DNA of 64,000 bases from Dehalococcoidia bacterium (GTDB taxonomy: Bacteria; Chloroflexota; Dehalococcoidia; Lucifugimonadales; UBA826). The stretch covers positions 93,489-157,488 of the forward strand of contig JAPYSB010000003.1 in NCBI GenBank assembly GCA_029936675.1, given 5' to 3'. The notes beneath the pieces are model-generated. The model made no database searches. It saw only the letters and a program-made list of their open reading frames with translations, and was not told the DNA's origin. Positions within the stretch are counted from its first letter, which is position 1. Every line of letters starts with the position of its first letter. Position numbers and translations under genes: made by a program. Below, piece by piece: positions 1-64,000 of this stretch.

Positions 1-50
1 TTGTGGAAAAGTAAATTTGACACGTTTTGTCACCATAATCCTATACCACC

Positions 51-1280
51 TTAATCTCTTCGATTAGAAAGCTTCGTTTGAAAAGTGTCCAAATCAGGTT
101 TGGTTTCAATTGGGGCCACAAAATCTCCCATTGCCTCTAAAGTTTTTAGGCCATTTCCTGTGACGAAGGCCACAGTGACTTCGTCTTTTTTAATCTTACC
201 TTGTCTAACCAGTCTTTTTAGGCTGGATATTACCACTCCACCTGCTGTTTCCGTAAATATTCCTTCTGTTTCCGCAAGCAGACGGATACCATCGACTATC
301 GAATTTTCGTAGGCAAAAACCCCGGTACCCCCGGTATCGCGAAGAACTTCAAGCGAATATGGTCCTGCGGCAGGGTTGCCAATGGCCAAAGATTTTGCAA
401 TCGTTTTAGGTCTAACGGGCTTGACTTGGTTATTGCCAGATTCAAATGCCTCAACAATAGGTGCACATCCTTCTGCTTGGGCAAGGTGCATTTTTGTCTT
501 GGCTTTGTCAATTAACCCGATCGCTTCGAATTCTTCCAAACCTTTCCAAATTTTCGTATGTAGCTCGCCTGATGCCCCCGGGACTACACAGTGGTCAGGA
601 GCTTTCCAACCTAATTGTTCAGCGACCTCATATCCTAGAGTTTTGCTCCCTTCTGCATAATATGGGCGCATGTTTATATTTACAAACGCCCACCTGTGGG
701 CGTCTGCGAGTTCACTGCAGAACCTGTTAGCCTGATCGTATGTGCCCTCTACCGCTACCATAGTAGGGCCATAAACAGCTGCTCCTAGAATTTTTCCTTG
801 TTCAAGATCAGCTGGATAAAACACCATTGTCTCCATCCCTGCCTTTGCTCCGTGGGCTGCAACTGACCCCATTAAATTACCAGTAGAAACGCATGCTAGA
901 ACTTCAAACTCAAATTCAAGAGCCTTTGTTGTTGTGACAGACACGGGACGATCCTTGAAAGAGAAAGTGGGATTTACGCTGTCGTTTTTTATGTAAAGGT
1001 GATCCAAGCCTATCTGACGCCCTAGGTTTTTCGCATGAATTAGAGGAGTAAACCCAGTTGATATATCAACTGCAGATTCCCTGTCCACTGGCAAGAAATC
1101 ATGGTATCTCCACATAGTATTTGGCCCAGATTCAATGCTTTTCCTCGAGACTGATTTAGCTACAGAATCATAATCATAGGAGACTTCCAAAGGTCCAAAA
1201 CAGAACTCACAGGCATTTAATGGCTCTATGGGATATTCGCTTTTGCATTCTCTACATTGTAGGCATTTTACGTGCGGCAA
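51..1280 (-). CDS. thrC: Threonine synthase
   Basis: This PLP enzyme converts O-phospho-L-homoserine to threonine in the cytosol, the last step of threonine synthesis. The protein has about 409 residues. Four cysteines near the N-terminus (about residues 9, 12, 24 and 27) form a zinc-ribbon-like start typical of one threonine synthase subgroup. The PLP lysine sits in NPTFSFKDRP at about residue 109. The glycine-rich phosphate-binding loop shows as STGNLMGSVAAHGA. I chose the TTG at 1280 because AAGGAG lies 7 nt upstream. A second TTG at 1304 would add eight residues but has no ribosome site. Cysteate synthase and diaminopropionate ammonia-lyase are relatives, but the layout fits ThrC best. 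Confidence 0.9.
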   Translation of the reverse strand: MPHVKCLQCRECKSEYPIEPLNACEFCFGPLEVSYDYDSVAKSVSRKSIESGPNTMWRYHDFLPVDRESAVDISTGFTPLIHAKNLGRQIGLDHLYIKNDSVNPTFSFKDRPVSVTTTKALEFEFEVLACVSTGNLMGSVAAHGAKAGMETMVFYPADLEQGKILGAAVYGPTMVAVEGTYDQANRFCSELADAHRWAFVNINMRPYYAEGSKTLGYEVAEQLGWKAPDHCVVPGASGELHTKIWKGLEEFEAIGLIDKAKTKMHLAQAEGCAPIVEAFESGNNQVKPVRPKTIAKSLAIGNPAAGPYSLEVLRDTGGTGVFAYENSIVDGIRLLAETEGIFTETAGGVVISSLKRLVRQGKIKKDEVTVAFVTGNGLKTLEAMGDFVAPIETKPDLDTFQTKLSNRRD

Positions 1281-1424
1281 CCTTTTGCTCCTTGGTTTTC
1301 TCAATGCAGTTGCTTAAGACTGCACAACTTGGGACACCAATTGAAATAAGGATCAGGCAGGAAATATTAGCAATCTAGTGAATTCAGTGTCAAGGAAATA
1401 AGAAACAATTTTAAGCTTATTCAT

Positions 1425-2699
1425 CTATAAATTTGCTATTGCATTCAATATTGGTCCTTTTGACCTTATGTCCCCAACGATAGCTATATTTAGTTTTGAG
1501 ACATCCAAATATTGGAAAGCGGCTGTTTGTAATTTCAATTTGTCATTTTTATCTATAGACTCTTTAATGACACTCTCACACTCTATCTGGTTATTGAATA
1601 ACTCCTGATGAGCATTCCATGCAGCGACGGCCTGTGAATCATCCATTCTTAACTGCATTCTCCCTTTTAAGATTTGTTTGGCACGAACGACCTCAGAATT
1701 CTCTAGTCTTGTTTTTAAGTTTTCTACCTCTGTCAAAATAGCTTTTATGGCATCAATGTATTTATTCTTATCAACCGCCAAAGTTATCCTGAAGTCTCCG
1801 ATATCGTGCAAATGTGTGACTCCTGACTCTATATCATAGACCAAACCGAGCCGTTCTCTTATTTCTTGGAATAGCCTGCTGCTCATTCCATCTCCTAAAA
1901 TGACATTCAATAGGTCTAGTGCATATCTATCAGGATGGGTTATAGATACTCCGGGATATCCGAGATGAATATGAACTTGTTCGATATCTCTTTTTTCTAC
2001 ATCCAATCTCACGGAATCTTGGACAATCTTAATGGGACTGGTTTTTGGCTGGCTACCGGGAAATGGGCGAGTTAAAAATAATGGGTCAACTGATTGTATT
2101 GACGTGTCATGATCTACGTTTCCAGCGATGCTGATTACAGTGCTAGCGGGGAGGTAGAAATTATTAATAAACGCTCTAATGGTTTTTTGAGTGATATTTT
2201 CAACACTTTGTATAGATCCAGCGATGTCACGTCCTAACGCACTGCCAGGCCACATTAATTTATCCAGATTTAAAGCCGTTTTGGAATCTGGATAGTCTTC
2301 AATTGTTTTTATCTCTTCAATTATTACCCCACGTTCAGAATTGATTTCCTCTTCATTCAATAGTGAGTTTTGCATCATATCTTGCAAGATTTCTATCCCG
2401 GTGTGAAAATGATTTTCGGGTACCTTGCACCAGTAGTTTGTGGATTCATATCCAGTGCTTGCATTTAGAAACCCACCAGTTGATTCAATGGGGGAACTGA
2501 CTGATAGCGGGGATGGTCTTTTACCCGTGCCTTTGAAGAGCATATGCTCTGCGAAATGTGCCACTCCATACAGTCCTTTTTGTTCATTTCTAGAACCTGT
2601 CTGCACAGAAATTAGGATTGAAACGGACTCGGAACTGGGCAGTTGCTGAGATACAACTCTTAATCCAGATTCCAATATAGCTTTTTGGTGTCTAGCCAA
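1425..2699 (-). CDS. M16 family zinc metallopeptidase
   Basis: This is a 424-residue processing-protease-type peptidase of the pitrilysin/insulinase family. The inverted zinc motif HFAEH lies at residues 48-52, and the downstream ERGVIIEEI helix would supply the third glutamate ligand. The length equals one active M16 subunit, as in bacterial YmxG/PqqL-like proteins. No signal peptide is visible, so it is probably cytosolic or membrane-associated. It follows the 3-hydroxyisobutyrate-dehydrogenase-like gene by 15 nt on the same strand and may be cotranscribed. The start is TTG with no clear ribosome site, but the N-terminal sequence (an ESGLRVV strand) aligns with family starts. The substrate cannot be deduced. 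Confidence 0.85.
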   Translation of the reverse strand: MARHQKAILESGLRVVSQQLPSSESVSILISVQTGSRNEQKGLYGVAHFAEHMLFKGTGKRPSPLSVSSPIESTGGFLNASTGYESTNYWCKVPENHFHTGIEILQDMMQNSLLNEEEINSERGVIIEEIKTIEDYPDSKTALNLDKLMWPGSALGRDIAGSIQSVENITQKTIRAFINNFYLPASTVISIAGNVDHDTSIQSVDPLFLTRPFPGSQPKTSPIKIVQDSVRLDVEKRDIEQVHIHLGYPGVSITHPDRYALDLLNVILGDGMSSRLFQEIRERLGLVYDIESGVTHLHDIGDFRITLAVDKNKYIDAIKAILTEVENLKTRLENSEVVRAKQILKGRMQLRMDDSQAVAAWNAHQELFNNQIECESVIKESIDKNDKLKLQTAAFQYLDVSKLNIAIVGDIRSKGPILNAIANL

Positions 2700-2714
2700 T
2701 GGAATACCAATATG

Positions 2715-3608
2715 TCACTTGATTTCAGACCGTATTTCCACGCCAGATATTTCCTCTTGGAGCTTGGCTATTGCCAGAGTGGACTCTTGACCCCAACCTT
2801 TGTTTTGTGCATCTATGTAGCATTGTTGAACTAAATTTGATACTTTCATTGGTACTCGTAATTTTCTGCCCATATCTGTGGCGAGTCCCACATCCTTGGC
2901 AGCTAGATCTAGTTTGAAACCAGGTTCGAAATTGCCTTTAAAAAGTGTCTCTGGGTAGGATTTCATGTGGGCCGTATTTCCGGTGCTAGCCGATATGGCG
3001 TCATAAAGAGTCATAGGGTCGACTCCCGCTTTAACCCCCATGCTTAGGGCTTCGGATAACACAACTCCCAGGGTCATTCCTATTAAGTTGTTTGCTATCT
3101 TGCAAACAGCACCGGAACCAATATCTCCGCAGTACATTACCTGTGATCCCATAGCGTCCAATATGGATTTGTACTCATTATATTTTTCTAAATCTCCGCC
3201 CACCATGATGCATAGCGTTCCTTTTTCAGCTCCTACCGTACCGCCGCTGACGGGAGCATCGAGGATACTGGCGCCTTTTTGAACATAAAGAGATGACACA
3301 TGGTTAATGGTTTCTGGATCAGTAGTGCTGAGATCAAAGTGTGTGGTATTCACCGAGGCTCCAGCCAGTATCCCGCCCTCACCTAAAGTGACTTCTTCCA
3401 CATCCTGCGGCCTAGGTAAAGAGGTGAACACAACTTCACTGGACATAGCCACCTGTGCTGGATTATCAGCAAAAGTAGCGCCCATGGAAATAATCTCACT
3501 GGCGGCATTCTTGTTTATGTCATATACCACTAGGTCGTGCCCGGCTTTTATGATGTGCTTGACCATATGTTGCCCCATCAACCCAATTCCTATAAATCCT
3601 ACCTTCAT
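2715..3608 (-). CDS. NAD(P)-dependent 3-hydroxyisobutyrate dehydrogenase-like oxidoreductase
   Basis: This 297-residue beta-hydroxyacid dehydrogenase oxidises a 3-hydroxyacid or reduces tartronate semialdehyde. The Rossmann loop GFIGIGLMG is at the extreme N-terminus. The substrate-binding signature DAPVSGGTVGAEKG lies near residue 118, and the catalytic lysine is in GAVCKIANN near residue 170. The start is supported by GGGAGAG 6 nt upstream of ATG. A perfect palindrome lies about 28 nt upstream. Family members include HIBADH, GarR/GlxR and GLYR1-type enzymes, and sequence reading alone does not separate them. Its neighbour, the GlcD-GlcF-like protein, also handles 2-/3-hydroxyacids, so a shared glyoxylate or hydroxyacid role is possible. 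Confidence 0.85.
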   Translation of the reverse strand: MKVGFIGIGLMGQHMVKHIIKAGHDLVVYDINKNAASEIISMGATFADNPAQVAMSSEVVFTSLPRPQDVEEVTLGEGGILAGASVNTTHFDLSTTDPETINHVSSLYVQKGASILDAPVSGGTVGAEKGTLCIMVGGDLEKYNEYKSILDAMGSQVMYCGDIGSGAVCKIANNLIGMTLGVVLSEALSMGVKAGVDPMTLYDAISASTGNTAHMKSYPETLFKGNFEPGFKLDLAAKDVGLATDMGRKLRVPMKVSNLVQQCYIDAQNKGWGQESTLAIAKLQEEISGVEIRSEIK

Positions 3609-3635
3609 CTGTAGCTCTCCCTAACTGTTAACATA

Positions 3636-3653
3636 AAATGCATACATGCATTT
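3636..3653. promoter_or_regulatory. Perfect palindrome upstream of the hydroxyacid dehydrogenase
   Basis: Two 8-base arms (AAATGCAT and ATGCATTT) are separated by 2 bases, so the dyad is complete over 18 bp. It sits 28 bp before the ATG of the gene starting at 3608, where a repressor operator would be expected. A second dyad (CAAAATT, one base, AATTTTG) follows at 3654-3668. The spacer is too short for an RNA hairpin, so a dimeric protein site is the likelier reading. AT-rich sequence makes chance palindromes common. Confidence 0.35.
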
Positions 3654-3744
3654 CAAAATTAAATTTTGTAGCACGGTATACCCGAGAATGTTTCAATTTT
3701 CAAAACCTAACTAAAATAAAATACGTTTGTGGAATGAGAACAGA

Positions 3745-6648
3745 TTAAAGGTATTCAGCAAGCACCTGTACAAGATGTTTCGATTTTTTCCCAGTACCTT
3801 GCTCTATTTGTTCACGGCACGATACTCCTTCTGTGATGACTAAAGTGTCTTCATCCTCGTTCCTTAATTTTGGGAATAGTGTTTCTTCGCCGATTTGCAT
3901 AGAGATTTCATAGTGGTCCTTAAGATAGCCAAATGATCCTGCCATCCCACAGCAACCTGATTTTACTTCAGATGCATTAAGTCCGGGGATGTGTTCTAAA
4001 ACCTGCATAGCTGCAGAGGTTCCGACTAGTGCTTTTTGGTGACAATGCCCGTGAAGTACTGCAGTTTGATTTTTTGGAGCGTGCTGAAATAGTATCTCTG
4101 AGTCATTTTCAATGGCGTATAAGAAAAATTCCTCTATAAGCATAGTATTCTCAGCTATCGCGTCCGTTTTTCCCGGATCATCCACTAGGTCACCAAAGTC
4201 TCCTAAAAATCCAAGGACACAGCTTGGTTCGATCCCCACCAGTTTGGCCCCGTTTTCTATATAGGGGTAGATTTGGTCAATGTTGAATGAAATATTTTCT
4301 TTGGCAACGTCTATCATACCGTTTGAAAGCATTGGCCTCCCACAGCATTTCACGTTCGGTAGGATAACTTGGTAACCTAGCTTTTCTATTACTTCCACCG
4401 CGGCTATTCCCAACTCTGGATGGTTGAAGTTTGTTGTAGTATCTGGAAAGAGGAGAACTTGTCCCTTAGTAGCCGCCGCAGCAGGTGATCCTCCCCTCGC
4501 TTTGAACCATTGGGTGAAAGTTTGAGAGGCGAATTTTGGTAGCGGTCTTCTCGAATCAATCCCAACGTATTGTTCAAGTAGTTGCTTCGAACCCGGAATC
4601 GACATCATCCAATTTGATAATGGGGCAAGAAAGGAACCCAATTTACTAAGCGCAGATATATTGCCAAAGAACCTATTTTTTATATCGTAGCCATTCTCTT
4701 TATGATAAATGTTGAGGAATTCATATTTCAATTTTGCCATATCCACGTTGGAGGGACATTCAGCTTTGCAACCTTTGCATTCTAGGCAAAGGTCCATCAC
4801 TTCATACATACGTTCCTGAGTGATTGCCTCTGGGGGCAATGCTCCTGATATGGTGGCTCTCAGTGCGTTGGCCCGACCTCTTGTTGAGTGCTCTTCATCT
4901 CTAGTCGCCATATAGGAAGGGCACATAGTGCCTCCTATAACTTTCCTGCAAGCACCTTGCCCGTTGCACATTTCAATTGCACTGGCAAAACTTCCTCCTT
5001 CTGTTCTGTATGCAAATCCTGTCTCGGGGTTTAAGGTGTGGTAGTTAGTACCATATCGTAAATTATCAGTCATTGGCTGGGAATCAACTATCTTGCCTGG
5101 GTTCATGATGCCTTGCGGGTCGAAGGTCGATTTGACCTCTCTAAATGCCTCGTACAACTGATCGCCAAACATCTTGCGATTAAATCCACTTCGAACTAAA
5201 CCGTCACCATGCTCACCGCTTAGTGATCCACCATATTCAAGCACCAGATCACTTATCTCTTCCGAAATGGCCACCATTCGGTCTATGCCTTCTTGGTTTT
5301 TTAGGTTTACTAAAGGTCTAATATGAAGGCATCCCACACTGGCATGGCCATAGTACCCGGCTTCTGTGCCGTTCTTTTTTATTATCTGATCAAATTTTTT
5401 AACAAATTCAGGTAGAACTTCCGGAGATACTGCGGTGTCTTCCACAAACGGAAGAGGTTTGGCATCACCTGGCACATTCATCATCAACCCCAACCCGGCC
5501 TTTCTCACATCCCAAACCTTTTGTTGATCTGTTGGATCGGACATTCTCAAAAGTTTGTATCCCCAACGACCTTTTTGCATTCGCGTTTCCAACTCGTCAA
5601 ACTTGGACTGAAGTTCTAAGTCTGTGTCAGCTATCAATTCAATTACTAAAAGAGCTTCGGGTGATCCTTCTATAAAACTGGTAAGCCTGGAATATGCCAG
5701 ATTGGATTGAGCTTGTTTTATTATCATGCTTCCAATTAATTCAACAGCAGCTGGTTCCATTTCTATTGCTGCCACTGTTGCTTCCATGGATTCATTCAAA
5801 TCATTGCAATGCAGGACTCCCAATCCCTTTATTTTGGGGACCGGGACCACTTTCAACTTTGCCTCTGTAATGGTAAGAAGAGTACCTTCTGAACCAACTA
5901 CAAACCTGGCCATATTAAAGTTACTTCCACTAACAAACTCGTCTAAGTTATATCCAGACACCCTTCGCTGTATTTTGGGATACCGTGCCAAAATTTCATC
6001 CCTGTTTTTTTCTCCAATGGCGAAGAGATTTCTGTAAATATCGCCTTCTAGTCCTGATATCCTCAACTTTTCTTCAAGGGTATCCCCGGCCAAATGTTCA
6101 AATTGCGCTTTGTCACCATTTGAGAGAACCACATTAAGGTCGTACACGTTATCGACAGTCTTACCCCATAGGATTGAATGAGCTCCACACGAATTGTTAC
6201 CTAGTGCTCCCCCAACATTTCCTCGACTGCTTGTGCTGGGATCAGGTGCGAACATGACGTCGTGAGGTGATAGTTGGGCATTTAGTTCATCAAGAATTAT
6301 TCCAGGTTGTGTTTTTACCCATCCTTCCTCAGTATTCACTTCTCCCATATTTTTCATATATCTTGAGAAATCTACGACTACTGATTCTCCTACGGTTTGC
6401 CCTGCTAGACTGGTACCACCGCCTCTAGGTAAAACCGTGACATCGTACTTGTGAGCTGTTTCAATGACCGCTATGACGTCTTCCTCATTTCGAGGCAAAA
6501 CGACGCCCACTGGTTCGATTTGGTAGATGCTAGCATCGGTGCTCCATAGAGCACGTGACATTTTGTCGAAACGCACCTCTCCTGAAACATGTTTTTGTAA
6601 CTCTGCAACAAGTTCTTGCGTGTCAGAAGCTTTGGAGGTAATTACCAT
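3745..6648 (-). CDS. FAD-linked oxidoreductase fused to Fe-S CCG-domain subunit (GlcD-GlcF / D-lactate dehydrogenase type)
   Basis: This 967-residue protein joins two functions. Residues about 45-220 are a PCMH-type FAD-binding domain (RGGGTSLAGQ, then NVGGALGNNSCGAHS), followed by the GlcD C-terminal domain with the GxLSGEHGDG active-site loop. Residues about 560-640 carry two cysteine clusters; the second, CLECKGCKAECP near 621, is a classical 4Fe-4S motif. The C-terminal third holds CCG-type segments (CCGRPML near 768, GHCHQKALVG near 866, SGCCGMAGSFG near 897). Such fusions oxidise D-lactate, glycolate or D-2-hydroxyglutarate and pass electrons towards the quinone pool. The substrate is not settled by sequence. 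The gene stands alone between spacers. Confidence 0.88.
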   Translation of the reverse strand: MVITSKASDTQELVAELQKHVSGEVRFDKMSRALWSTDASIYQIEPVGVVLPRNEEDVIAVIETAHKYDVTVLPRGGGTSLAGQTVGESVVVDFSRYMKNMGEVNTEEGWVKTQPGIILDELNAQLSPHDVMFAPDPSTSSRGNVGGALGNNSCGAHSILWGKTVDNVYDLNVVLSNGDKAQFEHLAGDTLEEKLRISGLEGDIYRNLFAIGEKNRDEILARYPKIQRRVSGYNLDEFVSGSNFNMARFVVGSEGTLLTITEAKLKVVPVPKIKGLGVLHCNDLNESMEATVAAIEMEPAAVELIGSMIIKQAQSNLAYSRLTSFIEGSPEALLVIELIADTDLELQSKFDELETRMQKGRWGYKLLRMSDPTDQQKVWDVRKAGLGLMMNVPGDAKPLPFVEDTAVSPEVLPEFVKKFDQIIKKNGTEAGYYGHASVGCLHIRPLVNLKNQEGIDRMVAISEEISDLVLEYGGSLSGEHGDGLVRSGFNRKMFGDQLYEAFREVKSTFDPQGIMNPGKIVDSQPMTDNLRYGTNYHTLNPETGFAYRTEGGSFASAIEMCNGQGACRKVIGGTMCPSYMATRDEEHSTRGRANALRATISGALPPEAITQERMYEVMDLCLECKGCKAECPSNVDMAKLKYEFLNIYHKENGYDIKNRFFGNISALSKLGSFLAPLSNWMMSIPGSKQLLEQYVGIDSRRPLPKFASQTFTQWFKARGGSPAAAATKGQVLLFPDTTTNFNHPELGIAAVEVIEKLGYQVILPNVKCCGRPMLSNGMIDVAKENISFNIDQIYPYIENGAKLVGIEPSCVLGFLGDFGDLVDDPGKTDAIAENTMLIEEFFLYAIENDSEILFQHAPKNQTAVLHGHCHQKALVGTSAAMQVLEHIPGLNASEVKSGCCGMAGSFGYLKDHYEISMQIGEETLFPKLRNEDEDTLVITEGVSCREQIEQGTGKKSKHLVQVLAEYL

Positions 6649-6728
6649 GGGAAGGGACCTGCATTAGTATATGGGTTTGTGACTCCGGTCTCAAAACTCA
6701 CCAGCGGTTTAGTTTATAGCAAGGATCG

Positions 6729-7544
6729 CTAGTTTATATCAAGTATTTTGAGGTTCGCCTGACCTTTTGGAGTGACTGCCACAGCCTTTTGACCGGATCT
6801 TTTTCCTATCAGTGCCTTTCCTAATGGTGAGGCATCGGATATTTTACCTTCAAGAGGATTAGCTTCTGAAGGGCTAACGAGAGTGTATTTGCTCTTCTTT
6901 TTTTTGTCCACATCTTCAATTACGATAGTGGTTCCAACCCGCACTGTTTTCGCACCTTTGCCTGAAGAATCAACAATTATTGCGGATCTAAGCATGCCCT
7001 CGATTTCCTTGATTCGGGCTTCCTCTCTTCCCTGTTGCTCACGAGCTGCTTCGAGAGGTGCATTTTCCCTAACATCGCCATCTTCAGCGGCGGTTTGGAT
7101 GGATTCGCTGATGGATATTCTATTTGATTCTAGCAACTCCTTCTCAGATGTAAGTTGGTCGTGCCCTTCCTGAGTCATTTCCTGACCACCCCTTTGTGAC
7201 ATGGACCTTCCCCTTCCAGTCCTAGAATTGCCTTTCGACTTTCTGACCCGGAAATGGGTGGCTAGATTCATGCCCGTTATTTCTTGTTTGTGCATATAAG
7301 CTAGGAACTTACGAACAGCCTGTAGACCTTCTACTGCCTCTTCCGACATCGTGTTTTTGGCAACTTGTTCGGCATATCCACCTATCTGAGATGGTGTTAT
7401 AGATGCTAGGAGGCGATCTCCTTGGAAATGTTTAACGAAGCGGTTTATCTCTCTTATGGCTGCCTGAGACTTATCTTTGTCTTTAAGGCTTACGGTGTAT
7501 TCACCGACTGCCTCCAGCAGGTTCATTTCGTTGTTCGAGGCCAA
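6729..7544 (-). CDS. greA: GreA/GreB-type transcript cleavage factor with an extra N-terminal SAM-like domain
   Basis: Residues about 122-271 form a Gre factor: an antiparallel coiled coil carrying the acidic tip (D157 and E160 in GDVRENA), then the C-terminal FKBP-like RNA-polymerase-binding domain. This would rescue backtracked RNA polymerase by stimulating transcript cleavage. Residues about 5-100 are additional. Their helices (AIREINRFVKHF, LLASITPSQIGGYAEQ, LQAVRKFLAYMHK) read like the N-terminal core-binding SAM-like domain of tyrosine recombinases. A basic Gly/Arg/Ser linker at 101-121 joins the two. GreA is normally about 158 residues and this protein has 271. The TTG start is supported by AAGGGAGA about 6 nt upstream. 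Confidence 0.85.
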   Translation of the reverse strand: MASNNEMNLLEAVGEYTVSLKDKDKSQAAIREINRFVKHFQGDRLLASITPSQIGGYAEQVAKNTMSEEAVEGLQAVRKFLAYMHKQEITGMNLATHFRVRKSKGNSRTGRGRSMSQRGGQEMTQEGHDQLTSEKELLESNRISISESIQTAAEDGDVRENAPLEAAREQQGREEARIKEIEGMLRSAIIVDSSGKGAKTVRVGTTIVIEDVDKKKKSKYTLVSPSEANPLEGKISDASPLGKALIGKRSGQKAVAVTPKGQANLKILDIN

Positions 7545-7760
7545 GGAAATCTCCCTTTTTTAAGACACTACTCTAAAAATTATCTTATGTTAACGGACTT
7601 ATAATTCTATCAGAGGTTGGTGGCTATTAACAAAATTAGTGAAATCATCTTGGTTTCCATACTCTCTCATACCTAATTGCCCAGATAGATTTGGATATTA
7701 GTATTCCATGGTGTTAAATTACCTCTTGGATTCTAAGGGCCTAGGAGTATTACACGATTA

Positions 7761-9326
7761 ATGAACACTACAGAATTTTTAAATATAACCTCTCTGATTG
7801 TTCCAGAAAGGACCGCTATAGTTTTTGATGGGAAAAGGTTTTCTTTCCAAGAATTGGAAGAAAGGGTGAAGAAACTGGCAAATGCCTTTGTAGGCATGGG
7901 GGTCAGAGCAGGGGATAGGATAGCCAGCATGCAGGTCAACTGTAACGAAAATATAGAGACCTACTTTGCAGCAGCCAAATTGGACGCAGTGTACGTGCCG
8001 CTCAATTTTCGTTCCAGCCCAGAAGAAATCGAATATATGATAAACGATTCCAAGCCGAAGATTCTTATCACCGGTGAACGTTACGTTTCCATGGTAGATG
8101 GCATTAAAGAAAATTTGCCCAGCGTCGACGGGTTTGTAGTGATGGATGACGCATCCGTGGAAGGGTGGGAGTCATACGAACAACTGTTGGCTGCGTCATC
8201 TGGCGAAGACATGTATCCAATGGGGGACGAAGACGATTTGACCATGGTCATGTTTACAGCAGGGACCACAGGTTCTCCCAAAGGGGTCATGTTGAGCCAT
8301 GACAGCTTCGCGTCATATTTATTGGCAAATGTTTCTCCCCCCGACCTTGAATCGGAGGAGAAAAACATTCTGACAGTACCTCTCTACCATATTGCTGGTA
8401 TACAGGCTGTTATGGCTGGAATTTATGGAGGGCGGACTTTAATCATTCAACGTCAATTTGAGCCAGTTGAATGGATGACATTGGTACAAGAAGAAAAAGT
8501 TAATCGAGCCATGATGGTTCCAACCATGCTTAAAATGTTGATGGATCATCAGGAATTTGAAAAATTCGACCTTTCAACCTTAGAGGTGATCACTTACGGG
8601 GCTGCCCCAATGCCGCTTGAAGTGATAAAAAGGGCCATATCGAAATTTCCAGGAACCTTTTTCATAAATGCTTTCGGCCAGACCGAGACAGCAGCAACCA
8701 TAACTATGCTGCCGCCAGAAGACCATATTTTGGAAGGTTCAGAAGAAGTAATCGAAAAAAAATTAAGCAGATTGACATCGATAGGGAAACCTCTGAGTGA
8801 TGTTGAAGTGAGGATTGTAAATGAAGATGGGGGTGAAGTGGAAGTAGGTGAAACTGGCGAAATAGTCGCTCAGGGTCCTAGGCTAATGAAAGGGTATTGG
8901 AACCAAAAGGAGGCAACAGCTGAGGCTTTACGAGGTGGCTGGCTGTACACTGGCGATTTGGGATATTTCGATGAGGACGGATATATATTTCTGTCAGGCA
9001 GAGCTAAAGATTTCATAAAGAGAGCTGGTGAGATGGTTTCGCCTGAAGAAGTGGAGCAAGTGCTACATTCACACCCCTCCATTGATGAGGCAGCTATTAT
9101 CGGTGTGCCTGATGTAGATTGGGGAGAACGCGTTAGGGCAATAGTTGTAGCCAAGATAGGTGTCACCATAGACAAAGAAGAAGTGATGGCCTACTGCAAA
9201 GACAGAATGGCTAGTTTCAAGAAGCCGGAATCAGTTGTGGTGGTAGAAGAGTTGCCCCGAAATCCTTTAGGTAAAGTTCTAAAAAGAGTTTTAAGGGAAG
9301 AATTCAGTTATCCGCTGGAAGACTAG
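7761..9326 (+). CDS. Acyl-CoA synthetase (AMP-forming, class I adenylate-forming)
   Basis: This 521-residue enzyme would activate a carboxylic acid through an acyl-adenylate to its CoA thioester. The phosphate loop TAGTTGSPKGV is at about residue 165, the FGQTETAA motif follows GAAPMP in mid-protein, and the hinge region is YTGDLGYFDEDGY. The catalytic lysine lies in NPLGKVLKR near the C-terminus. The length and motif order fit the medium/long-chain fatty-acid or aryl-acid CoA ligase group. The gene lies 22 nt upstream of the enolase-superfamily gene on the same strand, so the two may be cotranscribed. A divergent spacer of about 216 bp separates it from the Gre-like gene. The substrate is unknown. 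Confidence 0.88.
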   Translation: MNTTEFLNITSLIVPERTAIVFDGKRFSFQELEERVKKLANAFVGMGVRAGDRIASMQVNCNENIETYFAAAKLDAVYVPLNFRSSPEEIEYMINDSKPKILITGERYVSMVDGIKENLPSVDGFVVMDDASVEGWESYEQLLAASSGEDMYPMGDEDDLTMVMFTAGTTGSPKGVMLSHDSFASYLLANVSPPDLESEEKNILTVPLYHIAGIQAVMAGIYGGRTLIIQRQFEPVEWMTLVQEEKVNRAMMVPTMLKMLMDHQEFEKFDLSTLEVITYGAAPMPLEVIKRAISKFPGTFFINAFGQTETAATITMLPPEDHILEGSEEVIEKKLSRLTSIGKPLSDVEVRIVNEDGGEVEVGETGEIVAQGPRLMKGYWNQKEATAEALRGGWLYTGDLGYFDEDGYIFLSGRAKDFIKRAGEMVSPEEVEQVLHSHPSIDEAAIIGVPDVDWGERVRAIVVAKIGVTIDKEEVMAYCKDRMASFKKPESVVVVEELPRNPLGKVLKRVLREEFSYPLED

Positions 9327-9348
9327 CGGGAAGTGAGGATAATTTAAC

Positions 9349-10587
9349 GTGAAAATCACAAACATAGAAACCTTCATTGTTGATGCAGGTTGGAGGCCTT
9401 GGGGTTTTGTTAAGGTTGAAACCGATGAGGGTATTACTGGTTGGGGAGAGTGCAGCGATGGTAGGTCCCCTCGAGGCGTACAGGGGACTATTGAGGATTT
9501 GAAACCGTTACTTATTGGTACGGATCCTAGGGAATTTGAAAATCGGTTTTGGGATATGTACAGAGGTACACGTCAAAGCCCAGGGGGGATTGCTGCAAAG
9601 GCATTGGCAGGGTTGGATTGTGCTTTTATTGATATAAAAGCAAAAAGTTTAGGTATTTCAGTGCCTGAACTGTTTGGGGGACCGACTCGTGATAGAGTTC
9701 GTGTTTACTGGTCTCATTGTGGCACATCCAGAACAAGAAATCATGAATTAATTGGTGTTCCGCCGCTTAAGACATGGGATGATATAACAACTCTCGGAAA
9801 GGAAGTAGTCGACCGAGGATTTACTGCTTTAAAGACAAATATCATTGGGCCAGGTGACCCTGCTCAGCATTTTGGCGGTGGATTTGGTGGAGGTAGAGGA
9901 TCAACTGACCAGGTGGTTACCAAAGGGGTTTTGAGGCACATTGAGAAACTAATTGGTACATTTCGAGACGCTGTTGGACCTGATGTAGATATTAATTTGG
10001 ACCTCAACTTTCACTTTAAAACCGAGGCTTGCCTTCGGATTGCCCAAGTCTTGGAGCAGTTCGATATGCTGTGGCTCGAAATAGACATGTATCAACCTGA
10101 GAGTATAAGGCAAATAAAAGACTCCACAACCACCAGGATTTGCACGGGGGAAAATTTATTTTATATGCGGGATTACCTTCCTTATTTCCAACAGCATGCT
10201 GCTGATATGTTCATGATCGATGTTCCTTGGAACGGATTCAGCCAGTCCAAGAAAGTAGGTGATTTAGCTGAAGTATTTCAGCACAATGTTGCTCCCCATA
10301 ACTACTATAGCCATTTGTCCACTTTTGTTAGTGCTTCACTATGTGCTTCGCTTGCAAACATAAGAATAATGGAAATTGATATTGACGATGTTCCCTGGAA
10401 AGACGATTTGGTGACCAATAAGCCTGAAATCATAGACGGGTATATGACAATACCATCCGGACCAGGTTGGGGTACCGACATTAACGAGGAGGTTGCAAGG
10501 GCTCATCCGTGGGAAGGCCACAGAGGTAGCTATGGTTCTGATGCCGCATCACCTTCAGAATGGACGTTCGGACTGCCTAGCTTTTAA
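9349..10587 (+). CDS. Enolase-superfamily (mandelate racemase/muconate lactonizing) enzyme, sugar-acid dehydratase-like
   Basis: The 412-residue protein has the N-terminal capping domain and a C-terminal (beta/alpha)7-barrel. The metal ligands are visible as D in LDLNF (about residue 215), E in LEID (about 242) and E in TGEN (about 265). A probable general acid/base histidine is in APHN (about 314). The barrel strand that carries the K-x-K pair in mandelate racemase reads LKTN here, i.e. K-x-N, as in acid-sugar dehydratases such as galactonate dehydratase. Dehydration of a sugar acid is therefore favoured over racemisation. A Gly-rich loop (HFGGGFGGGRG) near residue 180 is unusual. The start is GTG with AGGA upstream. 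It follows the acyl-CoA synthetase. Confidence 0.85.
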   Translation: MKITNIETFIVDAGWRPWGFVKVETDEGITGWGECSDGRSPRGVQGTIEDLKPLLIGTDPREFENRFWDMYRGTRQSPGGIAAKALAGLDCAFIDIKAKSLGISVPELFGGPTRDRVRVYWSHCGTSRTRNHELIGVPPLKTWDDITTLGKEVVDRGFTALKTNIIGPGDPAQHFGGGFGGGRGSTDQVVTKGVLRHIEKLIGTFRDAVGPDVDINLDLNFHFKTEACLRIAQVLEQFDMLWLEIDMYQPESIRQIKDSTTTRICTGENLFYMRDYLPYFQQHAADMFMIDVPWNGFSQSKKVGDLAEVFQHNVAPHNYYSHLSTFVSASLCASLANIRIMEIDIDDVPWKDDLVTNKPEIIDGYMTIPSGPGWGTDINEEVARAHPWEGHRGSYGSDAASPSEWTFGLPSF

Positions 10588-10606
10588 AAAAAAGACGGTC
10601 TGATTT

Positions 10607-11464
10607 CTAAACCTTTTCAGGTATAGGAGAGGAATTTCTGAATTTCCGAATAACGTCTGCAACAGCCTCAGGACGTTCCATGTACATATTGTGGCCCGCG
10701 TCTGAAATAATTACCGTCTGCAGGTTTGGTAGTGCATTTTCGAATTCAAAAGCTTTTCTAAACCCGTCAATACGATTGCCACCTACTACAAAGAGTATTG
10801 GTATAGATATGGCTCTGAGTGAGGGTTCTAAATCTAAGTAGTCATTTTCTCTTTCATCCCACGCTAAGGTAGCAGGGGACCATTTCATATCGACCCTGCC
10901 GTCTTTGTCCAAAAAAGTTTCATGCCTAACAACATCGTCTATAACTGCTGGATGCCATTTGCTTGTAACCTCATGTTTGCCCAGAAGATCCTTGAGTTGA
11001 TCATGATCCTTCCAAGTAGTCCTTGGCCTGTTGCCTCGATCAGATACCATCCGTTGAAATTTTTCGTCTACAATCATCATTGGTTCCATAAGGACCAAAT
11101 TTTTGAACCTGCTGGGATTATCAGCAACGTGCATTGCCAGAGCTACTGCTCCTGCGGAATGGGCTACAGCGTGAATTTCATTAAGATTCGTTTTAGTGAC
11201 AAAATTTTCAATGTCATCTGATTTATCGGTGAACCTGTACCCCTTTTCTATCCAGCTACTATCACCGTGTCCTAACAGGTCCATCGCTAAGACGTGGCTA
11301 TCCTTGGACAAATTTTTGGAGACCGCATCGAAACTTCTACTTGTTCTCATGTCACCATGAATTAAAACAGTGGTTGGCCCTTCACCTTGCCAGTCAATGT
11401 AATGTGTGGAATTTGTTTTGTTATCTACGAATCGGCTTTTAGGGCTAGCTGAGTTAGATTTCAT
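10607..11464 (-). CDS. Alpha/beta hydrolase fold protein
   Basis: This is a cytosolic hydrolase of about 285 residues. The oxyanion region HGDMRTS follows strand beta-3, the nucleophile elbow is AHSAG, and the late histidine is in DAGHNMYMERPEAV. The acid residue is probably in the GGNRIDG segment. The ATG at 11464 is preferred over a TTG three codons earlier, although neither has a clear ribosome site. The gene begins only about 10 nt after a strong terminator-like hairpin that ends the upstream Mo-hydroxylase operon, so its expression may depend on read-through or on a promoter inside the hairpin region. The substrate is unknown; esterase, lactonase and haloalkane dehalogenase-like relatives all share these motifs. 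Confidence 0.8.
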   Translation of the reverse strand: MKSNSASPKSRFVDNKTNSTHYIDWQGEGPTTVLIHGDMRTSRSFDAVSKNLSKDSHVLAMDLLGHGDSSWIEKGYRFTDKSDDIENFVTKTNLNEIHAVAHSAGAVALAMHVADNPSRFKNLVLMEPMMIVDEKFQRMVSDRGNRPRTTWKDHDQLKDLLGKHEVTSKWHPAVIDDVVRHETFLDKDGRVDMKWSPATLAWDERENDYLDLEPSLRAISIPILFVVGGNRIDGFRKAFEFENALPNLQTVIISDAGHNMYMERPEAVADVIRKFRNSSPIPEKV

Positions 11465-11474
11465 GTTTTGCAAT

Positions 11475-11508
11475 AAAAAAGACTAGTCCTACTTTATTAG
11501 TACTAGTC
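11475..11508 (-). terminator. Intrinsic terminator after the Mo-hydroxylase operon
   Basis: Read on the minus strand, a 7-bp perfect stem (GACTAGT pairing with ACTAGTC), with a possible inner 3-bp extension, is followed at once by six T residues. It lies about 24 nt past the stop codon of the MoaD-like gene. The T-run ends about 10 nt before the hydrolase start codon at 11464, so the same element could act as an attenuator for the hydrolase. Confidence 0.65.
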
Positions 11509-11531
11509 ATGTTAATTCAGTATTTTAGATT

Positions 11532-11795
11532 TTATCCGCCAGAAATTGCCGGTAAGAAATGAATTTCACTATCGGTGGCAACTTTCTGGATCATTCCTAA
11601 AGGCGTTATTTCTCCGTCTACTGCTACTGATATATTTGGCTTTAGTTTTCCGTCATTTACCAGCCGGTCTTTGAAACCCGTGTATTGCGAGTCCAGATTG
11701 TCTATGACTTGCCTAAGGTTCGTGCCTTCAATCACTAACTTTTGTTCTCCATCGCATAGATTTTGCATGAGAGAAGGCACGAAAACTATAGGCAT
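11532..11795 (-). CDS. MoaD/ThiS-family ubiquitin-like sulfur carrier protein
   Basis: The 87-residue protein has the small beta-grasp layout of MoaD. It opens with a strand, carries the LRQVIDNLDSQYTGFKDRL helix, and ends in a di-glycine tail (LPAISGG). In MoaD that tail is adenylated and thiocarboxylated to deliver sulfur to molybdopterin. The stop codon of the Mo-binding subunit lies 4 nt upstream of its ATG, so the two are translationally coupled. Placement at the end of a molybdenum hydroxylase operon supports a dedicated cofactor role. It could instead be a sulfur carrier for the sulfido ligand or for another pathway; no partner MoaE or MoeB is in the window. Confidence 0.8.
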   Translation of the reverse strand: MPIVFVPSLMQNLCDGEQKLVIEGTNLRQVIDNLDSQYTGFKDRLVNDGKLKPNISVAVDGEITPLGMIQKVATDSEIHFLPAISGG

Positions 11796-11799
11796 GACC

Positions 11800-14043
11800 T
11801 TATTTTCCGGATTCCAACACGGCTCCAGGGGTAAGTGGGAGTTGGGTCATAATATTCCCGGTGGCGTCAGACACTGCATTTGCAATCGCTGGCGTTGGGG
11901 GGACTATGTTTGCTTCTCCTACACCTCTTACACCAAATGGGTGTCCAGGGTTTGCTACTTCAACTATGACTGTATCAATCATAGGTAAGTCCAGTGAGGT
12001 TGGCATCCGGTAGTCTAGCAAACTTGAGTTTGCCATATTTCCTTGATCGTTCATGAAATATTCTTCATTAAGGGCCCAACCGATTCCTTGGACGCTGCCT
12101 CCCTGCATCTGTCCTTCAACATAGCTGGGGTGGATGGCTTTTCCTACGTCCTGTACACAAGTAAATCTTTCAATAGAAACCTTTCCAGTTTCGTCATCAA
12201 CAGATACATCAACCATATTGCCCGCAAAGGACCCCCCAACACCTTTTGGGTTAACAGCCGCTCTTCCAGTTATCCCACCACCGGTGTCACTCATTTGAGA
12301 TGCTAGTTCCTTGAAAGTCATATTTAGCTCAGAGTCCGTCTTTGAACTAATGACACCATCTTCCATTTGAAGAGAATCTGGGTCTACATCCCAAATGGAT
12401 CCTGCCCTCTCGATGGATTGTTTTTTCACGTCTTGAGCTGCTTCATATGCCGCCCAGCCTGTTGCAAAGGTGGTTCTACTTCCCCCTGTTACGGCTGTAA
12501 ATCCTATGGTGTCGGTATCAACAACTGATGGTCTGACATCTTCGACTGAGATTCCTAATACCTCGGCTGCATGCATAGCAATGGACGTTCTAGATCCCCC
12601 TATGTCAGTGGAACCTTCCGTCAGATTTATCGAACCGTCAGAATTTACTGCTATATTGCAGGCGGAGTCGAAGCCAATATTGAACCAAAAACCAATGGAG
12701 ACGCCTCTACCATGTCCTGCTGCCTTGGCAGCTTTATAGTGCGGGTGGTCCTTCATGGCTTCTAAGACCTCCTTAGCACCTATTCTTCTAAAGGTGGGTC
12801 CGTCGACTCTTCGAGTTCCCTCAACCGCCACATTTTTGAGTCTTAAATCAATAGGGTCCATGTTTAGCTTGTTGGCAAGTTCATTAATAGCCTGTTCCAT
12901 TCCAAAAGCAGCATTTGGAGCGCCAGGTGCTCTATAGGGGGCCGTTTTTGGTTTATTGACGACCACGTCGTACCCGTCGATTAGACCATTTTCAATGTCG
13001 TATGCTGCAAAGACACATTGGGCCGCTGCACCTACTGGCGAGCCGGGATAACCACCAGCTTCCATAGCCATCCATGCATGAGCTGCAGTGATAGTGCCAT
13101 CCGATTTTGCCCCCAGTTTGATCTTTATGTTTGAGCCTGGGGTAGGACCTGATCCTTCAAATGTGTCTTTCCGGCTCATAACTATTTTCACTGGAGCACC
13201 CGTTTTCTTGGACAAAATTGCGGCTACCGGCTCTACATAAATAGGTATTTTGCCTCCGAATCCCCCGCCAATTTCAGTTGGGGTTACGCGTATTTTTGAA
13301 ACAGGAATGTCTAGAATATCAGCTAGGCTGTCCCTCACAACAAAGGAGCCTTGTGTACTGCACCAGACGTGGAGTCGACCGTCCGTGTTCCATAGTGCTG
13401 TTCCGTTGTGAGGCTCGATGTAACCTTGGTGCACCATTGCAGTGTTGTATTCCCTCTCCACTATGACATCCGCTTCTGAAAATCCCTTTTTCACATCACC
13501 TTTTACATGCTGAAAATGATCAGCGGTATTACTAACAACGCCGGAATCCTCTCCCAATTCTTGGGTTGTCAAACCTTCATGCAAGATAGGCGCGCCTTCT
13601 GACATAGCTTCTTGAATGGTTAAAACGGGTTCCAGAACTTCGTATTTTACGTCTATGAGTGCCAGGGCTTCTTCCGCAACATGAGGATTTGCCGCAGCAA
13701 CTCCAGCAATTGCATGGCCCGCATAAAGGACCTTATCGCTTGCCAGTATGTTGTCTCTAAGCCACTTTTTGCCATCTGTTTGAGGGAAGTCTGCTGCAGT
13801 AGCAACAGCTTTCACACCTTCAAGTGCCTCCGCTTTGGTTGTGTCTATGGACACAATCCTAGCGTGAGCGTGAGGGCTTCTTAGAATTTTGCCATGTAGA
13901 AGCCCAGAGGCATCAAAATCGGCTCCGTAAATTGCTCTCCCAGTGACTTTGTCCGCTCCGTCATGCCGGATTGGCCTGGTTCCTATGACTTTATAGTCCA
14001 CGTTGGATAGAATCATGTTTCTTTCGTAGTCTGCAGTCGTCAT
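11800..14043 (-). CDS. Molybdenum hydroxylase large subunit (xanthine dehydrogenase / CO dehydrogenase CoxL type)
   Basis: This subunit of about 747 residues binds the Mo-pterin cofactor. Visible motifs are GGGFGGK near residue 259, the PYRAPGAPNAAFG loop near 369, and GVGEANIVPP near 702, where the glutamate is the catalytic base conserved across this family. The selenium- or copper-binding active-site loop of true CO dehydrogenase form I is not evident, so it is better called an aldehyde/purine/N-heterocycle hydroxylase of unknown substrate. I chose the ATG at 14043 because AGGAGG precedes it by 8 nt; an upstream extension to 14139 would overlap the 2Fe-2S gene. It is the third gene of a three-subunit operon. 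Confidence 0.9.
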   Translation of the reverse strand: MTTADYERNMILSNVDYKVIGTRPIRHDGADKVTGRAIYGADFDASGLLHGKILRSPHAHARIVSIDTTKAEALEGVKAVATAADFPQTDGKKWLRDNILASDKVLYAGHAIAGVAAANPHVAEEALALIDVKYEVLEPVLTIQEAMSEGAPILHEGLTTQELGEDSGVVSNTADHFQHVKGDVKKGFSEADVIVEREYNTAMVHQGYIEPHNGTALWNTDGRLHVWCSTQGSFVVRDSLADILDIPVSKIRVTPTEIGGGFGGKIPIYVEPVAAILSKKTGAPVKIVMSRKDTFEGSGPTPGSNIKIKLGAKSDGTITAAHAWMAMEAGGYPGSPVGAAAQCVFAAYDIENGLIDGYDVVVNKPKTAPYRAPGAPNAAFGMEQAINELANKLNMDPIDLRLKNVAVEGTRRVDGPTFRRIGAKEVLEAMKDHPHYKAAKAAGHGRGVSIGFWFNIGFDSACNIAVNSDGSINLTEGSTDIGGSRTSIAMHAAEVLGISVEDVRPSVVDTDTIGFTAVTGGSRTTFATGWAAYEAAQDVKKQSIERAGSIWDVDPDSLQMEDGVISSKTDSELNMTFKELASQMSDTGGGITGRAAVNPKGVGGSFAGNMVDVSVDDETGKVSIERFTCVQDVGKAIHPSYVEGQMQGGSVQGIGWALNEEYFMNDQGNMANSSLLDYRMPTSLDLPMIDTVIVEVANPGHPFGVRGVGEANIVPPTPAIANAVSDATGNIMTQLPLTPGAVLESGK

Positions 14044-14048
14044 TTTAA

Positions 14049-14528
14049 TTAGGCCTCCTGCATTTTTTTTGCCGCATCTTGTACAGCTCTTACTATTTTG
14101 TCGTAGCCGGTACATCTGCAAAGATTGTTGGCTAGCCAAAAGCGGATTTCATGCTCTGACGGGTCGGGGTTTTGTTCTAACAGAGCTTTTGAGGACACGA
14201 TAAACCCAGGGGTGCAAATGCCACATTGGAGGGCGGCATTTTCCAAGAATGCAAGTTGCAATGGGTGTAAATTGCTCCCATCCGCAACTCCCTCAATTGT
14301 CTCTATATTAGCTCCTTCGGCCTCAACGCCAAGGACTAGACACGAAGTTACTACCCTGCCGTCCATGTTGATGGTGCAGGCACCACAGTTACCATCATTA
14401 CAACCTTCTTTTGTTCCTGTCAGACCTATAACGTCCCTAAGGCATTCAAGTAGACTCTGACGAGGTTCACACAAAAAGTCGACTTGCTCCCCATTTATTG
14501 TGGTTTGTATGTGAGTCTTTCCTGGCAT
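14049..14528 (-). CDS. Molybdenum hydroxylase 2Fe-2S subunit (CoxS/XdhC-type small subunit)
   Basis: The 159-residue protein has two domains. A plant-ferredoxin-type 2Fe-2S site is seen as CNDGNCGAC with a further C in TSCLVLG. A C-terminal helical domain carries the second cluster as CGICTPG and CRCTGY. It passes electrons from the Mo centre to the FAD subunit. Its ATG overlaps the TAA of the FAD-subunit gene by one base (TAATG), and its own stop is 5 nt before the large-subunit ATG. The tight spacing shows one heterotrimeric enzyme. Confidence 0.93.
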   Translation of the reverse strand: MPGKTHIQTTINGEQVDFLCEPRQSLLECLRDVIGLTGTKEGCNDGNCGACTINMDGRVVTSCLVLGVEAEGANIETIEGVADGSNLHPLQLAFLENAALQCGICTPGFIVSSKALLEQNPDPSEHEIRFWLANNLCRCTGYDKIVRAVQDAAKKMQEA

Positions 14529-15406
14529 TATTTGCCTCCCTGTGCGCGGTCTACTGCCGTATTAAGAGCCCGGCGGGTAAGAACTTCGCATAAATGTTTT
14601 CTGTATTCTATCGTTCCTCTCATATCAGAAATCGGTTTTGCTGCTGCCTTTGCCGCGTTGGCTGCATTTTGTATCGGACCTTCTCCTACTGATTGACCTA
14701 CTAGCGCACTAATTGCGTCTGGTACCGAAATTGGAGTAGGGGCGACCGATGCCAAACTGACCTTGGCTGCAGTGAATTTCCCAGAAGCAATATTTACCGA
14801 AACACCAGCACCTACAACAGCTATATCCATTTCATTTCTAGGTATAAATCTGATGTAGTTGGCACCGAATCCTTCGCCTGGGTTAGGAAGGTTAATAGAA
14901 ACCAATATCTCATCTTTTTCGATACATGTTTGTCGTGGCCCAGTGCAAATGTCCTCCACTGCAACTTCACGTGTGCCATTCGGACCTGCTAGGGTGGCTA
15001 CCCCGTTATGTGCCACAAGGTTGGGGATTGAGTCCCCGCTTGGGGCTGCATTACACAGGTTGCCTCCTAGAGAGGCTCTACCTTGTATTTGAGTACCACC
15101 AATTAATGAGGCGGAATCAATTAATGCAGGATAGTGATTTATAACATTGTCATCGTTATAAATTTTGTAACAGGGAACAGCTGCACCAATGGTCAACCCT
15201 TTCTCTGCGCTATAGCTAAGCTCGTTTAGTTCTGGTATGTCTTTAATATTTACAACAATATCTGCGTCCACCCTTGGGTCTTTAACCCTCAATTGAACAA
15301 TCAAATCTGTGCCACCCGCCATAGGACGAGCTTTTCCGCCTGACTGGGAGAGGATCTTTATAGCCTCATCCACCGTTTTGGCATTTTCATAATCAATCCA
15401 CTTCAA
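14528..15406 (-). CDS. Molybdenum hydroxylase FAD-binding subunit (CoxM/XdhB type)
   Basis: This 292-residue subunit carries a PCMH-type FAD-binding domain. The pyrophosphate-binding loops AGGTDLIVQ near residue 32 and LGGNLCNAAPSGDSIP near residue 115 are diagnostic, and a CO-dehydrogenase flavoprotein C-terminal domain fills the last third. It hands electrons from the 2Fe-2S subunit to an acceptor. It is the first gene of the operon. The start is TTG, clearly marked by AAGGAGG about 7 nt upstream. A 307-bp spacer in front would hold the operon promoter. Confidence 0.92.
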   Translation of the reverse strand: MKWIDYENAKTVDEAIKILSQSGGKARPMAGGTDLIVQLRVKDPRVDADIVVNIKDIPELNELSYSAEKGLTIGAAVPCYKIYNDDNVINHYPALIDSASLIGGTQIQGRASLGGNLCNAAPSGDSIPNLVAHNGVATLAGPNGTREVAVEDICTGPRQTCIEKDEILVSINLPNPGEGFGANYIRFIPRNEMDIAVVGAGVSVNIASGKFTAAKVSLASVAPTPISVPDAISALVGQSVGEGPIQNAANAAKAAAKPISDMRGTIEYRKHLCEVLTRRALNTAVDRAQGGK

Positions 15407-15713
15407 GAGATTTCCTCCTTTGCCGGGGCACCTTTTTATCCAGCACCCTTTGTCAGCTTTACCCTTTGTTGTTAGCTTTATTTTCGGTTACTTTGCCCAT
15501 TCAAGATGGGGCCGAAATTCGGCTCAAGTCTAACATATGGATTTCAGGCTAACAATCTTCAACGTACCCCTATCAATATACCGAGTATATTTATCATATA
15601 TTCATCACTTTTTGCGGTTAGGGCAATTTATATTACGAGGGTTTCACTACCGAGGGATTAACTGCCTATAAACAATAATGGAATAAGATTTACCCTTTCC
15701 ATCACAGATATAT
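15407..15713. other. 307-bp spacer between uvrA and the Mo-hydroxylase operon
   Basis: No gene is seen here. The region should carry the promoter and leader of the Mo-hydroxylase operon, which is transcribed leftwards. Its right half is AT-rich (runs such as TATATTTATCATATATTC). Its left half has two adjoining dyads at about 15495-15523. No uvrA terminator with a T-run is obvious. No cofactor riboswitch could be matched by eye. Confidence 0.6.
15495..15523. promoter_or_regulatory. Two adjoining dyads in the Mo-hydroxylase leader
   Basis: CCCAT and ATGGG form a 5-bp stem around a 5-nt loop. Immediately beside it GCCGAA, one base, TTCGGC makes a 13-bp near-perfect palindrome. Together they lie about 90-115 nt upstream of the TTG start of the FAD-subunit gene. 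They could be an operator or leader hairpins. This is pattern only. Confidence 0.25.
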
Positions 15714-18566
15714 TTATGGCAGTATGTTTTTGAGATATTTTCCTGTATACGAACCTTCGTGTTGGGTGGCATTTTCAGGAGTTCCTTCATAGACTAGATT
15801 TCCCCCTTTATCCCCTGCCCCCGGGCCAAGATCTATTATCCAATCGGCACTTTTTATTAGATCGAGATGGTGCTCAATTAAAACAACTGAATTCCCTGTG
15901 TCAACAAGTCGCTGTAGCACTTTTAATAATTGAGAACAGTCTTCGAAAGAAAGCCCCGTTGTCGGCTCATCCAGAATGTACAAGGTTTGTCCAGTAGCTC
16001 TTTTTGAAAGCTCTGTTGCTAACTTGACTCTTTGAGCTTCACCGCCACTCAACTGTGTGGCCGGTTGCCCCAATTTGATGTAGCCAAGCCCTACATCCTG
16101 TAAGGTCTGTAATTTTGTCTTTATTCTGGGTATGTTAGAAAAAATGGTCAGTGCTTCGGTTACCGTTGATTGCAAGACATCCGAGATGCTCAAGCCTCTG
16201 TATTCTATCTCTAACGCTTCCCTGTTATACCTGCTTGCCTGGCACTCTTCACAAGGAACAGAAACGTCAGGTAAGAATTGCATCTCTATGTTGATATAAC
16301 CGTCGCCGGAGCAGGCTTCACATCTTCCTCCTTTGACGTTAAATGAGAATCTACCAGGTTTGTAACCTCTACTTCTTGCTTCAGGTACTTGTGCGAAAAG
16401 CTCTCGTATAGGGGTAAACGTACCTGTGTATGTAGCAGGATTACTCCTCGGAGTTCTTCCGATCGGTGATTGGTCAATATTCACAACTTTGTCTATGTTC
16501 TCAAGACCTTTAATACTTCTGAATTTACCTGGTCGATCCTTAGCTCGGTAGAAGTGCTGTGATAAGCGTTTGTATAATATTTCGTTAATCAAGGTGCTTT
16601 TACCCGACCCTGAAACACCGGTGATACATACCAAAATGCCGAGGGGAATTGTTACATCTATCGAATTCAAATTGTTTTGTTCAGCACCTTCAATTTCTAG
16701 ATATTTCCCATTAAATAATCTTCTAGTCTGGGGTGTTTCGATTACTTTTCTACCAGATAAATACTGTCCGGTGAGCGAATTCTTGGAGGCCATAATCTTG
16801 CTAACACTCCCTGAGGCGACTATCTCACCGCCATGTTCCCCCGCACCCGGCCCAAGATCCACTATATGGTCAGCTGCTCGCATAATTGCCTCATCATGTT
16901 CCACAATTAAGACGGTGTTACCAACGTCTCTAAGCCCTTTTAGTGTGTTTATGAGCCTATAATCATCTGCAGGATGCAGACCAATAGATGGCTCATCGCA
17001 AACATATAACACTCCCATTAGACCGGATCCTATCTGCGTTGCGAGTCGTATCCTTTGAGCTTCCCCACCACTCAAAGTGGAAGCAGTGCGTGAAAGTGTT
17101 AGGTAGTCAAGGCCTACATTGAGTAGAAACTGCAGCCTGCCAGATAATTCTTTCAAAATTTGTGAGGCTATTGATTTGTCTCTCATTGAAAGAGTTCTTG
17201 GGTTTTCAAGTAAGGCAATCCAATCAGCCGCTTCTGAAATGGATTTGTCCGACACACTCATAATTGTTTCATTTCCGATCGTGACCGCCAATGACTCCGG
17301 TTTCAAACGTTGCCCTGAACATCCCTGGCAAGGAAGGGATGTCATATACCTCTCTATGTCCTTCCGCACATTTTCCGATTCTGTTTCTGTATATCTCCGC
17401 TCTAAATTTCCAATAACTCCTTCAAAGCGGCGGTTCCATCGGAATGTTCTGCCTCTTCTACTTCGATAAGACATCTTAATTTTGGTCTTGGTACCATTTA
17501 GAATCATGTCCATTGTTTGAGGCTCAAGTTCCTGAACCGGAATATCGATTCGGAAACTATCTATTTCGGACAAAGAATTCAATTGGCTCATGTGCCAAGA
17601 AGACAGTGACCCTCCCTTTGACCAACCTTCTATGGCGCCCTCTTCAATAGTTTTTGTTTTGTCAGGAATTACTAGATCAGGATCGACAACCATTTTGAAC
17701 CCTAGGCCTGTACATGTAGAACAAGCTCCATGTGGGTTATTAAAACTAAAAGTTCTAGGTTCAATCTCGCCAAGGCTCACATTGCAATAAACACAAGAAA
17801 ATTCTTCCGAAAATATCATTTCCTCCTTTCCGGAAATATCTACAAGTACAATTCCTTCGGCTTGTCTTAGTGCTGCCTCGGTGGAATCACTTATTCTTAC
17901 CATGTCCATCTTTTCAGTGATTACAAGTCGATCAACAACAATGTCGATGTTGTGCCATTTTTGTTTGTCTAACTCAAAATTGTCACTAAGGTCTCTTATT
18001 TCACCGTCAACACGTACTCGTACAAATCCTGATTTTCTTGCCGATTCAAACACTTCCTTGTGTTCCCCTTTTCTTCTTCTTACAACCGGAGATAATATTT
18101 GTATCCGGCTAGAGACGGGTAATCCAGTGATGGAATCAACTATTTGTTGAACGGTTTGTCTTTGTACTGGTCTTCCGCATTTGTAGCAGTGAGGTTTACC
18201 TACTCGCGCAAATAATAACCGGAGATAATCGAATATTTCGGTAACTGTTCCTACTGTAGAACGAGGATTATGCGATGTTCCCTTTTGGTCTATTGATATT
18301 GCCGGTGAAAGTCCCTCAATATAATCAACGTCTGGCTTGTCCATCCGGCCAAGAAATTGACGGGCATAGGCGGATAATGACTCCACATACCTGCGTTGAC
18401 CTTCTGCGTAAATCGTGTCAAACGCTAAAGAGCTTTTTCCTGATCCGGATACCCCTGTTATAACAACAAGTTTATTTCTGGGAATAGTGACATCCACATT
18501 TTTTAAATTGTGTTCTCTAGCACCTTTCACCACTATATTTTTTATGGGACCGGATTTAGGTGACAT
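15714..18566 (-). CDS. uvrA: UvrABC excinuclease subunit A
   Basis: The 950-residue DNA-damage recognition ATPase of nucleotide excision repair is full length. It has two ABC modules: [14 protein letters not shown] near residue 37 and [10 protein letters not shown] near residue 647, each with its LSGGEAQR signature. The cysteine pairs CYKCG, CVYCN...CSTC and CEAC...CEEC mark the zinc modules, and the C-terminal zinc finger region is intact. The family-typical [13 protein letters not shown] stretch is present. It acts with UvrB in the cytosol. Its start lies 203 bp from a divergent DUF35 gene. No LexA-type box was recognised in that spacer. Confidence 0.97.
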
Positions 18567-18769
18567 CGCACACTCTTAAATTGGTTGTCTTAAAAGGGTT
18601 ATCCTCTGATTCTAACATTTCACTGGTTGATGTTGATGCTGAAATTTTATTAATCTGTCAGTGTTTATTGACCTAGAATGCTTACCGTCAATACAATCGG
18701 AATATTGCTTTCCACATAAATTATTTAACCTTTAAATTCGTAGCATTTATAAAAAGGAGTATTAAAGAT

Positions 18770-19183
18770 ATGAGTAGTGGTTACAACAAACCAATTCCGG
18801 TGCCAACACCCGAATCGGATGTTTTTTGGGAAAAGGCAAAGCAACATGAGCTTTGGATACAGAAATGTTTGAACTGTAATAAGCCGTTTTTTTACCCCCG
18901 AATGAATTGTCCTAATTGTTTATCAGACAATCTTGAGTGGTTCAAAACAGCAGGCATGGGAACCCTTTACTCTTATATGATCAATCACCGTCCGGTTCCG
19001 GGGTTTGAAGAAGATGCTCCTTATGCGATAGCAATTGTTCAGCTTGATGAAGGCCCTAGGATGATGACCAATATAGTAGGAATAGAAAACACCCCAGAAA
19101 ATCTTATTCTAGATATGAAATTAAAAGTTGTGTTTGATGATGTTAGTGATGAAATTGCGATTCCTAAGTGGGAGCCAGCTTAA
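18770..19183 (+). CDS. DUF35 (zinc-ribbon/OB-fold) acyl-CoA-associated protein
   Basis: This 137-residue protein has a rubredoxin-like zinc ribbon (CLNCNKPFFYPRMNCPNC, residues about 34-51) followed by an OB-fold. In archaea and many bacteria such proteins bridge thiolase-family enzymes and help channel acyl-CoA substrates. AAGGAG precedes the ATG by about 9 nt. It lies 42 nt upstream of the thiolase-like gene on the same strand, the usual partner order, so the two should form one complex. Confidence 0.9.
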   Translation: MSSGYNKPIPVPTPESDVFWEKAKQHELWIQKCLNCNKPFFYPRMNCPNCLSDNLEWFKTAGMGTLYSYMINHRPVPGFEEDAPYAIAIVQLDEGPRMMTNIVGIENTPENLILDMKLKVVFDDVSDEIAIPKWEPA

Positions 19184-19225
19184 GTGTAGCCAGCATTATT
19201 TGAACTGAAAAACAGGAAGGTAAAA

Positions 19226-20407
19226 ATGGATTCATTACGATATAAAGCCGCGATAGTTGGGGCTTCGGAGACGACAGAGTTAGGCTCCATACCGGATAAA
19301 ACAGCGTTTCAACTTCATGTTGATGCATCAGTCAATGCTATTAACGACTGCGGCATAGACAAAAATGAAATCGACGGAATTGCCACAACTATGAGTCCTG
19401 CTGCTTTAGCTCATTACCTGGGCATCGTACCTAAATGGATAGATAACACCCAAGTCGGAGGTACTTCATTTTTGGTGCATGTTCGCCATGCAGCAGCAGC
19501 TATCGCAAGCGGTTTATGTGAAACAGTATTAGTGGCGATGGCGGAGAGCGGGCGAAATAGAGTTGGGGAACAGACAGGACGTATAGGAGATGTTGCTTCC
19601 ATGTCTGGGGGCAGAAGAGATAGCTCGTTTCCAGGTCAGTTTGAGTCAATATATGGCGTAGCAGGTCCTACCACTCAATTTGGCATGGGTGTGCTTCGTT
19701 ACATGAAAGAAACAGGTCTAACACACGAACAACTAGCATCAGTTCCTGTTGCACAGCGCAAATGGGCCAACAAAGTTCCTCGAGCCATGTACGGTGAGAT
19801 TATCACAATCGAGGATGTAATCAATAGCAGGATTATTTGCTATCCATTTCACCTGCTCGAATGTTGTTTAGTCACTGATGGAGGTGGTGCATTAATAATT
19901 ACTAGTGCTGACAGAGCCAAGGATTTCCCTACTAAACCGGTGTACATAATAGGCACCGGGGAATCTGTTGAAAGTCCTGTTATAAGTCAAATGTATGATA
20001 TGACCACTTCGGCAGCTTTTAAAACTTCGAGCAAAAAGGCCTTTGAAGAAGCAGGTGTTACACACGATGATGTAGATCATTTAATGGTGTACGACGCCTT
20101 TGCCCATTTGCCTATATATGGCCTTGAAGATTTAGGTTTTGTAAAAAGAGGCGAGGCAGGATCTTTTATTGAAGAAGGTAATACTTCTCCGGGAGGTAAA
20201 CTACCTATGAATACAAATGGGGGAGGACTTTCTTACACTCATTCCGGCATGTATGGAATGTATGCCATACAGGAATCTGTAAGGCAGGTGAGAGGGGAGG
20301 CAGCTCACCAAGTCGATGGGGTAAGAACTTCATTTTGTCAGGGAGTTGGTGGAATGTTTATGGCAGCCGGGAGTCTTGTATTTACCAATGAGGAACCTCA
20401 TAGATAA
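19226..20407 (+). CDS. Thiolase-family protein (acetyl-CoA acetyltransferase / SCP-x thiolase-like)
   Basis: The 393-residue protein belongs to the non-decarboxylating condensing-enzyme superfamily. The N-terminal half contains IVGASETTELG and the AAAAIASGLCETVLVAMAESG helix region. The C-terminal half has DDVDHLMVYDAFAHLP, NTNGGGLSYTHSG and a late CQGVGGMF cysteine. In true thiolases the nucleophile is a cysteine near residue 90. At the equivalent position (GGTSFLVHVRHAAAAI) I see serine rather than cysteine, which is common in this SCP-x-like clade paired with DUF35 proteins. Catalysis may therefore differ from a standard thiolase. It is preceded by AGGAAGG and coupled to the DUF35 gene. 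Confidence 0.85.
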   Translation: MDSLRYKAAIVGASETTELGSIPDKTAFQLHVDASVNAINDCGIDKNEIDGIATTMSPAALAHYLGIVPKWIDNTQVGGTSFLVHVRHAAAAIASGLCETVLVAMAESGRNRVGEQTGRIGDVASMSGGRRDSSFPGQFESIYGVAGPTTQFGMGVLRYMKETGLTHEQLASVPVAQRKWANKVPRAMYGEIITIEDVINSRIICYPFHLLECCLVTDGGGALIITSADRAKDFPTKPVYIIGTGESVESPVISQMYDMTTSAAFKTSSKKAFEEAGVTHDDVDHLMVYDAFAHLPIYGLEDLGFVKRGEAGSFIEEGNTSPGGKLPMNTNGGGLSYTHSGMYGMYAIQESVRQVRGEAAHQVDGVRTSFCQGVGGMFMAAGSLVFTNEEPHR

Positions 20408-20425
20408 GGGAGTTATATAGTCCAC

Positions 20426-21136
20426 ATGACTGAAATTTTATGCTACGAAGATAGCTATTTGCAGGAATTTGGGGCCACTGTAACAGACGTAATAGAATCA
20501 GGAATCGTATTAGACAGAACGAGTTTTTATCCCGGGGGGGGCGGACAGCCTTGCGACACGGGAGTAATTGAATGGGACGGTCAATCTTCTCATATTTTCC
20601 AAGTATCGAGAATTGAAGGTAAATTGGTCCATAAAGTTGAAGGCCCCATCCCTGATCTCAGAACCCCTATCATAGGTAGGATCGATTGGGTAAAACGATA
20701 TCAGCTAATGAGAACACACACAGCTTTGCATATTTTATGCGGAGTCGTGTGGAGAGATTTTGGAGCCCAAGTAACTGGAGGCAACATGACTCCACTTCAT
20801 GCGCGTATGGATTTTGAACTTAAAGAAATGTCGTCAGGATTTGCGTCTGATATCGAAATGCTTATTAATAAAGAGGTTTTGGCAGAAAGAAACATAGACG
20901 TATTTAATCTTCCTAGAGAAGAGGCTTTCAAAATTCCAGATCTAATCAGAATGAAAATAAATAAGTTGCCTCCTACTATTTCAGAAATCCGAATAGTAAA
21001 CATTTCCGGTTTAGATCTGCAGGCAGATGGTGGTACTCATGTTCGTAATACGGGGGAGGTAGGGAAGATAAGAGTAGTGGGTCATGAAAGCAAAGGGCGA
21101 ATTAACAAAAGGTTGCGTATTGTCGTAGAAGACTGA
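20426..21136 (+). CDS. alaX: Alanyl-tRNA editing protein AlaX
   Basis: This 236-residue freestanding editing domain hydrolyses mischarged Ser- (or Gly-) tRNA-Ala. The zinc site is visible as HTALHIL near residues 98-102 and GGTHVRNTGEVG near residue 204. An N-terminal beta-rich domain holds the family stretch FYPGGGGQPCDTG. The length fits the medium AlaX-M type, which includes the domain between editing core and aminoacylation-like region. It lies 18 nt after the thiolase gene and may share its transcript, though no functional link is evident. Confidence 0.92.
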   Translation: MTEILCYEDSYLQEFGATVTDVIESGIVLDRTSFYPGGGGQPCDTGVIEWDGQSSHIFQVSRIEGKLVHKVEGPIPDLRTPIIGRIDWVKRYQLMRTHTALHILCGVVWRDFGAQVTGGNMTPLHARMDFELKEMSSGFASDIEMLINKEVLAERNIDVFNLPREEAFKIPDLIRMKINKLPPTISEIRIVNISGLDLQADGGTHVRNTGEVGKIRVVGHESKGRINKRLRIVVED

Positions 21137-21238
21137 ATCAAGTTGAACAGTTTGGCTTAAAAAGCTAGTATCTTTGGACAGAAATGTATTCCCTTCCATT
21201 GATGGCTATAGCACTTAATGTATATCAGGAGAAGAATA

Positions 21239-22432
21239 ATGGCATTTGATTTTCAAAATATATTGGCAACTCATGTCCCAGAGACAATTCGAGTTACCCC
21301 GGCAAAAAAAGGGAAATACGATTTTGCTGTTGCATACCCAGATCCTGTGTCTTTGCCTCACGCTGAAATTTTAGAATGCCTTAAAGAGGCTTTGGCAGAA
21401 TCTGGTTCAGAACTGGCTGTTTATCCTCATCCACAAGGGAACACTCCACTCAGGCAATACGTTGCTGAAAAAATCGGGAGAGATCGAGACATACAAGTAA
21501 CAGAAAACGACATTATTTTAGGGAATGGTTCGGGCCAACCTATAGACATGATTTGCGCGGTACTTTTGAATCCCGGAGACGTCGTTATAACAGATAGTTT
21601 TGTATATGGCGGGACTTTGAACACCTTGAGGAGACATTTGACAGATATAAGAGGGGTTGCCTCTGATGAAAATGGTATGGACCCTGAGGCATTAGATAAA
21701 GAAATTGAGAAAGCTATCAAGGCTGGCCACAAACCGAAATTCGTTTATCTAATTCCTACTTTTCAAAATCCACAAGGATGGACGATACCTGAGAGTAGGC
21801 GAAAACAACTATTGGCAGTAACTCAAAAATATGGGGTGCCGATATTAGAGGATGATTGCTATGCAGATAATAGATACGACGGTGATCTCCCCACATCTAT
21901 TCTTAATCTTGATGATACAAACAGTGTGATGTACGTCGGGTCTTTCTCAAAAACCATTGCTCCTGGCATGAGTCTGGGATACATGACTGCTCCACAATTA
22001 ATTTTGGATAGAGCAATGGGTGTTAAAAGTGGCCGTGTGAGTGAATTCACAGCGATGGCTGTTGAGAAATATGCAAGAAAATATTTGGATGCCCATATAG
22101 AGGAAATTAATAATATTCAGAGGACAAAAAGAGATGCCATGCTTTCGGCTTTGGGCGAAAACTTTGGTACAGGCGCAAAATGGAGTGATCCTGATGGCGG
22201 ACTCTACATCTGGGTAAAATTGAAAGAAGGTTCTGATATGGCTGCTCTGAACAAGAGATCAGTCGAGGAGATAGATGTAGGATTTCATCCTGGCATCAAC
22301 TATTCGCCAGATGGAACTTCAGGTAAGGATCACATACGGCTATGTTTTGGCTACAATCAACCTGACGAAATAACTGAAGGTATTAGCCGACTCGCGAATT
22401 TCTTGTCTAAGGAAGGAGCGCTAGACTCTTAA
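21239..22432 (+). CDS. PLP-dependent aminotransferase (class I/II, 2-aminoadipate/LysN-like)
   Basis: The protein has about 397 residues and fold type I. The PLP lysine is in YVGSFSKTIAPGMSLGYM (about residue 237). The NPGD and VYLIPTFQNPQGW segments are typical of the LysN/ARO8-type group, and the substrate-side arginine is probably in DHIRLCFGY. It would move an amino group between an amino acid and 2-oxoglutarate. ATG at 21239 is chosen over 21218 because AGGAGAAG lies about 6 nt upstream of it. It stands apart from AlaX by about 100 bp. The amino donor is not resolved. Confidence 0.87.
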   Translation: MAFDFQNILATHVPETIRVTPAKKGKYDFAVAYPDPVSLPHAEILECLKEALAESGSELAVYPHPQGNTPLRQYVAEKIGRDRDIQVTENDIILGNGSGQPIDMICAVLLNPGDVVITDSFVYGGTLNTLRRHLTDIRGVASDENGMDPEALDKEIEKAIKAGHKPKFVYLIPTFQNPQGWTIPESRRKQLLAVTQKYGVPILEDDCYADNRYDGDLPTSILNLDDTNSVMYVGSFSKTIAPGMSLGYMTAPQLILDRAMGVKSGRVSEFTAMAVEKYARKYLDAHIEEINNIQRTKRDAMLSALGENFGTGAKWSDPDGGLYIWVKLKEGSDMAALNKRSVEEIDVGFHPGINYSPDGTSGKDHIRLCFGYNQPDEITEGISRLANFLSKEGALDS

Positions 22433-22453
22433 CAGTCCGGTGAGCCCTATTGG

Positions 22454-23113
22454 CTAATTTCTGCTAAATTTGAACAGCAAATCTATGTTAAGGGTGCGGA
22501 ATATGCTTTTCGATTCGGTTAGTAGGTGAAATAGGCATATCTCAATTCTTTTTTCTATGGATGTTTCCTCAAGTATCGTCTGGCGGACTTTGTTAGAACC
22601 CTGAATTAGTTGTGCCAGGAAAAAAGATAGCTGATCGGGATCTGTTGGGAGGGGCGTTTGTGCTTTCTTAACCCACCCCCCATTCATGGATACGATCGCC
22701 TTCAAATGCCTGGAAGCAGCAGTTTCTGCTTCTTTCAATGATTGCTCTTCTATGTTTTCCTCAGTAGAGGGATTATGTATTTCTACCAACCCTTCTAGGT
22801 AAGCTTTATCTTGGATTAATTCAATTATGTTGAAACGTGTTTCTCCCACCGCAGTTAAATAGAGACGGTTTTGGGAAAGTTTTCTTATTTTGGTGATTTT
22901 GGCTAAAGTTCCGACCTTGTGAGGTACGGCGTTACCTCCGACTTCCTGACCCTCTTTAATAAGTACAATTCCGAATTTAGAGTCAGTATCTAGACAGTCT
23001 TGCACCATGGAATGGTACCTATCTTCAAAAATTTGAAGTGGAATAGTGCCACCCGGGAAAAGGACTGTACTAAGGGGAAATAGAGGTATCTTATGTGTTT
23101 CCTTGTTTACCAT
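22454..23113 (-). CDS. LON substrate-binding domain protein (no protease domain)
   Basis: The 219-residue protein matches only the N-terminal substrate-binding domain of Lon, from IPLFPLSTVLFPGGTIPLQIFEDRYH through the FGIVLIKEGQEVG strand. The AAA+ and protease domains are absent. Such stand-alone LON-domain proteins occur widely in bacteria with undetermined roles, possibly as adaptors. The last 80 residues are helical, as in the Lon N-terminal region. It is convergent with the aminotransferase gene and divergent from the XdhC-like gene. Confidence 0.88.
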   Translation of the reverse strand: MVNKETHKIPLFPLSTVLFPGGTIPLQIFEDRYHSMVQDCLDTDSKFGIVLIKEGQEVGGNAVPHKVGTLAKITKIRKLSQNRLYLTAVGETRFNIIELIQDKAYLEGLVEIHNPSTEENIEEQSLKEAETAASRHLKAIVSMNGGWVKKAQTPLPTDPDQLSFFLAQLIQGSNKVRQTILEETSIEKRIEICLFHLLTESKSIFRTLNIDLLFKFSRN

Positions 23114-23278
23114 TAAATCCTCACGTTTATTGATCCGGAAACGTTGTTGCTCAAAGGTATTATAGTTGTATTATTTCTATGCTGGTAAGTTTGATCTTAA
23201 TATCAGTGCTTGATAGGCTTATCACCGGTGGATTTACGAAAAACTTTAGATCTATTTTCAATAGAACCTGGAGGCCAG

Positions 23279-24424
23279 ATGCACGAAGTATTTAGTGATG
23301 CGATTGAAAGATTAGGTAGCGGAGAAAAAGTTGTTGTGGCTACAGTTGTCCGGACAAAAGGGTCTACCCCACAAAAATCTGGGGCAAAATTACTAGTGCG
23401 AGAAGACGGTTCTGGGACGGGAACACTAGGTGGAGGATGTGTGGAGGGTGACATTTGGTTCGCTGCGAAACAATTGATGCAGGAAGGTGGAGGAACGGAA
23501 TACCGGGAGTATGAGTTAAACGAGGATTTAGCTGCAGAAGATGGGCTAATCTGTGGTGGGACCATGTATTTTTTAATAGACCCGATTTATTCACCAGATA
23601 CCTATCTTCCTTACGCCGCTGAAATAGACAAGGCTTATTCTGGGTCTGGCGCAGTGGCTTTGGCTACTGTGGTGAGGAGTGGAGAAAAAGGCCATTCAAA
23701 AATAGGAGATAAATTATTTGTCCGGGAAAACGGGGAAAATGAAGGTTCTATTGGTGATGATGAAGAAAATGATCAGGCTAGGAATAAAGCCTTTGCACTC
23801 ATGGCACATGGTAGAAACGACTATGTTACGACAAAATCAGGGACTGAGTATTTCATTGAAGCTTATACAACGCCGCCGCAACTGGTTATTTGCGGTGGAG
23901 GTCATGTTGCTCGAGCACTTGCTTCTTTGGCGAAACCTTTGGAGTTTAGACTTTTCATTACCGATGATAGAGAAGAATTTGCAAATGACGACCGTTTTCC
24001 AGAGGCAGATATAATAATCTCTGAGACTCCCGAACAAGCTTTACCAAAACTGCCAATTAACCCCAATACTTTCATTGTAGTTGCTACTCGGGGTCATAGG
24101 TACGATAACGTAGCTCTATTGGCGGCTGCCAAAACATCCGCAAAATATGTAGGATTGATGGGCAGCAAAAGAAAAACTATATTGATTTATGAGGACCTTA
24201 TTCGAGCAGGATTGGAATATGATCGCCTCAATGAGATACGTTCCCCAATCGGATTAGACATAAAGGCTCGTACGCCGGAAGAAATTGCAGTCAGTATAAT
24301 GTCGGAGATCCTTATGTTCAGATTGGGAGGTTCTGGAGTACCGATGAAACTGGATAAAAAACAGATTGATCGAATCAAAGTAAAAGTGAATCGAGATTCA
24401 AAGACCTTTGTAGAGGCAACATAG
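23279..24424 (+). CDS. XdhC/CoxF-family molybdenum hydroxylase maturation factor
   Basis: The protein has about 381 residues and two XdhC parts. The N-terminal CoxI-like half has TVVRTKGSTPQKSGAKLLV and TLGGGCVEGDIW. The C-terminal Rossmann half has CGGGHVARALASLA, FITDDREEFAN and the GLMGSKRK loop. The family binds Moco, promotes sulfuration and inserts the cofactor into xanthine-dehydrogenase-type enzymes. I chose ATG 23279, which has GGAGG about 5 nt upstream, over an earlier ATG at 23210. It lies just before the MobA-like gene and would serve the Mo-hydroxylase operon 8 kb away. Confidence 0.9.
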   Translation: MHEVFSDAIERLGSGEKVVVATVVRTKGSTPQKSGAKLLVREDGSGTGTLGGGCVEGDIWFAAKQLMQEGGGTEYREYELNEDLAAEDGLICGGTMYFLIDPIYSPDTYLPYAAEIDKAYSGSGAVALATVVRSGEKGHSKIGDKLFVRENGENEGSIGDDEENDQARNKAFALMAHGRNDYVTTKSGTEYFIEAYTTPPQLVICGGGHVARALASLAKPLEFRLFITDDREEFANDDRFPEADIIISETPEQALPKLPINPNTFIVVATRGHRYDNVALLAAAKTSAKYVGLMGSKRKTILIYEDLIRAGLEYDRLNEIRSPIGLDIKARTPEEIAVSIMSEILMFRLGGSGVPMKLDKKQIDRIKVKVNRDSKTFVEAT

Positions 24425-24434
24425 GTCATTAAAT

Positions 24435-25049
24435 TTGTCAATTACAGGTATCGTGACTTCTGCAGGTTTGTCCACAAGGATGGGTAGGACCAAGGCGCTT
24501 TTACCGTGGCGAAATACTAGCTTAATTTGTCATCAAGTAAGAGCTTTGCTTAACGGAGGCTGTGGCCATGTGGTGATCGTTCTTGGTTATGAATGTGCCA
24601 GAATATCGGATGAGATTCAGAAGACATTTCCTGAAAATTTATCAATCACTTTAACCTGTAACATAGACTATAAGACAGGCCGAGCTTCAACTATAAAACA
24701 GGGTATTCTCTCGGCACCAAAAAATTCAAATGGTTTTCTGTTGATAGGTGTTGATCAACCAACTGAAGGTCATATTGTCGCCCGGATTATAAAAGAACAT
24801 GAGGCAACTGGAATGCTGATAAGTTCGCCTAGATATAAGAACAAAGGGGGGCATCCAGTTTTATTTTCAAACACATTGAAAGGTGAGTTGCTAGAGATTA
24901 GTGATGATACATTAGGGTTGAAACCTGTTTTTGAAAACTACAGGTCTCGTTTAAACCGAATTGATTTTGAAACTGGTCAAGTTCGATTGGATATAAACGA
25001 CTATCAATCCTATACTCACAGCTATGAGTTGTTCGGCAATAAGACATGA
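24435..25049 (+). CDS. MobA-like nucleotidyltransferase (molybdopterin cytidylyltransferase, MocA type)
   Basis: This 204-residue NTP-transferase carries the nucleotide-binding start GIVTSAGLSTRMGRTKALLPW and the metal-binding GVDQPT motif. MocA-type enzymes attach CMP to Mo-molybdopterin to form the cytosine dinucleotide cofactor used by CO-dehydrogenase-like hydroxylases. Coupling with the XdhC-like gene 10 nt upstream supports that role over a sugar nucleotidyltransferase. The start is TTG at 24435. Its end is convergent with the ABC-F gene. Confidence 0.85.
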   Translation: MSITGIVTSAGLSTRMGRTKALLPWRNTSLICHQVRALLNGGCGHVVIVLGYECARISDEIQKTFPENLSITLTCNIDYKTGRASTIKQGILSAPKNSNGFLLIGVDQPTEGHIVARIIKEHEATGMLISSPRYKNKGGHPVLFSNTLKGELLEISDDTLGLKPVFENYRSRLNRIDFETGQVRLDINDYQSYTHSYELFGNKT

Positions 25050-25067
25050 ATCCCGTTTAGACTGATT

Positions 25068-26972
25068 TCATTCGATCCATCTACTTATAGCTCTATCTAG
25101 TTTGAGGTTCAATTTTGCGTGTTCTTTACCTATCACAGTTATACTATCCATATTGCCAGTGTTAGATGCCTTTTGAAGCTCCCTTTCCAAACTCTCAATT
25201 TGAGATTCTAAATCAGATATCAGCTTCTCATGATCTTCTTTCCGTGAAGCAGGTTTACGGTTGAAGGTGGTGCCATTTAATTTTGGTGTAGATTTCGTCT
25301 TCGACGTTTTCTTGGATGGAGGCAGTTGGGCAGGTTTTTCTTTTTCTTCTTCTTTTGTTGAACTGTTGGAATTAGATTCCTTTAGTAAATCTTGGTAAGA
25401 GCCTGAAAAATGCCGCACAGACCCCTCAGCTATTATTAAAAGATTGTTGGCCAAAAGAGATATGAGGTGACGATCATGTGACACAAATATGGTAGTCCCA
25501 CCAAATGCCTGCAGCATCACTTCTAGTGCTTCGCGACTTAATATGTCGAGATGCGTAGTTGGTTCGTCTAACACAAGAACATTTGGTTCAGTTATGAGTA
25601 GTCTGCTTAAAGCTAATCTTCCTCTTTCTCCTCCGCTTAAAGAAGATACTTGGTCGTAAATCTCTTCTCCTGTGAAAAGGAATCGGGCAAGGAAGCTTCT
25701 TGCTTCACCTATAGACAAATTTTTAATTTCTAACAATGCCTCGAGCACAGTCATATGACTAGATATCTCATCGGAGCCTTGACGGAAATAGCCTACCTTT
25801 ACGTTATGGCCTAGATTTGATGAACCAGACAAAGCCGGGGTGCTTCCGATAATTGTTTTTAATAATGTGGTTTTACCTATGCCATTATTTCCGATTATTG
25901 CTGTGGTAGTTCCCCGTTCTATTTCGATGTCAGGGACTTCAAATAATTTGACGCTGTGTTGCTCGGTTGAAAACCCGACTTTTAGTCCATTGGTGCTAAT
26001 TACAGTTTGGCCTGTACGAGTTGCAAATCCCGAGGTAATGGACACGTTTTGCTCATTAGACGGGGCTTCTATTCTTTCTATTTTTCCGAGTCTTTTTGCT
26101 CTTCCTCGGGCTTCTTTAGATCTTTGACCAGCATGATATCGAGCAATGAAATTCTGCTCTCTTTTTATATATTCTTGTTGCCGGATATACTCCTTGGCAA
26201 ATCTGGCATCCTCTTCAGATTTAAGGAGCTTGTATTTCGAATAATTTCCACGGTACGTTTTTAGGCGACAATTATCTATTTCCCAGATTTCTGAAGCTAC
26301 ACGGTCAAGGAAAAATCTATCGTGTGAAACAACCATAAATGCATTGGTTGATCTGTTTAAAAAATCCTCAAGCCATTCGAGTCCTTTAAAATCCAAATAG
26401 TTTGTCGGCTCATCTAGAACCAAAAGGTCTGGGTCTGCTAATAGTGCAGTCGCTAAAGCAGCTCGTGTTCTCTCACCTCCACTTGCATCTGATACTAAGG
26501 TGTCAAGAATGGTGTCACTTAAACCAACTCCATCTACGACCCTGTCCATTCGATTTTGGTAATCATAACCACCCAGCGACTCATATTCATCCAAAAGAGT
26601 TGAATATTTTTTTCCAGCTTGTGTTCTGGAGGCTCCTTCTGAGTCTTGTATGGCGAAAGCGCTGGCTTCCATATCTTTTTCTAATTGAATTAAATGTTGG
26701 AAAGCCTGACTGATTTGATCTTTTAAAGTACCAGTCCCAGATTGTAATGCTGTTTGTGGGACATAACCCACCCGAAGAGAGTCAGATTTGAAAATATCTC
26801 CTCCATCGAAATCCTGCATTCCCAACAAAACCCGAATCAGAGAAGTCTTTCCGCTTCCATTTGGCCCGACTATACCGATATGGGCCTTTTCATTTACCTG
26901 CAAAGTAACATCAGAGAAAATTTCAATATCTGCATAATGTAGATTTAGTTGTGAGGCCCCTAATAATGACAT
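25068..26972 (-). CDS. ABC-F family ATPase
   Basis: The 634-residue protein contains two ABC domains and no membrane segments. The first has GPNGSGKTSL with LDEPTNYLD, and the second GNNGIGKTTL with LDEPTTHLD; both have SGGER signatures. A charged linker of about 80 residues (the P-site tRNA interaction motif region) lies between them. The C-terminal 100 residues are a Lys/Ser-rich stretch and a predicted coiled coil, as in Uup/YdiF-type members. Such proteins act on the ribosome, resolving stalled or antibiotic-bound states. The specific subfamily is not resolved. Confidence 0.92.
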   Translation of the reverse strand: MSLLGASQLNLHYADIEIFSDVTLQVNEKAHIGIVGPNGSGKTSLIRVLLGMQDFDGGDIFKSDSLRVGYVPQTALQSGTGTLKDQISQAFQHLIQLEKDMEASAFAIQDSEGASRTQAGKKYSTLLDEYESLGGYDYQNRMDRVVDGVGLSDTILDTLVSDASGGERTRAALATALLADPDLLVLDEPTNYLDFKGLEWLEDFLNRSTNAFMVVSHDRFFLDRVASEIWEIDNCRLKTYRGNYSKYKLLKSEEDARFAKEYIRQQEYIKREQNFIARYHAGQRSKEARGRAKRLGKIERIEAPSNEQNVSITSGFATRTGQTVISTNGLKVGFSTEQHSVKLFEVPDIEIERGTTTAIIGNNGIGKTTLLKTIIGSTPALSGSSNLGHNVKVGYFRQGSDEISSHMTVLEALLEIKNLSIGEARSFLARFLFTGEEIYDQVSSLSGGERGRLALSRLLITEPNVLVLDEPTTHLDILSREALEVMLQAFGGTTIFVSHDRHLISLLANNLLIIAEGSVRHFSGSYQDLLKESNSNSSTKEEEKEKPAQLPPSKKTSKTKSTPKLNGTTFNRKPASRKEDHEKLISDLESQIESLERELQKASNTGNMDSITVIGKEHAKLNLKLDRAISRWIE

Positions 26973-27082
26973 AAATTCACTGAAATAATCTTCAATATCA
27001 TGGAATTAGTAATAAAATATAATTAAGTTTTCGACAGTGCTTCTTATTCTATAGTTAAAATAAAAGTTTGGGTGGGTTGGAT

Positions 27083-27268
27083 ATGCCTTTTTTGTTTACG
27101 ATTTTGAGTCACCATTCAGAGCCAGGAGACCCTGAGCTAATGGGTTGGTTAATAGATACGATAAAACATTTGGTCGGTGGGGATTCTACTTTAGCTTTAC
27201 TGGTGCTCTTTTTACTGATTCTTACGGTACCTTTGGGGATTGTGGCAGCATATAAATTATTTTTCTAA
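27083..27268 (+). CDS. Small single-span membrane protein, unrecognised
   Basis: The 61-residue protein has a polar N-terminal half rich in His/Glu (SHHSEPGDPE) and one strongly hydrophobic helix near the C-terminus (LALLVLFLLILTVPLGIVAAY). I do not recognise a family. ATG 27083 is used, with an in-frame TTG at 27068 as an alternative. It stands alone between divergent ABC-F and convergent PspAB genes. It is short but has plausible composition and its own upstream spacer, so it is probably real. Confidence 0.55.
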   Translation: MPFLFTILSHHSEPGDPELMGWLIDTIKHLVGGDSTLALLVLFLLILTVPLGIVAAYKLFF

Positions 27269-27281
27269 CAAATTTGAGATA

Positions 27282-27860
27282 CTAAATAGGTATATCAGAT
27301 AGAGAATACCAATTTTCATGTGGTTCCAATGGGATTCCCATTGAAGCTAGCAGGCTTCCGACTTTCATTTCCAATTCATTGTCTCTTATGCTATTTTCCA
27401 ACGGTGCTAGGGGATAGAATTTTGATGTCCGGTAGTTGCATATCCAATAAAATGATTGATCTCTTATGGTGCCTTTAAAAATTGCGGCTGTCATATTATT
27501 ACCCAACCCCAGGTTGGCTATATGAGAGCTAACAGAATTTATATCATCAACCATTTTTTGATTATTAGAATTTTCGAATATTATCCAGCAACTATTGTAC
27601 ATGTCGGATTTTAAACCCCGCAGGGGTGTTCTTATTGTTGATATAAATAATTCTTTGTCCAACTCTTTTAAGGATGAATTTATATCGGTGAAAAAAGGAT
27701 GTTCGTTAGTGTTTAACAGCAACGTCGCTGCCCCTGACAGATTTATATCTGTTTCACCGCCGGCAGGTTGATTTGTGATCCGCAGGATCGCAGAAAGGAT
27801 GTCAGATTCATCGGACCCAAGTCTATTCGATTTTTTAAAAAGAGTTCTGAATAATCTCAC
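27282..27860 (-). CDS. PspAB-like (PspA-associated) protein
   Basis: This 192-residue soluble protein has a diagnostic C-terminal part: an aromatic strand (SFYWICNYR), then KFYPLAP, then RDNELEMKV, then PLEPHENWYSL. I recognise this pattern from the PspAB family, which in Actinobacteria and Chloroflexota sits beside htpX in phage-shock/envelope-stress loci. It lies 10 nt downstream of htpX on the same strand, matching that arrangement. The GTG start has AGGGA about 5 nt upstream. No PspA is in the window. The biochemical role of PspAB is unknown. Confidence 0.78.
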   Translation of the reverse strand: MRLFRTLFKKSNRLGSDESDILSAILRITNQPAGGETDINLSGAATLLLNTNEHPFFTDINSSLKELDKELFISTIRTPLRGLKSDMYNSCWIIFENSNNQKMVDDINSVSSHIANLGLGNNMTAAIFKGTIRDQSFYWICNYRTSKFYPLAPLENSIRDNELEMKVGSLLASMGIPLEPHENWYSLSDIPI

Positions 27861-27870
27861 GTTTTCCCTA

Positions 27871-28809
27871 CTACCTGAGAAGATGCCAATTCTGCCTTTG
27901 CATTTCTATTAATCGTGCCACCCTCATTTCTGTAGGTGGGTGGGAGGACATCAAGGATGCAATCGTATTTCCTTGTAATGCGGGGATTATGAAAAATGCG
28001 TTGGCGTGTTCCACTCGGCGGAGATCTTTTTCTGGAATTTGTGCTATCTGCCCGCTAATTTTTTTGAGAGCAGATGCAAGATTGGTGGGACTACCAGTTA
28101 TGATTGCACCTTCCCTGTCAGCTGCGAGCTCCCTATACCTTGAAAGGGTGCTTATCAGCAATTGGCTGATGAAGTAGATTATTATTACTCCAATGTATAG
28201 GACCATCATCATAGCCATAGTTTGGCCGCCATTGCCTTGTCGTCTATGACCTCCAAAACCCCCGAATAGACTCATCCAGAAGAGCATTTGCATTAAAAAC
28301 CCAGCTACCACTACTATCAAACTTGCCCAAGTCATAACCATCATATCCCGATTCTTAATGTGGGCTAACTCATGACCTATCACCCCTTCTAATTCTTCAT
28401 CATTCAGCTTATTCAACAGCCCTTGTGTGACAGCAACAGTGGCATGCTTTGGGCTTCTGCCGGTAGCGAATGCGTTTGGTGCTTCCGTGTCCATTACGGC
28501 GATTGTACGTGGTTTTGGAATGCCGCCTATTTTTGATAGTCTTTCTATAATTTCATGTAACTTGGGTTGCTCTTCTTTCGTAACAGGTTTGGCTCCAGTT
28601 GTTTTCAGAACAAGTTTATCGGACATAAAATATTGGAAAAGTACCATCCCAATCCCAATCACAAACACAAAAATAGGATTCATACCTGAAATTAGAAGTA
28701 ATCCAAAAAGAGCTAAATAGGCCATTATCAGCATCAATCCAATTATTAGCATTCTAACTGTTAGCTGATGGTCTTTACGGATAGAATTTCGCTGCATCGT
28801 AGTTAGCAA
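27871..28809 (-). CDS. htpX: Membrane zinc metalloprotease HtpX
   Basis: The 312-residue M48 protease degrades damaged membrane proteins. The zinc site HELAH is at residues 146-150, and a third ligand is expected in RYRELAADREGA near residue 225. Hydrophobic helices occur at about residues 19-40 and 43-62, and two more follow the zinc motif (about 157-180 and 195-220). A Gly/Arg-rich loop (GGFGGHRRQGNGGQ) separates the last two. It is transcribed with PspAB. A good -10-like TATAAT lies 34 nt upstream. Confidence 0.95.
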   Translation of the reverse strand: MLTTMQRNSIRKDHQLTVRMLIIGLMLIMAYLALFGLLLISGMNPIFVFVIGIGMVLFQYFMSDKLVLKTTGAKPVTKEEQPKLHEIIERLSKIGGIPKPRTIAVMDTEAPNAFATGRSPKHATVAVTQGLLNKLNDEELEGVIGHELAHIKNRDMMVMTWASLIVVVAGFLMQMLFWMSLFGGFGGHRRQGNGGQTMAMMMVLYIGVIIIYFISQLLISTLSRYRELAADREGAIITGSPTNLASALKKISGQIAQIPEKDLRRVEHANAFFIIPALQGNTIASLMSSHPPTEMRVARLIEMQRQNWHLLR

Positions 28810-28842
28810 CCTGTGGGTGATTAAATTTACACTATAGATTAT

Positions 28843-28848
28843 ATTATA
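28843..28848 (-). promoter_or_regulatory. Candidate -10 box for htpX-pspAB
   Basis: A perfect TATAAT on the minus strand lies 34 nt upstream of the htpX ATG, within an AT-rich 48-bp region. No good -35 hexamer is seen at the expected spacing, so an extended or weak promoter is possible. Confidence 0.3.
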
Positions 28849-28953
28849 GTAGCTAAGTTGGCTTGTGCCATTTTCAGAAATGAATCATTGCCGGATGGCC
28901 TAGACAACTGGCCCCCCTCGATAAAAAAAACGGACTTGGTTAAGGAAGATAAA

Positions 28954-29988
28954 GTGGCCTGGAAAACTATTGGTCAATCTAGTTCCATAGATCGTATTTC
29001 AAGAGCTGCCTCGTTAGATAGACTTTCACATGCGTATTTGATTTGTGGCATGGATGGGATTGGGAAGGTCACTTTTGCACGAGATATAGCAAAAGTTGCG
29101 AACTGTCTTGAAATGCCTAACTCTTCCGGGCCTTGCGGATCATGTAATCAATGCATACGTATCGATTCCTATAATCACACGGATGTATTTATTTATGATG
29201 TAAAAAAAGATTTGGATGGTGTGGGCCGAACTTCTACAATGGTCACTATCGACCAATTAAGAGAAGATTTTCTAAGGCAGGTTCACCGTAAACCATATGA
29301 AGGCCGCACTCGCATTTTTATTATCGCATCCATTGAAAGTATGAGATCAGAACAATCCAATATTCTTCTTAAAACGTTAGAAGAACCTCCTGATGATGTT
29401 GTAATTATATTGTTGGCGCGTGATGCATCTAACCTTCTGAGTACTATTGTGTCGCGATGTCAGATTTTTAATTTGGAGCCGGTTGGTGAATTAGAAATAC
29501 TGGAATATTTAAACGAATGTGGATTAGGAGCCGATGTCCCTATACGGGAGATCGCAAAGCTTTCTCGCGGGAGACCGGAATGGGCTTATCAAGCAGCTAT
29601 TAACCCTGAAATATTACATACGCTGGAAGAAAAATTAAATCAGTTTATGGGGTGCCTAACGGATAGTTTGGAACAAAGGTTCAAACTATCGAGGGATTTG
29701 TCCGCTCAATTTTTTCGCGATCGAGATGAAGTATACGAGTTTTTGGATACAGCAATGACCTGGACTAGGGATGTAATGCTCTCTGGTGGTGAGAGAAGAG
29801 GAGAGATAGTGAATATTTCCCAAAAAGAACGGATTCATGAGTTTTCTAGAATGCTATCAACCACAGATATTCTGAATATTTTAAAACTTATCAGAATCAC
29901 TTTCGGTCATTTGAGGAAAAACGTTACCCCAAGCCTTGTTTTGGACAATTTTATGCTAAAGCTTCCAGTCGCCACATCCATAAACTGA
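28954..29988 (+). CDS. holB: DNA polymerase III subunit delta'
   Basis: This clamp-loader subunit has about 344 residues. The P-loop-like CGMDGIGK is at residues 31-38, and the zinc module cysteines are at about 51, 61, 64 and 67 (CGSCNQC), as in E. coli delta'. The helper stretch SEQSNILLKTLEEPP and the SRCQ motif in TIVSRCQIF are present, the latter typical of clamp-loader subunits. I chose GTG 28954, where AAGGAAG lies 5 nt upstream and the family start (W-K-x-I-G-Q) follows. An earlier TTG at 28858 would add 32 residues that do not match. The gene is divergent from htpX. Confidence 0.88.
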   Translation: MAWKTIGQSSSIDRISRAASLDRLSHAYLICGMDGIGKVTFARDIAKVANCLEMPNSSGPCGSCNQCIRIDSYNHTDVFIYDVKKDLDGVGRTSTMVTIDQLREDFLRQVHRKPYEGRTRIFIIASIESMRSEQSNILLKTLEEPPDDVVIILLARDASNLLSTIVSRCQIFNLEPVGELEILEYLNECGLGADVPIREIAKLSRGRPEWAYQAAINPEILHTLEEKLNQFMGCLTDSLEQRFKLSRDLSAQFFRDRDEVYEFLDTAMTWTRDVMLSGGERRGEIVNISQKERIHEFSRMLSTTDILNILKLIRITFGHLRKNVTPSLVLDNFMLKLPVATSIN

Positions 29989-30007
29989 TAAATATCCAAT
30001 TGATAGA

Positions 30008-30535
30008 TTAATTTTTCCAAGGTATAAATGGAGACCACTCATCCTCTAACTTCCTATGATAGAAAATATAATACGGATTTGGTTTCGGAGCTGAAGGGGT
30101 CCTCAATAGAGTCATTTGGGCTTCTATTGGTGTTTTCTCAGCTTTGTTGTGATTACAGGTCATACATGCACTCACCACATTTTCCCATATATGTTTACCG
30201 TTTCTTGAACGGGGTTGAATATGGTCAATAGTCAGCTTCCTAGTTGAGATTCCGCAGTATTGGCATGTGAAATTATCTCTATAAAATAGTGCTTGCCGAG
30301 ATAACCTTCTTTCTACCATTGGCTTTTTAACCATATAGTAGAGTCTCACCACCGACGGCATTGGAAATGCTGCGCTGGAACTCCTTATTTCACCCCGACC
30401 GTTTATTATGAGCTCTGCTTTTCCTCTCCCCATTAATACGATTGCTCTTCTGACACTGCAAATGTTTAATGGCTGATAATTTTGGTTTAGAACTAATACT
30501 GGTGATTCTATTGTAGAAGATGTAGCTGTAGCCAT
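30008..30535 (-). CDS. HNH endonuclease family protein
   Basis: The 175-residue protein has a complete HNH finger: CQYCG at 91-94, the DH pair at 104-105, ENV at 118-120, and CMTCNHNKA at 124-132. The N-terminal 70 residues (VLNQNYQPLNICSVRRAI) are the conserved leader of a common chromosomal HNH family found in Chloroflexota, Cyanobacteria and Actinobacteria. The physiological target is not known. It lies 6 nt downstream of the CvpA-family gene on the same strand. Confidence 0.88.
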   Translation of the reverse strand: MATATSSTIESPVLVLNQNYQPLNICSVRRAIVLMGRGKAELIINGRGEIRSSSAAFPMPSVVRLYYMVKKPMVERRLSRQALFYRDNFTCQYCGISTRKLTIDHIQPRSRNGKHIWENVVSACMTCNHNKAEKTPIEAQMTLLRTPSAPKPNPYYIFYHRKLEDEWSPFIPWKN

Positions 30536-30541
30536 CTTTGT

Positions 30542-31222
30542 TTAATCTAACTTGGAATCAAGTATTTTTATCGCAGTCATATAGTCAGTGGGGATAATTC
30601 CGAAAGCATTATCTGGGGTAATTCGTAGAATTTTTACAAAAACAGGTGCCGTTTTGGAGCTTAGTAGGGCCGTTTCTATTGAGATTCTGGTATTTTCAAT
30701 CTTGGCGTCAATACCATCTATGGCGATTATTTCTCCATTTGAAATGACAGACGAACCGGGTATTTTGGCAATTTCATGGAAATCATATGCCAGCCTCGTA
30801 AGACCTGAAATAGTTACAGAAGAAATAATCACACCTATTACCAATCCAAGAATTATGCCAGCTAGTCTATTCAATCCAAGAGTTGCAACGTCTATAACTG
30901 TGAGGAAAGGGCTGATAAATTTTAAGGCTATTTTGGTGATGATGAGTATAAGAATGAGTACAACTACAAAAGCTACAACAGTTGTAAACGTATCTACACT
31001 GAGATTAATTCCACTTAGTTCACTGAGAGCCTTTGCTGAAGAAGATTCTAGTCCGAGGGCCTTTCCGATAAGTTCTCCAACAGCCTGGGACACCTCACCC
31101 GAAATTCTCCAGCCCACCAGTATCCCGACTCCATAAATGCCAGCCACGAATATTCCAGTTTTGAGCCCCCAAAACATGGATACAATAAGGATGCCTAGTA
31201 TGACAAAATCTAGCCAGTTCAT
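30542..31222 (-). CDS. CvpA family membrane protein
   Basis: The 226-residue protein has four hydrophobic helices in the first 150 residues, beginning WLDFVILGILIVSMFWGLKTG, which is the typical CvpA start. Glycine-rich turns follow between helices two and three. The last 75 residues are soluble. CvpA proteins affect colicin V production and envelope integrity in enteric bacteria; the role here is unknown. It forms a pair with the HNH gene. Confidence 0.85.
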   Translation of the reverse strand: MNWLDFVILGILIVSMFWGLKTGIFVAGIYGVGILVGWRISGEVSQAVGELIGKALGLESSSAKALSELSGINLSVDTFTTVVAFVVVLILILIITKIALKFISPFLTVIDVATLGLNRLAGIILGLVIGVIISSVTISGLTRLAYDFHEIAKIPGSSVISNGEIIAIDGIDAKIENTRISIETALLSSKTAPVFVKILRITPDNAFGIIPTDYMTAIKILDSKLD

Positions 31223-31299
31223 ATTCTTACCTTCTCAAAATTAGACTTTCCAAGGAAGTAGGTTCAGTTTAGCATATGGTCTGTTAAATATTGGATTAG

Positions 31300-32238
31300 C
31301 TAATTTCGTGGAGGCTCAACAGGTACGGGGTTTATGAGGCCACTTCCTAGGGAGATCGGTATCAACTGATCCAACTCATCCAAAGTCCATTTTCCATCTT
31401 TATGGATGCTTTTTATTACGTGCCGTGGAGAGTAAAGCGATAAAGCCCAACCACTGGTGCCAAAAACTTGTCCTGTAATGCCATCTGCGGCTTCAGAACA
31501 GAGATAGACAACCTTAGGTGCATTGTTACCGGGGTCTCTATATTCTGGAGGCGGTTCTGATGGGTTTGCCGTTGCTAACCCGACGGCTTCTCTCTGATCC
31601 TGTCTCAGTTGCGTTGTCGATTGTGGCACTGTATCTGTCATCCTAGTAGACCCTCCAGGATAGACTGCATTCACCATTATGTTATAGGGTTCAAGTTCCT
31701 TTGACACAGCCCTTGTGAATCCAACCATACCTTCCTTGGCCGCAGCATAATTACCTTGGCCCGAGGCACCTAATCCGGATCCAGAGGAGAATAACACGAT
31801 TCTGCCATATTTGTTGTTGATCATATGAGGAACCGCATTCCTCACCATATTAAAGGCACCGTACAGATGGACCTGCAATACTAGGTCCCATTCTTCCTCA
31901 GTCATATTAAATATCATTCTGTCCCTCAAGATGCCTGCTGGATGACAAAGTATGTCCACTGCCCCAAAGGTATCTACCGCTTTTTGAACAATTTTGGCGG
32001 CACTATCGAAATCTGCTACTGAGTCATATGAGGCAACAGCTTCTCCACCTGCAGCCTTTATTTCATCAGCTACTAAATCTGCAGGAGTGGAAGAATCGCC
32101 TGTACCATCAACTGATCCTCCAAGGTCGTTAACTACGACTTTGGCACCATCTCTTGCTAACCAAAGTGCGACTTCTCTTCCTATACCACGACCGGCCCCC
32201 GTTACTATTGCTACTTTTCCTTCAACCCTCTTAGTCAC
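31300..32238 (-). CDS. Short-chain dehydrogenase, MFE-2-like (R)-3-hydroxyacyl-CoA dehydrogenase type
   Basis: This 312-residue SDR has the cofactor loop GAGRGIGRE, the acidic VVNDLGGSVDGTG stretch and the catalytic Ser and YxxxK (LFSSGSG, then NYAAAKEG). The VHLYGAFNMVRNAVPHM segment closely resembles the dehydrogenase domain of peroxisomal multifunctional enzyme type 2, which oxidises (R)-3-hydroxyacyl-CoA. A C-terminal extension of about 80 residues follows the core. The GTG start has AGAGGTG upstream. It is followed downstream by no partner but preceded by a paralogue 63 nt upstream, with which it may form a heteromer. Confidence 0.87.
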   Translation of the reverse strand: MTKRVEGKVAIVTGAGRGIGREVALWLARDGAKVVVNDLGGSVDGTGDSSTPADLVADEIKAAGGEAVASYDSVADFDSAAKIVQKAVDTFGAVDILCHPAGILRDRMIFNMTEEEWDLVLQVHLYGAFNMVRNAVPHMINNKYGRIVLFSSGSGLGASGQGNYAAAKEGMVGFTRAVSKELEPYNIMVNAVYPGGSTRMTDTVPQSTTQLRQDQREAVGLATANPSEPPPEYRDPGNNAPKVVYLCSEAADGITGQVFGTSGWALSLYSPRHVIKSIHKDGKWTLDELDQLIPISLGSGLINPVPVEPPRN

Positions 32239-32301
32239 CTTTTCACCTCTTCGTTTGCTTTATTTTCATTTGTATTAAAATTTGTTTGGAAGAAATTGAT
32301 A

Positions 32302-33225
32302 TCAGAATCCATATCCCATCATTTTGGGAAATAAAACATCCATCTCTTCCATTGTGAAATTACCCCATTTGTTCACTACATTTTCAATGTCGGGGTTGGA
32401 ATAAACGTACAGGCTTCCTCCACGTACGCCTAACACATATCCATTGATATTGGGAGCTGCATTTGTGCATAGATAAACAGCTAATGGGGCGATATTTTCA
32501 GGCTCATCTGGAGATCCCACTCCTGACCATGCCGGTATTTCTGGTGATGGCCCAATTCCGGCCCTTTCATCCCGAGAAGGTGCAGATACGTCTGGTAGTC
32601 TGTGTTGATCTACGGCACCAGGGAATAATCTGGTTTCAGCCATAGGGGATATTGCGTTGGCAGTAACACCATATTTCCCCAAATCTTTCGCAGTAGTTCT
32701 GGTTAATCCAATAATTCCTTCAGTAGCTGCGGCATAATTTGACCGTCCTACATCACCTAAGCCGGCATCAGCCACCATATTTACGATCCTTCCAGACCTC
32801 TGTTGCCGAAACAAGATTCCCGCAAATTTGGTGGTCGTAAATACACTTTTAGAATTATTGCGGACTACCTGGTCAAAATCTGATTCAGTCATCTGATAAA
32901 TCATGCGATCTTTTAATGACCCTGCAGAATTTATAAGAATGTCAATTTGACCATAGTTATCGACGCAAGATTGGATTAAATTCTCTCCACCTTCCATTGT
33001 TGATACGTCTGCATAATTGGCTATAGCATTGCCGCCAGAAGATTTAATTTCGTCAACAACCGCATCGGCTGGGATGTTGGATGCCCCGGTTCCGTCGACT
33101 TCGGTACCTTTGTCGTTAACGACTATTGAAGCCCCTTCCTCTGCAAGCAGCTTGGTAATACCTCTACCAATCCCTCTTCCCCCACCGGTAACCACCGCTA
33201 TTTTTCCGTCTAATCTATTTCCCAT
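32302..33225 (-). CDS. Short-chain dehydrogenase paralogue with degraded catalytic triad
   Basis: This 307-residue SDR is a tandem paralogue of its neighbour, with the same GGGRGIGRG loop, VDGTG segment and C-terminal extension. At the catalytic positions it differs. The serine 13 residues before the tyrosine is valine (NMVADAGLG), and the lysine four after the tyrosine is threonine (NYAAATEG). The cofactor loop is intact, so NAD(P) could still bind. It may be a non-catalytic partner of the active paralogue, or the triad may be rebuilt from other residues. ATG has GAGGA about 11 nt upstream. Confidence 0.85.
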   Translation of the reverse strand: MGNRLDGKIAVVTGGGRGIGRGITKLLAEEGASIVVNDKGTEVDGTGASNIPADAVVDEIKSSGGNAIANYADVSTMEGGENLIQSCVDNYGQIDILINSAGSLKDRMIYQMTESDFDQVVRNNSKSVFTTTKFAGILFRQQRSGRIVNMVADAGLGDVGRSNYAAATEGIIGLTRTTAKDLGKYGVTANAISPMAETRLFPGAVDQHRLPDVSAPSRDERAGIGPSPEIPAWSGVGSPDEPENIAPLAVYLCTNAAPNINGYVLGVRGGSLYVYSNPDIENVVNKWGNFTMEEMDVLFPKMMGYGF

Positions 33226-33371
33226 TTCGCAACCGTCCTCTTTTAAAAATTTTAGAAAGCTGTCGAATCATTTTGTGTTTTTGATTCTAACGTTGTGTCC
33301 AGTCGGGTCAATTATAAAAGGATATCTACCCAAAAATAAACACAGGGTTTGGATTTTATGTTCGGTGACGC

Positions 33372-34400
33372 TTAACTCTTGGGGAACTTTTTTAGTGACA
33401 GAAAATAAATCCCCGTTACGATGAATTGAAATGGCGATATAAGAGTGCCAACGAAAACGTCGAGGATAAGTAGAATAAGATCTGACTTCAGGTTGGATGA
33501 AAGCAAGGTTAATAGAATGATTGGTAGCATCGTAAGGATAAGAATGGAGAGAAATACGCCAAAAGTTGTCCACCATCTTTTTTCCACTAATTCCCAGCTA
33601 GCCTGAATGGATCTTGTAACACCTGTGTTATCTAGCACCATTGATGACCATGCGAACAACCAGCGTACCAACAGGAATATAAGGATTGGGATACCTATCC
33701 ATATAAGACTTAATGCGATAGGAATTATCAATAGTCCGATCAGAAATAATGAAAGTATTATTAGTCTTCCTAGCCGGGACATAGAATAATTGAGGCAAAC
33801 GATTGGAGAAACTTTTTGGGAGTTAGCGAATTGGGCAGCACCAACAATAATTGCAGTTGCCGAGATTAGTTTTGCAATGGGGCTAATTAAGATAAAAATT
33901 AATACTGTAAATATTTTCCATGTTGGGATAGTTTTTAATTCCGATAAAAAATTTTCTGAAAGCTGACTGTCACCATATTGCTGCAAATCTTGGAATGAAA
34001 TCGTTTCTGTCTCGAGGAGAGCACGAACGATTATGCCGATCAGAAGGGCTGGGACCCCATTTACTAACGCCAATATTAGGAAGCTTTTAAAATTCTGTTT
34101 GTAGGCGGAAACTGAGACTGTAATTAAGTCGACCAGTTGTCCGGGTTTTGGCAATAACTGGTCCTCGGAATTTACAGGTTGGTGCGGTTCATATTGGATA
34201 TTTTCAGTATCACTTAGATTTTGGGATTCGTATCTTGTCTCGAGATCACTGGAAACAACTTGCCCACAATTTGTACAGAAAGCCTGATTTCTGTTTATTT
34301 CTCCACAGCGGTCGCATTTAATTCCCATATCGTTTCCGCAACCACCACAAAACAGGCTACCTGCGGTATTTTCGAAATTGCAACTTTTGCAGGGTTCCAT
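33372..34400 (-). CDS. Double zinc-ribbon membrane protein of unknown function
   Basis: This protein of about 342 residues starts with two zinc ribbons (cysteines at 4, 7, 18, 21 and at 29, 32, 42, 45). A polar linker rich in Glu/Gln/Asn follows, then about six hydrophobic segments (such as FLILALVNGVPALLIGIIVRAL and LIPIALSLIWIGIPILIFLLV-type stretches). Similar ribbon-plus-membrane proteins exist in many bacteria without assigned function. ATG 34400 is chosen because it follows the stop of the M16 gene by 4 nt; a start at 34430 would overlap that gene. The pairing suggests cotranscription with the protease. Confidence 0.72.
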   Translation of the reverse strand: MEPCKSCNFENTAGSLFCGGCGNDMGIKCDRCGEINRNQAFCTNCGQVVSSDLETRYESQNLSDTENIQYEPHQPVNSEDQLLPKPGQLVDLITVSVSAYKQNFKSFLILALVNGVPALLIGIIVRALLETETISFQDLQQYGDSQLSENFLSELKTIPTWKIFTVLIFILISPIAKLISATAIIVGAAQFANSQKVSPIVCLNYSMSRLGRLIILSLFLIGLLIIPIALSLIWIGIPILIFLLVRWLFAWSSMVLDNTGVTRSIQASWELVEKRWWTTFGVFLSILILTMLPIILLTLLSSNLKSDLILLILDVFVGTLISPFQFIVTGIYFLSLKKFPKS

Positions 34401-34404
34401 CTCT

Positions 34405-37056
34405 TTATGTGTTGTTGCCGTACATATCAATGACGAAGAGTGGGTATCCTAACTCTTCTAATTTTTTTTGAATTTTATCTCTGTCACCGACGACAATCAT
34501 TTTTATTTCGGTTGGTGATATGTGCTTCATAGCTGATTCTCTAACATCATCGAGTGTCAAATTCGAAATTTTTTCAATATTGGTCTCAAAATAATCCAAA
34601 GGCAGATCAAATGCGGCCATGTTTAGTAATTGATTTGTAATTTGTTGATTGGACTCGAATTGAGAAGGCACGCTTTTCAGTAAACCTTCTTTTGCCTTTC
34701 TAAATTCCTCAAGGCCAATCGGGTTTAATTCGACAATTTCAGTTAATTCTTTCAATGTTTCAAAGACTGATTCTTTCGTAACGTCTGTTTGTACACTTCC
34801 TCTAGCGACTAAAATAGAAAGAGGTTTCATCCATTCAATGGATGAATGGAACCCGTAACTGTATCCTTTGTCTTGTCTTAAATTCATGTTTAGGCGACTT
34901 GAATAATCGCCACCAAGTATGTAATTTACAAAGGCAAGGGAATGGTAATCTTGATGTTCTCTTGGTATTGATATATGGCCTGCTCGTAATATTGATTGAG
35001 CTGAACCAGGTCTATCAACCAGATATATAATTGGGCCTTTACCAGCGGGAGACTCTGAGGCAAACTGATTTTCTTTGGACTTTTGGTGATTTGCTAAGGT
35101 GCCAAATTTTTCGGTTATTAATTCGGCCGCAAGATCTGGTGAAATATTGCCCACTACAATGAATGTCTTTTTAGATGGGAGTAGAGTTTTTTGATAGTGT
35201 TTTTGAAGATCATTTGTTTTCATTGCGGAAACACTAATTTCATTCCCACTAATAGTATGGCCGTAGGGTGTGGTGGGTCCTAATAAAATAGATCTCACAG
35301 CAACAGCTGCAGTAGCATCCGCACTATCCTGGATGGAACGGAGATCAGATAATTTCTCTTTTCGTATTCGTTCCATTTCAGCTTCCGGGAAATTTGGGTT
35401 TAATATCATGTCTGACAAGATGTTAAGTTCTTGGTTCGTGTTGTCGGATATTCCAGAAACAGCTATAAAGGTGTGCTCTCTTGATACATCTTTGGTCACT
35501 TGAGAGCCAAGGAATTCCATTTCATCAGCGATTTGAGAACTACTTCTGCTATGTGTTCCTTCAGATAACATATCCGTTGCAAACTGAGAGAGGCCAGGCT
35601 TTCCCTTTAGGTCTTCCGCGGACCCGGTGTCAAAAAATAGTCCAACCGTGGTCAGCGGCAATTGGGAGCGCTGAATGACTAGCAGCCTTGTTCCATTTTC
35701 CAGAAATATGTCCTTTGGTTGAGGAGCTGAAAATGTAGTGGGTATCGTGGCTTTTGGTATATTAGTTCTATCAACTTGTCTTGAAGAAGGGTTTGTGTCT
35801 TTAAGTGGATTAACAGTAAGGCCTACAAAATTGTTGTTGAGCAACTTTGCCGCTGTTGAAACATCACGAGCCGATACCTTTATGTACCTTTCTACGTCGG
35901 TTTCTATAAGACCAGGATTCCCAGCCATCACATTGAAATGGTTTAATTGGTCGGCTTTACCTCCAAATCCACCTATTTTTTCCAGTTGCCTAATATGATA
36001 GGAGCTTATTCTGTTATGGGCCCTTTCCATTTCTTCGTCGGATGGTGGTGTATGTGATATCTCATCCAACGATTCTCGGATTTCTTTATAGATTTCTTCT
36101 GTGGTTTGTCCGGGATTTGCTGTGGCGATTATATGGAACTCACCTGATATCTCTTGTCCATGATGGTAAGCACGGATGTCCCTAGCAAGTTGTTTTTCAT
36201 AGACAAGATTTCGTTCCAGCCTTGAACTTCTTCCATCGGCCATAATGACAGATAATACGTCCAAAGCCGCTTGCTCCTGGGTAAATTCAGGGGTCGTTGG
36301 CCATGCTAGATAAAGCCTAGGAAGATGCACAGAGTCTTCTAAAGTGACCCAAGTTTGCCCTTTTAGGGCAGAATCCATTTTGCGAAATCTGTTGATTGTA
36401 GGTCCCGGTAGTAAATTCCCGAAATATTTATCTACAAGTTCAAAGGTTGAATCCGGATCTATGTCTCCAACCACGGAAATACTTGCATTGGAAGGATGAT
36501 AGAAATTGCGGAAGAATTCCTTTACGTCTTCTATTCCTGCTCTATCCAAATCTTCCTGAGATCCGATAGTGGGCCAGTTATAAGGATGTGGAGGTGGGAA
36601 AAGAAGTTCTTGAAGTTTCAAATAAGCCATTCCGTATGGCCGATTTTCATAACTTTGCCTTCTTTCGTTTTTCACCACTTCTCTTTGCAAATCGAATCTG
36701 TCCTGGTCCAGGGCCTCTAGTAAGAATCCCATTCGATCCGATTCTAGCCATAATGCCAACTCCAAGTAGTTTGAAGGCAAATTCTCCCAATAATTTGTTC
36801 TATCATTTGTTGTAGACCCGTTTACCATAGCCCCTATCTCCTGGAGGGGGCCAAAATAATCCTTATCATGATTTTGGGATCCTTCAAACATTACGTGTTC
36901 AAATAAATGCGCGAACCCTGTTTTACCAGGTACCTCGTTCTTTGATCCCACGTGATACCAAACATTCACGGCTACGCTTGGGACTGTTTTATCAACATGG
37001 GTGATGATCTCTAGACCATTTTGGAGAGTATGCTTTTCGAAAGGTATCGATATCAT
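34405..37056 (-). CDS. Large M16 family zinc protease (fused active and inactive halves)
   Basis: The 883-residue protein is a tandem of two M16 units. The first half has the zinc motif HLFEH (residues 50-54) and the NERRQSYENRPYG glutamate region. The second half, from about residue 450, has the same fold but the motif is replaced (LSQFATDML), so only the first half is catalytic. That is typical of PqqL/pitrilysin-type clam-shell enzymes, in which both halves form the chamber. No signal peptide is seen. It lies 3 nt from the MaoC-like gene upstream and 4 nt from the zinc-ribbon membrane gene downstream. Confidence 0.9.
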   Translation of the reverse strand: MISIPFEKHTLQNGLEIITHVDKTVPSVAVNVWYHVGSKNEVPGKTGFAHLFEHVMFEGSQNHDKDYFGPLQEIGAMVNGSTTNDRTNYWENLPSNYLELALWLESDRMGFLLEALDQDRFDLQREVVKNERRQSYENRPYGMAYLKLQELLFPPPHPYNWPTIGSQEDLDRAGIEDVKEFFRNFYHPSNASISVVGDIDPDSTFELVDKYFGNLLPGPTINRFRKMDSALKGQTWVTLEDSVHLPRLYLAWPTTPEFTQEQAALDVLSVIMADGRSSRLERNLVYEKQLARDIRAYHHGQEISGEFHIIATANPGQTTEEIYKEIRESLDEISHTPPSDEEMERAHNRISSYHIRQLEKIGGFGGKADQLNHFNVMAGNPGLIETDVERYIKVSARDVSTAAKLLNNNFVGLTVNPLKDTNPSSRQVDRTNIPKATIPTTFSAPQPKDIFLENGTRLLVIQRSQLPLTTVGLFFDTGSAEDLKGKPGLSQFATDMLSEGTHSRSSSQIADEMEFLGSQVTKDVSREHTFIAVSGISDNTNQELNILSDMILNPNFPEAEMERIRKEKLSDLRSIQDSADATAAVAVRSILLGPTTPYGHTISGNEISVSAMKTNDLQKHYQKTLLPSKKTFIVVGNISPDLAAELITEKFGTLANHQKSKENQFASESPAGKGPIIYLVDRPGSAQSILRAGHISIPREHQDYHSLAFVNYILGGDYSSRLNMNLRQDKGYSYGFHSSIEWMKPLSILVARGSVQTDVTKESVFETLKELTEIVELNPIGLEEFRKAKEGLLKSVPSQFESNQQITNQLLNMAAFDLPLDYFETNIEKISNLTLDDVRESAMKHISPTEIKMIVVGDRDKIQKKLEELGYPLFVIDMYGNNT

Positions 37057-37059
37057 GTT

Positions 37060-37494
37060 CTACGGCTTGTTAGGGAGTGCTATTACTCCTGTTCCTATGA
37101 CAAGTTTCACTTCATCAGAATTTTCCATAACTACATCACATTCTAATTTTGTACTGCCCCCGGTCTCATCTTTATCTGTCACTATTCCACTGAATATCAG
37201 GTCTTTGTTGTGAGGAACTGTCTGTCGGAAAACCACGTCTATTTTGAGGAGACAAACTGTGTCTGACCAGTCAGTTAAAACTTGTGCCATCAGCGCTATA
37301 TTCATTGGGCCTGGCACGATGGCTTCCGGCAGCCCTTCGCTGTTGGCTACTTCCTTGGAGGTAAATCTTGAAGGGATGATTTTCTTTTCTCTGACAGAAA
37401 CGAATTCGATTACATCTTCGTCGGTGACAGATCTTTTTATGGGACCAATATCGTCTCCGATTTCAACATCTTCAAAATACAGATTCTTTTTCAT
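37060..37494 (-). CDS. MaoC-like hotdog-fold dehydratase/hydratase subunit (C-terminal type)
   Basis: The 144-residue hotdog-fold protein starts FEDVEIGDDIGPIKRSVTDEDV, the typical opening of MaoC-like acyl-CoA hydratases. The active-site segment would be the SRFTS...EAIVPGPMNIALM helix, where the usual D-x4-H pair is not evident, so catalysis may reside in the partner. Its ATG overlaps the stop of the previous gene by ATGA, so both are made together as a heterodimer, as in FAS1-like hydratases. It would hydrate an enoyl-CoA or release a related substrate. Confidence 0.75.
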   Translation of the reverse strand: MKKNLYFEDVEIGDDIGPIKRSVTDEDVIEFVSVREKKIIPSRFTSKEVANSEGLPEAIVPGPMNIALMAQVLTDWSDTVCLLKIDVVFRQTVPHNKDLIFSGIVTDKDETGGSTKLECDVVMENSDEVKLVIGTGVIALPNKP

Positions 37495-37943
37495 CTATTT
37501 TTATTCCTTCTAACAAAAGATTCTGTTACTAAAGCAACGGTCGCATCATCCTGGTTTCTAAATTTTGTCTCCCAAACAGCAAAAACCATTTTCCCAGATC
37601 TACCTGTTTTGGCATAAACATTGTCCAGTTTGGTACTAGCTGAAAGAACATCGCCAGGTCGAATTTCTGCTTTACATTCAATAGACTGACCAGCGAAAAA
37701 GCTTATTTCCCCAAATTCAAGTTTTATATCAGGTCTGGACACTCCCGAAACAAAAACATTGCAGATTGTTGGCGGGGCTGCTATATCCCCGTCGCCATTA
37801 TTATCCCCCACGTACCTTGGATTCGTTTCTCCGGTCGATTTTGCAAAACCTAATAACATTTCTCTAGTAAGCTTAAAAGTTCCAATATGTGTTTCCACCC
37901 CAAGCAAACTTCTGTCGTATACGATTCCTTCATCTGTTGTCAT
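37491..37943 (-). CDS. MaoC-like N-terminal (FAS1-type dehydratase) subunit
   Basis: The 150-residue protein carries the FAS1-like dehydratase fold. VETHIGTFKLTREMLLGFAKSTGETNP forms the first part, IAAPPTICNVF the central helix, and EIRPGDVLSASTKLDNVYAKTGRSGKMVF the typical hotdog strand. It overlaps the following MaoC-like gene by ATGA. The two together match the two-gene hydratase arrangement of actinobacterial HadAB-like systems. With the MFE-2-like SDR about 5 kb away, a beta-oxidation-type step is possible. The substrate is unknown. Confidence 0.75.
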   Translation of the reverse strand: MTTDEGIVYDRSLLGVETHIGTFKLTREMLLGFAKSTGETNPRYVGDNNGDGDIAAPPTICNVFVSGVSRPDIKLEFGEISFFAGQSIECKAEIRPGDVLSASTKLDNVYAKTGRSGKMVFAVWETKFRNQDDATVALVTESFVRRNKNR

Positions 37944-37964
37944 TAGCTACTCCAAAATCTGCGA

Positions 37965-38606
37965 TCAGGATTCAAGTCTTACAGCGGTAAAACGGCCACT
38001 TCTTAGTTCCTGCACTAAATCAGATTCATTCTTTATTTCTTTTTCAAAACTTGTCATACAGGTACCTATTGCACTCACTATGTGAGCGTCACTTCCTCCT
38101 GTTCCTAAATATCCTTTTGCCTTAATCAAGGATTCGGCTTTTTCTCCTTCTCCTGGCCTGTTGGACCCGTTGAGTTGCTCGACCGATTTAACTGTTTCAA
38201 AACCGGTTACACCTCTATCTAAATATTCAGCAAATCCAATTCCTGCTCGGCCTGGGTGGGCTGGAATTGCTATTCCTCCATAGGTGTCACAAATATCAAC
38301 CAAGTTTTGTGCACTCATGTTAACATCTGAGAAATCCAACTCACCGGTAATTTCTTCTGAAATTCCGTAAACGAGGAAATGCCCTGTGTCTGTGTCTAAT
38401 TCAGCGCCTTTTAAAATGATTATTCCGTCATCTGAGGCTAAACTAGCGTAGTTCACATCATGGTCGAATTGTCTGTGCTCTGTTAAAACAAATCCATCTA
38501 TCGATTTGCCTTTTCTTCGCAGCACATTAACCCATTTTATGTATTGTTCTACCGTTGCTCTGGAATCGTCCGATGCAACTGAGTGAGTGTGTAAATCAAG
38601 GAGCAT
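37965..38606 (-). CDS. PHP-domain metal-dependent phosphoesterase
   Basis: This 213-residue protein has the N-terminal HTH metal motif (LDLHTHSVASDDS), a second site LTEHRQFD, then AIPAHPGRAG and the late GGSDAH. These are the four PHP motifs that bind a trinuclear metal centre. Family members hydrolyse phosphoester bonds, for example in nucleoside 3',5'-bisphosphates. It lies just upstream of the MaoC-like pair on the same strand, but no functional link is obvious. Confidence 0.87.
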   Translation of the reverse strand: MLLDLHTHSVASDDSRATVEQYIKWVNVLRRKGKSIDGFVLTEHRQFDHDVNYASLASDDGIIILKGAELDTDTGHFLVYGISEEITGELDFSDVNMSAQNLVDICDTYGGIAIPAHPGRAGIGFAEYLDRGVTGFETVKSVEQLNGSNRPGEGEKAESLIKAKGYLGTGGSDAHIVSAIGTCMTSFEKEIKNESDLVQELRSGRFTAVRLES

Positions 38607-38716
38607 AACAGGATTGAATGTTAGGTTAGCACCTTCCTGTAGTCAAGAAATAAATGTATTAAACTTAAGCAAATTGCATCAAGAAGATGCAGAACACAAT
38701 AAAGTGGGTGATTAAT

Positions 38717-39493
38717 ATGGATTTAGGGCTGACTGGAAAAATTGCTTTAATAACTGGTGGTAGTAGAGGTTTGGGAAGGGAAAGCGCATTGTCCTTAGCC
38801 AGAGAAGGCGCGAGTATCGCTATATGTGGTAGAAGGGAAAAGGTGTTAGAGACGACGGTAAAGGAGATTGAGGAAACTGGAGCAACCTGTGTGGGTATAG
38901 TTGCTGATGTATCTGATACTGGGATGATGGGGGATTTGCATACTTCCGTCGTTGAGGCTCTGGGGCCGATAGATATACTTGTGAATAATGCCGGTGGAAC
39001 TAGATCCAGAGATGACATTAACGGAACCTCTCTAGAAGATTTTAAAGGCACTTTTGATTTAAATGTTTTTGGAGCTTTTGAGTTAATGCAACATGTTATA
39101 CCGTCTATGAGAAGTAATGGTTGGGGCAGAATTATTAATATTGCTTCTATCTGGGGACGAGAATACGGTGGGAATATAGCTTATATGTCAGCAAAAGCGG
39201 CATTAATTGCTGCCTCTAAGCATTCGGCAATTTCCTTGGCTAAAGACGGAATATTGGTTAATTCCATCGCTCCTGGTTCAATTGAACACCCTGGAGGTTC
39301 ATGGGAACGTTTTCAAAATGACAATTCAGCCGAAGTTGTAGAAAAATTTATACAGGAAAATCTGCCTCTCGGCAGGTTTGGCTGGCCTGAACCACTTGGT
39401 GATTTGGTTGCCTATCTTGCCTCTGATAGATCTGGACTAATCACCGGTTCATGTATCGTAATCGATGGTGGTCAGAGCGTATCGATGATCTAG
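38717..39493 (+). CDS. Short-chain dehydrogenase/reductase
   Basis: This classical SDR of about 258 residues has TGGSRGLGRES at the N-terminus, NNAGG, the catalytic Ser in NIASIWG with YMSAK following, and the C-terminal TGSCIVIDGGQ of FabG-like enzymes. It would reduce or oxidise a carbonyl or hydroxyl with NAD(P). ATG 38717 is taken because the family motif begins soon after it; an in-frame ATG at 38687 would add 10 residues. It is a single gene between convergent and divergent neighbours. Confidence 0.85.
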   Translation: MDLGLTGKIALITGGSRGLGRESALSLAREGASIAICGRREKVLETTVKEIEETGATCVGIVADVSDTGMMGDLHTSVVEALGPIDILVNNAGGTRSRDDINGTSLEDFKGTFDLNVFGAFELMQHVIPSMRSNGWGRIINIASIWGREYGGNIAYMSAKAALIAASKHSAISLAKDGILVNSIAPGSIEHPGGSWERFQNDNSAEVVEKFIQENLPLGRFGWPEPLGDLVAYLASDRSGLITGSCIVIDGGQSVSMI

Positions 39494-39496
39494 AAT

Positions 39497-40498
39497 TTAG
39501 TTTTTCAAGGATCTTTTGGGGTTAGGATGCTCTAATACTTCAGGGTTGACTAAGTTCTCAGGCATGCTATTTTGGTATACTCTGACGACTTCGCTTGCTG
39601 CTCGTTCTTCTAGCTCAAGTGTGGATTCCTGAGAGAAGAAAGCTGTGTGAGGGGTTATTAGTATGTTTTCCAGTTGCATCAAGGGATGATCCTTTGATGG
39701 TTCATTATCCACCATGACATCTAAACCTGCGCCACCTATTTTCCCCTCCGATAGAGCCTCGTACAAGGCTTCTTCGTCGATCAAAGGGCCTCGCGCTGCG
39801 TTGATTAGGAAGGCATCATCTTTCATTAAATCAAATTGTTTCGGTCCGATCATTTTTTCGGTGCTTGGAGTTAATGGTGCATGAAGTGACACAAAATCCG
39901 AATTCTCCAGTAGTTCCTCAAGACTTACCAATTTTCCGCCTGAAGATTCCACTATTTCTTTAGGAGTGAATGGGTCAGAGGCCAATATATTTAAGCCGAA
40001 AACGGAGGCTTTTTCTGCTACTGCTTGTCCGATCCGGCCAAATCCTACAATGCCAATAGTTTTACCTCTCAGTCTTTTGATACGCATCGTTAAACCCAAA
40101 TGACCCCAGCCATTGGATTTTACTGATCGGTCGAATAGGGCTATTTTTCTATTCCAGGTGTGTAGCATTGCTAAAACGTGGTCAGACACTTCATCTACGC
40201 AATAATCAGGAACGTAGGTCACCGGTATGCCGAGCTCGCTTGCCGTACCCACATCTATATTGTCAACGCCAACCCCGAATCTTCCTATCGACACACAATT
40301 TTCGGCGGCCCTAATCACATTCCCGGTGACTTTTGCAAAACATGTCATGATTGCATCCACGTCCCTAGCTAACTCAATCAGAGTATCTTCCTCCCCATCA
40401 GGCGCTACTATGACCTCCGCTCCTGCAGCTTCCAAAACAGCCCTCTCTGGCTCTATTGTCGGCCATGCATGATCAGTGATAAGGACTTTCCAACCCAT
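39497..40498 (-). CDS. D-isomer-specific 2-hydroxyacid dehydrogenase
   Basis: The 333-residue NAD enzyme has a central Rossmann loop (GFGRIGQAVAE, residues about 150-160), the HAPLTPSTEKMIG segment, the catalytic arginine in NAARGPLID, and the histidine in ITPHTAFFSQES. It is related to phosphoglycerate dehydrogenase, glyoxylate reductase and CtBP. It follows the corrinoid-activator gene by 33 nt on the same strand and may belong to that cluster, for example by handling a hydroxyacid product left after demethylation. The substrate cannot be named. Confidence 0.87.
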   Translation of the reverse strand: MGWKVLITDHAWPTIEPERAVLEAAGAEVIVAPDGEEDTLIELARDVDAIMTCFAKVTGNVIRAAENCVSIGRFGVGVDNIDVGTASELGIPVTYVPDYCVDEVSDHVLAMLHTWNRKIALFDRSVKSNGWGHLGLTMRIKRLRGKTIGIVGFGRIGQAVAEKASVFGLNILASDPFTPKEIVESSGGKLVSLEELLENSDFVSLHAPLTPSTEKMIGPKQFDLMKDDAFLINAARGPLIDEEALYEALSEGKIGGAGLDVMVDNEPSKDHPLMQLENILITPHTAFFSQESTLELEERAASEVVRVYQNSMPENLVNPEVLEHPNPKRSLKN

Positions 40499-40531
40499 TT
40501 AGTTCTCCTTTTCATTAAGGTTACTTAACAA

Positions 40532-42160
40532 TTAAATTGATGTTAAATCTCTCGGCATTGGATTAAACATGCACCCTTCGACAAAAACTTCGAAGAAATC
40601 CGGAACAGTTTCCAATTCCAAATGGTCTATGCCCAATACTAACTTTTCTATTTCCGTTCTCATTTTGATTGATTTAAGCATTAATATTGCACCTTCGAGT
40701 GAAGCATTTCCTACCTTTACGATCTTTTTTAGGGGAAAATTGGCTATAAAGCCGATGTCCCTAGCATTTGATGAATTTATGTAGTTTGCGAAGCCTCCGG
40801 CCAGGTACAGTTTGGATATTTCACCAATCGGTGCACCGAAATGCCGCAACGCCAAATATTGGCCACAATAGTTGGCAGATTTCGCCTGAGCCAGGGCACT
40901 AATGTCGGATCGGTACAGAGCCATATTTGCTTCTTCGGAAAATATGTAGGCATTATCTCCATTTGAGTAAACTCCAAGTTCGGTCATCAAATTAGATTTT
41001 CTCAGTTCGGCTAATAAATCAATCAACCCTGATCCACAGATCCCTTGGATACCGGCACCTCCTATAGTGTCAATCTCCAAAATACCGTCTTGAATTTTCA
41101 CGGATTCAATAGCCCCTTCATACCCAGGCATACCGTAAGTTATCTCACCACCCTCAAAGGCTGGTCCAGCAGGGCAGGAGGCTGCGACCATTTTATGTCG
41201 AGTTCCTATCACAACTTCAGTGTTGGTTCCTATATCCACTAGCATTATAGGATTTTCGGATTCTTCAGCCGTTATCGCCAGTAAGTCCGCTGCTACATCC
41301 GCACCTACGTGAGACCCAATTATAGGTCCACTATAGATTCGAGCCTGAGGGAATATTCGTAGACCAAGTTCTTTTGCACTTATATTAATAGCAGTGGATT
41401 CTCGTGAACCGGATTCCATATCATGTTGGATAATCGATTTGTATGGTTTTTCACCCACGGATTGTACATTTACACCAAAAAGTATGTCCCTCATTGTAGT
41501 GTTTCCGACTAGTACAGCGTCATAAATTCTCCTTCGATGAATTTTATGTTCTCTAAGCATTTCACCTATTTCGTAATTGATCGATGACAGCAATACCTTT
41601 TGCAATTCACCTTTATTTGGCCCACCATCATAGGAAATCCTGTTCATTACATCAGATCCCCCAAATCTTTGTGGATTTTCAAAAGAGGAAGTGTTTAATA
41701 TGTTGCCACTTTCAAGATCTACGATGCTTAACACTATGGTGGTGGTCCCAATATCCCCCGCCAACCCTAAAATGTGCCCCTGATATCTGCCTGCATCCAT
41801 TTCCTCTATGAAGACCCTGTCACCTCTTTTGGTAGCAACGCTATCTAATTTAACAGGCCTCTTCACTCCTGAGGTTAAAATTTTTGGTTGCCTTCTTAGT
41901 GTGCTGAATTCAACATTTGATGCTAAATCTTCGACTACAGCTTGGCAGGCCAACCTATAATTACCTCTTAAGAAAGTTTCCTCTTGGGTTTGTTGGTTTA
42001 GAGATTCCATCCCCTTTTTTATTTCCACCACACACTCATGGCATTCTCCGTTTCTACCACATGCAGTCGGAACTCTAACCTCAAGGTCATCGGCGTAATC
42101 AAATATCGTTTTATGAGGGCCTATTGGAAATTCTTTGCCGTCGGCAAAAACTGGAGACAT
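40532..42160 (-). CDS. 2Fe-2S / ASKHA-domain corrinoid reactivase (RACE family, DUF4445)
   Basis: The 542-residue protein opens with a plant-type 2Fe-2S domain (cysteines at 34, 40, 43 and 72). A linker follows, then a large ASKHA-type ATPase domain with GLAGDIGTTTIV and DIGTNTEVVIG phosphate loops and a closing LAGGFANYI segment. RACE proteins use ATP to reduce accidentally oxidised Co(II) corrinoid proteins back to Co(I). It lies in the corrinoid gene cluster (corrinoid protein at 42521-43279), which supports the assignment. Confidence 0.88.
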   Translation of the reverse strand: MSPVFADGKEFPIGPHKTIFDYADDLEVRVPTACGRNGECHECVVEIKKGMESLNQQTQEETFLRGNYRLACQAVVEDLASNVEFSTLRRQPKILTSGVKRPVKLDSVATKRGDRVFIEEMDAGRYQGHILGLAGDIGTTTIVLSIVDLESGNILNTSSFENPQRFGGSDVMNRISYDGGPNKGELQKVLLSSINYEIGEMLREHKIHRRRIYDAVLVGNTTMRDILFGVNVQSVGEKPYKSIIQHDMESGSRESTAINISAKELGLRIFPQARIYSGPIIGSHVGADVAADLLAITAEESENPIMLVDIGTNTEVVIGTRHKMVAASCPAGPAFEGGEITYGMPGYEGAIESVKIQDGILEIDTIGGAGIQGICGSGLIDLLAELRKSNLMTELGVYSNGDNAYIFSEEANMALYRSDISALAQAKSANYCGQYLALRHFGAPIGEISKLYLAGGFANYINSSNARDIGFIANFPLKKIVKVGNASLEGAILMLKSIKMRTEIEKLVLGIDHLELETVPDFFEVFVEGCMFNPMPRDLTSI

Positions 42161-42237
42161 TGGCTATACCTTCAAACTGTATTTGGTTAAGTGAATTCTA
42201 CAGTGCGCAAAAAAAGATTGTGCTGTTAGCCTTCAGG

Positions 42238-42483
42238 TTAATTGCTGGGCTCCCACGCCGAACGATAATCTAGGTCATCACTTCCGAGACAAAGGTACAA
42301 TTCCCCAACGGTGCCTGGTCTATCTTGGTTGCGGCAACTAAATTTCGCGGTGCACCTGTCCTCAAAATTTTTGTACGGGCATCTCCATGTGGACACTTCC
42401 GAGACTGTATCTGAGATAGACTTGAAAATTGATTCAAGCTTTCCTAAACTCTCTCTATATTTTTTTTGGTCGACTGGTTCCAT
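42238..42483 (-). CDS. Small four-cysteine protein in the corrinoid cluster, unrecognised
   Basis: The 81-residue protein has cysteines at 35, 44, 50 and 65 in its second half (WRCPYKNFEDRC, FSCRN, LYLCLG) and a helical N-terminal half. Four cysteines spaced like this could bind zinc or an Fe-S cluster. No family is recognised. It lies between the corrinoid protein and the activase on the same strand, with spacers of 37 and 77 nt, so it probably belongs to the cluster. The ribosome site is weak. Confidence 0.6.
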   Translation of the reverse strand: MEPVDQKKYRESLGKLESIFKSISDTVSEVSTWRCPYKNFEDRCTAKFSCRNQDRPGTVGELYLCLGSDDLDYRSAWEPSN

Positions 42484-42520
42484 ATTTTTGTCTCATTGGC
42501 CACAAAATATTTGATAGGCT

Positions 42521-43279
42521 TTAGCTAACCGGATTTATTGAAGGTTCCGCGTCGGGGCGCATAAAAGTTTTGGCTAATTCCACACAGGACATAGCATCCT
42601 TTCCGTAACCATCCGCACCCATGTCATCGGCAAATTCCTGGGAAAGGGGGGCCCCTCCAACCATAATTTTCACCACCTCTCGCATCTCAGCTTCTTCGAT
42701 TGCGTCGATGGTTCTACCCATATTAGGCATAGTGGTTGTTAATAATGCAGACATTCCTAAAACCCCAGCTTCATTCTCCTCAACTGCTTCTATGAATTCC
42801 TCTGGGGATGTGTCTACACCCAAATCTATAACAGTAAAACCGGCTCCACTCAGCATCATGATACAAAGATTCTTCCCGATATCATGTAGATCCCCTTTCA
42901 CTGTTCCCATTATCACAGTACCAACAGGCTCTATGCCTGAAGCAGATAGGATTGGTTCGACGTGAGCCATACCGGCTTTCATTGCCCTTGCAGCAACAAG
43001 CACTTCTGGTACGAAGATCAGATTGTCTCTGAATTTCACACCTACAATCGCCATTCCTGCTATAAGCCCATCATCTAGAATTGTATTGGCTGAAAACCCA
43101 GCTTCTAAGGCCTCCTTGGTCAATTGGTCAACTCTGTTATTGTCTCCTTTTATCAAAGAAACCGATATATCTTGCATTAGGGGGTCTGCTTCGTCCCACA
43201 GGTTTCTAATGTGTTGCTGTTCTGCGGGGCTGGTTACATACCCTAACTCCGCCTCCAAATCTTCATTAATTACTGGCAT
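42521..43279 (-). CDS. Corrinoid protein of methyltransferase system (B12-binding, MtbC/MtaC type)
   Basis: This 252-residue protein carries the corrinoid cofactor. A helical cap domain (residues about 30-110) precedes the B12-binding Rossmann domain, whose lower-axial-ligand motif D-x-H-x-x-G is GDLHDIGKN with the histidine at 132. It shuttles methyl groups between a substrate methyltransferase and an acceptor methyltransferase. It lies 108 bp downstream of the UroD-type gene and near the RACE activator. Confidence 0.92.
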   Translation of the reverse strand: MPVINEDLEAELGYVTSPAEQQHIRNLWDEADPLMQDISVSLIKGDNNRVDQLTKEALEAGFSANTILDDGLIAGMAIVGVKFRDNLIFVPEVLVAARAMKAGMAHVEPILSASGIEPVGTVIMGTVKGDLHDIGKNLCIMMLSGAGFTVIDLGVDTSPEEFIEAVEENEAGVLGMSALLTTTMPNMGRTIDAIEEAEMREVVKIMVGGAPLSQEFADDMGADGYGKDAMSCVELAKTFMRPDAEPSINPVS

Positions 43280-43387
43280 ATGGTAAACGAACCTCTGATA
43301 TTTATTGGATTATGTTTCATTAGAAAGTAAACATAAATGCGCATCCGAGAGAAGCAATTATACGACTAAATTATTATCAGACATAGG

Positions 43388-44425
43388 TTACCCATGCCTT
43401 TCAGCGGTCCAATCTTTAATTGCCAAAGGAATCTCCATGAGGTTTTCTATTTTGGTTGCTAATGGCACTGCGCATTCTGGCCCAATCATCTGGATTCCAG
43501 CCTCCAAACATTTATAAACCTCTTGCCTTACTTCCTCAGGACCTCTGGCGTACAAAGTTTCCGGATTATTAATATTTCCTACAAGGGTGATGCCTCCATT
43601 TACAGCATCCATAGCTGCTTGAGGGTCATTTTTCGAATCAAAATGAAAAGAGGCCATCCCTGTTTTGGCAATATAGGGCATTCTGTCGATGGTTTTCCCG
43701 CATATGTGCAAAATGAGAGGTGCTTCCAATGCATCTACCATTTCCGTGTGAATATCTTGCAAAAATTCTTTGTAATATTCCCCACTTACTAGATCACCTG
43801 TGGCGTGATCAGGGAATGTCAGCGCATCAGCTCCTGCATCTATTTGGGCTTGTCCGAAAAGTACGGAAATCTCCTTTAATTTTTCTAAAGCCCTCTTTGT
43901 TTCATCTGGATTGTCCACTGTGCCCAGCAAAAAGCTCTCCACCCCAAAGACATGATAGGCGAGAGTCCATGGACCCATCGTTTTTCCAATAATAGCTACT
44001 TCATCCCCCAGCTCATCCTTCAGCATTCTGATTGAGTCAGTTATAGCCTTCATGTCTCGGTGTTCGAGTATGCCTGCCGGTATCTTTACATCATCAGCAG
44101 ACTTCCAAATGGGGTTATACATTCGCACCGTGGGCCAGTTGTCTTTTTCTTCCCATTGCATTTCACATCCTAGAGCGGATGACTCTTGTATTATGCTGAA
44201 ATAGGGCGAAACAGAATCGAAACCTAATTCCGTATACCCAGTAGCAGCTAACCTGGCTGCCATTTCTCCATCCTGGCAAGCGTAAGGGAAAGGAGCATCT
44301 ACCAGATCCATTAATTCCACTGTTGCGACATTGGTTGGATTCACAGCCGGGGTTCTGTCGACAAGTTTACCGGCTAAAGCGTTCATCACCCGTTCTTTGG
44401 GCGACATCGTTTCTTGATAAGACAT
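43388..44425 (-). CDS. UroD-type corrinoid methyltransferase (MtaA/MtbA-like, uroporphyrinogen decarboxylase fold)
   Basis: The 345-residue TIM-barrel protein starts SPKERVMNALAGKLVDRTP, as methylcobamide:CoM methyltransferases and UroD relatives do. A putative zinc-binding set is present: H in PLILHICGK with C two residues later, plus a late C in GPECAVP. True UroD catalyses haem synthesis, but the corrinoid neighbours make methyl transfer far more likely. AAGGAG lies about 11 nt upstream of ATG. It may act as the second-step transferase, or as the substrate-side transferase. Confidence 0.85.
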   Translation of the reverse strand: MSYQETMSPKERVMNALAGKLVDRTPAVNPTNVATVELMDLVDAPFPYACQDGEMAARLAATGYTELGFDSVSPYFSIIQESSALGCEMQWEEKDNWPTVRMYNPIWKSADDVKIPAGILEHRDMKAITDSIRMLKDELGDEVAIIGKTMGPWTLAYHVFGVESFLLGTVDNPDETKRALEKLKEISVLFGQAQIDAGADALTFPDHATGDLVSGEYYKEFLQDIHTEMVDALEAPLILHICGKTIDRMPYIAKTGMASFHFDSKNDPQAAMDAVNGGITLVGNINNPETLYARGPEEVRQEVYKCLEAGIQMIGPECAVPLATKIENLMEIPLAIKDWTAERHG

Positions 44426-44444
44426 TTCTCAAACGCTCCTTGAT

Positions 44445-45119
44445 TTATGTTTGACTGAAACCTAAGGTACTAGTGGTCATTTGGCCTCTCATGGATTCTG
44501 CTTGCATCATCGTTTCTACGCTACTTACATTCCTGGAATACGGTAGCAGAATCCTTAACAATGCATCGTGATTACGGCGGCACTCGAAAGCTACTTCCTG
44601 ATCTCCTATTTTGTCCATTTCACCGTATTTGGAAAACCCTGCGATAATCATCCTCAGGCGCATAGCTGGATTTTTCGCTTCTCCACTAGCAGATATCTGG
44701 TAGCACCGAGTGTTGTCTCTATCAAACCTTTCTGCTTTGATGATTAAATTGGATTTACTATCCTTTATCTCCATTGCGGCAGTGCTTGTGGCATATTCCG
44801 GATCTTTTCCAACGGCTTGGGATAATAGAAATCGGACTGGCCTACTATGAATTAAACCGCACTCGAATTTGGCTTGGTTATGCGTCTCAGGCACTGGAAT
44901 CATGCCTCCCAGGGATACTAATAGACCTCGAATTTCTTCGACCCGTTTTTCCACTCCAGGTTTGGTGCTGAAGGACCACACTGTGAAGATAGCATTTTTC
45001 ACATATAGGCCTATAGATATTTCATTGAATCTTTTGTCTGTAGGAATTAGTTCCAGACAGTGGCCATATTTTGCTATGACATCTTTTGGTCTAGGGCCAT
45101 CGTAGGAGACAAGTTTCAT
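44445..45119 (-). CDS. Unrecognised protein in the corrinoid methyltransferase cluster
   Basis: I do not recognise this protein of about 224 residues. It begins MKLVSYDGPRPKDV and contains a segment of alternating strands and helices, but no metal, nucleotide or corrinoid motif is visible and there is no membrane segment. The ATG at 45119 has AAGGAG 7 nt upstream; the stop of the previous gene lies 2 nt before. Its tight placement between the homocysteine-methyltransferase-type and UroD-type genes suggests it serves the same pathway, perhaps as a subunit or a substrate-specific partner. Confidence 0.7.
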   Translation of the reverse strand: MKLVSYDGPRPKDVIAKYGHCLELIPTDKRFNEISIGLYVKNAIFTVWSFSTKPGVEKRVEEIRGLLVSLGGMIPVPETHNQAKFECGLIHSRPVRFLLSQAVGKDPEYATSTAAMEIKDSKSNLIIKAERFDRDNTRCYQISASGEAKNPAMRLRMIIAGFSKYGEMDKIGDQEVAFECRRNHDALLRILLPYSRNVSSVETMMQAESMRGQMTTSTLGFSQT

Positions 45120-45121
45120 GT

Positions 45122-46024
45122 TTATACTCCTTGATTTTCTTCCAATAATTTTGAAAATGCGGAAATATGATCTGGTCCGGTTCCACAACACCCCCCAATG
45201 ATATTGACTCCAATTTCCTTTAGCTTCATGAATCTCTCCGCCATGTAGTTTGGCGGTTCAGGGTAGACTATTTCTCCAGCTTTAAGGGACGGGATACCAG
45301 CGTTTGAATGAACCAATAGTGGAGAGTCGGTAGCATCTCTCATCATGGATGCTATCTCTATCATGTTATCTATTCCGTTTCCGCAATTGGTTCCCACAAT
45401 ATCGGCCCCAGATTTGACCAATTCGACTGCGGCCTGTTCAGGTGTTACGCCCATCATTGTAAAATACCCTCTTGGACCTTTATCAAAGGTCATAGTGGAT
45501 ATTACAGTTAGATTGGTGTTTTCTTTAGCCGCTCTGATAGCTATGGACGCTTCATCGAGAGCTGTCATAGTTTCTATAACTACTCCATCAGCCCCGCCTT
45601 GCTCTAAGGAAGTCATCTGACTACAAAAGGCCTGATACAGATCTTCTTTTGAGACAGCCCCCAAAGGTTCTAAGAATTCACCACTTGGGCCCACAGAGCC
45701 ACATACAAAGGTCCCTGGCTTCGATTGGCTTTTTGCATGCTCAGCTGCGAGCCTGTTAAATTCGTCTACTTTGTCTCCAAATCCGTAATGGCTTTGCCGA
45801 AATTTGGTGCCACCAAAAGAATTAGTGAGAACCATGTCAGATCCCGCATCAAAGTAGGATTTTGCCATTTTTCGGACAATTTCAGGGTGACTTACATTGA
45901 ACTCTTCAGGACATCCACCCGGTTCCAGGCCGTTTTGTTGCAAAAAAGTTCCGGTCGCTCCATCTGAAACCAACACCTCTCCATTCGATACTCGGTCGAG
46001 TATGCCTCGGGATTTTAAATTCAT
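45122..46024 (-). CDS. Homocysteine S-methyltransferase-family protein (MetH N-domain / BHMT type)
   Basis: The 300-residue TIM barrel opens DGATGTFLQQNGLEPGG, the family signature. Zinc ligands are C in GTNCGNG (about residue 206) and the pair in GGCCGTG (near residue 278). The family binds homocysteine thiolate and accepts a methyl group from betaine, S-methylmethionine or methylcobalamin. In this cluster it could take the methyl group from the corrinoid protein to make methionine, or it could demethylate an onium compound directly. The substrate is unknown. Confidence 0.88.
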   Translation of the reverse strand: MNLKSRGILDRVSNGEVLVSDGATGTFLQQNGLEPGGCPEEFNVSHPEIVRKMAKSYFDAGSDMVLTNSFGGTKFRQSHYGFGDKVDEFNRLAAEHAKSQSKPGTFVCGSVGPSGEFLEPLGAVSKEDLYQAFCSQMTSLEQGGADGVVIETMTALDEASIAIRAAKENTNLTVISTMTFDKGPRGYFTMMGVTPEQAAVELVKSGADIVGTNCGNGIDNMIEIASMMRDATDSPLLVHSNAGIPSLKAGEIVYPEPPNYMAERFMKLKEIGVNIIGGCCGTGPDHISAFSKLLEENQGV

Positions 46025-46039
46025 TTTGTTTTTGACCTT

Positions 46040-46381
46040 CTAATTCGATTCTATCCATCCGTCGATGGATCCTGCACTGTGGGTTCTAGACCCATTTTTA
46101 TGTAAATCCCTCAACTTGGCCACAAAATTCTGCGGCATTCCTTTATTGTAACGATCTACTACGGATTTCAAGACATCATCCAACTCTCCAAACATTTCAA
46201 AATATTCGCCCCATTCCCATGCGTCAAGATATTCATCCGAACCATAGCTTCCTTCCATCATAGAAATTGCATCTACAGCCTCTTGGAATCTCGAATCCAG
46301 CGGTAGAGATTGAGTCTCAGAGTTATTGGTTGCCTGCACCTGTACTGGAATTTCTTTCCAGTACATTAATCGTACTTTCAA
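46040..46381 (-). CDS. Virulence-factor domain-like small protein (PF13769 type)
   Basis: The 113-residue acidic protein has YWKEIPVQVQA at the N-terminus, then PLDSRFQEAVDAISMMEGSYGSDEYLDAWEWGE. This pattern resembles the small conserved family annotated as virulence factor, often found beside corrinoid and tetrahydrofolate methyltransferase genes in marine bacteria. That association is from memory. The role is unknown. It is the first gene of the cluster, 15 nt upstream of the homocysteine-methyltransferase-type gene. The TTG start has AGGA upstream. Confidence 0.65.
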   Translation of the reverse strand: MKVRLMYWKEIPVQVQATNNSETQSLPLDSRFQEAVDAISMMEGSYGSDEYLDAWEWGEYFEMFGELDDVLKSVVDRYNKGMPQNFVAKLRDLHKNGSRTHSAGSIDGWIESN

Positions 46382-46413
46382 AGTTCTAATCCTAGAAGAA
46401 TATAATTACAGCC

Positions 46414-46419
46414 ATTATA
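46414..46419 (-). promoter_or_regulatory. Candidate -10 box for the corrinoid cluster
   Basis: A perfect TATAAT on the minus strand lies 33 nt upstream of the first gene of the cluster, in the divergent spacer. No good -35 hexamer is seen at 17 nt. Confidence 0.3.
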
Positions 46420-46521
46420 GTTCCATAGGCAGACATACAGAAGTTACGGCTTCCACATGCCTATTGCTGATTGGTGTGTTATAACTCAATAATTCTTAAC
46501 AGGGTTCTAAAGGAGAGGGCT

Positions 46522-47382
46522 ATGCCACATGCACCGATCAACGGAATAGACATTTATTACGAGGCCTACGGTACAGGTGACACGATTATATTTTGCCATG
46601 AATTTGCAGGAGATATTAGATCGTGGGACTTGCAAGTAAATCACTTTTCCAGAAATTTCCAAGTAATCACTTACTGTGCTAGAGGCTATTCTCCGACTTC
46701 AGTACCTGAAAATCCAGAATTATACAGCCAAGATCTGGTTATTGATGACCTTAAAGGGTTGATGGATTTTTTGAAAATTGATAAAGCTCATATAGTTGGT
46801 CTTTCAATGGGAGGAAATGTTGCCCTAAATTTTGGTATTAAATACCCGGAACAAGCCAAAACATTAACAATAGCAGGGACGGGGACTGGGTCAGATAATC
46901 CTGACCTTTTTCGGGAACGCATTTTAAAGTTTTCAGATGGAATGAGGTCAGAAGGTATGGCTTTTATGTCAGATTACCTTAAAGGTCCCCAAAGGGTTCA
47001 GCACCAGTTGAAAGACCCTAGAGGCTATCAACTTTTCTGTGAACAATTCTTGGAACATTCCAACATAGGTTCTGCAAATACCTTCTACGGCATTATGACC
47101 AAAAGGCCGCCTATTTTCGATTTAAAGAACCAACTTTCAAACATAAAAATTCCGGTTTTAGTGATGACCGGGGATGAGGACGACCCCTGTATTAAACCAT
47201 CCCTTTTTATCAAAGAATCTATACCTGGTGCAGGCCTAATAATGTTTCCAAGATCCGGACATGCAATTAACCTAGAAGAGCCACAGTTGTTTAATACGTC
47301 TGTAACTGAATTTATCAATCATTCAGGGGCCTCCTACTGGGGACCACGCGGTCAGGGTGAGGCAGAAGGATCTTTAACCTAA
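46522..47382 (+). CDS. Alpha/beta hydrolase fold protein
   Basis: The protein has about 286 residues, with the nucleophile elbow GLSMGGN, the HEFAGDIRSW oxyanion region and the late histidine in SGHAINLEEP. The acid residue is in DEDDP. Relatives include 3-oxoadipate enol-lactonase and meta-cleavage hydrolases, so it could act on lactones or diketones. ATG 46522 is selected by AAAGGAGAGG about 4 nt upstream; an earlier ATG at 46471 has no such site. The gene is divergent from the corrinoid cluster. Confidence 0.85.
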   Translation: MPHAPINGIDIYYEAYGTGDTIIFCHEFAGDIRSWDLQVNHFSRNFQVITYCARGYSPTSVPENPELYSQDLVIDDLKGLMDFLKIDKAHIVGLSMGGNVALNFGIKYPEQAKTLTIAGTGTGSDNPDLFRERILKFSDGMRSEGMAFMSDYLKGPQRVQHQLKDPRGYQLFCEQFLEHSNIGSANTFYGIMTKRPPIFDLKNQLSNIKIPVLVMTGDEDDPCIKPSLFIKESIPGAGLIMFPRSGHAINLEEPQLFNTSVTEFINHSGASYWGPRGQGEAEGSLT

Positions 47383-47600
47383 CAGAATTTTGAGTCGATG
47401 GTTGGGTTCCCGGTCGGAACGGGACAGCCGAAATGCGAGAGACAGCAAGAAGTATTTGTTATCTGAACTTCCTCCAAAACCACCACAGTACTAAATAATT
47501 TCCCGGCACGTCACGGTAGCATCGCCGGCACGCTGCCTATCATTTTTATCCATGCTGTAAAATTCTGATCAAATTTTTGTTGAAAAAACGGATTTCAAAA
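47383..47600. other. 218-bp spacer with unusual base composition
   Basis: No gene is seen between the hydrolase and the convergent enolase-superfamily gene. The middle is richer in G+C than surrounding spacers and carries short repeats: TCCCG...CGGGA forms a 5-bp stem near 47408-47424, and CCGGCACG occurs twice (near 47503 and 47525). A 20-codon ORF on the minus strand is not credible as a gene. A structured RNA or a repeat remnant is possible. Confidence 0.4.
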
Positions 47601-48707
47601 TCAGATCTGGTACTTGACTACCGAATAATGATCGAGCTCCAGCCCAAGGCCTGGTTTGTCATGGAATGGAGACCAGTAACCATCCTTCTGTTTTGGGAAA
47701 TCTACGTACCATAACCTATCTCCCTCCAAAGACACATTCATATACTCAACGACTTTCAGATTTGGCGTTGCGCATGCTACGTGGAGATGGGCTAATTGAA
47801 GTGCATGTGGAGCTACCGGCAGGTTAAAAGAATGCGCCAGATGGGCTATTTTCATCCATTCTGTGACACCTCCAACTCGTCCAATATCGGGCTGAACAAT
47901 ATCGGCTCCTCCACGACCGATGAGGTCTCTAAAGCCATATTTTGTGTATTCGTGCTCCCCGGTAGCTATAGGGATACTAGTGGCTTTGGATATTTCGGCC
48001 ATCCCATCTATGTCATCTGGTATCAAGGGTTCCTCAAACCAACCGACCTGAAACTGTTCAAATTCCTTAGCCATGTAGATCGCCTGTTTCCTGTAATAAC
48101 CGTTGTTTGCATCAATGTAGATGCTGACGTCGTCGCCAACAGCCTTCCTCACTGCAGCGACCCTTTTAATATCTTCTCTTTCTGATGATCCAAAATCCTT
48201 TCCCACTTTCATTTTGACCCTTGGTATTCCGTCCGACACATACCTTGTCATTTCCTCAAGAAGCTCTTTTTCTGAGAAGTTGGTCCAACCACCACTCCCA
48301 TAAACAGGAACGGAATCTGTATATGCTCCAAGCAATTTGTATAAGGGAAGATTCACATATTTTCCCTTGAGGTCCCATAGGCCTATATCAATGGCTGAAA
48401 TTGCGCAGAAGGCTATTCCCTTCCTACCGTAGCCTCGTACTTTCCAGTACATGTCGTTCCATAATCGTTCTATATCCAGCGGGTCTTTTCCTACCAACTC
48501 TGATTTAAGGGAATTTTCGATTACATCTATTACCCCTGGGGAGGCGTATGTCATTCCAAGACCCTCAATATTTTCATCCGTCTTGATGTGAACGAAGATT
48601 TGCCCTCTTCCTCCTGATCCCTCCTTTGGGGTCGGTATGGTGGCGTCCTGTATCGGATGTCCTTCTGGGTTGTGAAGTTGAATTGCGGTTACGTCTGTTA
48701 TTTTCAT
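47601..48707 (-). CDS. Enolase-superfamily (mandelate racemase type) enzyme
   Basis: The 368-residue protein has the full mandelate-racemase-type site: the K-x-K strand (VKMKVGK), D in YIDANNGY, E in WFEEPLIP, E in TGEHEYT, and the Asp of QPDIGRVGG with H in APHALQLAHLH as the second acid/base pair. It probably dehydrates or epimerises a sugar acid. It differs from the 9349-10587 enzyme, which has K-x-N instead of K-x-K. It stands 27 nt downstream of argS's end on the same strand. Confidence 0.88.
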   Translation of the reverse strand: MKITDVTAIQLHNPEGHPIQDATIPTPKEGSGGRGQIFVHIKTDENIEGLGMTYASPGVIDVIENSLKSELVGKDPLDIERLWNDMYWKVRGYGRKGIAFCAISAIDIGLWDLKGKYVNLPLYKLLGAYTDSVPVYGSGGWTNFSEKELLEEMTRYVSDGIPRVKMKVGKDFGSSEREDIKRVAAVRKAVGDDVSIYIDANNGYYRKQAIYMAKEFEQFQVGWFEEPLIPDDIDGMAEISKATSIPIATGEHEYTKYGFRDLIGRGGADIVQPDIGRVGGVTEWMKIAHLAHSFNLPVAPHALQLAHLHVACATPNLKVVEYMNVSLEGDRLWYVDFPKQKDGYWSPFHDKPGLGLELDHYSVVKYQI

Positions 48708-48734
48708 TCTGGTCCCTTTAGCAAATTGATGAAT

Positions 48735-50405
48735 CTACATTTTTTCAGGTTTGCTCATGCCCATCAATTCTAGGCAGTTGACGAGCGCCAGTTTCGTTGC
48801 AGCACATAATTTTAACCTAGCCTTACTCAACCCAAGGTCTTTTTCATTTTCTGAAATGACTCTGCAATTCTGATAAAAGTTATGAAAAGCTGTCGCCAGT
48901 TCCAAAGAATAGTGTGGGAGGTGGTGAACTTCATAAGTAACTGCAATAGCATTAATTATTGAAGGCAATTCCAAGATTTTATTGATTAGCTGAATCTCAG
49001 ATTCATGACTCAACATAGAAACCGAACCGTTTGAAAAGTTTATCTTCTTTTCAACAGCTAGATCCAAGATGCTGCATATTCTAGCATGGCCATACTGAAT
49101 GTAATAAACGGGGTTTTCAGAAGACTGGCTTTTAGCCAGATCCAGGTCAAAATCAAGCTGAGTTTCATGGGCGCGGGATAAAAACATAAACCTGCAAGCG
49201 TCGGCTCCAATTTCATTTACTAGTTCTATCAGTGGAACAACGTTACCTTCTCGCTTGGAAAGTTTTTCGGTGGTTTCTCCTTTTTTGAACCGGACCATTT
49301 GAACCAGAATCATTTCCAGATTGTCAGGGTCGCAGCCGAGCATTTTCATAGCGGATTTGAGTCTTAGTACCTGACCCTGATGATCCGCACCCCAGACGTC
49401 AATAACAATATCGAATTTTCTATGAATAAATTTATTGTAATGATATGCAATGTCAGTAGAAAAGTAAGTGGGGGTCCCATTAGTTCGTATCAGAACGTTA
49501 TCTTTTTCTTCCCCTAAGTTGCTATTTAGTAGCCATGTCGCACCGTCTTTATCGGACACATAACCCATCTCTTTGAGCAGGCCTATGCATTTCTCAAATT
49601 GACCGTCTTCAAAAAGACTTTTTTCACTGAACCAATTGTCGAAATCGATGTGCAGCGATTCAATATCCTCCTTAATGCCCTCTATCATTAGTCGGATGCC
49701 AGCTTTGCCTAGGTCTGACAATGCTCCAGGGTCATCAGTGTCATAGTTAGCACTATCTAAATCCCTTATTTTTTCAGCAACAGCTATTACATCTTCACCA
49801 GGATATGAGTCTTTCGGTAGTTCGACATCATTCCCGAGTGATTGCATATATCTAGCAACCAAGGATCGATTGAATTTATCTATTTGGGCTCCGGCATCAT
49901 TCAGATAGTATTCTTGTTGAACTTCGAATCCAGCGGACTTTAATACATTGGCAAGCGTACTACCGATCACAGCCCCTCTGGCATGTGCTACGTGTAATCT
50001 TCCAGTCGGGTTGGCACTTATATATTCAACTTGAATTTTTTTGCCTTCCCCAGCATTAGTAACTCCGTAACTTTTTGGATCTGACAGCATTTGATCAACC
50101 TGGTCTTGCAACCATTTTCTGCTTAGCACAAAGTTAAGGAAGCCTGGGTTGGCCACCACTACATCTTCTAGAAGACCATCTTTTTTCAGGTATTTAGCAA
50201 GCACATTGGCTATTTCTATAGGGTTTTTCTTCAATGGTTTTGCTAGCTTCAGCGGAAGACTTGAAGCATAGTCACCGTGCTCGGGGTTTTGTGGTCTTTC
50301 AACCGCGATGTCTCCGATTTCAGCGGCAGGTATAAGGTTGTCCTGTTGGGCCTCTTCAAAGGCTTTTTGAATCGAAGCGCTGAGAATCTCAGGAATAGTT
50401 GTCAA
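48735..50405 (-). CDS. argS: Arginyl-tRNA synthetase
   Basis: The 556-residue class I synthetase charges tRNA-Arg. The HIGH-like motif is in ANPTGRLHVAHARG near residue 130, and the KMSKS-like motif is the KLSKREGN seen in many ArgRS proteins. The N-terminal additional domain (ending in the NPEHGDYASS stretch) and the C-terminal DALR anticodon-binding domain are present. The selD gene lies 30 nt upstream on the same strand, so they may be cotranscribed. Confidence 0.96.
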   Translation of the reverse strand: MTTIPEILSASIQKAFEEAQQDNLIPAAEIGDIAVERPQNPEHGDYASSLPLKLAKPLKKNPIEIANVLAKYLKKDGLLEDVVVANPGFLNFVLSRKWLQDQVDQMLSDPKSYGVTNAGEGKKIQVEYISANPTGRLHVAHARGAVIGSTLANVLKSAGFEVQQEYYLNDAGAQIDKFNRSLVARYMQSLGNDVELPKDSYPGEDVIAVAEKIRDLDSANYDTDDPGALSDLGKAGIRLMIEGIKEDIESLHIDFDNWFSEKSLFEDGQFEKCIGLLKEMGYVSDKDGATWLLNSNLGEEKDNVLIRTNGTPTYFSTDIAYHYNKFIHRKFDIVIDVWGADHQGQVLRLKSAMKMLGCDPDNLEMILVQMVRFKKGETTEKLSKREGNVVPLIELVNEIGADACRFMFLSRAHETQLDFDLDLAKSQSSENPVYYIQYGHARICSILDLAVEKKINFSNGSVSMLSHESEIQLINKILELPSIINAIAVTYEVHHLPHYSLELATAFHNFYQNCRVISENEKDLGLSKARLKLCAATKLALVNCLELMGMSKPEKM

Positions 50406-50435
50406 TGTTGCAACTCCGATAAACCTTGATCTTCG

Positions 50436-51494
50436 CTATCCAGCGACGTGTATTGTAGGGTCAGTGTCTGAAGGAGTGTAAACTTCCCCGATTATTTGGT
50501 TACTTAATGTGCCTGCCTCAGACAGCGACTGTTGTAATTTATCTGCCTTATCTGGATTGACTGAAATCAATAGGCCTCCAGAGGTCTGGGCATCAGATAA
50601 AAGGATTTTATCGTTTTCTGAGATTTCTTTATCCCACAACACCGTCGACTTTAGAGAATCAAGATTCCGCATAGTCCCTCCCGGTGCTATCCCTTGTTCC
50701 AATAGATCCGTTGTGCCCTCTATCACCGGTACTTTGGACTTATAAATCCGGGCACCTAGCCCACTGCCCTCCATCATCTCTCTCAGATGCCCCAACAATC
50801 CAAAACCTGTAACGTCAGAGCAAGCGTTTACGCCGACTGAAATCATAGATTCGGAGGCGGATTTGTTAAGCGCAGCCATAATTGCAACAGCATTTTCAAG
50901 AACCTCAGCAGCTACTTTTTCTTGTTTTCCGGCAGTAGTTATTATCCCAGTACCTATAGGCTTTGTTAGCAGCAAAAGATCTCCAGATTTGGAGGTGCTG
51001 TTTGCCGTTTGTGAGCCAGGATTTACTATTCCTGTTACTGAAAGCCCGTATTTTGGTTCAGCATCCACCACACTGTGTCCTCCGGCTATTACTATGCCGG
51101 CTTCGAGTGCTTTTGAGGCGCCACCTTTAAGGATTTCCCCCAGAATCGACATGTCTAAATCTGAAGGGAAACCAACCACGTTTAGTGCCGCAATGGGTTT
51201 GGCACCCATTGCATAGACGTCACTTAGGGAGTTAGCAGCAGCTATTTGTCCGAAGATAAATGGGTCATCTACAATCGGGGGAAAAAAATCGACTGTTAAA
51301 ACGACAGCCAAATCATCGCTTAACTTGTAAACGGCGGCGTCATCACTAGTCTTTGTTCCAACTAGTAGGTTTGGATGGGTCATATCTGGCAACTGGCTCA
51401 GAACCTGAGCCAGGTCGTCTGGACTTAGTTTAGAGGCTCAACCTGCACACGATGCAAGTTCTGTGAGCCTAATTTTTTCATGTTGATGCTGCAT
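50436..51494 (-). CDS. selD: Selenide water dikinase (selenophosphate synthetase), selenocysteine-containing
   Basis: The enzyme makes selenophosphate from selenide and ATP, the donor for Sec-tRNA. The uninterrupted part starts at about 51392, which would cut off the catalytic N-terminus. Reading upstream in the same frame to ATG 51494 gives 352 residues, the usual SelD length, with one internal TGA at codon 19. The local sequence IRLTELASCAGUASKLSP aligns with E. coli IRLTQYSHGAGCGCKISP, placing TGA exactly at the catalytic Cys17. It is read as Sec, not a nonsense mutation, because the whole frame is conserved and a hairpin follows. Motifs downstream (DDAAVY, GGHSVVD) are standard. A possible RBS AGGA precedes ATG. 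Confidence 0.93.
51393..51413 (-). promoter_or_regulatory. Candidate bacterial SECIS hairpin for selD
   Basis: Starting 24 nt after the UGA, CTGGCTCAG pairs perfectly with CTGAGCCAG around GTT: a 9-bp stem within the coding sequence. The apex reads CAGGUUCUG, close to the E. coli fdhF SECIS apex CAGGUCUGC, where SelB contacts the loop G residues. The spacing to the loop (33 nt) is within the range generally given for bacterial SECIS elements. Confidence 0.8.
51438..51440 (-). other. In-frame UGA recoded as selenocysteine (selD codon 19)
   Basis: The TGA lies between GGT and GCC codons in an otherwise open reading frame of the selD N-terminus. It aligns with the active-site cysteine of SelD proteins. 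Translation as Sec gives CAGU-ASK, a form known for selenocysteine-containing SelD in other bacteria and archaea. Confidence 0.88.
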
Positions 51495-51634
51495 TCTTAG
51501 TATCCTAGCTGATAAAATTATTAACTATTATATCTGTATCCCGGTTGCTATATAGCACAAAGCAGATATTCACTATTCGGATATCATTAGGTGGCATCAT
51601 TTTTTGAGTAAGTAAAAAGGTTTTTATTTTACAG

Positions 51635-52615
51635 ATGAGATACTCTGATTTTTCGGTTAATGATATTAATTTGTCCGTTATCGGATTTCCTTTGTGGACT
51701 TTGGCAACCAGAGGCTGGGAGAGAAAGGATCCCAGCGTTGCCAATTATTTATTGCAGCAGGCGTTTAACCAAGGTATAAATTTTTTTGATACCGCGGATT
51801 CTTACGGTAACGGGTACGGGGAAGAATTACTTCGAGAAGCACTCTCTCCAATAAGAAAAGAAATTGTTATATCCACTAAATTTGGGTTCGACTTTTATTC
51901 GCCCCAACTAAACAATGAAGGTGGGGGCAGTAAAAAATTTAACCCTGAATATGTTTCTTATGCCTGTGAACAATCTTTACGCCGCCTTGGAACTGACTAC
52001 ATTGATATGTATCTTGTTCATTATCCATCTTATGATGAGGTCGAAAATGATGATTTATACGAGATGCTTGAGAAACTTGTAGACGCAGGAAAGATCTTGA
52101 GATTCGGACTAGCAATCGATGACCGACCGGAAGCAACGGAAATAGCTAGACTTCTTGTTTCAGAAAGAAAGTTAGATTTAATTCATGCACCTTTTAGTTT
52201 GCTGGAACAGGACTTAGTTTTAAGTCTTTCCGAGATAAGCGACGACTTATCTGTTATAGCCAGAAGAGTACACGCATTCGGTCTGCTAGACGATTCTTAC
52301 GATCCAAAAATCTTCCAAGACTCTAACCTTGGCCAACAACAAGATCACCTCGTATTTAGCAATATTTTAGCAAGGCGACCATATTACGATTTCGTCTCGG
52401 ATATTTTTGAAGAGAATATTTCAGATATTGCCTTGAGGTTCACGATAACAAATCAAGGTATTGCTTCGGCACTCCCAAATATTAATGATATTGATAACTT
52501 ATCTGACTACTGTTTATCGGCCGATAAACCGGATTTGGATGGCGAACTTATGCAAATGATAAGTGACGTATTTCAAGAGCAGAAACAAAGTGGGCAAAAA
52601 GAGGAAAATGAATAA
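51635..52615 (+). CDS. Aldo/keto reductase family protein
   Basis: The 326-residue (beta/alpha)8 NADPH-dependent oxidoreductase has the catalytic Tyr in FFDTADSYGNG, the Lys in ISTKFG and the His in YLVHYPS. It would reduce an aldehyde or ketone. The end segment (NQGIASALPNINDIDNL) is the usual C-terminal NADP-site region. It is divergent from selD across 140 bp and convergent with the EVE-like gene. Confidence 0.87.
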   Translation: MRYSDFSVNDINLSVIGFPLWTLATRGWERKDPSVANYLLQQAFNQGINFFDTADSYGNGYGEELLREALSPIRKEIVISTKFGFDFYSPQLNNEGGGSKKFNPEYVSYACEQSLRRLGTDYIDMYLVHYPSYDEVENDDLYEMLEKLVDAGKILRFGLAIDDRPEATEIARLLVSERKLDLIHAPFSLLEQDLVLSLSEISDDLSVIARRVHAFGLLDDSYDPKIFQDSNLGQQQDHLVFSNILARRPYYDFVSDIFEENISDIALRFTITNQGIASALPNINDIDNLSDYCLSADKPDLDGELMQMISDVFQEQKQSGQKEENE

Positions 52616-52632
52616 ACGCCAGCAAGGTTTTG

Positions 52633-53094
52633 TTAGCTAGTTTGTTTTTGCTTTTTGGCCCTTTTCATTTCATCCTCAATCAACTTGAAGTCTCTACTGG
52701 GTAGTAAATGTATGCGATCCCAAAATGCTAGAGGCCAATCTTCTGGAGCCCATCTCTTCACGTACTCTAGACTTGGCCCTAATTGAAGACCGTCTATGTA
52801 TTGTCCTTCATCTAAAACATAGTCGGGTTTCAATGTAATTCTGAATTTATATTCGCCAGGTTTATCTATAGGGACCCAAATTGGAGATGCGTCCTCAAAA
52901 TAGTCGGAGATTATGGTGGCCGAGGCGGTCCAGCATTTTTTATTCCTGTCAAAAAATATAACGCGATCTTTTGAATGCATTCTTTGGGCCCGTCTTTTAT
53001 ATTTGGCGCTCATACCAAATACCTTATAGCCTTTCTCCCGTGTAATGGCAGAATTTTCGCCGTTGTCCACAAACATCCAGTAATTGGACCCCAT
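52633..53094 (-). CDS. EVE-domain-like protein
   Basis: The 153-residue protein starts NYWMFVDNGENSAITREKGYKVFG and continues KRRAQRMHSKDRVIFF, consistent with the PUA-like EVE fold that binds modified bases in RNA or DNA. A basic tail (KRAKKQKQ) closes the chain. The role is unknown. It is adjacent to ispD but on the other strand. Confidence 0.72.
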   Translation of the reverse strand: MGSNYWMFVDNGENSAITREKGYKVFGMSAKYKRRAQRMHSKDRVIFFDRNKKCWTASATIISDYFEDASPIWVPIDKPGEYKFRITLKPDYVLDEGQYIDGLQLGPSLEYVKRWAPEDWPLAFWDRIHLLPSRDFKLIEDEMKRAKKQKQTS

Positions 53095-53284
53095 CTTTTC
53101 CCCTTATTTTCTCGACTTTGAGATTGCTAGGTTAGTTTTAGCAATGAGAGTAATTTCCACAACATTGTACATCTGTTTCGCAGGGTATCTTTTTAAAGGG
53201 TGCGAGCTTGTATGATGAACGTATAAAATGACTGCTGAGTTGTGGTGGTTATTAATATCTAAACAGGTTAGATTGGCTAATTTC

Positions 53285-53959
53285 ATGAGCGGCTTTTCAG
53301 CGATAATTTTAGGTGCAGGTACTGGAGAAAGAATGCGTGGCATCGATAAAATAATGACCACTATTTGTGGACTGCCTACGATACTACATTCTGTAAACGC
53401 ATTTCTTCGAACGGGGATTTTTGAAACAATGACAGTAGTTGCAAATACTCACAATATTTCAAAGCTTGAACATTTGATGTCTAGTCCCGAATATCACAGG
53501 GTTCAGGTGATTCTAGGAGGTATTAGGAGACAAGATTCCGTAAAAAATGCTCTGGCCACTATTGATGCTATCGACTATGTGGTGATTCATGATGGTGCTA
53601 GGCCTTGCGTATCTTCTGATCTTATAGGCCGCGCTGTTAAGGCGACTCAAAACTCAGATGCAGCGATACCTGTGCTTCCAGTTACAGACACAATAAAAAT
53701 AGTAAGAGAGTTCAAGGTTGTGTCAAATGTGGATAGATCCAATCTCTTTTCGACCCAAACGCCTCAGGTCTTTAAATATTCTAGTATAGCTAAATTTCAC
53801 AAAATTTTTACCGACGATGTAACAGATGACTCATCACTTGTGGAGATCTCTGGTGGTGATGTTTCTACCTTTGCTGGAGATCCTGAAAATATAAAAATAA
53901 CAAATCCGATAGATATTGAAATTGCGGAAACTATTTTGCAGAGACGTAGAAATCTATGA
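53285..53959 (+). CDS. ispD: 2-C-methyl-D-erythritol 4-phosphate cytidylyltransferase
   Basis: This 224-residue MEP-pathway enzyme couples CTP to MEP. The nucleotide loop SAIILGAGTGERMRG is at the start, GGIRRQDSVKNAL and VVIHDGARPCV follow, and the DTIKIV and FSTQTPQ motifs appear later. ATG 53285 gives the family N-terminus; upstream codons to 53228 do not match. Its stop overlaps the ispF start by ATGA, giving the usual ispDF pair. Confidence 0.93.
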   Translation: MSGFSAIILGAGTGERMRGIDKIMTTICGLPTILHSVNAFLRTGIFETMTVVANTHNISKLEHLMSSPEYHRVQVILGGIRRQDSVKNALATIDAIDYVVIHDGARPCVSSDLIGRAVKATQNSDAAIPVLPVTDTIKIVREFKVVSNVDRSNLFSTQTPQVFKYSSIAKFHKIFTDDVTDDSSLVEISGGDVSTFAGDPENIKITNPIDIEIAETILQRRRNL

Positions 53960-54441
53960 ATATAATTCGCACTGGTATTGGGATAGATATACACAGGTTG
54001 CAAAAAGGCGAGACTTTGATTTTGGGGGGAGCGGAAATCCCTTCTCAATATGGCTTGCTGGGACATAGCGACGGTGACGTCCTGATACATGCGATTATAG
54101 ACGGGTTTCTAGGCGCGGCAAATTTAGGTGATATAGGCAGGTATTTTCCTTCGAACAATCCAGAATATAAAGGGATAAGCAGTGGAAAATTACTAGAAAT
54201 TTCTTTAAATAGGGTTGTAGCTGAAGGATGGAAGCCTGTGTTTGTGGATGCTACAATTGTGGCCGAAAAACCACTGCTTGCAGAATTTATACCACAAATG
54301 ACATTTAACATAGCGCATGCCATCAATTTAACACAAAGAGATATCAGTATTAAGGCAACTACCGCTGACGGGTTGGGATATATCGGTAGGGGAGAGGGTA
54401 TTTCCTGCCAGGCTATAGTCACTATCCAAAAACCAGAATGA
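53956..54441 (+). CDS. ispF: 2-C-methyl-D-erythritol 2,4-cyclodiphosphate synthase
   Basis: The 161-residue enzyme forms the cyclic diphosphate of the MEP pathway. Zinc ligands lie in GIDIHRL and HSDGDVLIHAIIDGFLGAANLGDIG, and the KATTADGLGYIGRGEGI strand is typical. It overlaps ispD and cysS by ATGA junctions, so the three genes form one tightly coupled operon for isoprenoid and cysteinyl-tRNA synthesis. Confidence 0.96.
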   Translation: MNIIRTGIGIDIHRLQKGETLILGGAEIPSQYGLLGHSDGDVLIHAIIDGFLGAANLGDIGRYFPSNNPEYKGISSGKLLEISLNRVVAEGWKPVFVDATIVAEKPLLAEFIPQMTFNIAHAINLTQRDISIKATTADGLGYIGRGEGISCQAIVTIQKPE

Positions 54442-55796
54442 GACTGTACAACACACTAAACAGAGTAGTAGAGGAACTTGTTGTAGAAGACAACACTATC
54501 AACATGTATGTGTGCGGCATAACTCCTTACGCACCTTCTCATTTGGGCCACGCCATGTGCGCGATAGTTTTTGATGTCATCAGACGATATTTGAAATACA
54601 AAGGATATAAAGTCCATTTCATACAAAACTTTACCGATATAGATGACAAGATGATAACCGCTGCCAATGACGAAGGAATTGAAGTGTCAGAATTGGCAGA
54701 ACGAAACATCCAGGCTTACCTTTCAGAATTGAGACAGTTGAACGTGCTTCAGGCTTCAGGTTACCCAAGAGCAACCCAAGAAATTAGTTCTATAGTAGCC
54801 GTCATTTCCGATTTGATTGAGAAAAACTATGCTTATGCAACTTCTGGCGATGTTTATTTCAGGGTAAAGAAAGATAAGGACTATGGGAAATTAAGCAGAA
54901 GGAATGTCGACGAATTGCTGGCTGGTGCGAGGTTGGAAATAGAGGAGACTAAGGAAAACCCTGCAGATTTCGCCCTGTGGAAAAGCCAAAAACCAGGAGA
55001 ACCGGCTTGGGATAGCCCTTGGGGGCAAGGACGTCCAGGGTGGCACATAGAATGTACCGCTATGTCGTTAACGTACCTTAATAATAGAGTTGATATTCAT
55101 GGTGGTGGTCAAGATTTAGTGTTTCCACATCATGAAAATGAAATTGCTCAATCAGAGTCTTACACTGGGATTGAGCCTTTTGCACGATATTGGATGCACA
55201 ATGGCACTTTGGGCTACGGGGAAGAAAAAATGAGCAAATCCTTGGGAAATGTATTTTCCATTGGGAAAGCTCTAGAAGAGTTCTCTTCTGACGCCCTTAG
55301 GATGTTTTTTCTAAGCTCGCACTACAGGACACCATTAGTGTTCAGCGACGAATCCGTCAAAGGGCAACAACGCGCCATAGAAAGGTTGAAATCTGCGTTG
55401 GCATCCTCCTCAGGTGATGGAGCTGCCCTTGAGACAGCGGGTTACCGAGATAGGTTTGAATCGGCGATGGATGAGGATTTCAACACCCCCATTGCACTAT
55501 CAGTGATTTTTGATCTTGCCAGAGATATTAATAGGGAATCTACTAATGGATTGAATGTCAAGGCGGCCCAGAAATTACTTTATGACTTAGGTGAAGTTTT
55601 GGGGCTGATCTTAAAAAACGATGATGTAGGCTTTGATGGAAATTTAGCACCGTTCATCGATTTGTTGCTGGATATTCGCGAAGGACTTAGAAAAGAAAAA
55701 CAGTTTGAATTATCGGACCGGATTAGAGATAGGTTAGATGATCTAGGGGTATCAATAGAAGATACGGTAACCGGAGCTCGATGGAAAATGGATTAG
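54438..55796 (+). CDS. cysS: Cysteinyl-tRNA synthetase
   Basis: This 452-residue class I synthetase has a zinc-binding cysteine in YVCGITPY followed by the HIGH-like SHLGHA (about residues 36-41). The KMSKS loop is EEKMSKSLGN near residue 268, and a second zinc set is in WHIECTAMS and HHENEIAQSE. A short anticodon-binding end follows. The ATGA overlap with ispF shows it is the third gene of that operon. Confidence 0.97.
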   Translation: MRLYNTLNRVVEELVVEDNTINMYVCGITPYAPSHLGHAMCAIVFDVIRRYLKYKGYKVHFIQNFTDIDDKMITAANDEGIEVSELAERNIQAYLSELRQLNVLQASGYPRATQEISSIVAVISDLIEKNYAYATSGDVYFRVKKDKDYGKLSRRNVDELLAGARLEIEETKENPADFALWKSQKPGEPAWDSPWGQGRPGWHIECTAMSLTYLNNRVDIHGGGQDLVFPHHENEIAQSESYTGIEPFARYWMHNGTLGYGEEKMSKSLGNVFSIGKALEEFSSDALRMFFLSSHYRTPLVFSDESVKGQQRAIERLKSALASSSGDGAALETAGYRDRFESAMDEDFNTPIALSVIFDLARDINRESTNGLNVKAAQKLLYDLGEVLGLILKNDDVGFDGNLAPFIDLLLDIREGLRKEKQFELSDRIRDRLDDLGVSIEDTVTGARWKMD

Positions 55797-55817
55797 ATCT
55801 GGAGGCAGTTTAAGGTA

Positions 55818-56036
55818 TTAGAACCAACTGCTAGCGCTGATGATAGAAACAAGGATAAAGACCACAACTAGCGCTATAGTAAATCGAAATAATGCTAGTT
55901 CTATGCCTCTTCTTGTCCTGAAAGAAGATTCGGCAGCTCCGAATAAGGCGGTACCCTGCCCTTTCACCTGCATGAGTATCACAGCAATCAGCAGAAGAGA
56001 TATAAAAATCATAGTTATGTTTATTGCAGTATCCAC
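55818..56036 (-). CDS. secG: Preprotein translocase subunit SecG
   Basis: The 72-residue membrane protein has two hydrophobic helices (residues about 5-22 and 48-69) and the conserved link QVKGQGTALFGAAESSFRTRRG. It is a small component of SecYEG. It is the last gene of the gatB-yvcK-secG group and convergent with cysS. Confidence 0.93.
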   Translation of the reverse strand: MDTAINITMIFISLLLIAVILMQVKGQGTALFGAAESSFRTRRGIELALFRFTIALVVVFILVSIISASSWF

Positions 56037-56078
56037 ACAGTAATTATACTCCTATTTTTTTACGATGTTGTGAGGATA

Positions 56079-57020
56079 TTACCCAAGGTAATTTTCCATT
56101 ATGAATTTGGCTAATTTACCTGAATCGTGTCGAACTTTATGTTCTTCGTCCAACAAATCGGAAGTTGCGATTATATGTTTCGTTGACCCTGTACTCGGAT
56201 CAACAGCTTCGCCATGGAATTGTTCACCGATGTCAGTAATATTATCATTGGCTATTATCATATCCAAAATTTCCGACCCTAGGTAACGTTCCAGCACCTC
56301 TATGTGCCTTACAACGTTGAAATGCTGAGTTTCCCCGATTTCGGTCGCCACGTTGCAAATGTAGTACTTAAGACCTTTTGATTCGGCAATTGCATCAACG
56401 ATTCCTCCTACCATCAAAACGGGCAATATGCTGGTATATAAACTTCCTGGGCCTATTACTATCAAATCTGCATTGGAGATAGCTTTAATAGCTGTCGGTG
56501 AGGCTTCTGCATCGGGTGGATCTATAAATAATTCTTTGATTTCGGATGAACTTTCCTTGACGTTTGACTCCCCTTTTATAAATTGGCCATCAGCTAATTC
56601 CACGGATAAATTTATGTTTTCTATTGTTGCGGGGACTACCCGTCCTGTAACGGATAATATTCTACTAGATTCGGTGAGAGCATCTTCAAAACTATTTGTC
56701 ACATCTGTCATCGCTGCTATAAAAAGATTGCCAAAACTATGCCCTTGAAGTTCAGATCCTTCTGGGAATCGGTATTGGAATAATTCTTTTAGCAAGGAAT
56801 CTTCGTCTGATAACGCAACGATGCAGTTCCTGAAGTCACCGGGGGGGATAATGCCCATTTCTCGACGTAATCTACCTGAACTGCCGCCATCATCTGCAAC
56901 CCCGATTACTGCTGTTATTCGTCTGGTGTGTTGTTTGAGCCCCCTCAGTAATACTGATAGTCCTGTCCCGCCGCCTATTGCAACTATACGAGGGGCCTTG
57001 TTTTTGAAACTTTCGTTCAT
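56079..57020 (-). CDS. yvcK: YvcK/CofD-like UDP-sugar-binding regulator
   Basis: This 313-residue protein carries the conserved start IGGGTGLSVLLRGLK, then VADDGGSSGRLRREMG and PPGDFRNCIVALS. YvcK binds UDP-GlcNAc and tunes gluconeogenesis and peptidoglycan synthesis in several bacteria. The C-terminal SLYTSILP and CNVATEIGET motifs support YvcK over the F420-type transferase CofD. It lies between gatB and secG on the same strand. Confidence 0.9.
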   Translation of the reverse strand: MNESFKNKAPRIVAIGGGTGLSVLLRGLKQHTRRITAVIGVADDGGSSGRLRREMGIIPPGDFRNCIVALSDEDSLLKELFQYRFPEGSELQGHSFGNLFIAAMTDVTNSFEDALTESSRILSVTGRVVPATIENINLSVELADGQFIKGESNVKESSSEIKELFIDPPDAEASPTAIKAISNADLIVIGPGSLYTSILPVLMVGGIVDAIAESKGLKYYICNVATEIGETQHFNVVRHIEVLERYLGSEILDMIIANDNITDIGEQFHGEAVDPSTGSTKHIIATSDLLDEEHKVRHDSGKLAKFIMENYLG

Positions 57021-57053
57021 AACTAATTTTGAATTAAGATCGGAATAATAAAA

Positions 57054-58538
57054 CTATTGAATTTTTTGTTTATTGAGTTCTAAGGTGACCATGTCTGAGG
57101 CTACCTGTGGGTTAGCTTGGCCTTTGGTTTTTTTCATGACTTGGCCTACTAAATACCTCACAGCAGAATCTTTCCCGTTCAGATAATCGCCCACAGCACT
57201 TTGGTTTTCAAGAAGTGTTTCTGTAACTACATTTTGTATGGAGGAGGTGTCATTTATTTGAGATAGACCCTTCTCCTCTGAAATTTTTGTTGGATCACCA
57301 CCATTAATAAACATCTCGTCAAATATTGTTTTCGCCATTGAATTACTTATTTTGCCATCGGTCACAAGCATAATTAATTTGGCAAGTTCTCTTGGTTCTA
57401 CCTTTATTTCGGACCAGCTAGATTTGAGTTCATTTTTCATTCTATTTAAATCAACATTTATCCAATTGGCTGCGGCCTTTGCCGCATCCCTTTGATCCAT
57501 TGATTCAGAGAGGTACAGTAAAACGTTTTCAAATAACAGCGTTGATTCCTTATCACCAATCATGACCGAGGCATCATAATTGGATAGTCCAAATATCTCG
57601 ATATAGCGCTCTTTTTTTTCGGCGGGAAGTTCAGGTATTTCGGACCGCATCTTATTTACCCATTTATGCGAGATTATTATCGGAGGCAAATCAGGCTCAG
57701 GAAAATATCTGTAGTCGGCAGCGTATTCTTTGGTACGTTGGCTTAGGGTTGTACCTCTACCGTCTGACCATCCTCGAGTCTCTTGTTCAATATTTTGGCC
57801 CTCATCTAACAATTTTCGCTGTCTAATCTCCTCATATTTCAAAGCCCTAAATACAGATCTGAAACTGTTGATATTTTTTATTTCCACTTTAGAACCCAGT
57901 TCCTTTGAACCAAGAGGTCTCACACTAATGTTGGCGTCACATCTAAAGCTACCCTCTTCCATATTCGCAGTGCTTGTCTCCAAGAACCTTATTATTGAGT
58001 GTAAATTAGTTAAATACTGGTTTGCCTCTTCAGGGCTATTCATATCTGGTTCACTTACAATTTCCATCAAAGGAACCCCTGCTCTGTTAATATCAAGCAG
58101 GCTGTATGATTCTCCATAGAGTTCTTTTCGGTGTATCAGTTTAGCCACATCTTCTTCTAAATGTACTCGGGTAATTCGAATGTACTTTTCCCCGGTATCT
58201 GGGCTTTTTATAGACAGCCTCCCGTTAAGGGCTATCGGAATATCAAACTGAGATATTTGGTATCCCTTCATAAGGTCAGGATACGGGTAGTTTTTTCGGT
58301 CAAATTTTGTTTCTGGCGAAATCTCGCATTCTAAAGCCAGCCCTGTTTTAATTACTAGATCAACTGCTTTCTTGTTTACCACAGGTAGAACTCCAGGCAT
58401 ACCCATGCAAACAGGGCAGACTCGAGTATTCGGTTCTGAATCTTGGTAATCGGCACCGCAAGGGCAGAACATTTTGCTCGAAGTTAGGAGTTGAGAATGA
58501 ACCTCCAGACCAATTACCGTTTCATAGCTGTCAGTCAT
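57054..58538 (-). CDS. gatB: Aspartyl/glutamyl-tRNA amidotransferase subunit B
   Basis: This 494-residue GatB aids amidation of Glu-tRNA-Gln and Asp-tRNA-Asn. It starts ETVIGLEVHSQLLTSSKMFCPC, with further zinc-type cysteines in NTRVCPVCMGMPG. Downstream motifs VDLNRMKNELK and NPQVASDMVTLELNK belong to the C-terminal YqeY-like domain. The A and C subunits are not in the window. Confidence 0.95.
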   Translation of the reverse strand: MTDSYETVIGLEVHSQLLTSSKMFCPCGADYQDSEPNTRVCPVCMGMPGVLPVVNKKAVDLVIKTGLALECEISPETKFDRKNYPYPDLMKGYQISQFDIPIALNGRLSIKSPDTGEKYIRITRVHLEEDVAKLIHRKELYGESYSLLDINRAGVPLMEIVSEPDMNSPEEANQYLTNLHSIIRFLETSTANMEEGSFRCDANISVRPLGSKELGSKVEIKNINSFRSVFRALKYEEIRQRKLLDEGQNIEQETRGWSDGRGTTLSQRTKEYAADYRYFPEPDLPPIIISHKWVNKMRSEIPELPAEKKERYIEIFGLSNYDASVMIGDKESTLLFENVLLYLSESMDQRDAAKAAANWINVDLNRMKNELKSSWSEIKVEPRELAKLIMLVTDGKISNSMAKTIFDEMFINGGDPTKISEEKGLSQINDTSSIQNVVTETLLENQSAVGDYLNGKDSAVRYLVGQVMKKTKGQANPQVASDMVTLELNKQKIQ

Positions 58539-58638
58539 AATTTGTGTATACCAGCCCTAATTAAACGTATATATATTTTATAATGTAACTGAAATTCTTA
58601 TAAAGGTATCAATATTAAATCTAATGTGATATTACACT

Positions 58639-59694
58639 TCAGTAGTTCGGTACGCTAAAAATATTGAATTTTGTATATTGTACTGGGGAAAGATTTACTT
58701 TTAATCCAGGGAAGAGAGTTGTGTGTATTTTGTGCTTACATTGAATAACCTCTCCGTGAGGGGTTTTGACCCAGAATATTGTTTCGTCGCCTCTGAAATC
58801 TTTTCGTACGACTATGTTTTTGCCGGTTGGTGTTGGTTCCATAAAAAGATCTGTTTGTCTTATCGCAACCTCAACTTGATCCCCATCGGAAAATGTTTCA
58901 GGCACTCTTATGGGCAGTGGACCAATACTTGTGTTGACAGACTTTCCAGCGACGGAGCCTTTTATAAAATCACAACTTCCACTCATCAATGCAGACTCTT
59001 TACTATTAGGCCAGAAGTATATTTGATCAGGAGGTCCAACTTGCTGGATGGCTCCCTCCACCATAATAGCAACCCGATCTGAAATAGAAAAAGCCTCTTC
59101 CCTATCGTGGGTTACGAATATTGTAGTTGTGTTACTTGATTTTAAGATTTGCTCCATTTCCATTCTGACCGATAACCGCAAGGAAGCATCAAGATTAGAG
59201 AATGGCTCATCCATCAGTAGAACGGTAGGGTTGGTTGCCAGAGTCCTGGCAATGGCGACTCTTTGTTGTTGACCACCCGATAGTTCATGTGGATACCTAT
59301 CTTTTAGTCCTTCAAGCCTGGTTAACTGCTGCACCCTTTCTAAATTCTCATCCTGCATTTTCTTTTCAAGATTTGAAATCCCAAATAGGATATTTTTTTC
59401 CACCGTTAGATGGGGAAATAGGGCGTAATCTTGGAATATCATCCCTATGTTTCTGTTTGATGGTTGTAAGTTAATATTCGGGCCAAAAATTTCATGGCTT
59501 TTGAGATAAATGTTTCCTTGGCTGGGATTTTCTAGCCCCGCGATTATCCTGAGAAGGGTAGTTTTGCCGCACCCACTAGGGCCAAGAATAGAAAGTATTT
59601 CACCAGCTAATAAGTGCATATTCAGGTTTTTTATAACGTGATTCTGCCCGAACTTGATATTCAGATTGCTACATTCCAAAAGAAAGTCACCCAA
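58639..59694 (-). CDS. ABC transporter ATP-binding protein (iron/FbpC type)
   Basis: This 351-residue ATPase has Walker A GPSGCGKTTLL, the LSGGQQQRVAIAR signature, Walker B LLMDEPFSNLD and the switch histidine in THDREEA. A C-terminal TOBE-like domain (about residues 240-351) resembles those of FbpC, PotA and ThiQ. It powers uptake through the downstream-coded permease, or rather through the permease gene that lies 4 nt upstream on the same strand. The substrate, ferric iron or thiamine, is not decided. Confidence 0.9.
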   Translation of the reverse strand: MGDFLLECSNLNIKFGQNHVIKNLNMHLLAGEILSILGPSGCGKTTLLRIIAGLENPSQGNIYLKSHEIFGPNINLQPSNRNIGMIFQDYALFPHLTVEKNILFGISNLEKKMQDENLERVQQLTRLEGLKDRYPHELSGGQQQRVAIARTLATNPTVLLMDEPFSNLDASLRLSVRMEMEQILKSSNTTTIFVTHDREEAFSISDRVAIMVEGAIQQVGPPDQIYFWPNSKESALMSGSCDFIKGSVAGKSVNTSIGPLPIRVPETFSDGDQVEVAIRQTDLFMEPTPTGKNIVVRKDFRGDETIFWVKTPHGEVIQCKHKIHTTLFPGLKVNLSPVQYTKFNIFSVPNY

Positions 59695-59698
59695 TTAT

Positions 59699-61318
59699 CT
59701 ATTCACCCCACGAATTATTAAAAATGTTGTTTTTCAAAACTATTATAGTAAGTGGTATGGATGACAGTAAGATTAGTAAAAGTGAAGGTATAGCGGCTCT
59801 TGCGAAAAACGCTTCTGAAGTAAACGACCAAATTGCAGTAGTGAGAGTATGGAAATCCAATGGTGCAAGTAGAAGAACTGCTGGTAACTCCTTCATTGTT
59901 ATTAAGAAGACAGTCGCAGCGGCCATGGTAAGTCCAGATTTCAGAAGGGGCAGATTAGTCGCAATCACAGATTTGATACGACTTTTGCCTAGGGTCATTG
60001 ACGACTCCTCATATCTGGGGCTTATTTGGGTCATTGATGACCTTATTGCACTTAGTCCCGTAGGCATGCACAGCACAGCACAGGCCACCACCAATAGATA
60101 TAGTGACTGGTAGATGGGGGACCCTATTTTCGATCCGAAAAATACGAGCGCTAAAGAAACTGCGATGCTTGGTAATGCATATCCGGTGTAACACATTTTT
60201 TCGATGACATTTGTTAAAAACCCAGAATGTCTGATTGCTAAATAACCCACCGGTAGCGATAAGGTAACTACTACAGCTGCTGTGAGTACAGAGAGTATGA
60301 TGGAATTTAGAGCCAAAACATGATTGGATTCTGCACCTAAAATAGAGACGGTCTCCCCATGATACAACCCCCTAGCCACCCAATACAGAAGAACACATAT
60401 TGGAATTGCGACGGATATCAGAGATACCAAAGCACACACCCCAGCAGCCGGCCATCGCCATTTCCCTATATCTATCGAGGGGAGTTTTTTTGATGAGCTA
60501 CTTGAATTTTTATAGTACCTTTTGTTTCCTCTAACTAGAAGTTCAAAGCACATAAATCCGGTAGCCACCATAAACAATGTTAGAGATAACAATGCAGCCG
60601 CATTTCTATCAAATCCAGCTTCATATTGGGTATAAATTGACCAGGTGAAAGTTTTGTAACGAAGTAAAGAAACAGCTCCAAAATCACTCAGTGTATATAA
60701 AGACACTAGCAGTGACCCTGATAGGATGGCAGGTTTGATTGAAGGTATGGTCACCTTGATTAGAGTTTGAAGGGGACTCAACCCCATCATTCTCGCAGTT
60801 TCTTCTCCCGACACGTCCATATTTGATAAATTTGACCTAATTGTAAGTATTATGTAGGGGTAATTGAGTAGGCTTAAGGTTAAAAGGCTTCCATAATATC
60901 CGTACATAGCGGGGACACGCCCAACCCCGAATAAAGTCCTTGTTATTTCATGCAAAATACCCCCATTTCCACTGAAGGATATGAGAATGTATGCCCCGAC
61001 ATAACTGGGTATCACGAGCGGTAGAAAAGTAAGAACCGACCACAGCTTGCGGTATGGTAAATTAGTGCGAATTGTTAGCCACGCAATTGGCACGGCTATA
61101 ACGACGGATAACATGGTAACGGTGATAGCTAAAAACATAGACCTAGCAACGATCATGATCGTTTTGGGCCTCATTAGCCAGACCCATATATCAGGGTTCG
61201 ATCCCGCAACCCGAATTATGAGATAAATTAGTGGAGTTATACATACCGCTGCCGTAATTAACGATGGTATTAGAACCCACATTGAAGTGTTGAAAGGTAT
61301 TGGTTTTATTAAAGTCAA
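59699..61318 (-). CDS. ABC transporter permease, fused double-domain (FbpB/ThiP-like)
   Basis: This 539-residue inner-membrane protein has about 12 hydrophobic helices and two binding-protein-dependent-transport domains, as in FbpB/CysW-type fused permeases. An EAA-like loop reads EETARMMGLSPLQTLIKVTIPSIKPAI near residue 170, and a second occurs near residue 435 (EESSMTLGKSRIKSVIATNLP). The ATPase gene is 4 nt downstream. A periplasmic or lipoprotein binding protein is not found beside it; the next upstream gene is a divergent dehydrogenase. Confidence 0.88.
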   Translation of the reverse strand: MTLIKPIPFNTSMWVLIPSLITAAVCITPLIYLIIRVAGSNPDIWVWLMRPKTIMIVARSMFLAITVTMLSVVIAVPIAWLTIRTNLPYRKLWSVLTFLPLVIPSYVGAYILISFSGNGGILHEITRTLFGVGRVPAMYGYYGSLLTLSLLNYPYIILTIRSNLSNMDVSGEETARMMGLSPLQTLIKVTIPSIKPAILSGSLLVSLYTLSDFGAVSLLRYKTFTWSIYTQYEAGFDRNAAALLSLTLFMVATGFMCFELLVRGNKRYYKNSSSSSKKLPSIDIGKWRWPAAGVCALVSLISVAIPICVLLYWVARGLYHGETVSILGAESNHVLALNSIILSVLTAAVVVTLSLPVGYLAIRHSGFLTNVIEKMCYTGYALPSIAVSLALVFFGSKIGSPIYQSLYLLVVACAVLCMPTGLSAIRSSMTQISPRYEESSMTLGKSRIKSVIATNLPLLKSGLTMAAATVFLITMKELPAVLLLAPLDFHTLTTAIWSFTSEAFFARAAIPSLLLILLSSIPLTIIVLKNNIFNNSWGE

Positions 61319-61545
61319 TGTTTACTGATTTTCCTTGAGGGTCTAGTAATAATTGAAGTGCCAATATTAGGATTGAAAAACCATGAAAATGTTCTAATAA
61401 GTATAGTCTAATTTTGTAAGAAAGTATGAACTAACAAATATAGTTTCACTGGGCATACCGTTAATTCTTCCTGTACTGAATTGCTGTTTTTTTCTACTGA
61501 ACGTAGAATGCGCTCTCAAATAGAATGCATCGAAGGGGGACTAAG

Positions 61546-62646
61546 TTGTTAGAACAGTTCAAAGTGCAACCGGAAGACGAAGTGAGAGTAACTGAAGAAA
61601 ATCTTAGAAAAACGGTGGAGGCTGTATTTTCAAAGATGGGGCTCGACGACTCTGATTCAGCGTTAGGAGCTGATGTTTTGGTAAAGGCAGATATGAGAGG
61701 TGTGGACACTCACGGTGTCTCCAATATGTTGCGGTCTTATGTCACAGGGTATGGGAATGGGGAACTTAATTCTCATCCAAACTGGACTATAACAAGAGAA
61801 ACCCCAGCCACCGCAAATATAGATGGCGATAGAGGCTTGGGGATAATTGTAACCCCGAAAGCAATGGATATAGCGATTGAAAAGGCCAAGAATGTGGGTA
61901 TGGGAGTTGTGACTATTCATAATTCAAGGCACCTTGGTATGGCTTCATATCACGCTTTGAAGGCAGTAGAAAACGACATGATAGGCATGTGTATGACATC
62001 GTGCCCTCCAGGGGTTTTACCAACCTTCGGAGCAGAACCCGTTTTGGGTACGAATCCCATAGCGATTGCGGCTCCTGCTGATAAAGAGGCTCCCTTTGTG
62101 TTTGATGCTGCCATGAGCGCTGTTGCCGGTAATAAACTAGGCCTTGCTAGAAGAAACGGGACGCAATTATTAGCGGGATGGGTGGCCGATCATGATGGTA
62201 GCCCAATTATGGAAGAAGTGGATCCTCCAACCCCGGGCTATGAAGGTTCTGCTTCATCCTATTTGCTTCCCGTTGGAGGGACACGGGAATTAGGATCGCA
62301 TAAAGGGTATGGGATGATGTGTCTCGTCGACATATTAGGAGGCATTTTGACAGGAGGCGGGTATGGCATGAGCCCTGGCCGACCAAATTTTGGACATTAT
62401 GTAGCCGCCTACAACATCGAAGCTTTCATGGACACGAAAGAATTTAAAAGAACCATGGATGAATGGATTAACATGTTGAATTCTTCCAAACCAGCACCCG
62501 GCCATGATCGAGTTATGTATCCCGGCCAACCGGAGCATGAGGCTGTTATCGAAAGAACCGAAAAAGGTATACCTCTACATTATGAGGTTATAGACTGGTT
62601 TAAAGATATATGCGGAGAATTGTCTATTCCGTTTTCCCTGGTTTAG
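61546..62646 (+). CDS. Malate/L-lactate dehydrogenase family protein (Ldh_2 type)
   Basis: The protein has about 366 residues and belongs to the NAD(P)-dependent YlbC/MdhB-type Ldh_2 fold, unrelated to classical malate dehydrogenase. Family segments are RGVDTHGVSNMLRSY near residue 50, HNSRHLGMASYHAL near 125, and PAPGHDRVMYPGQPEHE near 325. It oxidises 2-hydroxyacids such as ureidoglycolate, malate or sulfolactate. TTG 61546 is chosen because AAGGGGG lies about 7 nt upstream; an earlier ATG at 61525 has none. It ends at a hairpin terminator. Confidence 0.87.
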   Translation: MLEQFKVQPEDEVRVTEENLRKTVEAVFSKMGLDDSDSALGADVLVKADMRGVDTHGVSNMLRSYVTGYGNGELNSHPNWTITRETPATANIDGDRGLGIIVTPKAMDIAIEKAKNVGMGVVTIHNSRHLGMASYHALKAVENDMIGMCMTSCPPGVLPTFGAEPVLGTNPIAIAAPADKEAPFVFDAAMSAVAGNKLGLARRNGTQLLAGWVADHDGSPIMEEVDPPTPGYEGSASSYLLPVGGTRELGSHKGYGMMCLVDILGGILTGGGYGMSPGRPNFGHYVAAYNIEAFMDTKEFKRTMDEWINMLNSSKPAPGHDRVMYPGQPEHEAVIERTEKGIPLHYEVIDWFKDICGELSIPFSLV

Positions 62647-62656
62647 TGCAGATACC

Positions 62657-62698
62657 CTCGTCAGAGCTTGATAAACAAGCCCTGACGAGAATGTTTTA
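62657..62698 (+). terminator. Intrinsic terminator after the Ldh_2-type gene
   Basis: CTCGTCAG pairs with CTGACGAG (8 bp). After one mismatch GCTTG pairs with CAAGC (5 bp) around a 5-nt loop. A short T-run (TGTTTT) follows on the plus strand. It lies between convergent genes and may help stop both. Confidence 0.7.
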
Positions 62699-64000
62699 AT
62701 AATCCCTGAAAGGATTAGGCATTGGCCCAACTGGTACTTCTATCAATGTCGGAGCTTCTATACTCAGCGACTCTTGCACGGCTTTCCCTAGTTCAGGTGC
62801 TCCGCCTTCAACCCTTACACCTCTCACACCAAAAGCTTCAGCGAGTTTCATGAAATCGGGGTTATGAACTTCAGCCCCATATTCTCTTCCATCAAACATG
62901 TTGACCTGATCTCTCATTACATTTCCGTAAGCGCTATCGTTAAACACAACAGCAACCACGTTAATGTGGTGTTTTGCAGCCGTGGCCAATTCTTGTACAT
63001 TGAACATAAATCCACCATCCCCACAAACAGCAACGACTGCCTTATCTGGTTGTGCAACTTTAGCGCCTAATGCGGTTGGATAAGCATATCCAAGGTTACC
63101 GTAATAGGAGGAGGTAATGTAGGTCCTAGGTTCATAAACTTCAAATTTATTTCTACTGTAATATCCAATTTGCGTCATACCGGAGATGAATATTCCATCA
63201 TCTGGCATGACACTTCGAATGACTTTGGTAAAAGATTCTTGCGGCTCAATTACAGTGCCAGGATTAAATCGTTCGGCCTTTATCTTTGTGAGTTCTTCTT
63301 CTCTGCTTTCACGAGGTGGCATCACGCTTTTCAGTCCATTTAGAATCTCTGTGAGAGTCTTTTTAGCGTCGCCATTGATTCCTTCTGTGTTGTCATAATT
63401 ACGACCGATTTCCTCATCGTCTATGTCGATTTGCAGGACTTTTTGTCCTGTCAATTGTTGGTTGTTTAGTAACCTGGTTCCGACCGCTACGACCAAGTCG
63501 TAGTCTTGGATTTTGTTTTCAAAAAAGGTGTCGTTTTTGAACCGGAAACTACCAATCGACAGGTAGCTTCTGTCTGAGATAGCTCCTCTACCTTCACCGG
63601 TTGCTATAACAGGGGCTTGTAGAAATTCCGCTAAAGATGTCAGTTCCTTTGATGCTTCTCCAGATATTACCCCACCCCCGGCCCATATAAGAGGATTTTT
63701 TGCATTGGAAATAAGATCAATTCCCCGACTTATGCTTTCTTTACTGGCAGCAGGTCTCTCATATTTTCCAGCTTCCAATAACTCAATGTCAGCTGTGTCG
63801 GAAAGGGTTTCTGGGGGTATTTCTATATGAACCGGTCTTGGCCTGCCTGTTTGAAGTTGCTCAAAGGCTTCATGTACGGCCTCTGGTATCTCAACGGGAT
63901 CCAGTATTAGTTTTTGATGTTTAGTAATGGGTTTTATTGTTTCAATTTGACCTTTTATTTCGTGGAGCATTCCTCTTTCAAGGCCAATGTGGTCTCTCTC
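62696..64000 (-). CDS. Thiamine-diphosphate-dependent enzyme (acetolactate synthase large-subunit-like), 5'-truncated by window end
   Basis: The reading frame is open to the window edge, so the N-terminal PYR domain is mostly missing. The visible part has the central FAD/Rossmann-like domain (NPLIWAGGGVISGEA) and the ThDP-binding domain (GDGGFMFNVQEL with VVFNDSAYGN). Family members include acetolactate synthase, glyoxylate carboligase, benzoylformate decarboxylase and sulfopyruvate decarboxylase. The carboxy-terminal PMPNPFRDY is typical of IlvB relatives in environmental bacteria. It could make a diketo product in concert with the neighbouring 2-hydroxyacid enzyme, but this is speculative. 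Confidence 0.85.
   Translation of the reverse strand, partial: ERDHIGLERGMLHEIKGQIETIKPITKHQKLILDPVEIPEAVHEAFEQLQTGRPRPVHIEIPPETLSDTADIELLEAGKYERPAASKESISRGIDLISNAKNPLIWAGGGVISGEASKELTSLAEFLQAPVIATGEGRGAISDRSYLSIGSFRFKNDTFFENKIQDYDLVVAVGTRLLNNQQLTGQKVLQIDIDDEEIGRNYDNTEGINGDAKKTLTEILNGLKSVMPPRESREEELTKIKAERFNPGTVIEPQESFTKVIRSVMPDDGIFISGMTQIGYYSRNKFEVYEPRTYITSSYYGNLGYAYPTALGAKVAQPDKAVVAVCGDGGFMFNVQELATAAKHHINVVAVVFNDSAYGNVMRDQVNMFDGREYGAEVHNPDFMKLAEAFGVRGVRVEGGAPELGKAVQESLSIEAPTLIEVPVGPMPNPFRDY

Follow-up and report, generated by a model that had tools for sequence, protein, structure and literature searches.

Gre factors have been treated as uniform two-domain proteins, and the known members dock through their C-terminal domain. 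In E. coli GreA, residues D41 and E44 contact the catalytic Mg2+ and are required for antipause activity, while the globular domain rests on the beta-prime rim helices and does not enter the channel (PMC7527559). Archaeal TFS1/TFS4 show how a paralogue with an altered tip can turn into an inhibitor (PMC5715097). In a Xer-DNA complex, the N-terminal domain of the recombinase puts helices into the major groove (PMC5241119). In MrpR (YopR) of the Bacillus prophage SPbeta, the tyrosine-recombinase fold serves transcription without recombination (PMC10516654). A literature search limited to non-subscription papers found no description of a fusion between a recombinase domain and a Gre factor.

Such a fusion is present in the Dehalococcoidia genome studied here (2.19 Mb), where no other full Gre gene was found. 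It lies in the window (i.e. the whole stretch of 64,000 nucleotides that was analysed) as a real Gre-type open reading frame, in which some 121 residues precede a complete Gre module at residues 122-271 (Table 1). On the evidence set out below, it seems rather probable that transcript cleavage in Dehalococcoidia-type Chloroflexota is the task of the fused Gre, an ancient paralogue with a recombinase-derived tether that replaced canonical GreA.

Table 1. Features of the fused gre gene and its downstream neighbour, in positions of the window
Feature	Position	Strand	Basis or remark
CDS, core-binding-domain/Gre fusion protein, 271 aa	6729..7544	-	TTG start; stop codon within the span
Shine-Dalgarno-like AGGGAGA	7550..7556	-	5 nt ahead of TTG; read from the sequence
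Tyrosine-recombinase core-binding (SAM-like, PF02899-type) domain, residues 1-103	7236..7544	-	AF2, VIA/Foldseek, hhalign, Pfam and PDB profiles, own-genome Xer
Linker, residues 104-121, basic (net +5), flexible	7182..7235	-	Charge; pLDDT <50 at 104-118
Gre N-terminal antiparallel coiled coil (PF03449), residues 122-190	6975..7181	-	Pfam and structure comparison
Acidic tip DVREN, residues 157-161	7062..7076	-	D157/E160 = E. coli GreA D41/E44
Gre C-terminal FKBP-like domain (PF01272), residues 198-271	6732..6953	-	RNAP-docking part of known Gre factors
FAD-linked oxidase/Fe-S protein, 967 aa	3745..6648	-	Next gene downstream, 80 bp gap

Within the Gre module, Pfam places GreA_GreB_N at residues 123-190 and the C-terminal GreA_GreB domain at 198-271, and the NCBIfam greA model (TIGR01462) is matched with E = 1.8e-41 (141.7 bits, the cut-off being 139). 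The acidic tip reads GDVRENAPLEAARE and contains the pair D157 and E160, which is invariant in alignments A1/A3. In Foldseek, the Gre part aligns to E. coli GreA (1grj) with a TM-score by target length of 0.89; it superposes equally well on Gfh1 in its RNAP-bound form (0.88-0.89), whereas the free form does not fit (0.46-0.48). With the canonical D/E pair kept and an arrangement unlike that of free Gfh1, the protein does not have the features of a Gfh1-type inhibitor, and a role in transcript cleavage is likely. Compared with GreA (TIGR01462; 1grj), the coiled coil with D and E in its tip and the C-terminal FKBP-like domain are alike, whereas the fused protein has the 121 extra N-terminal residues with their integrase core-binding domain, carries the tip DVRENAPL instead of D..ENAEY, and belongs to a clade of its own, apart from canonical Chloroflexota GreA. 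Long N-terminal extensions on a Gre module are also described by the NCBIfam models PRK06330 and PRK14720. Both match the Gre part of the present protein, but with 718 and 906 positions they have several times its length, and neither matches the N-terminal domain (N-domain). The full-length model (pLDDT 83.6, pTM 0.49) predicts the linker core at residues 104-118 to be disordered, and therefore does not define how the domains are placed relative to each other. Since the globular domain of E. coli Gre is located outside the channel, the N-terminal extension would lie there as well.

Whether the extension belongs to the protein at all depends on the start site. Directly 5' of the TTG start stands AAAAAAGGGAGATTTCC, a start context seen again within the genus, and the stretch TAAAAAAGGGAGATTTC(C/T)TTG is repeated in relatives from the genus. 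If the fusion were an artefact, the true start would be internal and the upstream reading frame fortuitous, for which an ATG at residue 115 of the window protein, preceded by the purine-rich GGAAGGGGAAGGTCC, could be put forward. However, the codon at this site is ATG, GTG, TTG, GTA or CTT across the genus, meaning that a start codon is not kept, whereas the codons upstream of it are conserved class-wide and under purifying selection (the dN/dS of the N-domain within the genus being 0.04-0.21). The internal start was rejected both as the true start and as that of a second isoform, and the artefact explanation is in the main refuted, with a practically negligible probability left to it. An Rfam search near the gene returned no RNA element.

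The N-domain is predicted to consist of helices at residues 9-19, 27-39, 51-64 and 68-86, ends in a conserved strap (N-L-A-x-H-x-R-x-R-K), and is conserved in dozens of genomes, down to ~25-35% identity. When the N-terminal part is used as query, the only NCBIfam matches are the N-parts of XerC (E = 0.0018) and XerD (E = 0.004). The window's own sequence as sole query reached no Pfam SAM model; among the 42 relatives in alignment A2, 9 match Phage_int_SAM_1 (PF02899) at E <0.1, the best at 6.3e-5. The top two hits of the A2 profile among 177,635 PDB sequences are phage-integrase N-domains, namely 3nrw (E = 0.025) and 2kj5 (E = 0.039), and its second-best match in the own genome is an Xer gene (E = 1.4e-5), a locus that is also marked by PF02899. 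Aligned by hhalign with 30 Xer core-binding domains of the same order, the N-domain scores 47.6 over 86 columns (probability 95.2, E = 2.7e-8), compared to at most 16.8 for 60 column shuffles, 11.2 for the reversed profile and 10.3 for the Gre coiled coil, which matched neither Xer nor the N-domain. A chance likeness between helical domains was rejected, as shuffled or reversed columns fail to reproduce the Xer match. The structure that AF2 predicts for residues 1-104 (pLDDT 84.8) retrieves integrase or recombinase domains at ranks 1-22 in Foldseek (best E = 7.1e-3, probability 1.00). In VIA, its 26 best PDB rows are all tyrosine-recombinase-fold domains, with Z-scores from 13.6 to 6.0 (3nrw 13.6, lambda integrase 11.3, MrpR 6.5), the first unrelated row having 5.2.

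Each of these lines is modest by itself, but combined they leave little doubt, and it is close to certain from the profiles and the predicted structure that the N-domain has the tyrosine-recombinase core-binding (SAM-like) fold. It shares the four-helix fold and residue pattern of the Xer and phage-integrase domains, from which it differs in that part of the DNA-contact signature is replaced and in that it is joined to Gre. The catalytic domain of these enzymes (R-K-H-R-H-Y) is absent from the open reading frame, which stops after the Gre module, and from the Pfam and NCBIfam matches. The earlier note, made from the letters of this DNA, had described a likeness to an integrase core-binding domain, a basic linker and an intact Gre coiled coil with its acidic tip. 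The first is borne out by the agreement of sequence profiles, hhalign and predicted structure, the second by the charge of residues 104-121, and the third by the Pfam domains and the D157/E160 pair, which is invariant across the fused loci. Neither of the outcomes that the note had named as fatal came true: the N-terminus does match a DNA-binding fold, that of the recombinase core-binding domain, and an artefact of start choice is excluded by the class-wide conservation, purifying selection and recurring start context given above.

The fusion is widespread. Most of the 60 nearest genomes have a full-length relative, and within the class 288 of the 294 genomes match the fused profile (6 have no match and 16 a weak one). 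Judged by the E-values of these matches, the N-domain is included in all but ~22, so that about 270 genomes of the class carry the fusion, Dehalococcoides included; three genomes of 1.4-1.5 Mb, recognised as Dehalococcoides-type by 19-28 matches to reductive dehalogenases in each, have no Gre match apart from the fusion. The fused Gre is also present in Candidatus Lucifugimonas marina (L066). Outside the class, matches beginning inside the N-domain were obtained in members of 15 further sampled Chloroflexota families (f112, f121, f124, f126, f130, f131, f132, f134, f138, f140, f142, f144, f149, f152 and f160). In many other families the match covers the Gre part only and the fusion is missing from much of the phylum. 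The extension is thus not a property of all Chloroflexota Gre proteins, as the earlier note had proposed to check, but of one large part of the phylum. A genome scan with the pattern [KG]DVRENAP listed 80 loci, every one from a record named Dehalococcoidia, SAR202 or Chloroflexi, which as one scan with one pattern is a weak test for spread beyond Chloroflexota. A mobile origin was considered and rejected, since no relative of the fused Gre was confirmed on viral contigs and plasmid records matched ordinary GreA in its Gre part only.

Two trees calculated from the Gre part both place the fused sequences on one side of a branch, with support of 100/100 and 100/99 (from bootstraps that were not fully settled), and the short Gre proteins of genomes with two Gre genes group with canonical Chloroflexota GreA. 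Because of these trees, the fusion is to be seen as a separate old paralogue that was made once, and not as a GreA that was decorated repeatedly.

Fused and short proteins differ in their tips, which is a new observation of this analysis and does not appear in the earlier note. A D-x-x-E-N/S tip is present in all 138 fused loci, part of which were found by a pattern on the tip motif itself, those from profile searches being independent of it. By contrast, 48 short GreA paralogues were read in lineages that carry the fusion, and not one keeps the canonical pair (D/E41 and E44); in G020, for example, the tip is GGAVDN. For 46 of them, the fusion was clearly found in the same genome (of the other two genomes, G019 has no fusion and G120 is unclear). 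All 26 short Gre from the order have G at position 41, followed by D (24) or E (2) at position 44. In the 14 that stem from other orders of the class, position 41 is S, G, N or T and position 44 is N, D, H or T, and the 8 from other classes mostly have D..D or scrambled tips. In Chloroflexota without the fusion, however, 20 of 20 short GreA have E at position 44 together with D or E at position 41, a contrast that rests on related lineages and hence on few independent events. That a single short loop has changed in such varied ways, in a protein conserved elsewhere, suggests relaxed selection on cleavage. Judging from these tips, transcript cleavage has probably passed to the fusion, leaving the old GreA as a factor with an altered tip that is possibly Gfh1-like. 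The takeover is not universal, because three genomes of family f44 lack the fusion and their only tips are G..E or D..D; the D..D tips outside the class may still support cleavage. The closest parallels are Thermus with its Gfh1 and the archaeal TFS1/TFS4, where one cleavage-competent factor likewise stands next to one paralogue with a changed tip (PMC5715097). The differences are that the competent factor of Chloroflexota bears an extra domain and that inhibition by the short paralogue is putative.

Some Gre sets in other genomes are also of note. Two short Gre occur in some Chloroflexota without the fusion, at the f111 loci L230, L232, L241, L243 and L245 and the f128 loci L235 and L238, where one tip is GDLSENADY and the other GELIENAEY or GEVEENPEY (i.e. 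D41 changed to E). Two genomes outside the class (G395 and G458) have six Gre-family matches each, of which part were read. At L292 (G143:C131:2696-3166), a 634-residue frame unlike that of its class mates ends in a Gre module with the tip GDLRENAEY, and could belong to a contaminant contig or represent a further Gre fusion.

As to the function of the N-domain, the residues that contact DNA in Xer were mapped by profile alignment. In helix D, position 72 is R in 100% of Xer but E or D in 74% of the fused proteins (E72 in the window), while position 73 is K in 100% of Xer and R or K in 81% of the fused proteins (G73 in the window). Position 78 is basic in 100% of both (R78 in the window), whereas the T and Y of helix B in Xer are not kept. 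The core (residues 8-91) has a mean net charge of +0.7 in the fused proteins and 0 in the window, compared to an average of +2.1 for Xer domains. The corresponding values are +2.9 and +3 for the strap (residues 92-103), in which the basic R99-x-R101-K102 is retained, and +2.4 and +5 for the linker. L81 and H97 are invariant in A2, and Y57 is strongly conserved as well. Nucleic-acid binding by the N-domain is possible on this residue pattern, the strap and linker being the likeliest contacts and the classical mode being altered.

The same pattern could also mean that the N-domain no longer binds DNA and instead docks a protein next to the secondary channel, either a lineage-specific RNAP surface or another factor. 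Part of the Xer DNA-contact signature is indeed lost, the core is near neutral, and the strongly conserved Y57, L81 and H97 are not basic. Furthermore, in two genera of family f86 (loci L299, G161:C58:22806-23342, and L302, G152:C1:611-1171) the protein consists of the N-domain and a coiled coil with the tip GDLSENAGYH, after which another gene follows directly. With the C-terminal docking domain missing, only the N-domain could substitute for it there, and it may thus do the docking; the loss of the C-terminal domain with N-domain and tip kept fits such a role. On the other hand, R78, the mostly basic position 73, the strap and the basic linker have been kept, as expected for nucleic-acid contact. 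Protein docking in place of DNA binding is thus a possibility to be taken seriously, albeit with the balance against it. A C-terminal domain is also absent from a 138-residue frame at L293 (G203:C21:71577-71783), which has a Gre coiled coil with the tip GDLKENSGYH and a possible zinc-ribbon-like CPGCG motif (Pfam Zn_Ribbon_TF at E = 0.017 only).

The surroundings of the gene bear on a further explanation, namely that the domain steers the factor to specific DNA sites (dif-like or origin-proximal) as a site-specific anti-pausing device. At the 77 fused gre loci examined for neighbours, the divergent upstream genes include those for the RNase P protein (rnpA, 32 loci), a PQQ-repeat protein (40) and Jag (33); in the window, the divergent upstream gene is acyl-CoA-synthetase-like (its function being read from sequence alone). 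The genes rnpA and jag are usually origin-proximal. Their frequent position beside the gene and the kinship of the N-domain to Xer domains of the same genome would be in line with site-specific steering, but the sequence-reading helices differ from those of Xer, neither a companion site nor a recombinase adjoins the gene, and the broad single-copy distribution fits a general factor. Steering to specific sites is therefore highly improbable. The interpretation in the earlier note is supported in part: the fold, coiled coil, acidic tip and true fusion stand, contact of the domain with DNA is possible, and targeting to special sites has found no support, a general role being a better fit for a class-wide chromosomal single-copy factor. 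Downstream, a homologue of the FAD-linked oxidase/Fe-S gene follows on the same strand in 61 of the 77 loci, with a TerC-family gene in between in 37 of the 77. In one such homologue (L046), Pfam finds FAD_binding_4, FAD-oxidase_C, CCG and Fer4. The pairing of fused gre with the oxidase is thus a conserved one.

It could also be that the N-domain has no external partner and is an appendage that is neutral or does no more than stabilise the protein, or else that it autoinhibits the Gre module. Two genomes of family f42 (loci L278, G119:C18:147426-147902, and L289, G216:C26:13737-14228) have a fused-type Gre, with the tips KDFRENAPL and GDFSENAPL, from which the N-domain is missing in what is apparently a secondary loss; the N-domain can thus be dispensed with while the Gre module is retained. 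It also evolves faster, with a dN within the genus of 0.023-0.033 compared to 0.006-0.016 for the Gre module. Its dN/dS of 0.04-0.21, the invariant L81 and H97 and the conserved strap across deep divergence, and its retention in nearly all lineages nevertheless speak against an idle appendage, and make this explanation improbable.

The preferred reading, in which the fused Gre is a cleavage factor with a recombinase-derived tether, would work as follows. A core-binding domain devoid of its catalytic domain would have been joined once to the N-terminus of a Gre paralogue. As in known Gre factors, the C-terminal domain would dock at the rim of the RNAP secondary channel and the coiled coil would go in, after which D157 and E160 would help to keep Mg2+ at the active site, and the backtracked RNA would be cut. 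The core-binding domain, held outside the channel on its basic flexible linker, may then grip a nearby partner, most likely nucleic acid (the downstream duplex DNA) and/or the RNAP surface, by which the affinity for stalled complexes would go up. Once cleavage was taken over, the tip of the short GreA would have been freed from selection, and this protein may now act, if at all, as a non-cleaving binder of the secondary channel. With its structural match (Z 6.5), MrpR provides a precedent for the recruitment of the core-binding fold to transcription, although MrpR is a whole recombinase-like protein that acts as a repressor, whereas in the fused Gre the core-binding domain alone is placed on a secondary-channel factor. 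A bolder version combines a recombinase-derived DNA clamp on stalled complexes with an obligate split of labour, in which a former GreA that lost its catalytic tip would restrain RNAP; the secondary-channel regulators would then have been rewired in a way that defines the class. This version is put forward only tentatively and is rather doubtful.

For Dehalococcoides, strong acetylation of K17 in stationary phase has been reported for the D. mccartyi GreA cbdbA743 (PMC7918482). Its use as proof that the N-domain is expressed was dropped, because the three Dehalococcoides-type genomes have N at residue 17, with K at 22 and 23; the numbering or the strain must therefore differ from that in the published work.

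It thus appears that a Gre with an added recombinase domain serves the whole class, to which both the dechlorinating Dehalococcoides and SAR202, abundant in the sea, belong. As annotation pipelines give the name 'GreA' to both proteins, it has stayed hidden that the short gene is probably not a cleavage factor. If the domain grips DNA, the fused Gre would be an example of an elongation factor that is anchored to its template, and if it grips RNAP, it would represent a new mode of docking.

Follow-up and report, generated by a model that had tools for sequence, protein, structure and literature searches.

A selD gene with an in-frame TGA

The window analyzed here, a 64,000-nucleotide stretch of DNA from a Dehalococcoidia bacterium, hosts on its reverse strand a gene for selenide, water dikinase (selD; Table 1). 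Its frame runs from an ATG at position 51494 to a stop at 50436 and contains a single in-frame TGA (51440-51438). The selD gene of this marine bacterium very probably encodes a selenocysteine (Sec)-containing SelD by means of this in-frame UGA. When the TGA was given to the programs as Cys for profile scoring, the read-through protein scored 390.5 bits against the SelD profile TIGR00476 (cut-off 125) and aligned with positions 1-310 of its 311. The best solved relative is chain 3u0o_A, which we take to be E. coli SelD. In the alignment with this chain, codon 19 falls on Cys17 and the lysine of the stretch G-U-A-S-K around U19, K22, falls on Lys20. The TGA is part of two motifs, CxxU (codons 16-19) and UxxK (codons 19-22). 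The frame, the ATG, the TGA and the stop are as described in the initial annotation, which had also placed the TGA at the site of E. coli Cys17; the alignment agrees.

Table 1. Features of the selD locus, in positions of the window
Feature	Position	Strand	Basis or remark
selD (selenide, water dikinase; 352 residues and a stop codon, Sec as residue 19)	50436..51494	-	frame, TIGR00476, 3u0o_A alignment
First 18 codons of selD	51441..51494	-	dropped by a gene call that starts at TTG 51392
In-frame TGA, codon 19, read as Sec	51438..51440	-	frame, alignments, motifs
Bacterial SECIS hairpin: 9-bp stem CTGGCTCAG/CTGAGCCAG, loop GUU	51393..51413	-	33 nt from UGA to loop

A mechanical list of open reading frames reports the same gene from a TTG at 51392, and so misses 34 codons, namely the first 18, the TGA and the next 15. 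This TTG lies 15 codons past the TGA and starts at the base directly after the hairpin. The expectation that automatic annotation would truncate selD is borne out to the extent of this list, the only annotation compared.

Conservation of the TGA among relatives

A nonsense mutation or an assembly error could also leave a TGA at this place, in which case selD would be a pseudogene or would begin at TTG 51392, exactly the start given by the mechanical list. With such a start, the protein would lack both its catalytic residue and UxxK. The frame past the TGA remains open for 333 codons, and the TGA is found in other genomes. A scan of named genomes, in which the best 80 of 114 relatives were retained, returned seven relatives at 86-98% identity (L047-L053), titled SAR202 cluster, Dehalococcoidia or Chloroflexi, the nearest being SAR202-II-177A (98% identity). 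All seven retain both the TGA and its flanks, which places the TGA of selD beyond chance. In 30 further loci of the class, this codon is likewise a TGA and the flanking sequence is similar. A pseudogene or an assembly error is rejected on this conservation, and we regard it as exceedingly improbable. The conserved flanking residues and the presence of the same TGA in related genomes are both in line with what had been proposed from the sequence of the locus.

In total, we compared 110 loci (L017-L126), of which 109, our own included, could be aligned at codon 19; the remaining one (L121) stops short of it. Codon 19 is TGA in 97 loci and a Cys codon (TGT or TGC) in 12, so that the homologs show Sec/Cys exchange at the UGA position; an alignment with Sec- and Cys-containing families was among the checks suggested. 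Among viral contigs, which were also scanned, no relative was found.

To extend the comparison to the class, 197 genomes were sampled. They contain 136 SelD matches of at least 146 bits, distributed over 134 genomes. Codon 19 is covered by 134 of the 136 matches; 125 have a TGA inside and nine have none, with the position at exactly codon 19 established for the fetched loci rather than for all 125. Two SelD matches, L027 (genome G096) and one in G139, bear a second stop inside (2 TGA; 1 TGA and 1 TAA).

A SECIS-type hairpin downstream of the TGA

Immediately upstream of the TTG, the selD message can fold into a hairpin in which, with the UGA as index 0, bases 27-35 pair with bases 39-47 (CTGGCTCAG GTT CTGAGCCAG; 9/9 pairs). 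The model of bacterial SECIS elements given in the available text of PMC13188914 has a loop of 3-9 nt, an upper stem of 4-16 bp and 16-37 nt between UGA and loop, together with a G within the first two loop positions and a minimum free energy of at most -7.5 kcal/mol. The selD hairpin lies inside all these bounds, with a GUU loop (3 nt, G first), 9 bp, 33 nt and -14.2 kcal/mol. We also scanned the whole window for TGA-bridged frames with at least 15 codons before the TGA, at least 30 after it and at least 90 in total, followed by a SECIS-type hairpin of -3.5 kcal/mol or lower. Three frames passed, selD being by far the strongest and the next one reaching -4.7 kcal/mol.

Among 1666 positions taken from stop-free frames of the window (minimum length 250 codons), an energy of -7.5 kcal/mol is attained at 0.8% and one of -10 kcal/mol at 0.4%. 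None of 5000 synonymous recodings of the 27-nt hairpin fold as well (0/5000), this region having been picked after the hairpin had been seen, and when 60 nt of selD are recoded the energy is matched in 1.2-1.5% of recodings. One result counts against the hairpin: compared to dinucleotide shuffles, the folding of the 56-nt stretch that begins at the UGA is unremarkable (z -1.18; 27/200 shuffles as good).

The register of the stem is conserved within the class. In 38 class loci, our own included, a mean of 7.2/9 positions pair, compared to 1.9-4.0 when the register is slid by 1-3 nt. Changes on the two sides of the stem compensate each other, as seen when CTGGCTCAG/CTGAGCCAG of our locus is set beside CTGTCGCAG/CTGCGACAG in L023 and CTTGCCCAG/TTGGGCAAG in L046. 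Beyond the class this conservation is lost, the register pairing no better than slid ones in 59 Sec loci (mean 5.0/9 pairs and 2.2-5.1 slid), and the 12 Cys-type loci have a mean of 4.1/9 pairs in the same register and 2.2-4.6 slid.

The selenocysteine machinery of the genome

An organism that decodes UGA as Sec had been expected to encode SelA, SelB and tRNA-Sec elsewhere, and all three occur over their cut-offs in the genome from which the window comes (2.19 Mb in 53 contigs, completeness 96.5%). SelA lies on the window's own contig (445.5 bits by PF03841; 529.8 by TIGR00474, cut-off 267.9), SelB scores 351.3 bits (cut-off 242.25), and there is one tRNA-Sec match over the cut-off (65.5 bits compared to 47), which ARAGORN also calls as tRNA-SeC with anticodon tca. 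Since the tRNA-Sec and SelB models match below cut-off in 14/14 control genomes, only matches over the cut-off were counted.

Across the class, SelA is found over the cut-off in 125/197 genomes, and it is more frequent in genomes with a TGA-type SelD (109/124) than in the others (16/73). Within the window's order, nine of the 13 genomes, our own among them in the 13, have both SelD and SelA, three have neither and one has SelA alone. SelA over the cut-off is absent from 15/124 class genomes with a TGA-type SelD, including one that is 95% complete (G018); these may reflect assembly gaps or another Sec synthase.

Other candidate selenoproteins

We searched the genome for the families SelA, SelB, YbbB, CMD, AhpC-TSA, Molybdopterin, Rdx, UGSC and DSBA. 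Among 29 family matches, 22 have no internal stop and seven have a single TGA, in each case at the position of a redox motif. The seven are an AhpD-like gene, two types of peroxiredoxin, a SelW-like gene, two UGSC genes and one DsbA-like gene. The genome thus likely has at least seven further selenoprotein genes beside selD, a count that is a lower bound, the search having covered six candidate Sec families in addition to SelD. These genes bear out the earlier suggestion that the lineage has other selenoproteins.

The AhpD-like protein (L131) reads HCKYU, with U on the second Cys of CxxC. One peroxiredoxin (L133, on C36 of this genome, G000) reads FTGGU, its U aligning with the Cys in the FTGIC segment of chain 5c04. 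The second, peroxiredoxin-like protein (L136, on G000:C2) reads UGIC, with U three residues before the Cys aligned with chain 2cx3, that is, at the first place of UxxC. The SelW-like protein (L144) reads CVPU and scores 51 bits by PF10262 (cut-off 22.6) and 32.4 by TIGR02174, just under the cut-off of 34.2. In the DsbA-like protein (L147), which reads FAUPYVY, U falls on a Cys of chain 7dk9. As for the UGSC genes, L145 reads UGSC, while L146 (positions 385-2031 of the locus, on G000:C1) has UGTC in its place and encodes a 548-residue protein with one in-frame TGA. L146 is over the Pfam cut-off for the UGSC family and under that of NCBIfam (90.3 compared to 125), and its approximately 370 residues beyond the UGSC domain have no Pfam or NCBIfam match at E 0.001. 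A UGSC gene of this genome is located about 4 kb from the tRNA-Sec (G000:C3:115078-119654). A search for a Sec-type formate dehydrogenase with the Molybdopterin profile PF00384, which may not cover the Sec position, returned three matches with no stop inside.

A simple SECIS model with one unbroken stem was run on six of these seven genes, L147 being folded only. For L131 (-7.5 kcal/mol) and L145 (-8.2), the hairpin by itself is enough to pass, and L144 (-6.4) and L146 (-4.1) reach -7.5 kcal/mol only when flanking bases are included (-7.9 and -8.6). Of the two AhpC/TSA genes, L136 fails (-0.9 kcal/mol) and L133 has no fitting hairpin. Synonymous recoding of 60 nt sets SelD (p 0.012) and L131 (0.0055) apart, and does not do so for L133, L136, L144, L145 and L146 (p 0.24-0.54). 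The seven other candidates are thus better supported by homology and by where the TGA falls than by SECIS, for which the support is uneven.

The same family matches bear on how the UGA of selD is read. Near-cognate suppression, or decoding as Trp or Cys, is a rival to decoding as Sec. It is at odds with the 22/29 matches that need no reading of UGA and with the restriction of the other seven to one TGA each, at a redox-motif position; the Sec machinery and the SECIS-type hairpin also speak against it. We consider such a reading of the selD UGA very unlikely. A further possibility is a self-serving loop in which SelD would be the sole selenoprotein. SelD is indeed the single selenoprotein in several species that bear YbbB, as far as the accessible part of PMC1794560 describes them. 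In this 96.5% complete genome, the selenouridine synthase (YbbB/MnmH, TIGR03167) has no match at E 0.001, and the control matched in 7/14 genomes including E. coli. With YbbB not found and seven more TGA genes present, this possibility was rejected.

Given the frame, the UGA, the hairpin, the machinery genes and the conservation, the product of selD is almost certainly a functional selenophosphate synthetase with Sec as its catalytic residue, inserted through SECIS and SelB; for insertion and catalysis we rely on the family. The hairpin past the UGA would recruit SelB with Sec-tRNA(Sec), and ribosomes would then put Sec at codon 19. The resulting SelD, like its family, would make selenophosphate out of selenide and ATP, which SelA would use for Sec-tRNA(Sec). 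The charged tRNA would then supply not only SelD but, very likely, also seven or more further redox selenoproteins in this member of the SAR202 cluster.

Comparison with known systems

SAR202 is a widespread ocean group. The truncation of SelD in the mechanical list and the in-frame TGA in seven other redox genes suggest that its selenium dependence may be under-recorded. One may speculate, although this is less likely than not, that SAR202-type Dehalococcoidia act as a sizeable and hitherto unassigned source of the thiol-redox selenoproteins in ocean metagenomes, with at least eight selenoprotein genes per genome, and that their SelD uses CxxU as its active site, Cys16 being the resolving partner of Sec19. 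Within the literature collection searched, no paper turned up for selenoprotein with SAR202; a sponge-symbiont paper, which turned up under selenocysteine and SAR202, reports SelA and SelB in symbionts of various phyla in the portion available.

The Sec-SelD described here is a further example of a long-known selenoprotein family, and the enzyme itself is nothing new in principle. The high interest assigned to it in the initial annotation was overstated, since the family is already treated in the available parts of PMC1794560 and PMC2398784. According to the former, Sec-SelD and FdhA outnumber all other selenoprotein families of bacteria by a wide margin. The modest novelty is the SAR202 selenoproteome, here that of one SAR202-cluster genome, and the CxxU motif of SelD is a second small point of interest.

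Our SelD resembles known Sec-SelDs (TIGR00476) in family, UxxK motif, position of Sec, downstream hairpin and co-occurrence with SelA, SelB and tRNA-Sec, and differs in that it additionally has CxxU. This motif occurs in approximately 5.6% of the single-domain Sec-SelDs of ocean samples, as stated in the accessible text of PMC2398784. We found it in 29/38 class loci (with one unreadable case among the remaining nine) and in 32/59 Sec loci outside the class, an excess that may be due to sampling, since the loci had been selected for their similarity to a query that itself has CxxU. Cys-type SelDs, such as chain 3u0o, share the family and the aligned motifs but have Cys instead of Sec, and hence do not need a SECIS element.

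The other candidates also have known counterparts. The Global Ocean Sampling selenoproteome (PMC2398784) names SelD, SelW-like CxxU, AhpD-like CxxU, Prx TxxU, Prx-like UxxC, UGSC and DsbA, and we find all these families side by side in a single SAR202-cluster genome. In the main text of that paper, neither Chloroflexi nor SAR202 is mentioned. Within the class, dehydrogenases of Dehalococcoidales are annotated with selenocysteine, as seen in the sections of PMC4959059 available. Those Dehalococcoidia and our bacterium belong to the same class, in which UGA is decoded as Sec; however, the former are anaerobes with dehydrogenases, whereas here thiol-redox families and SelD are concerned.
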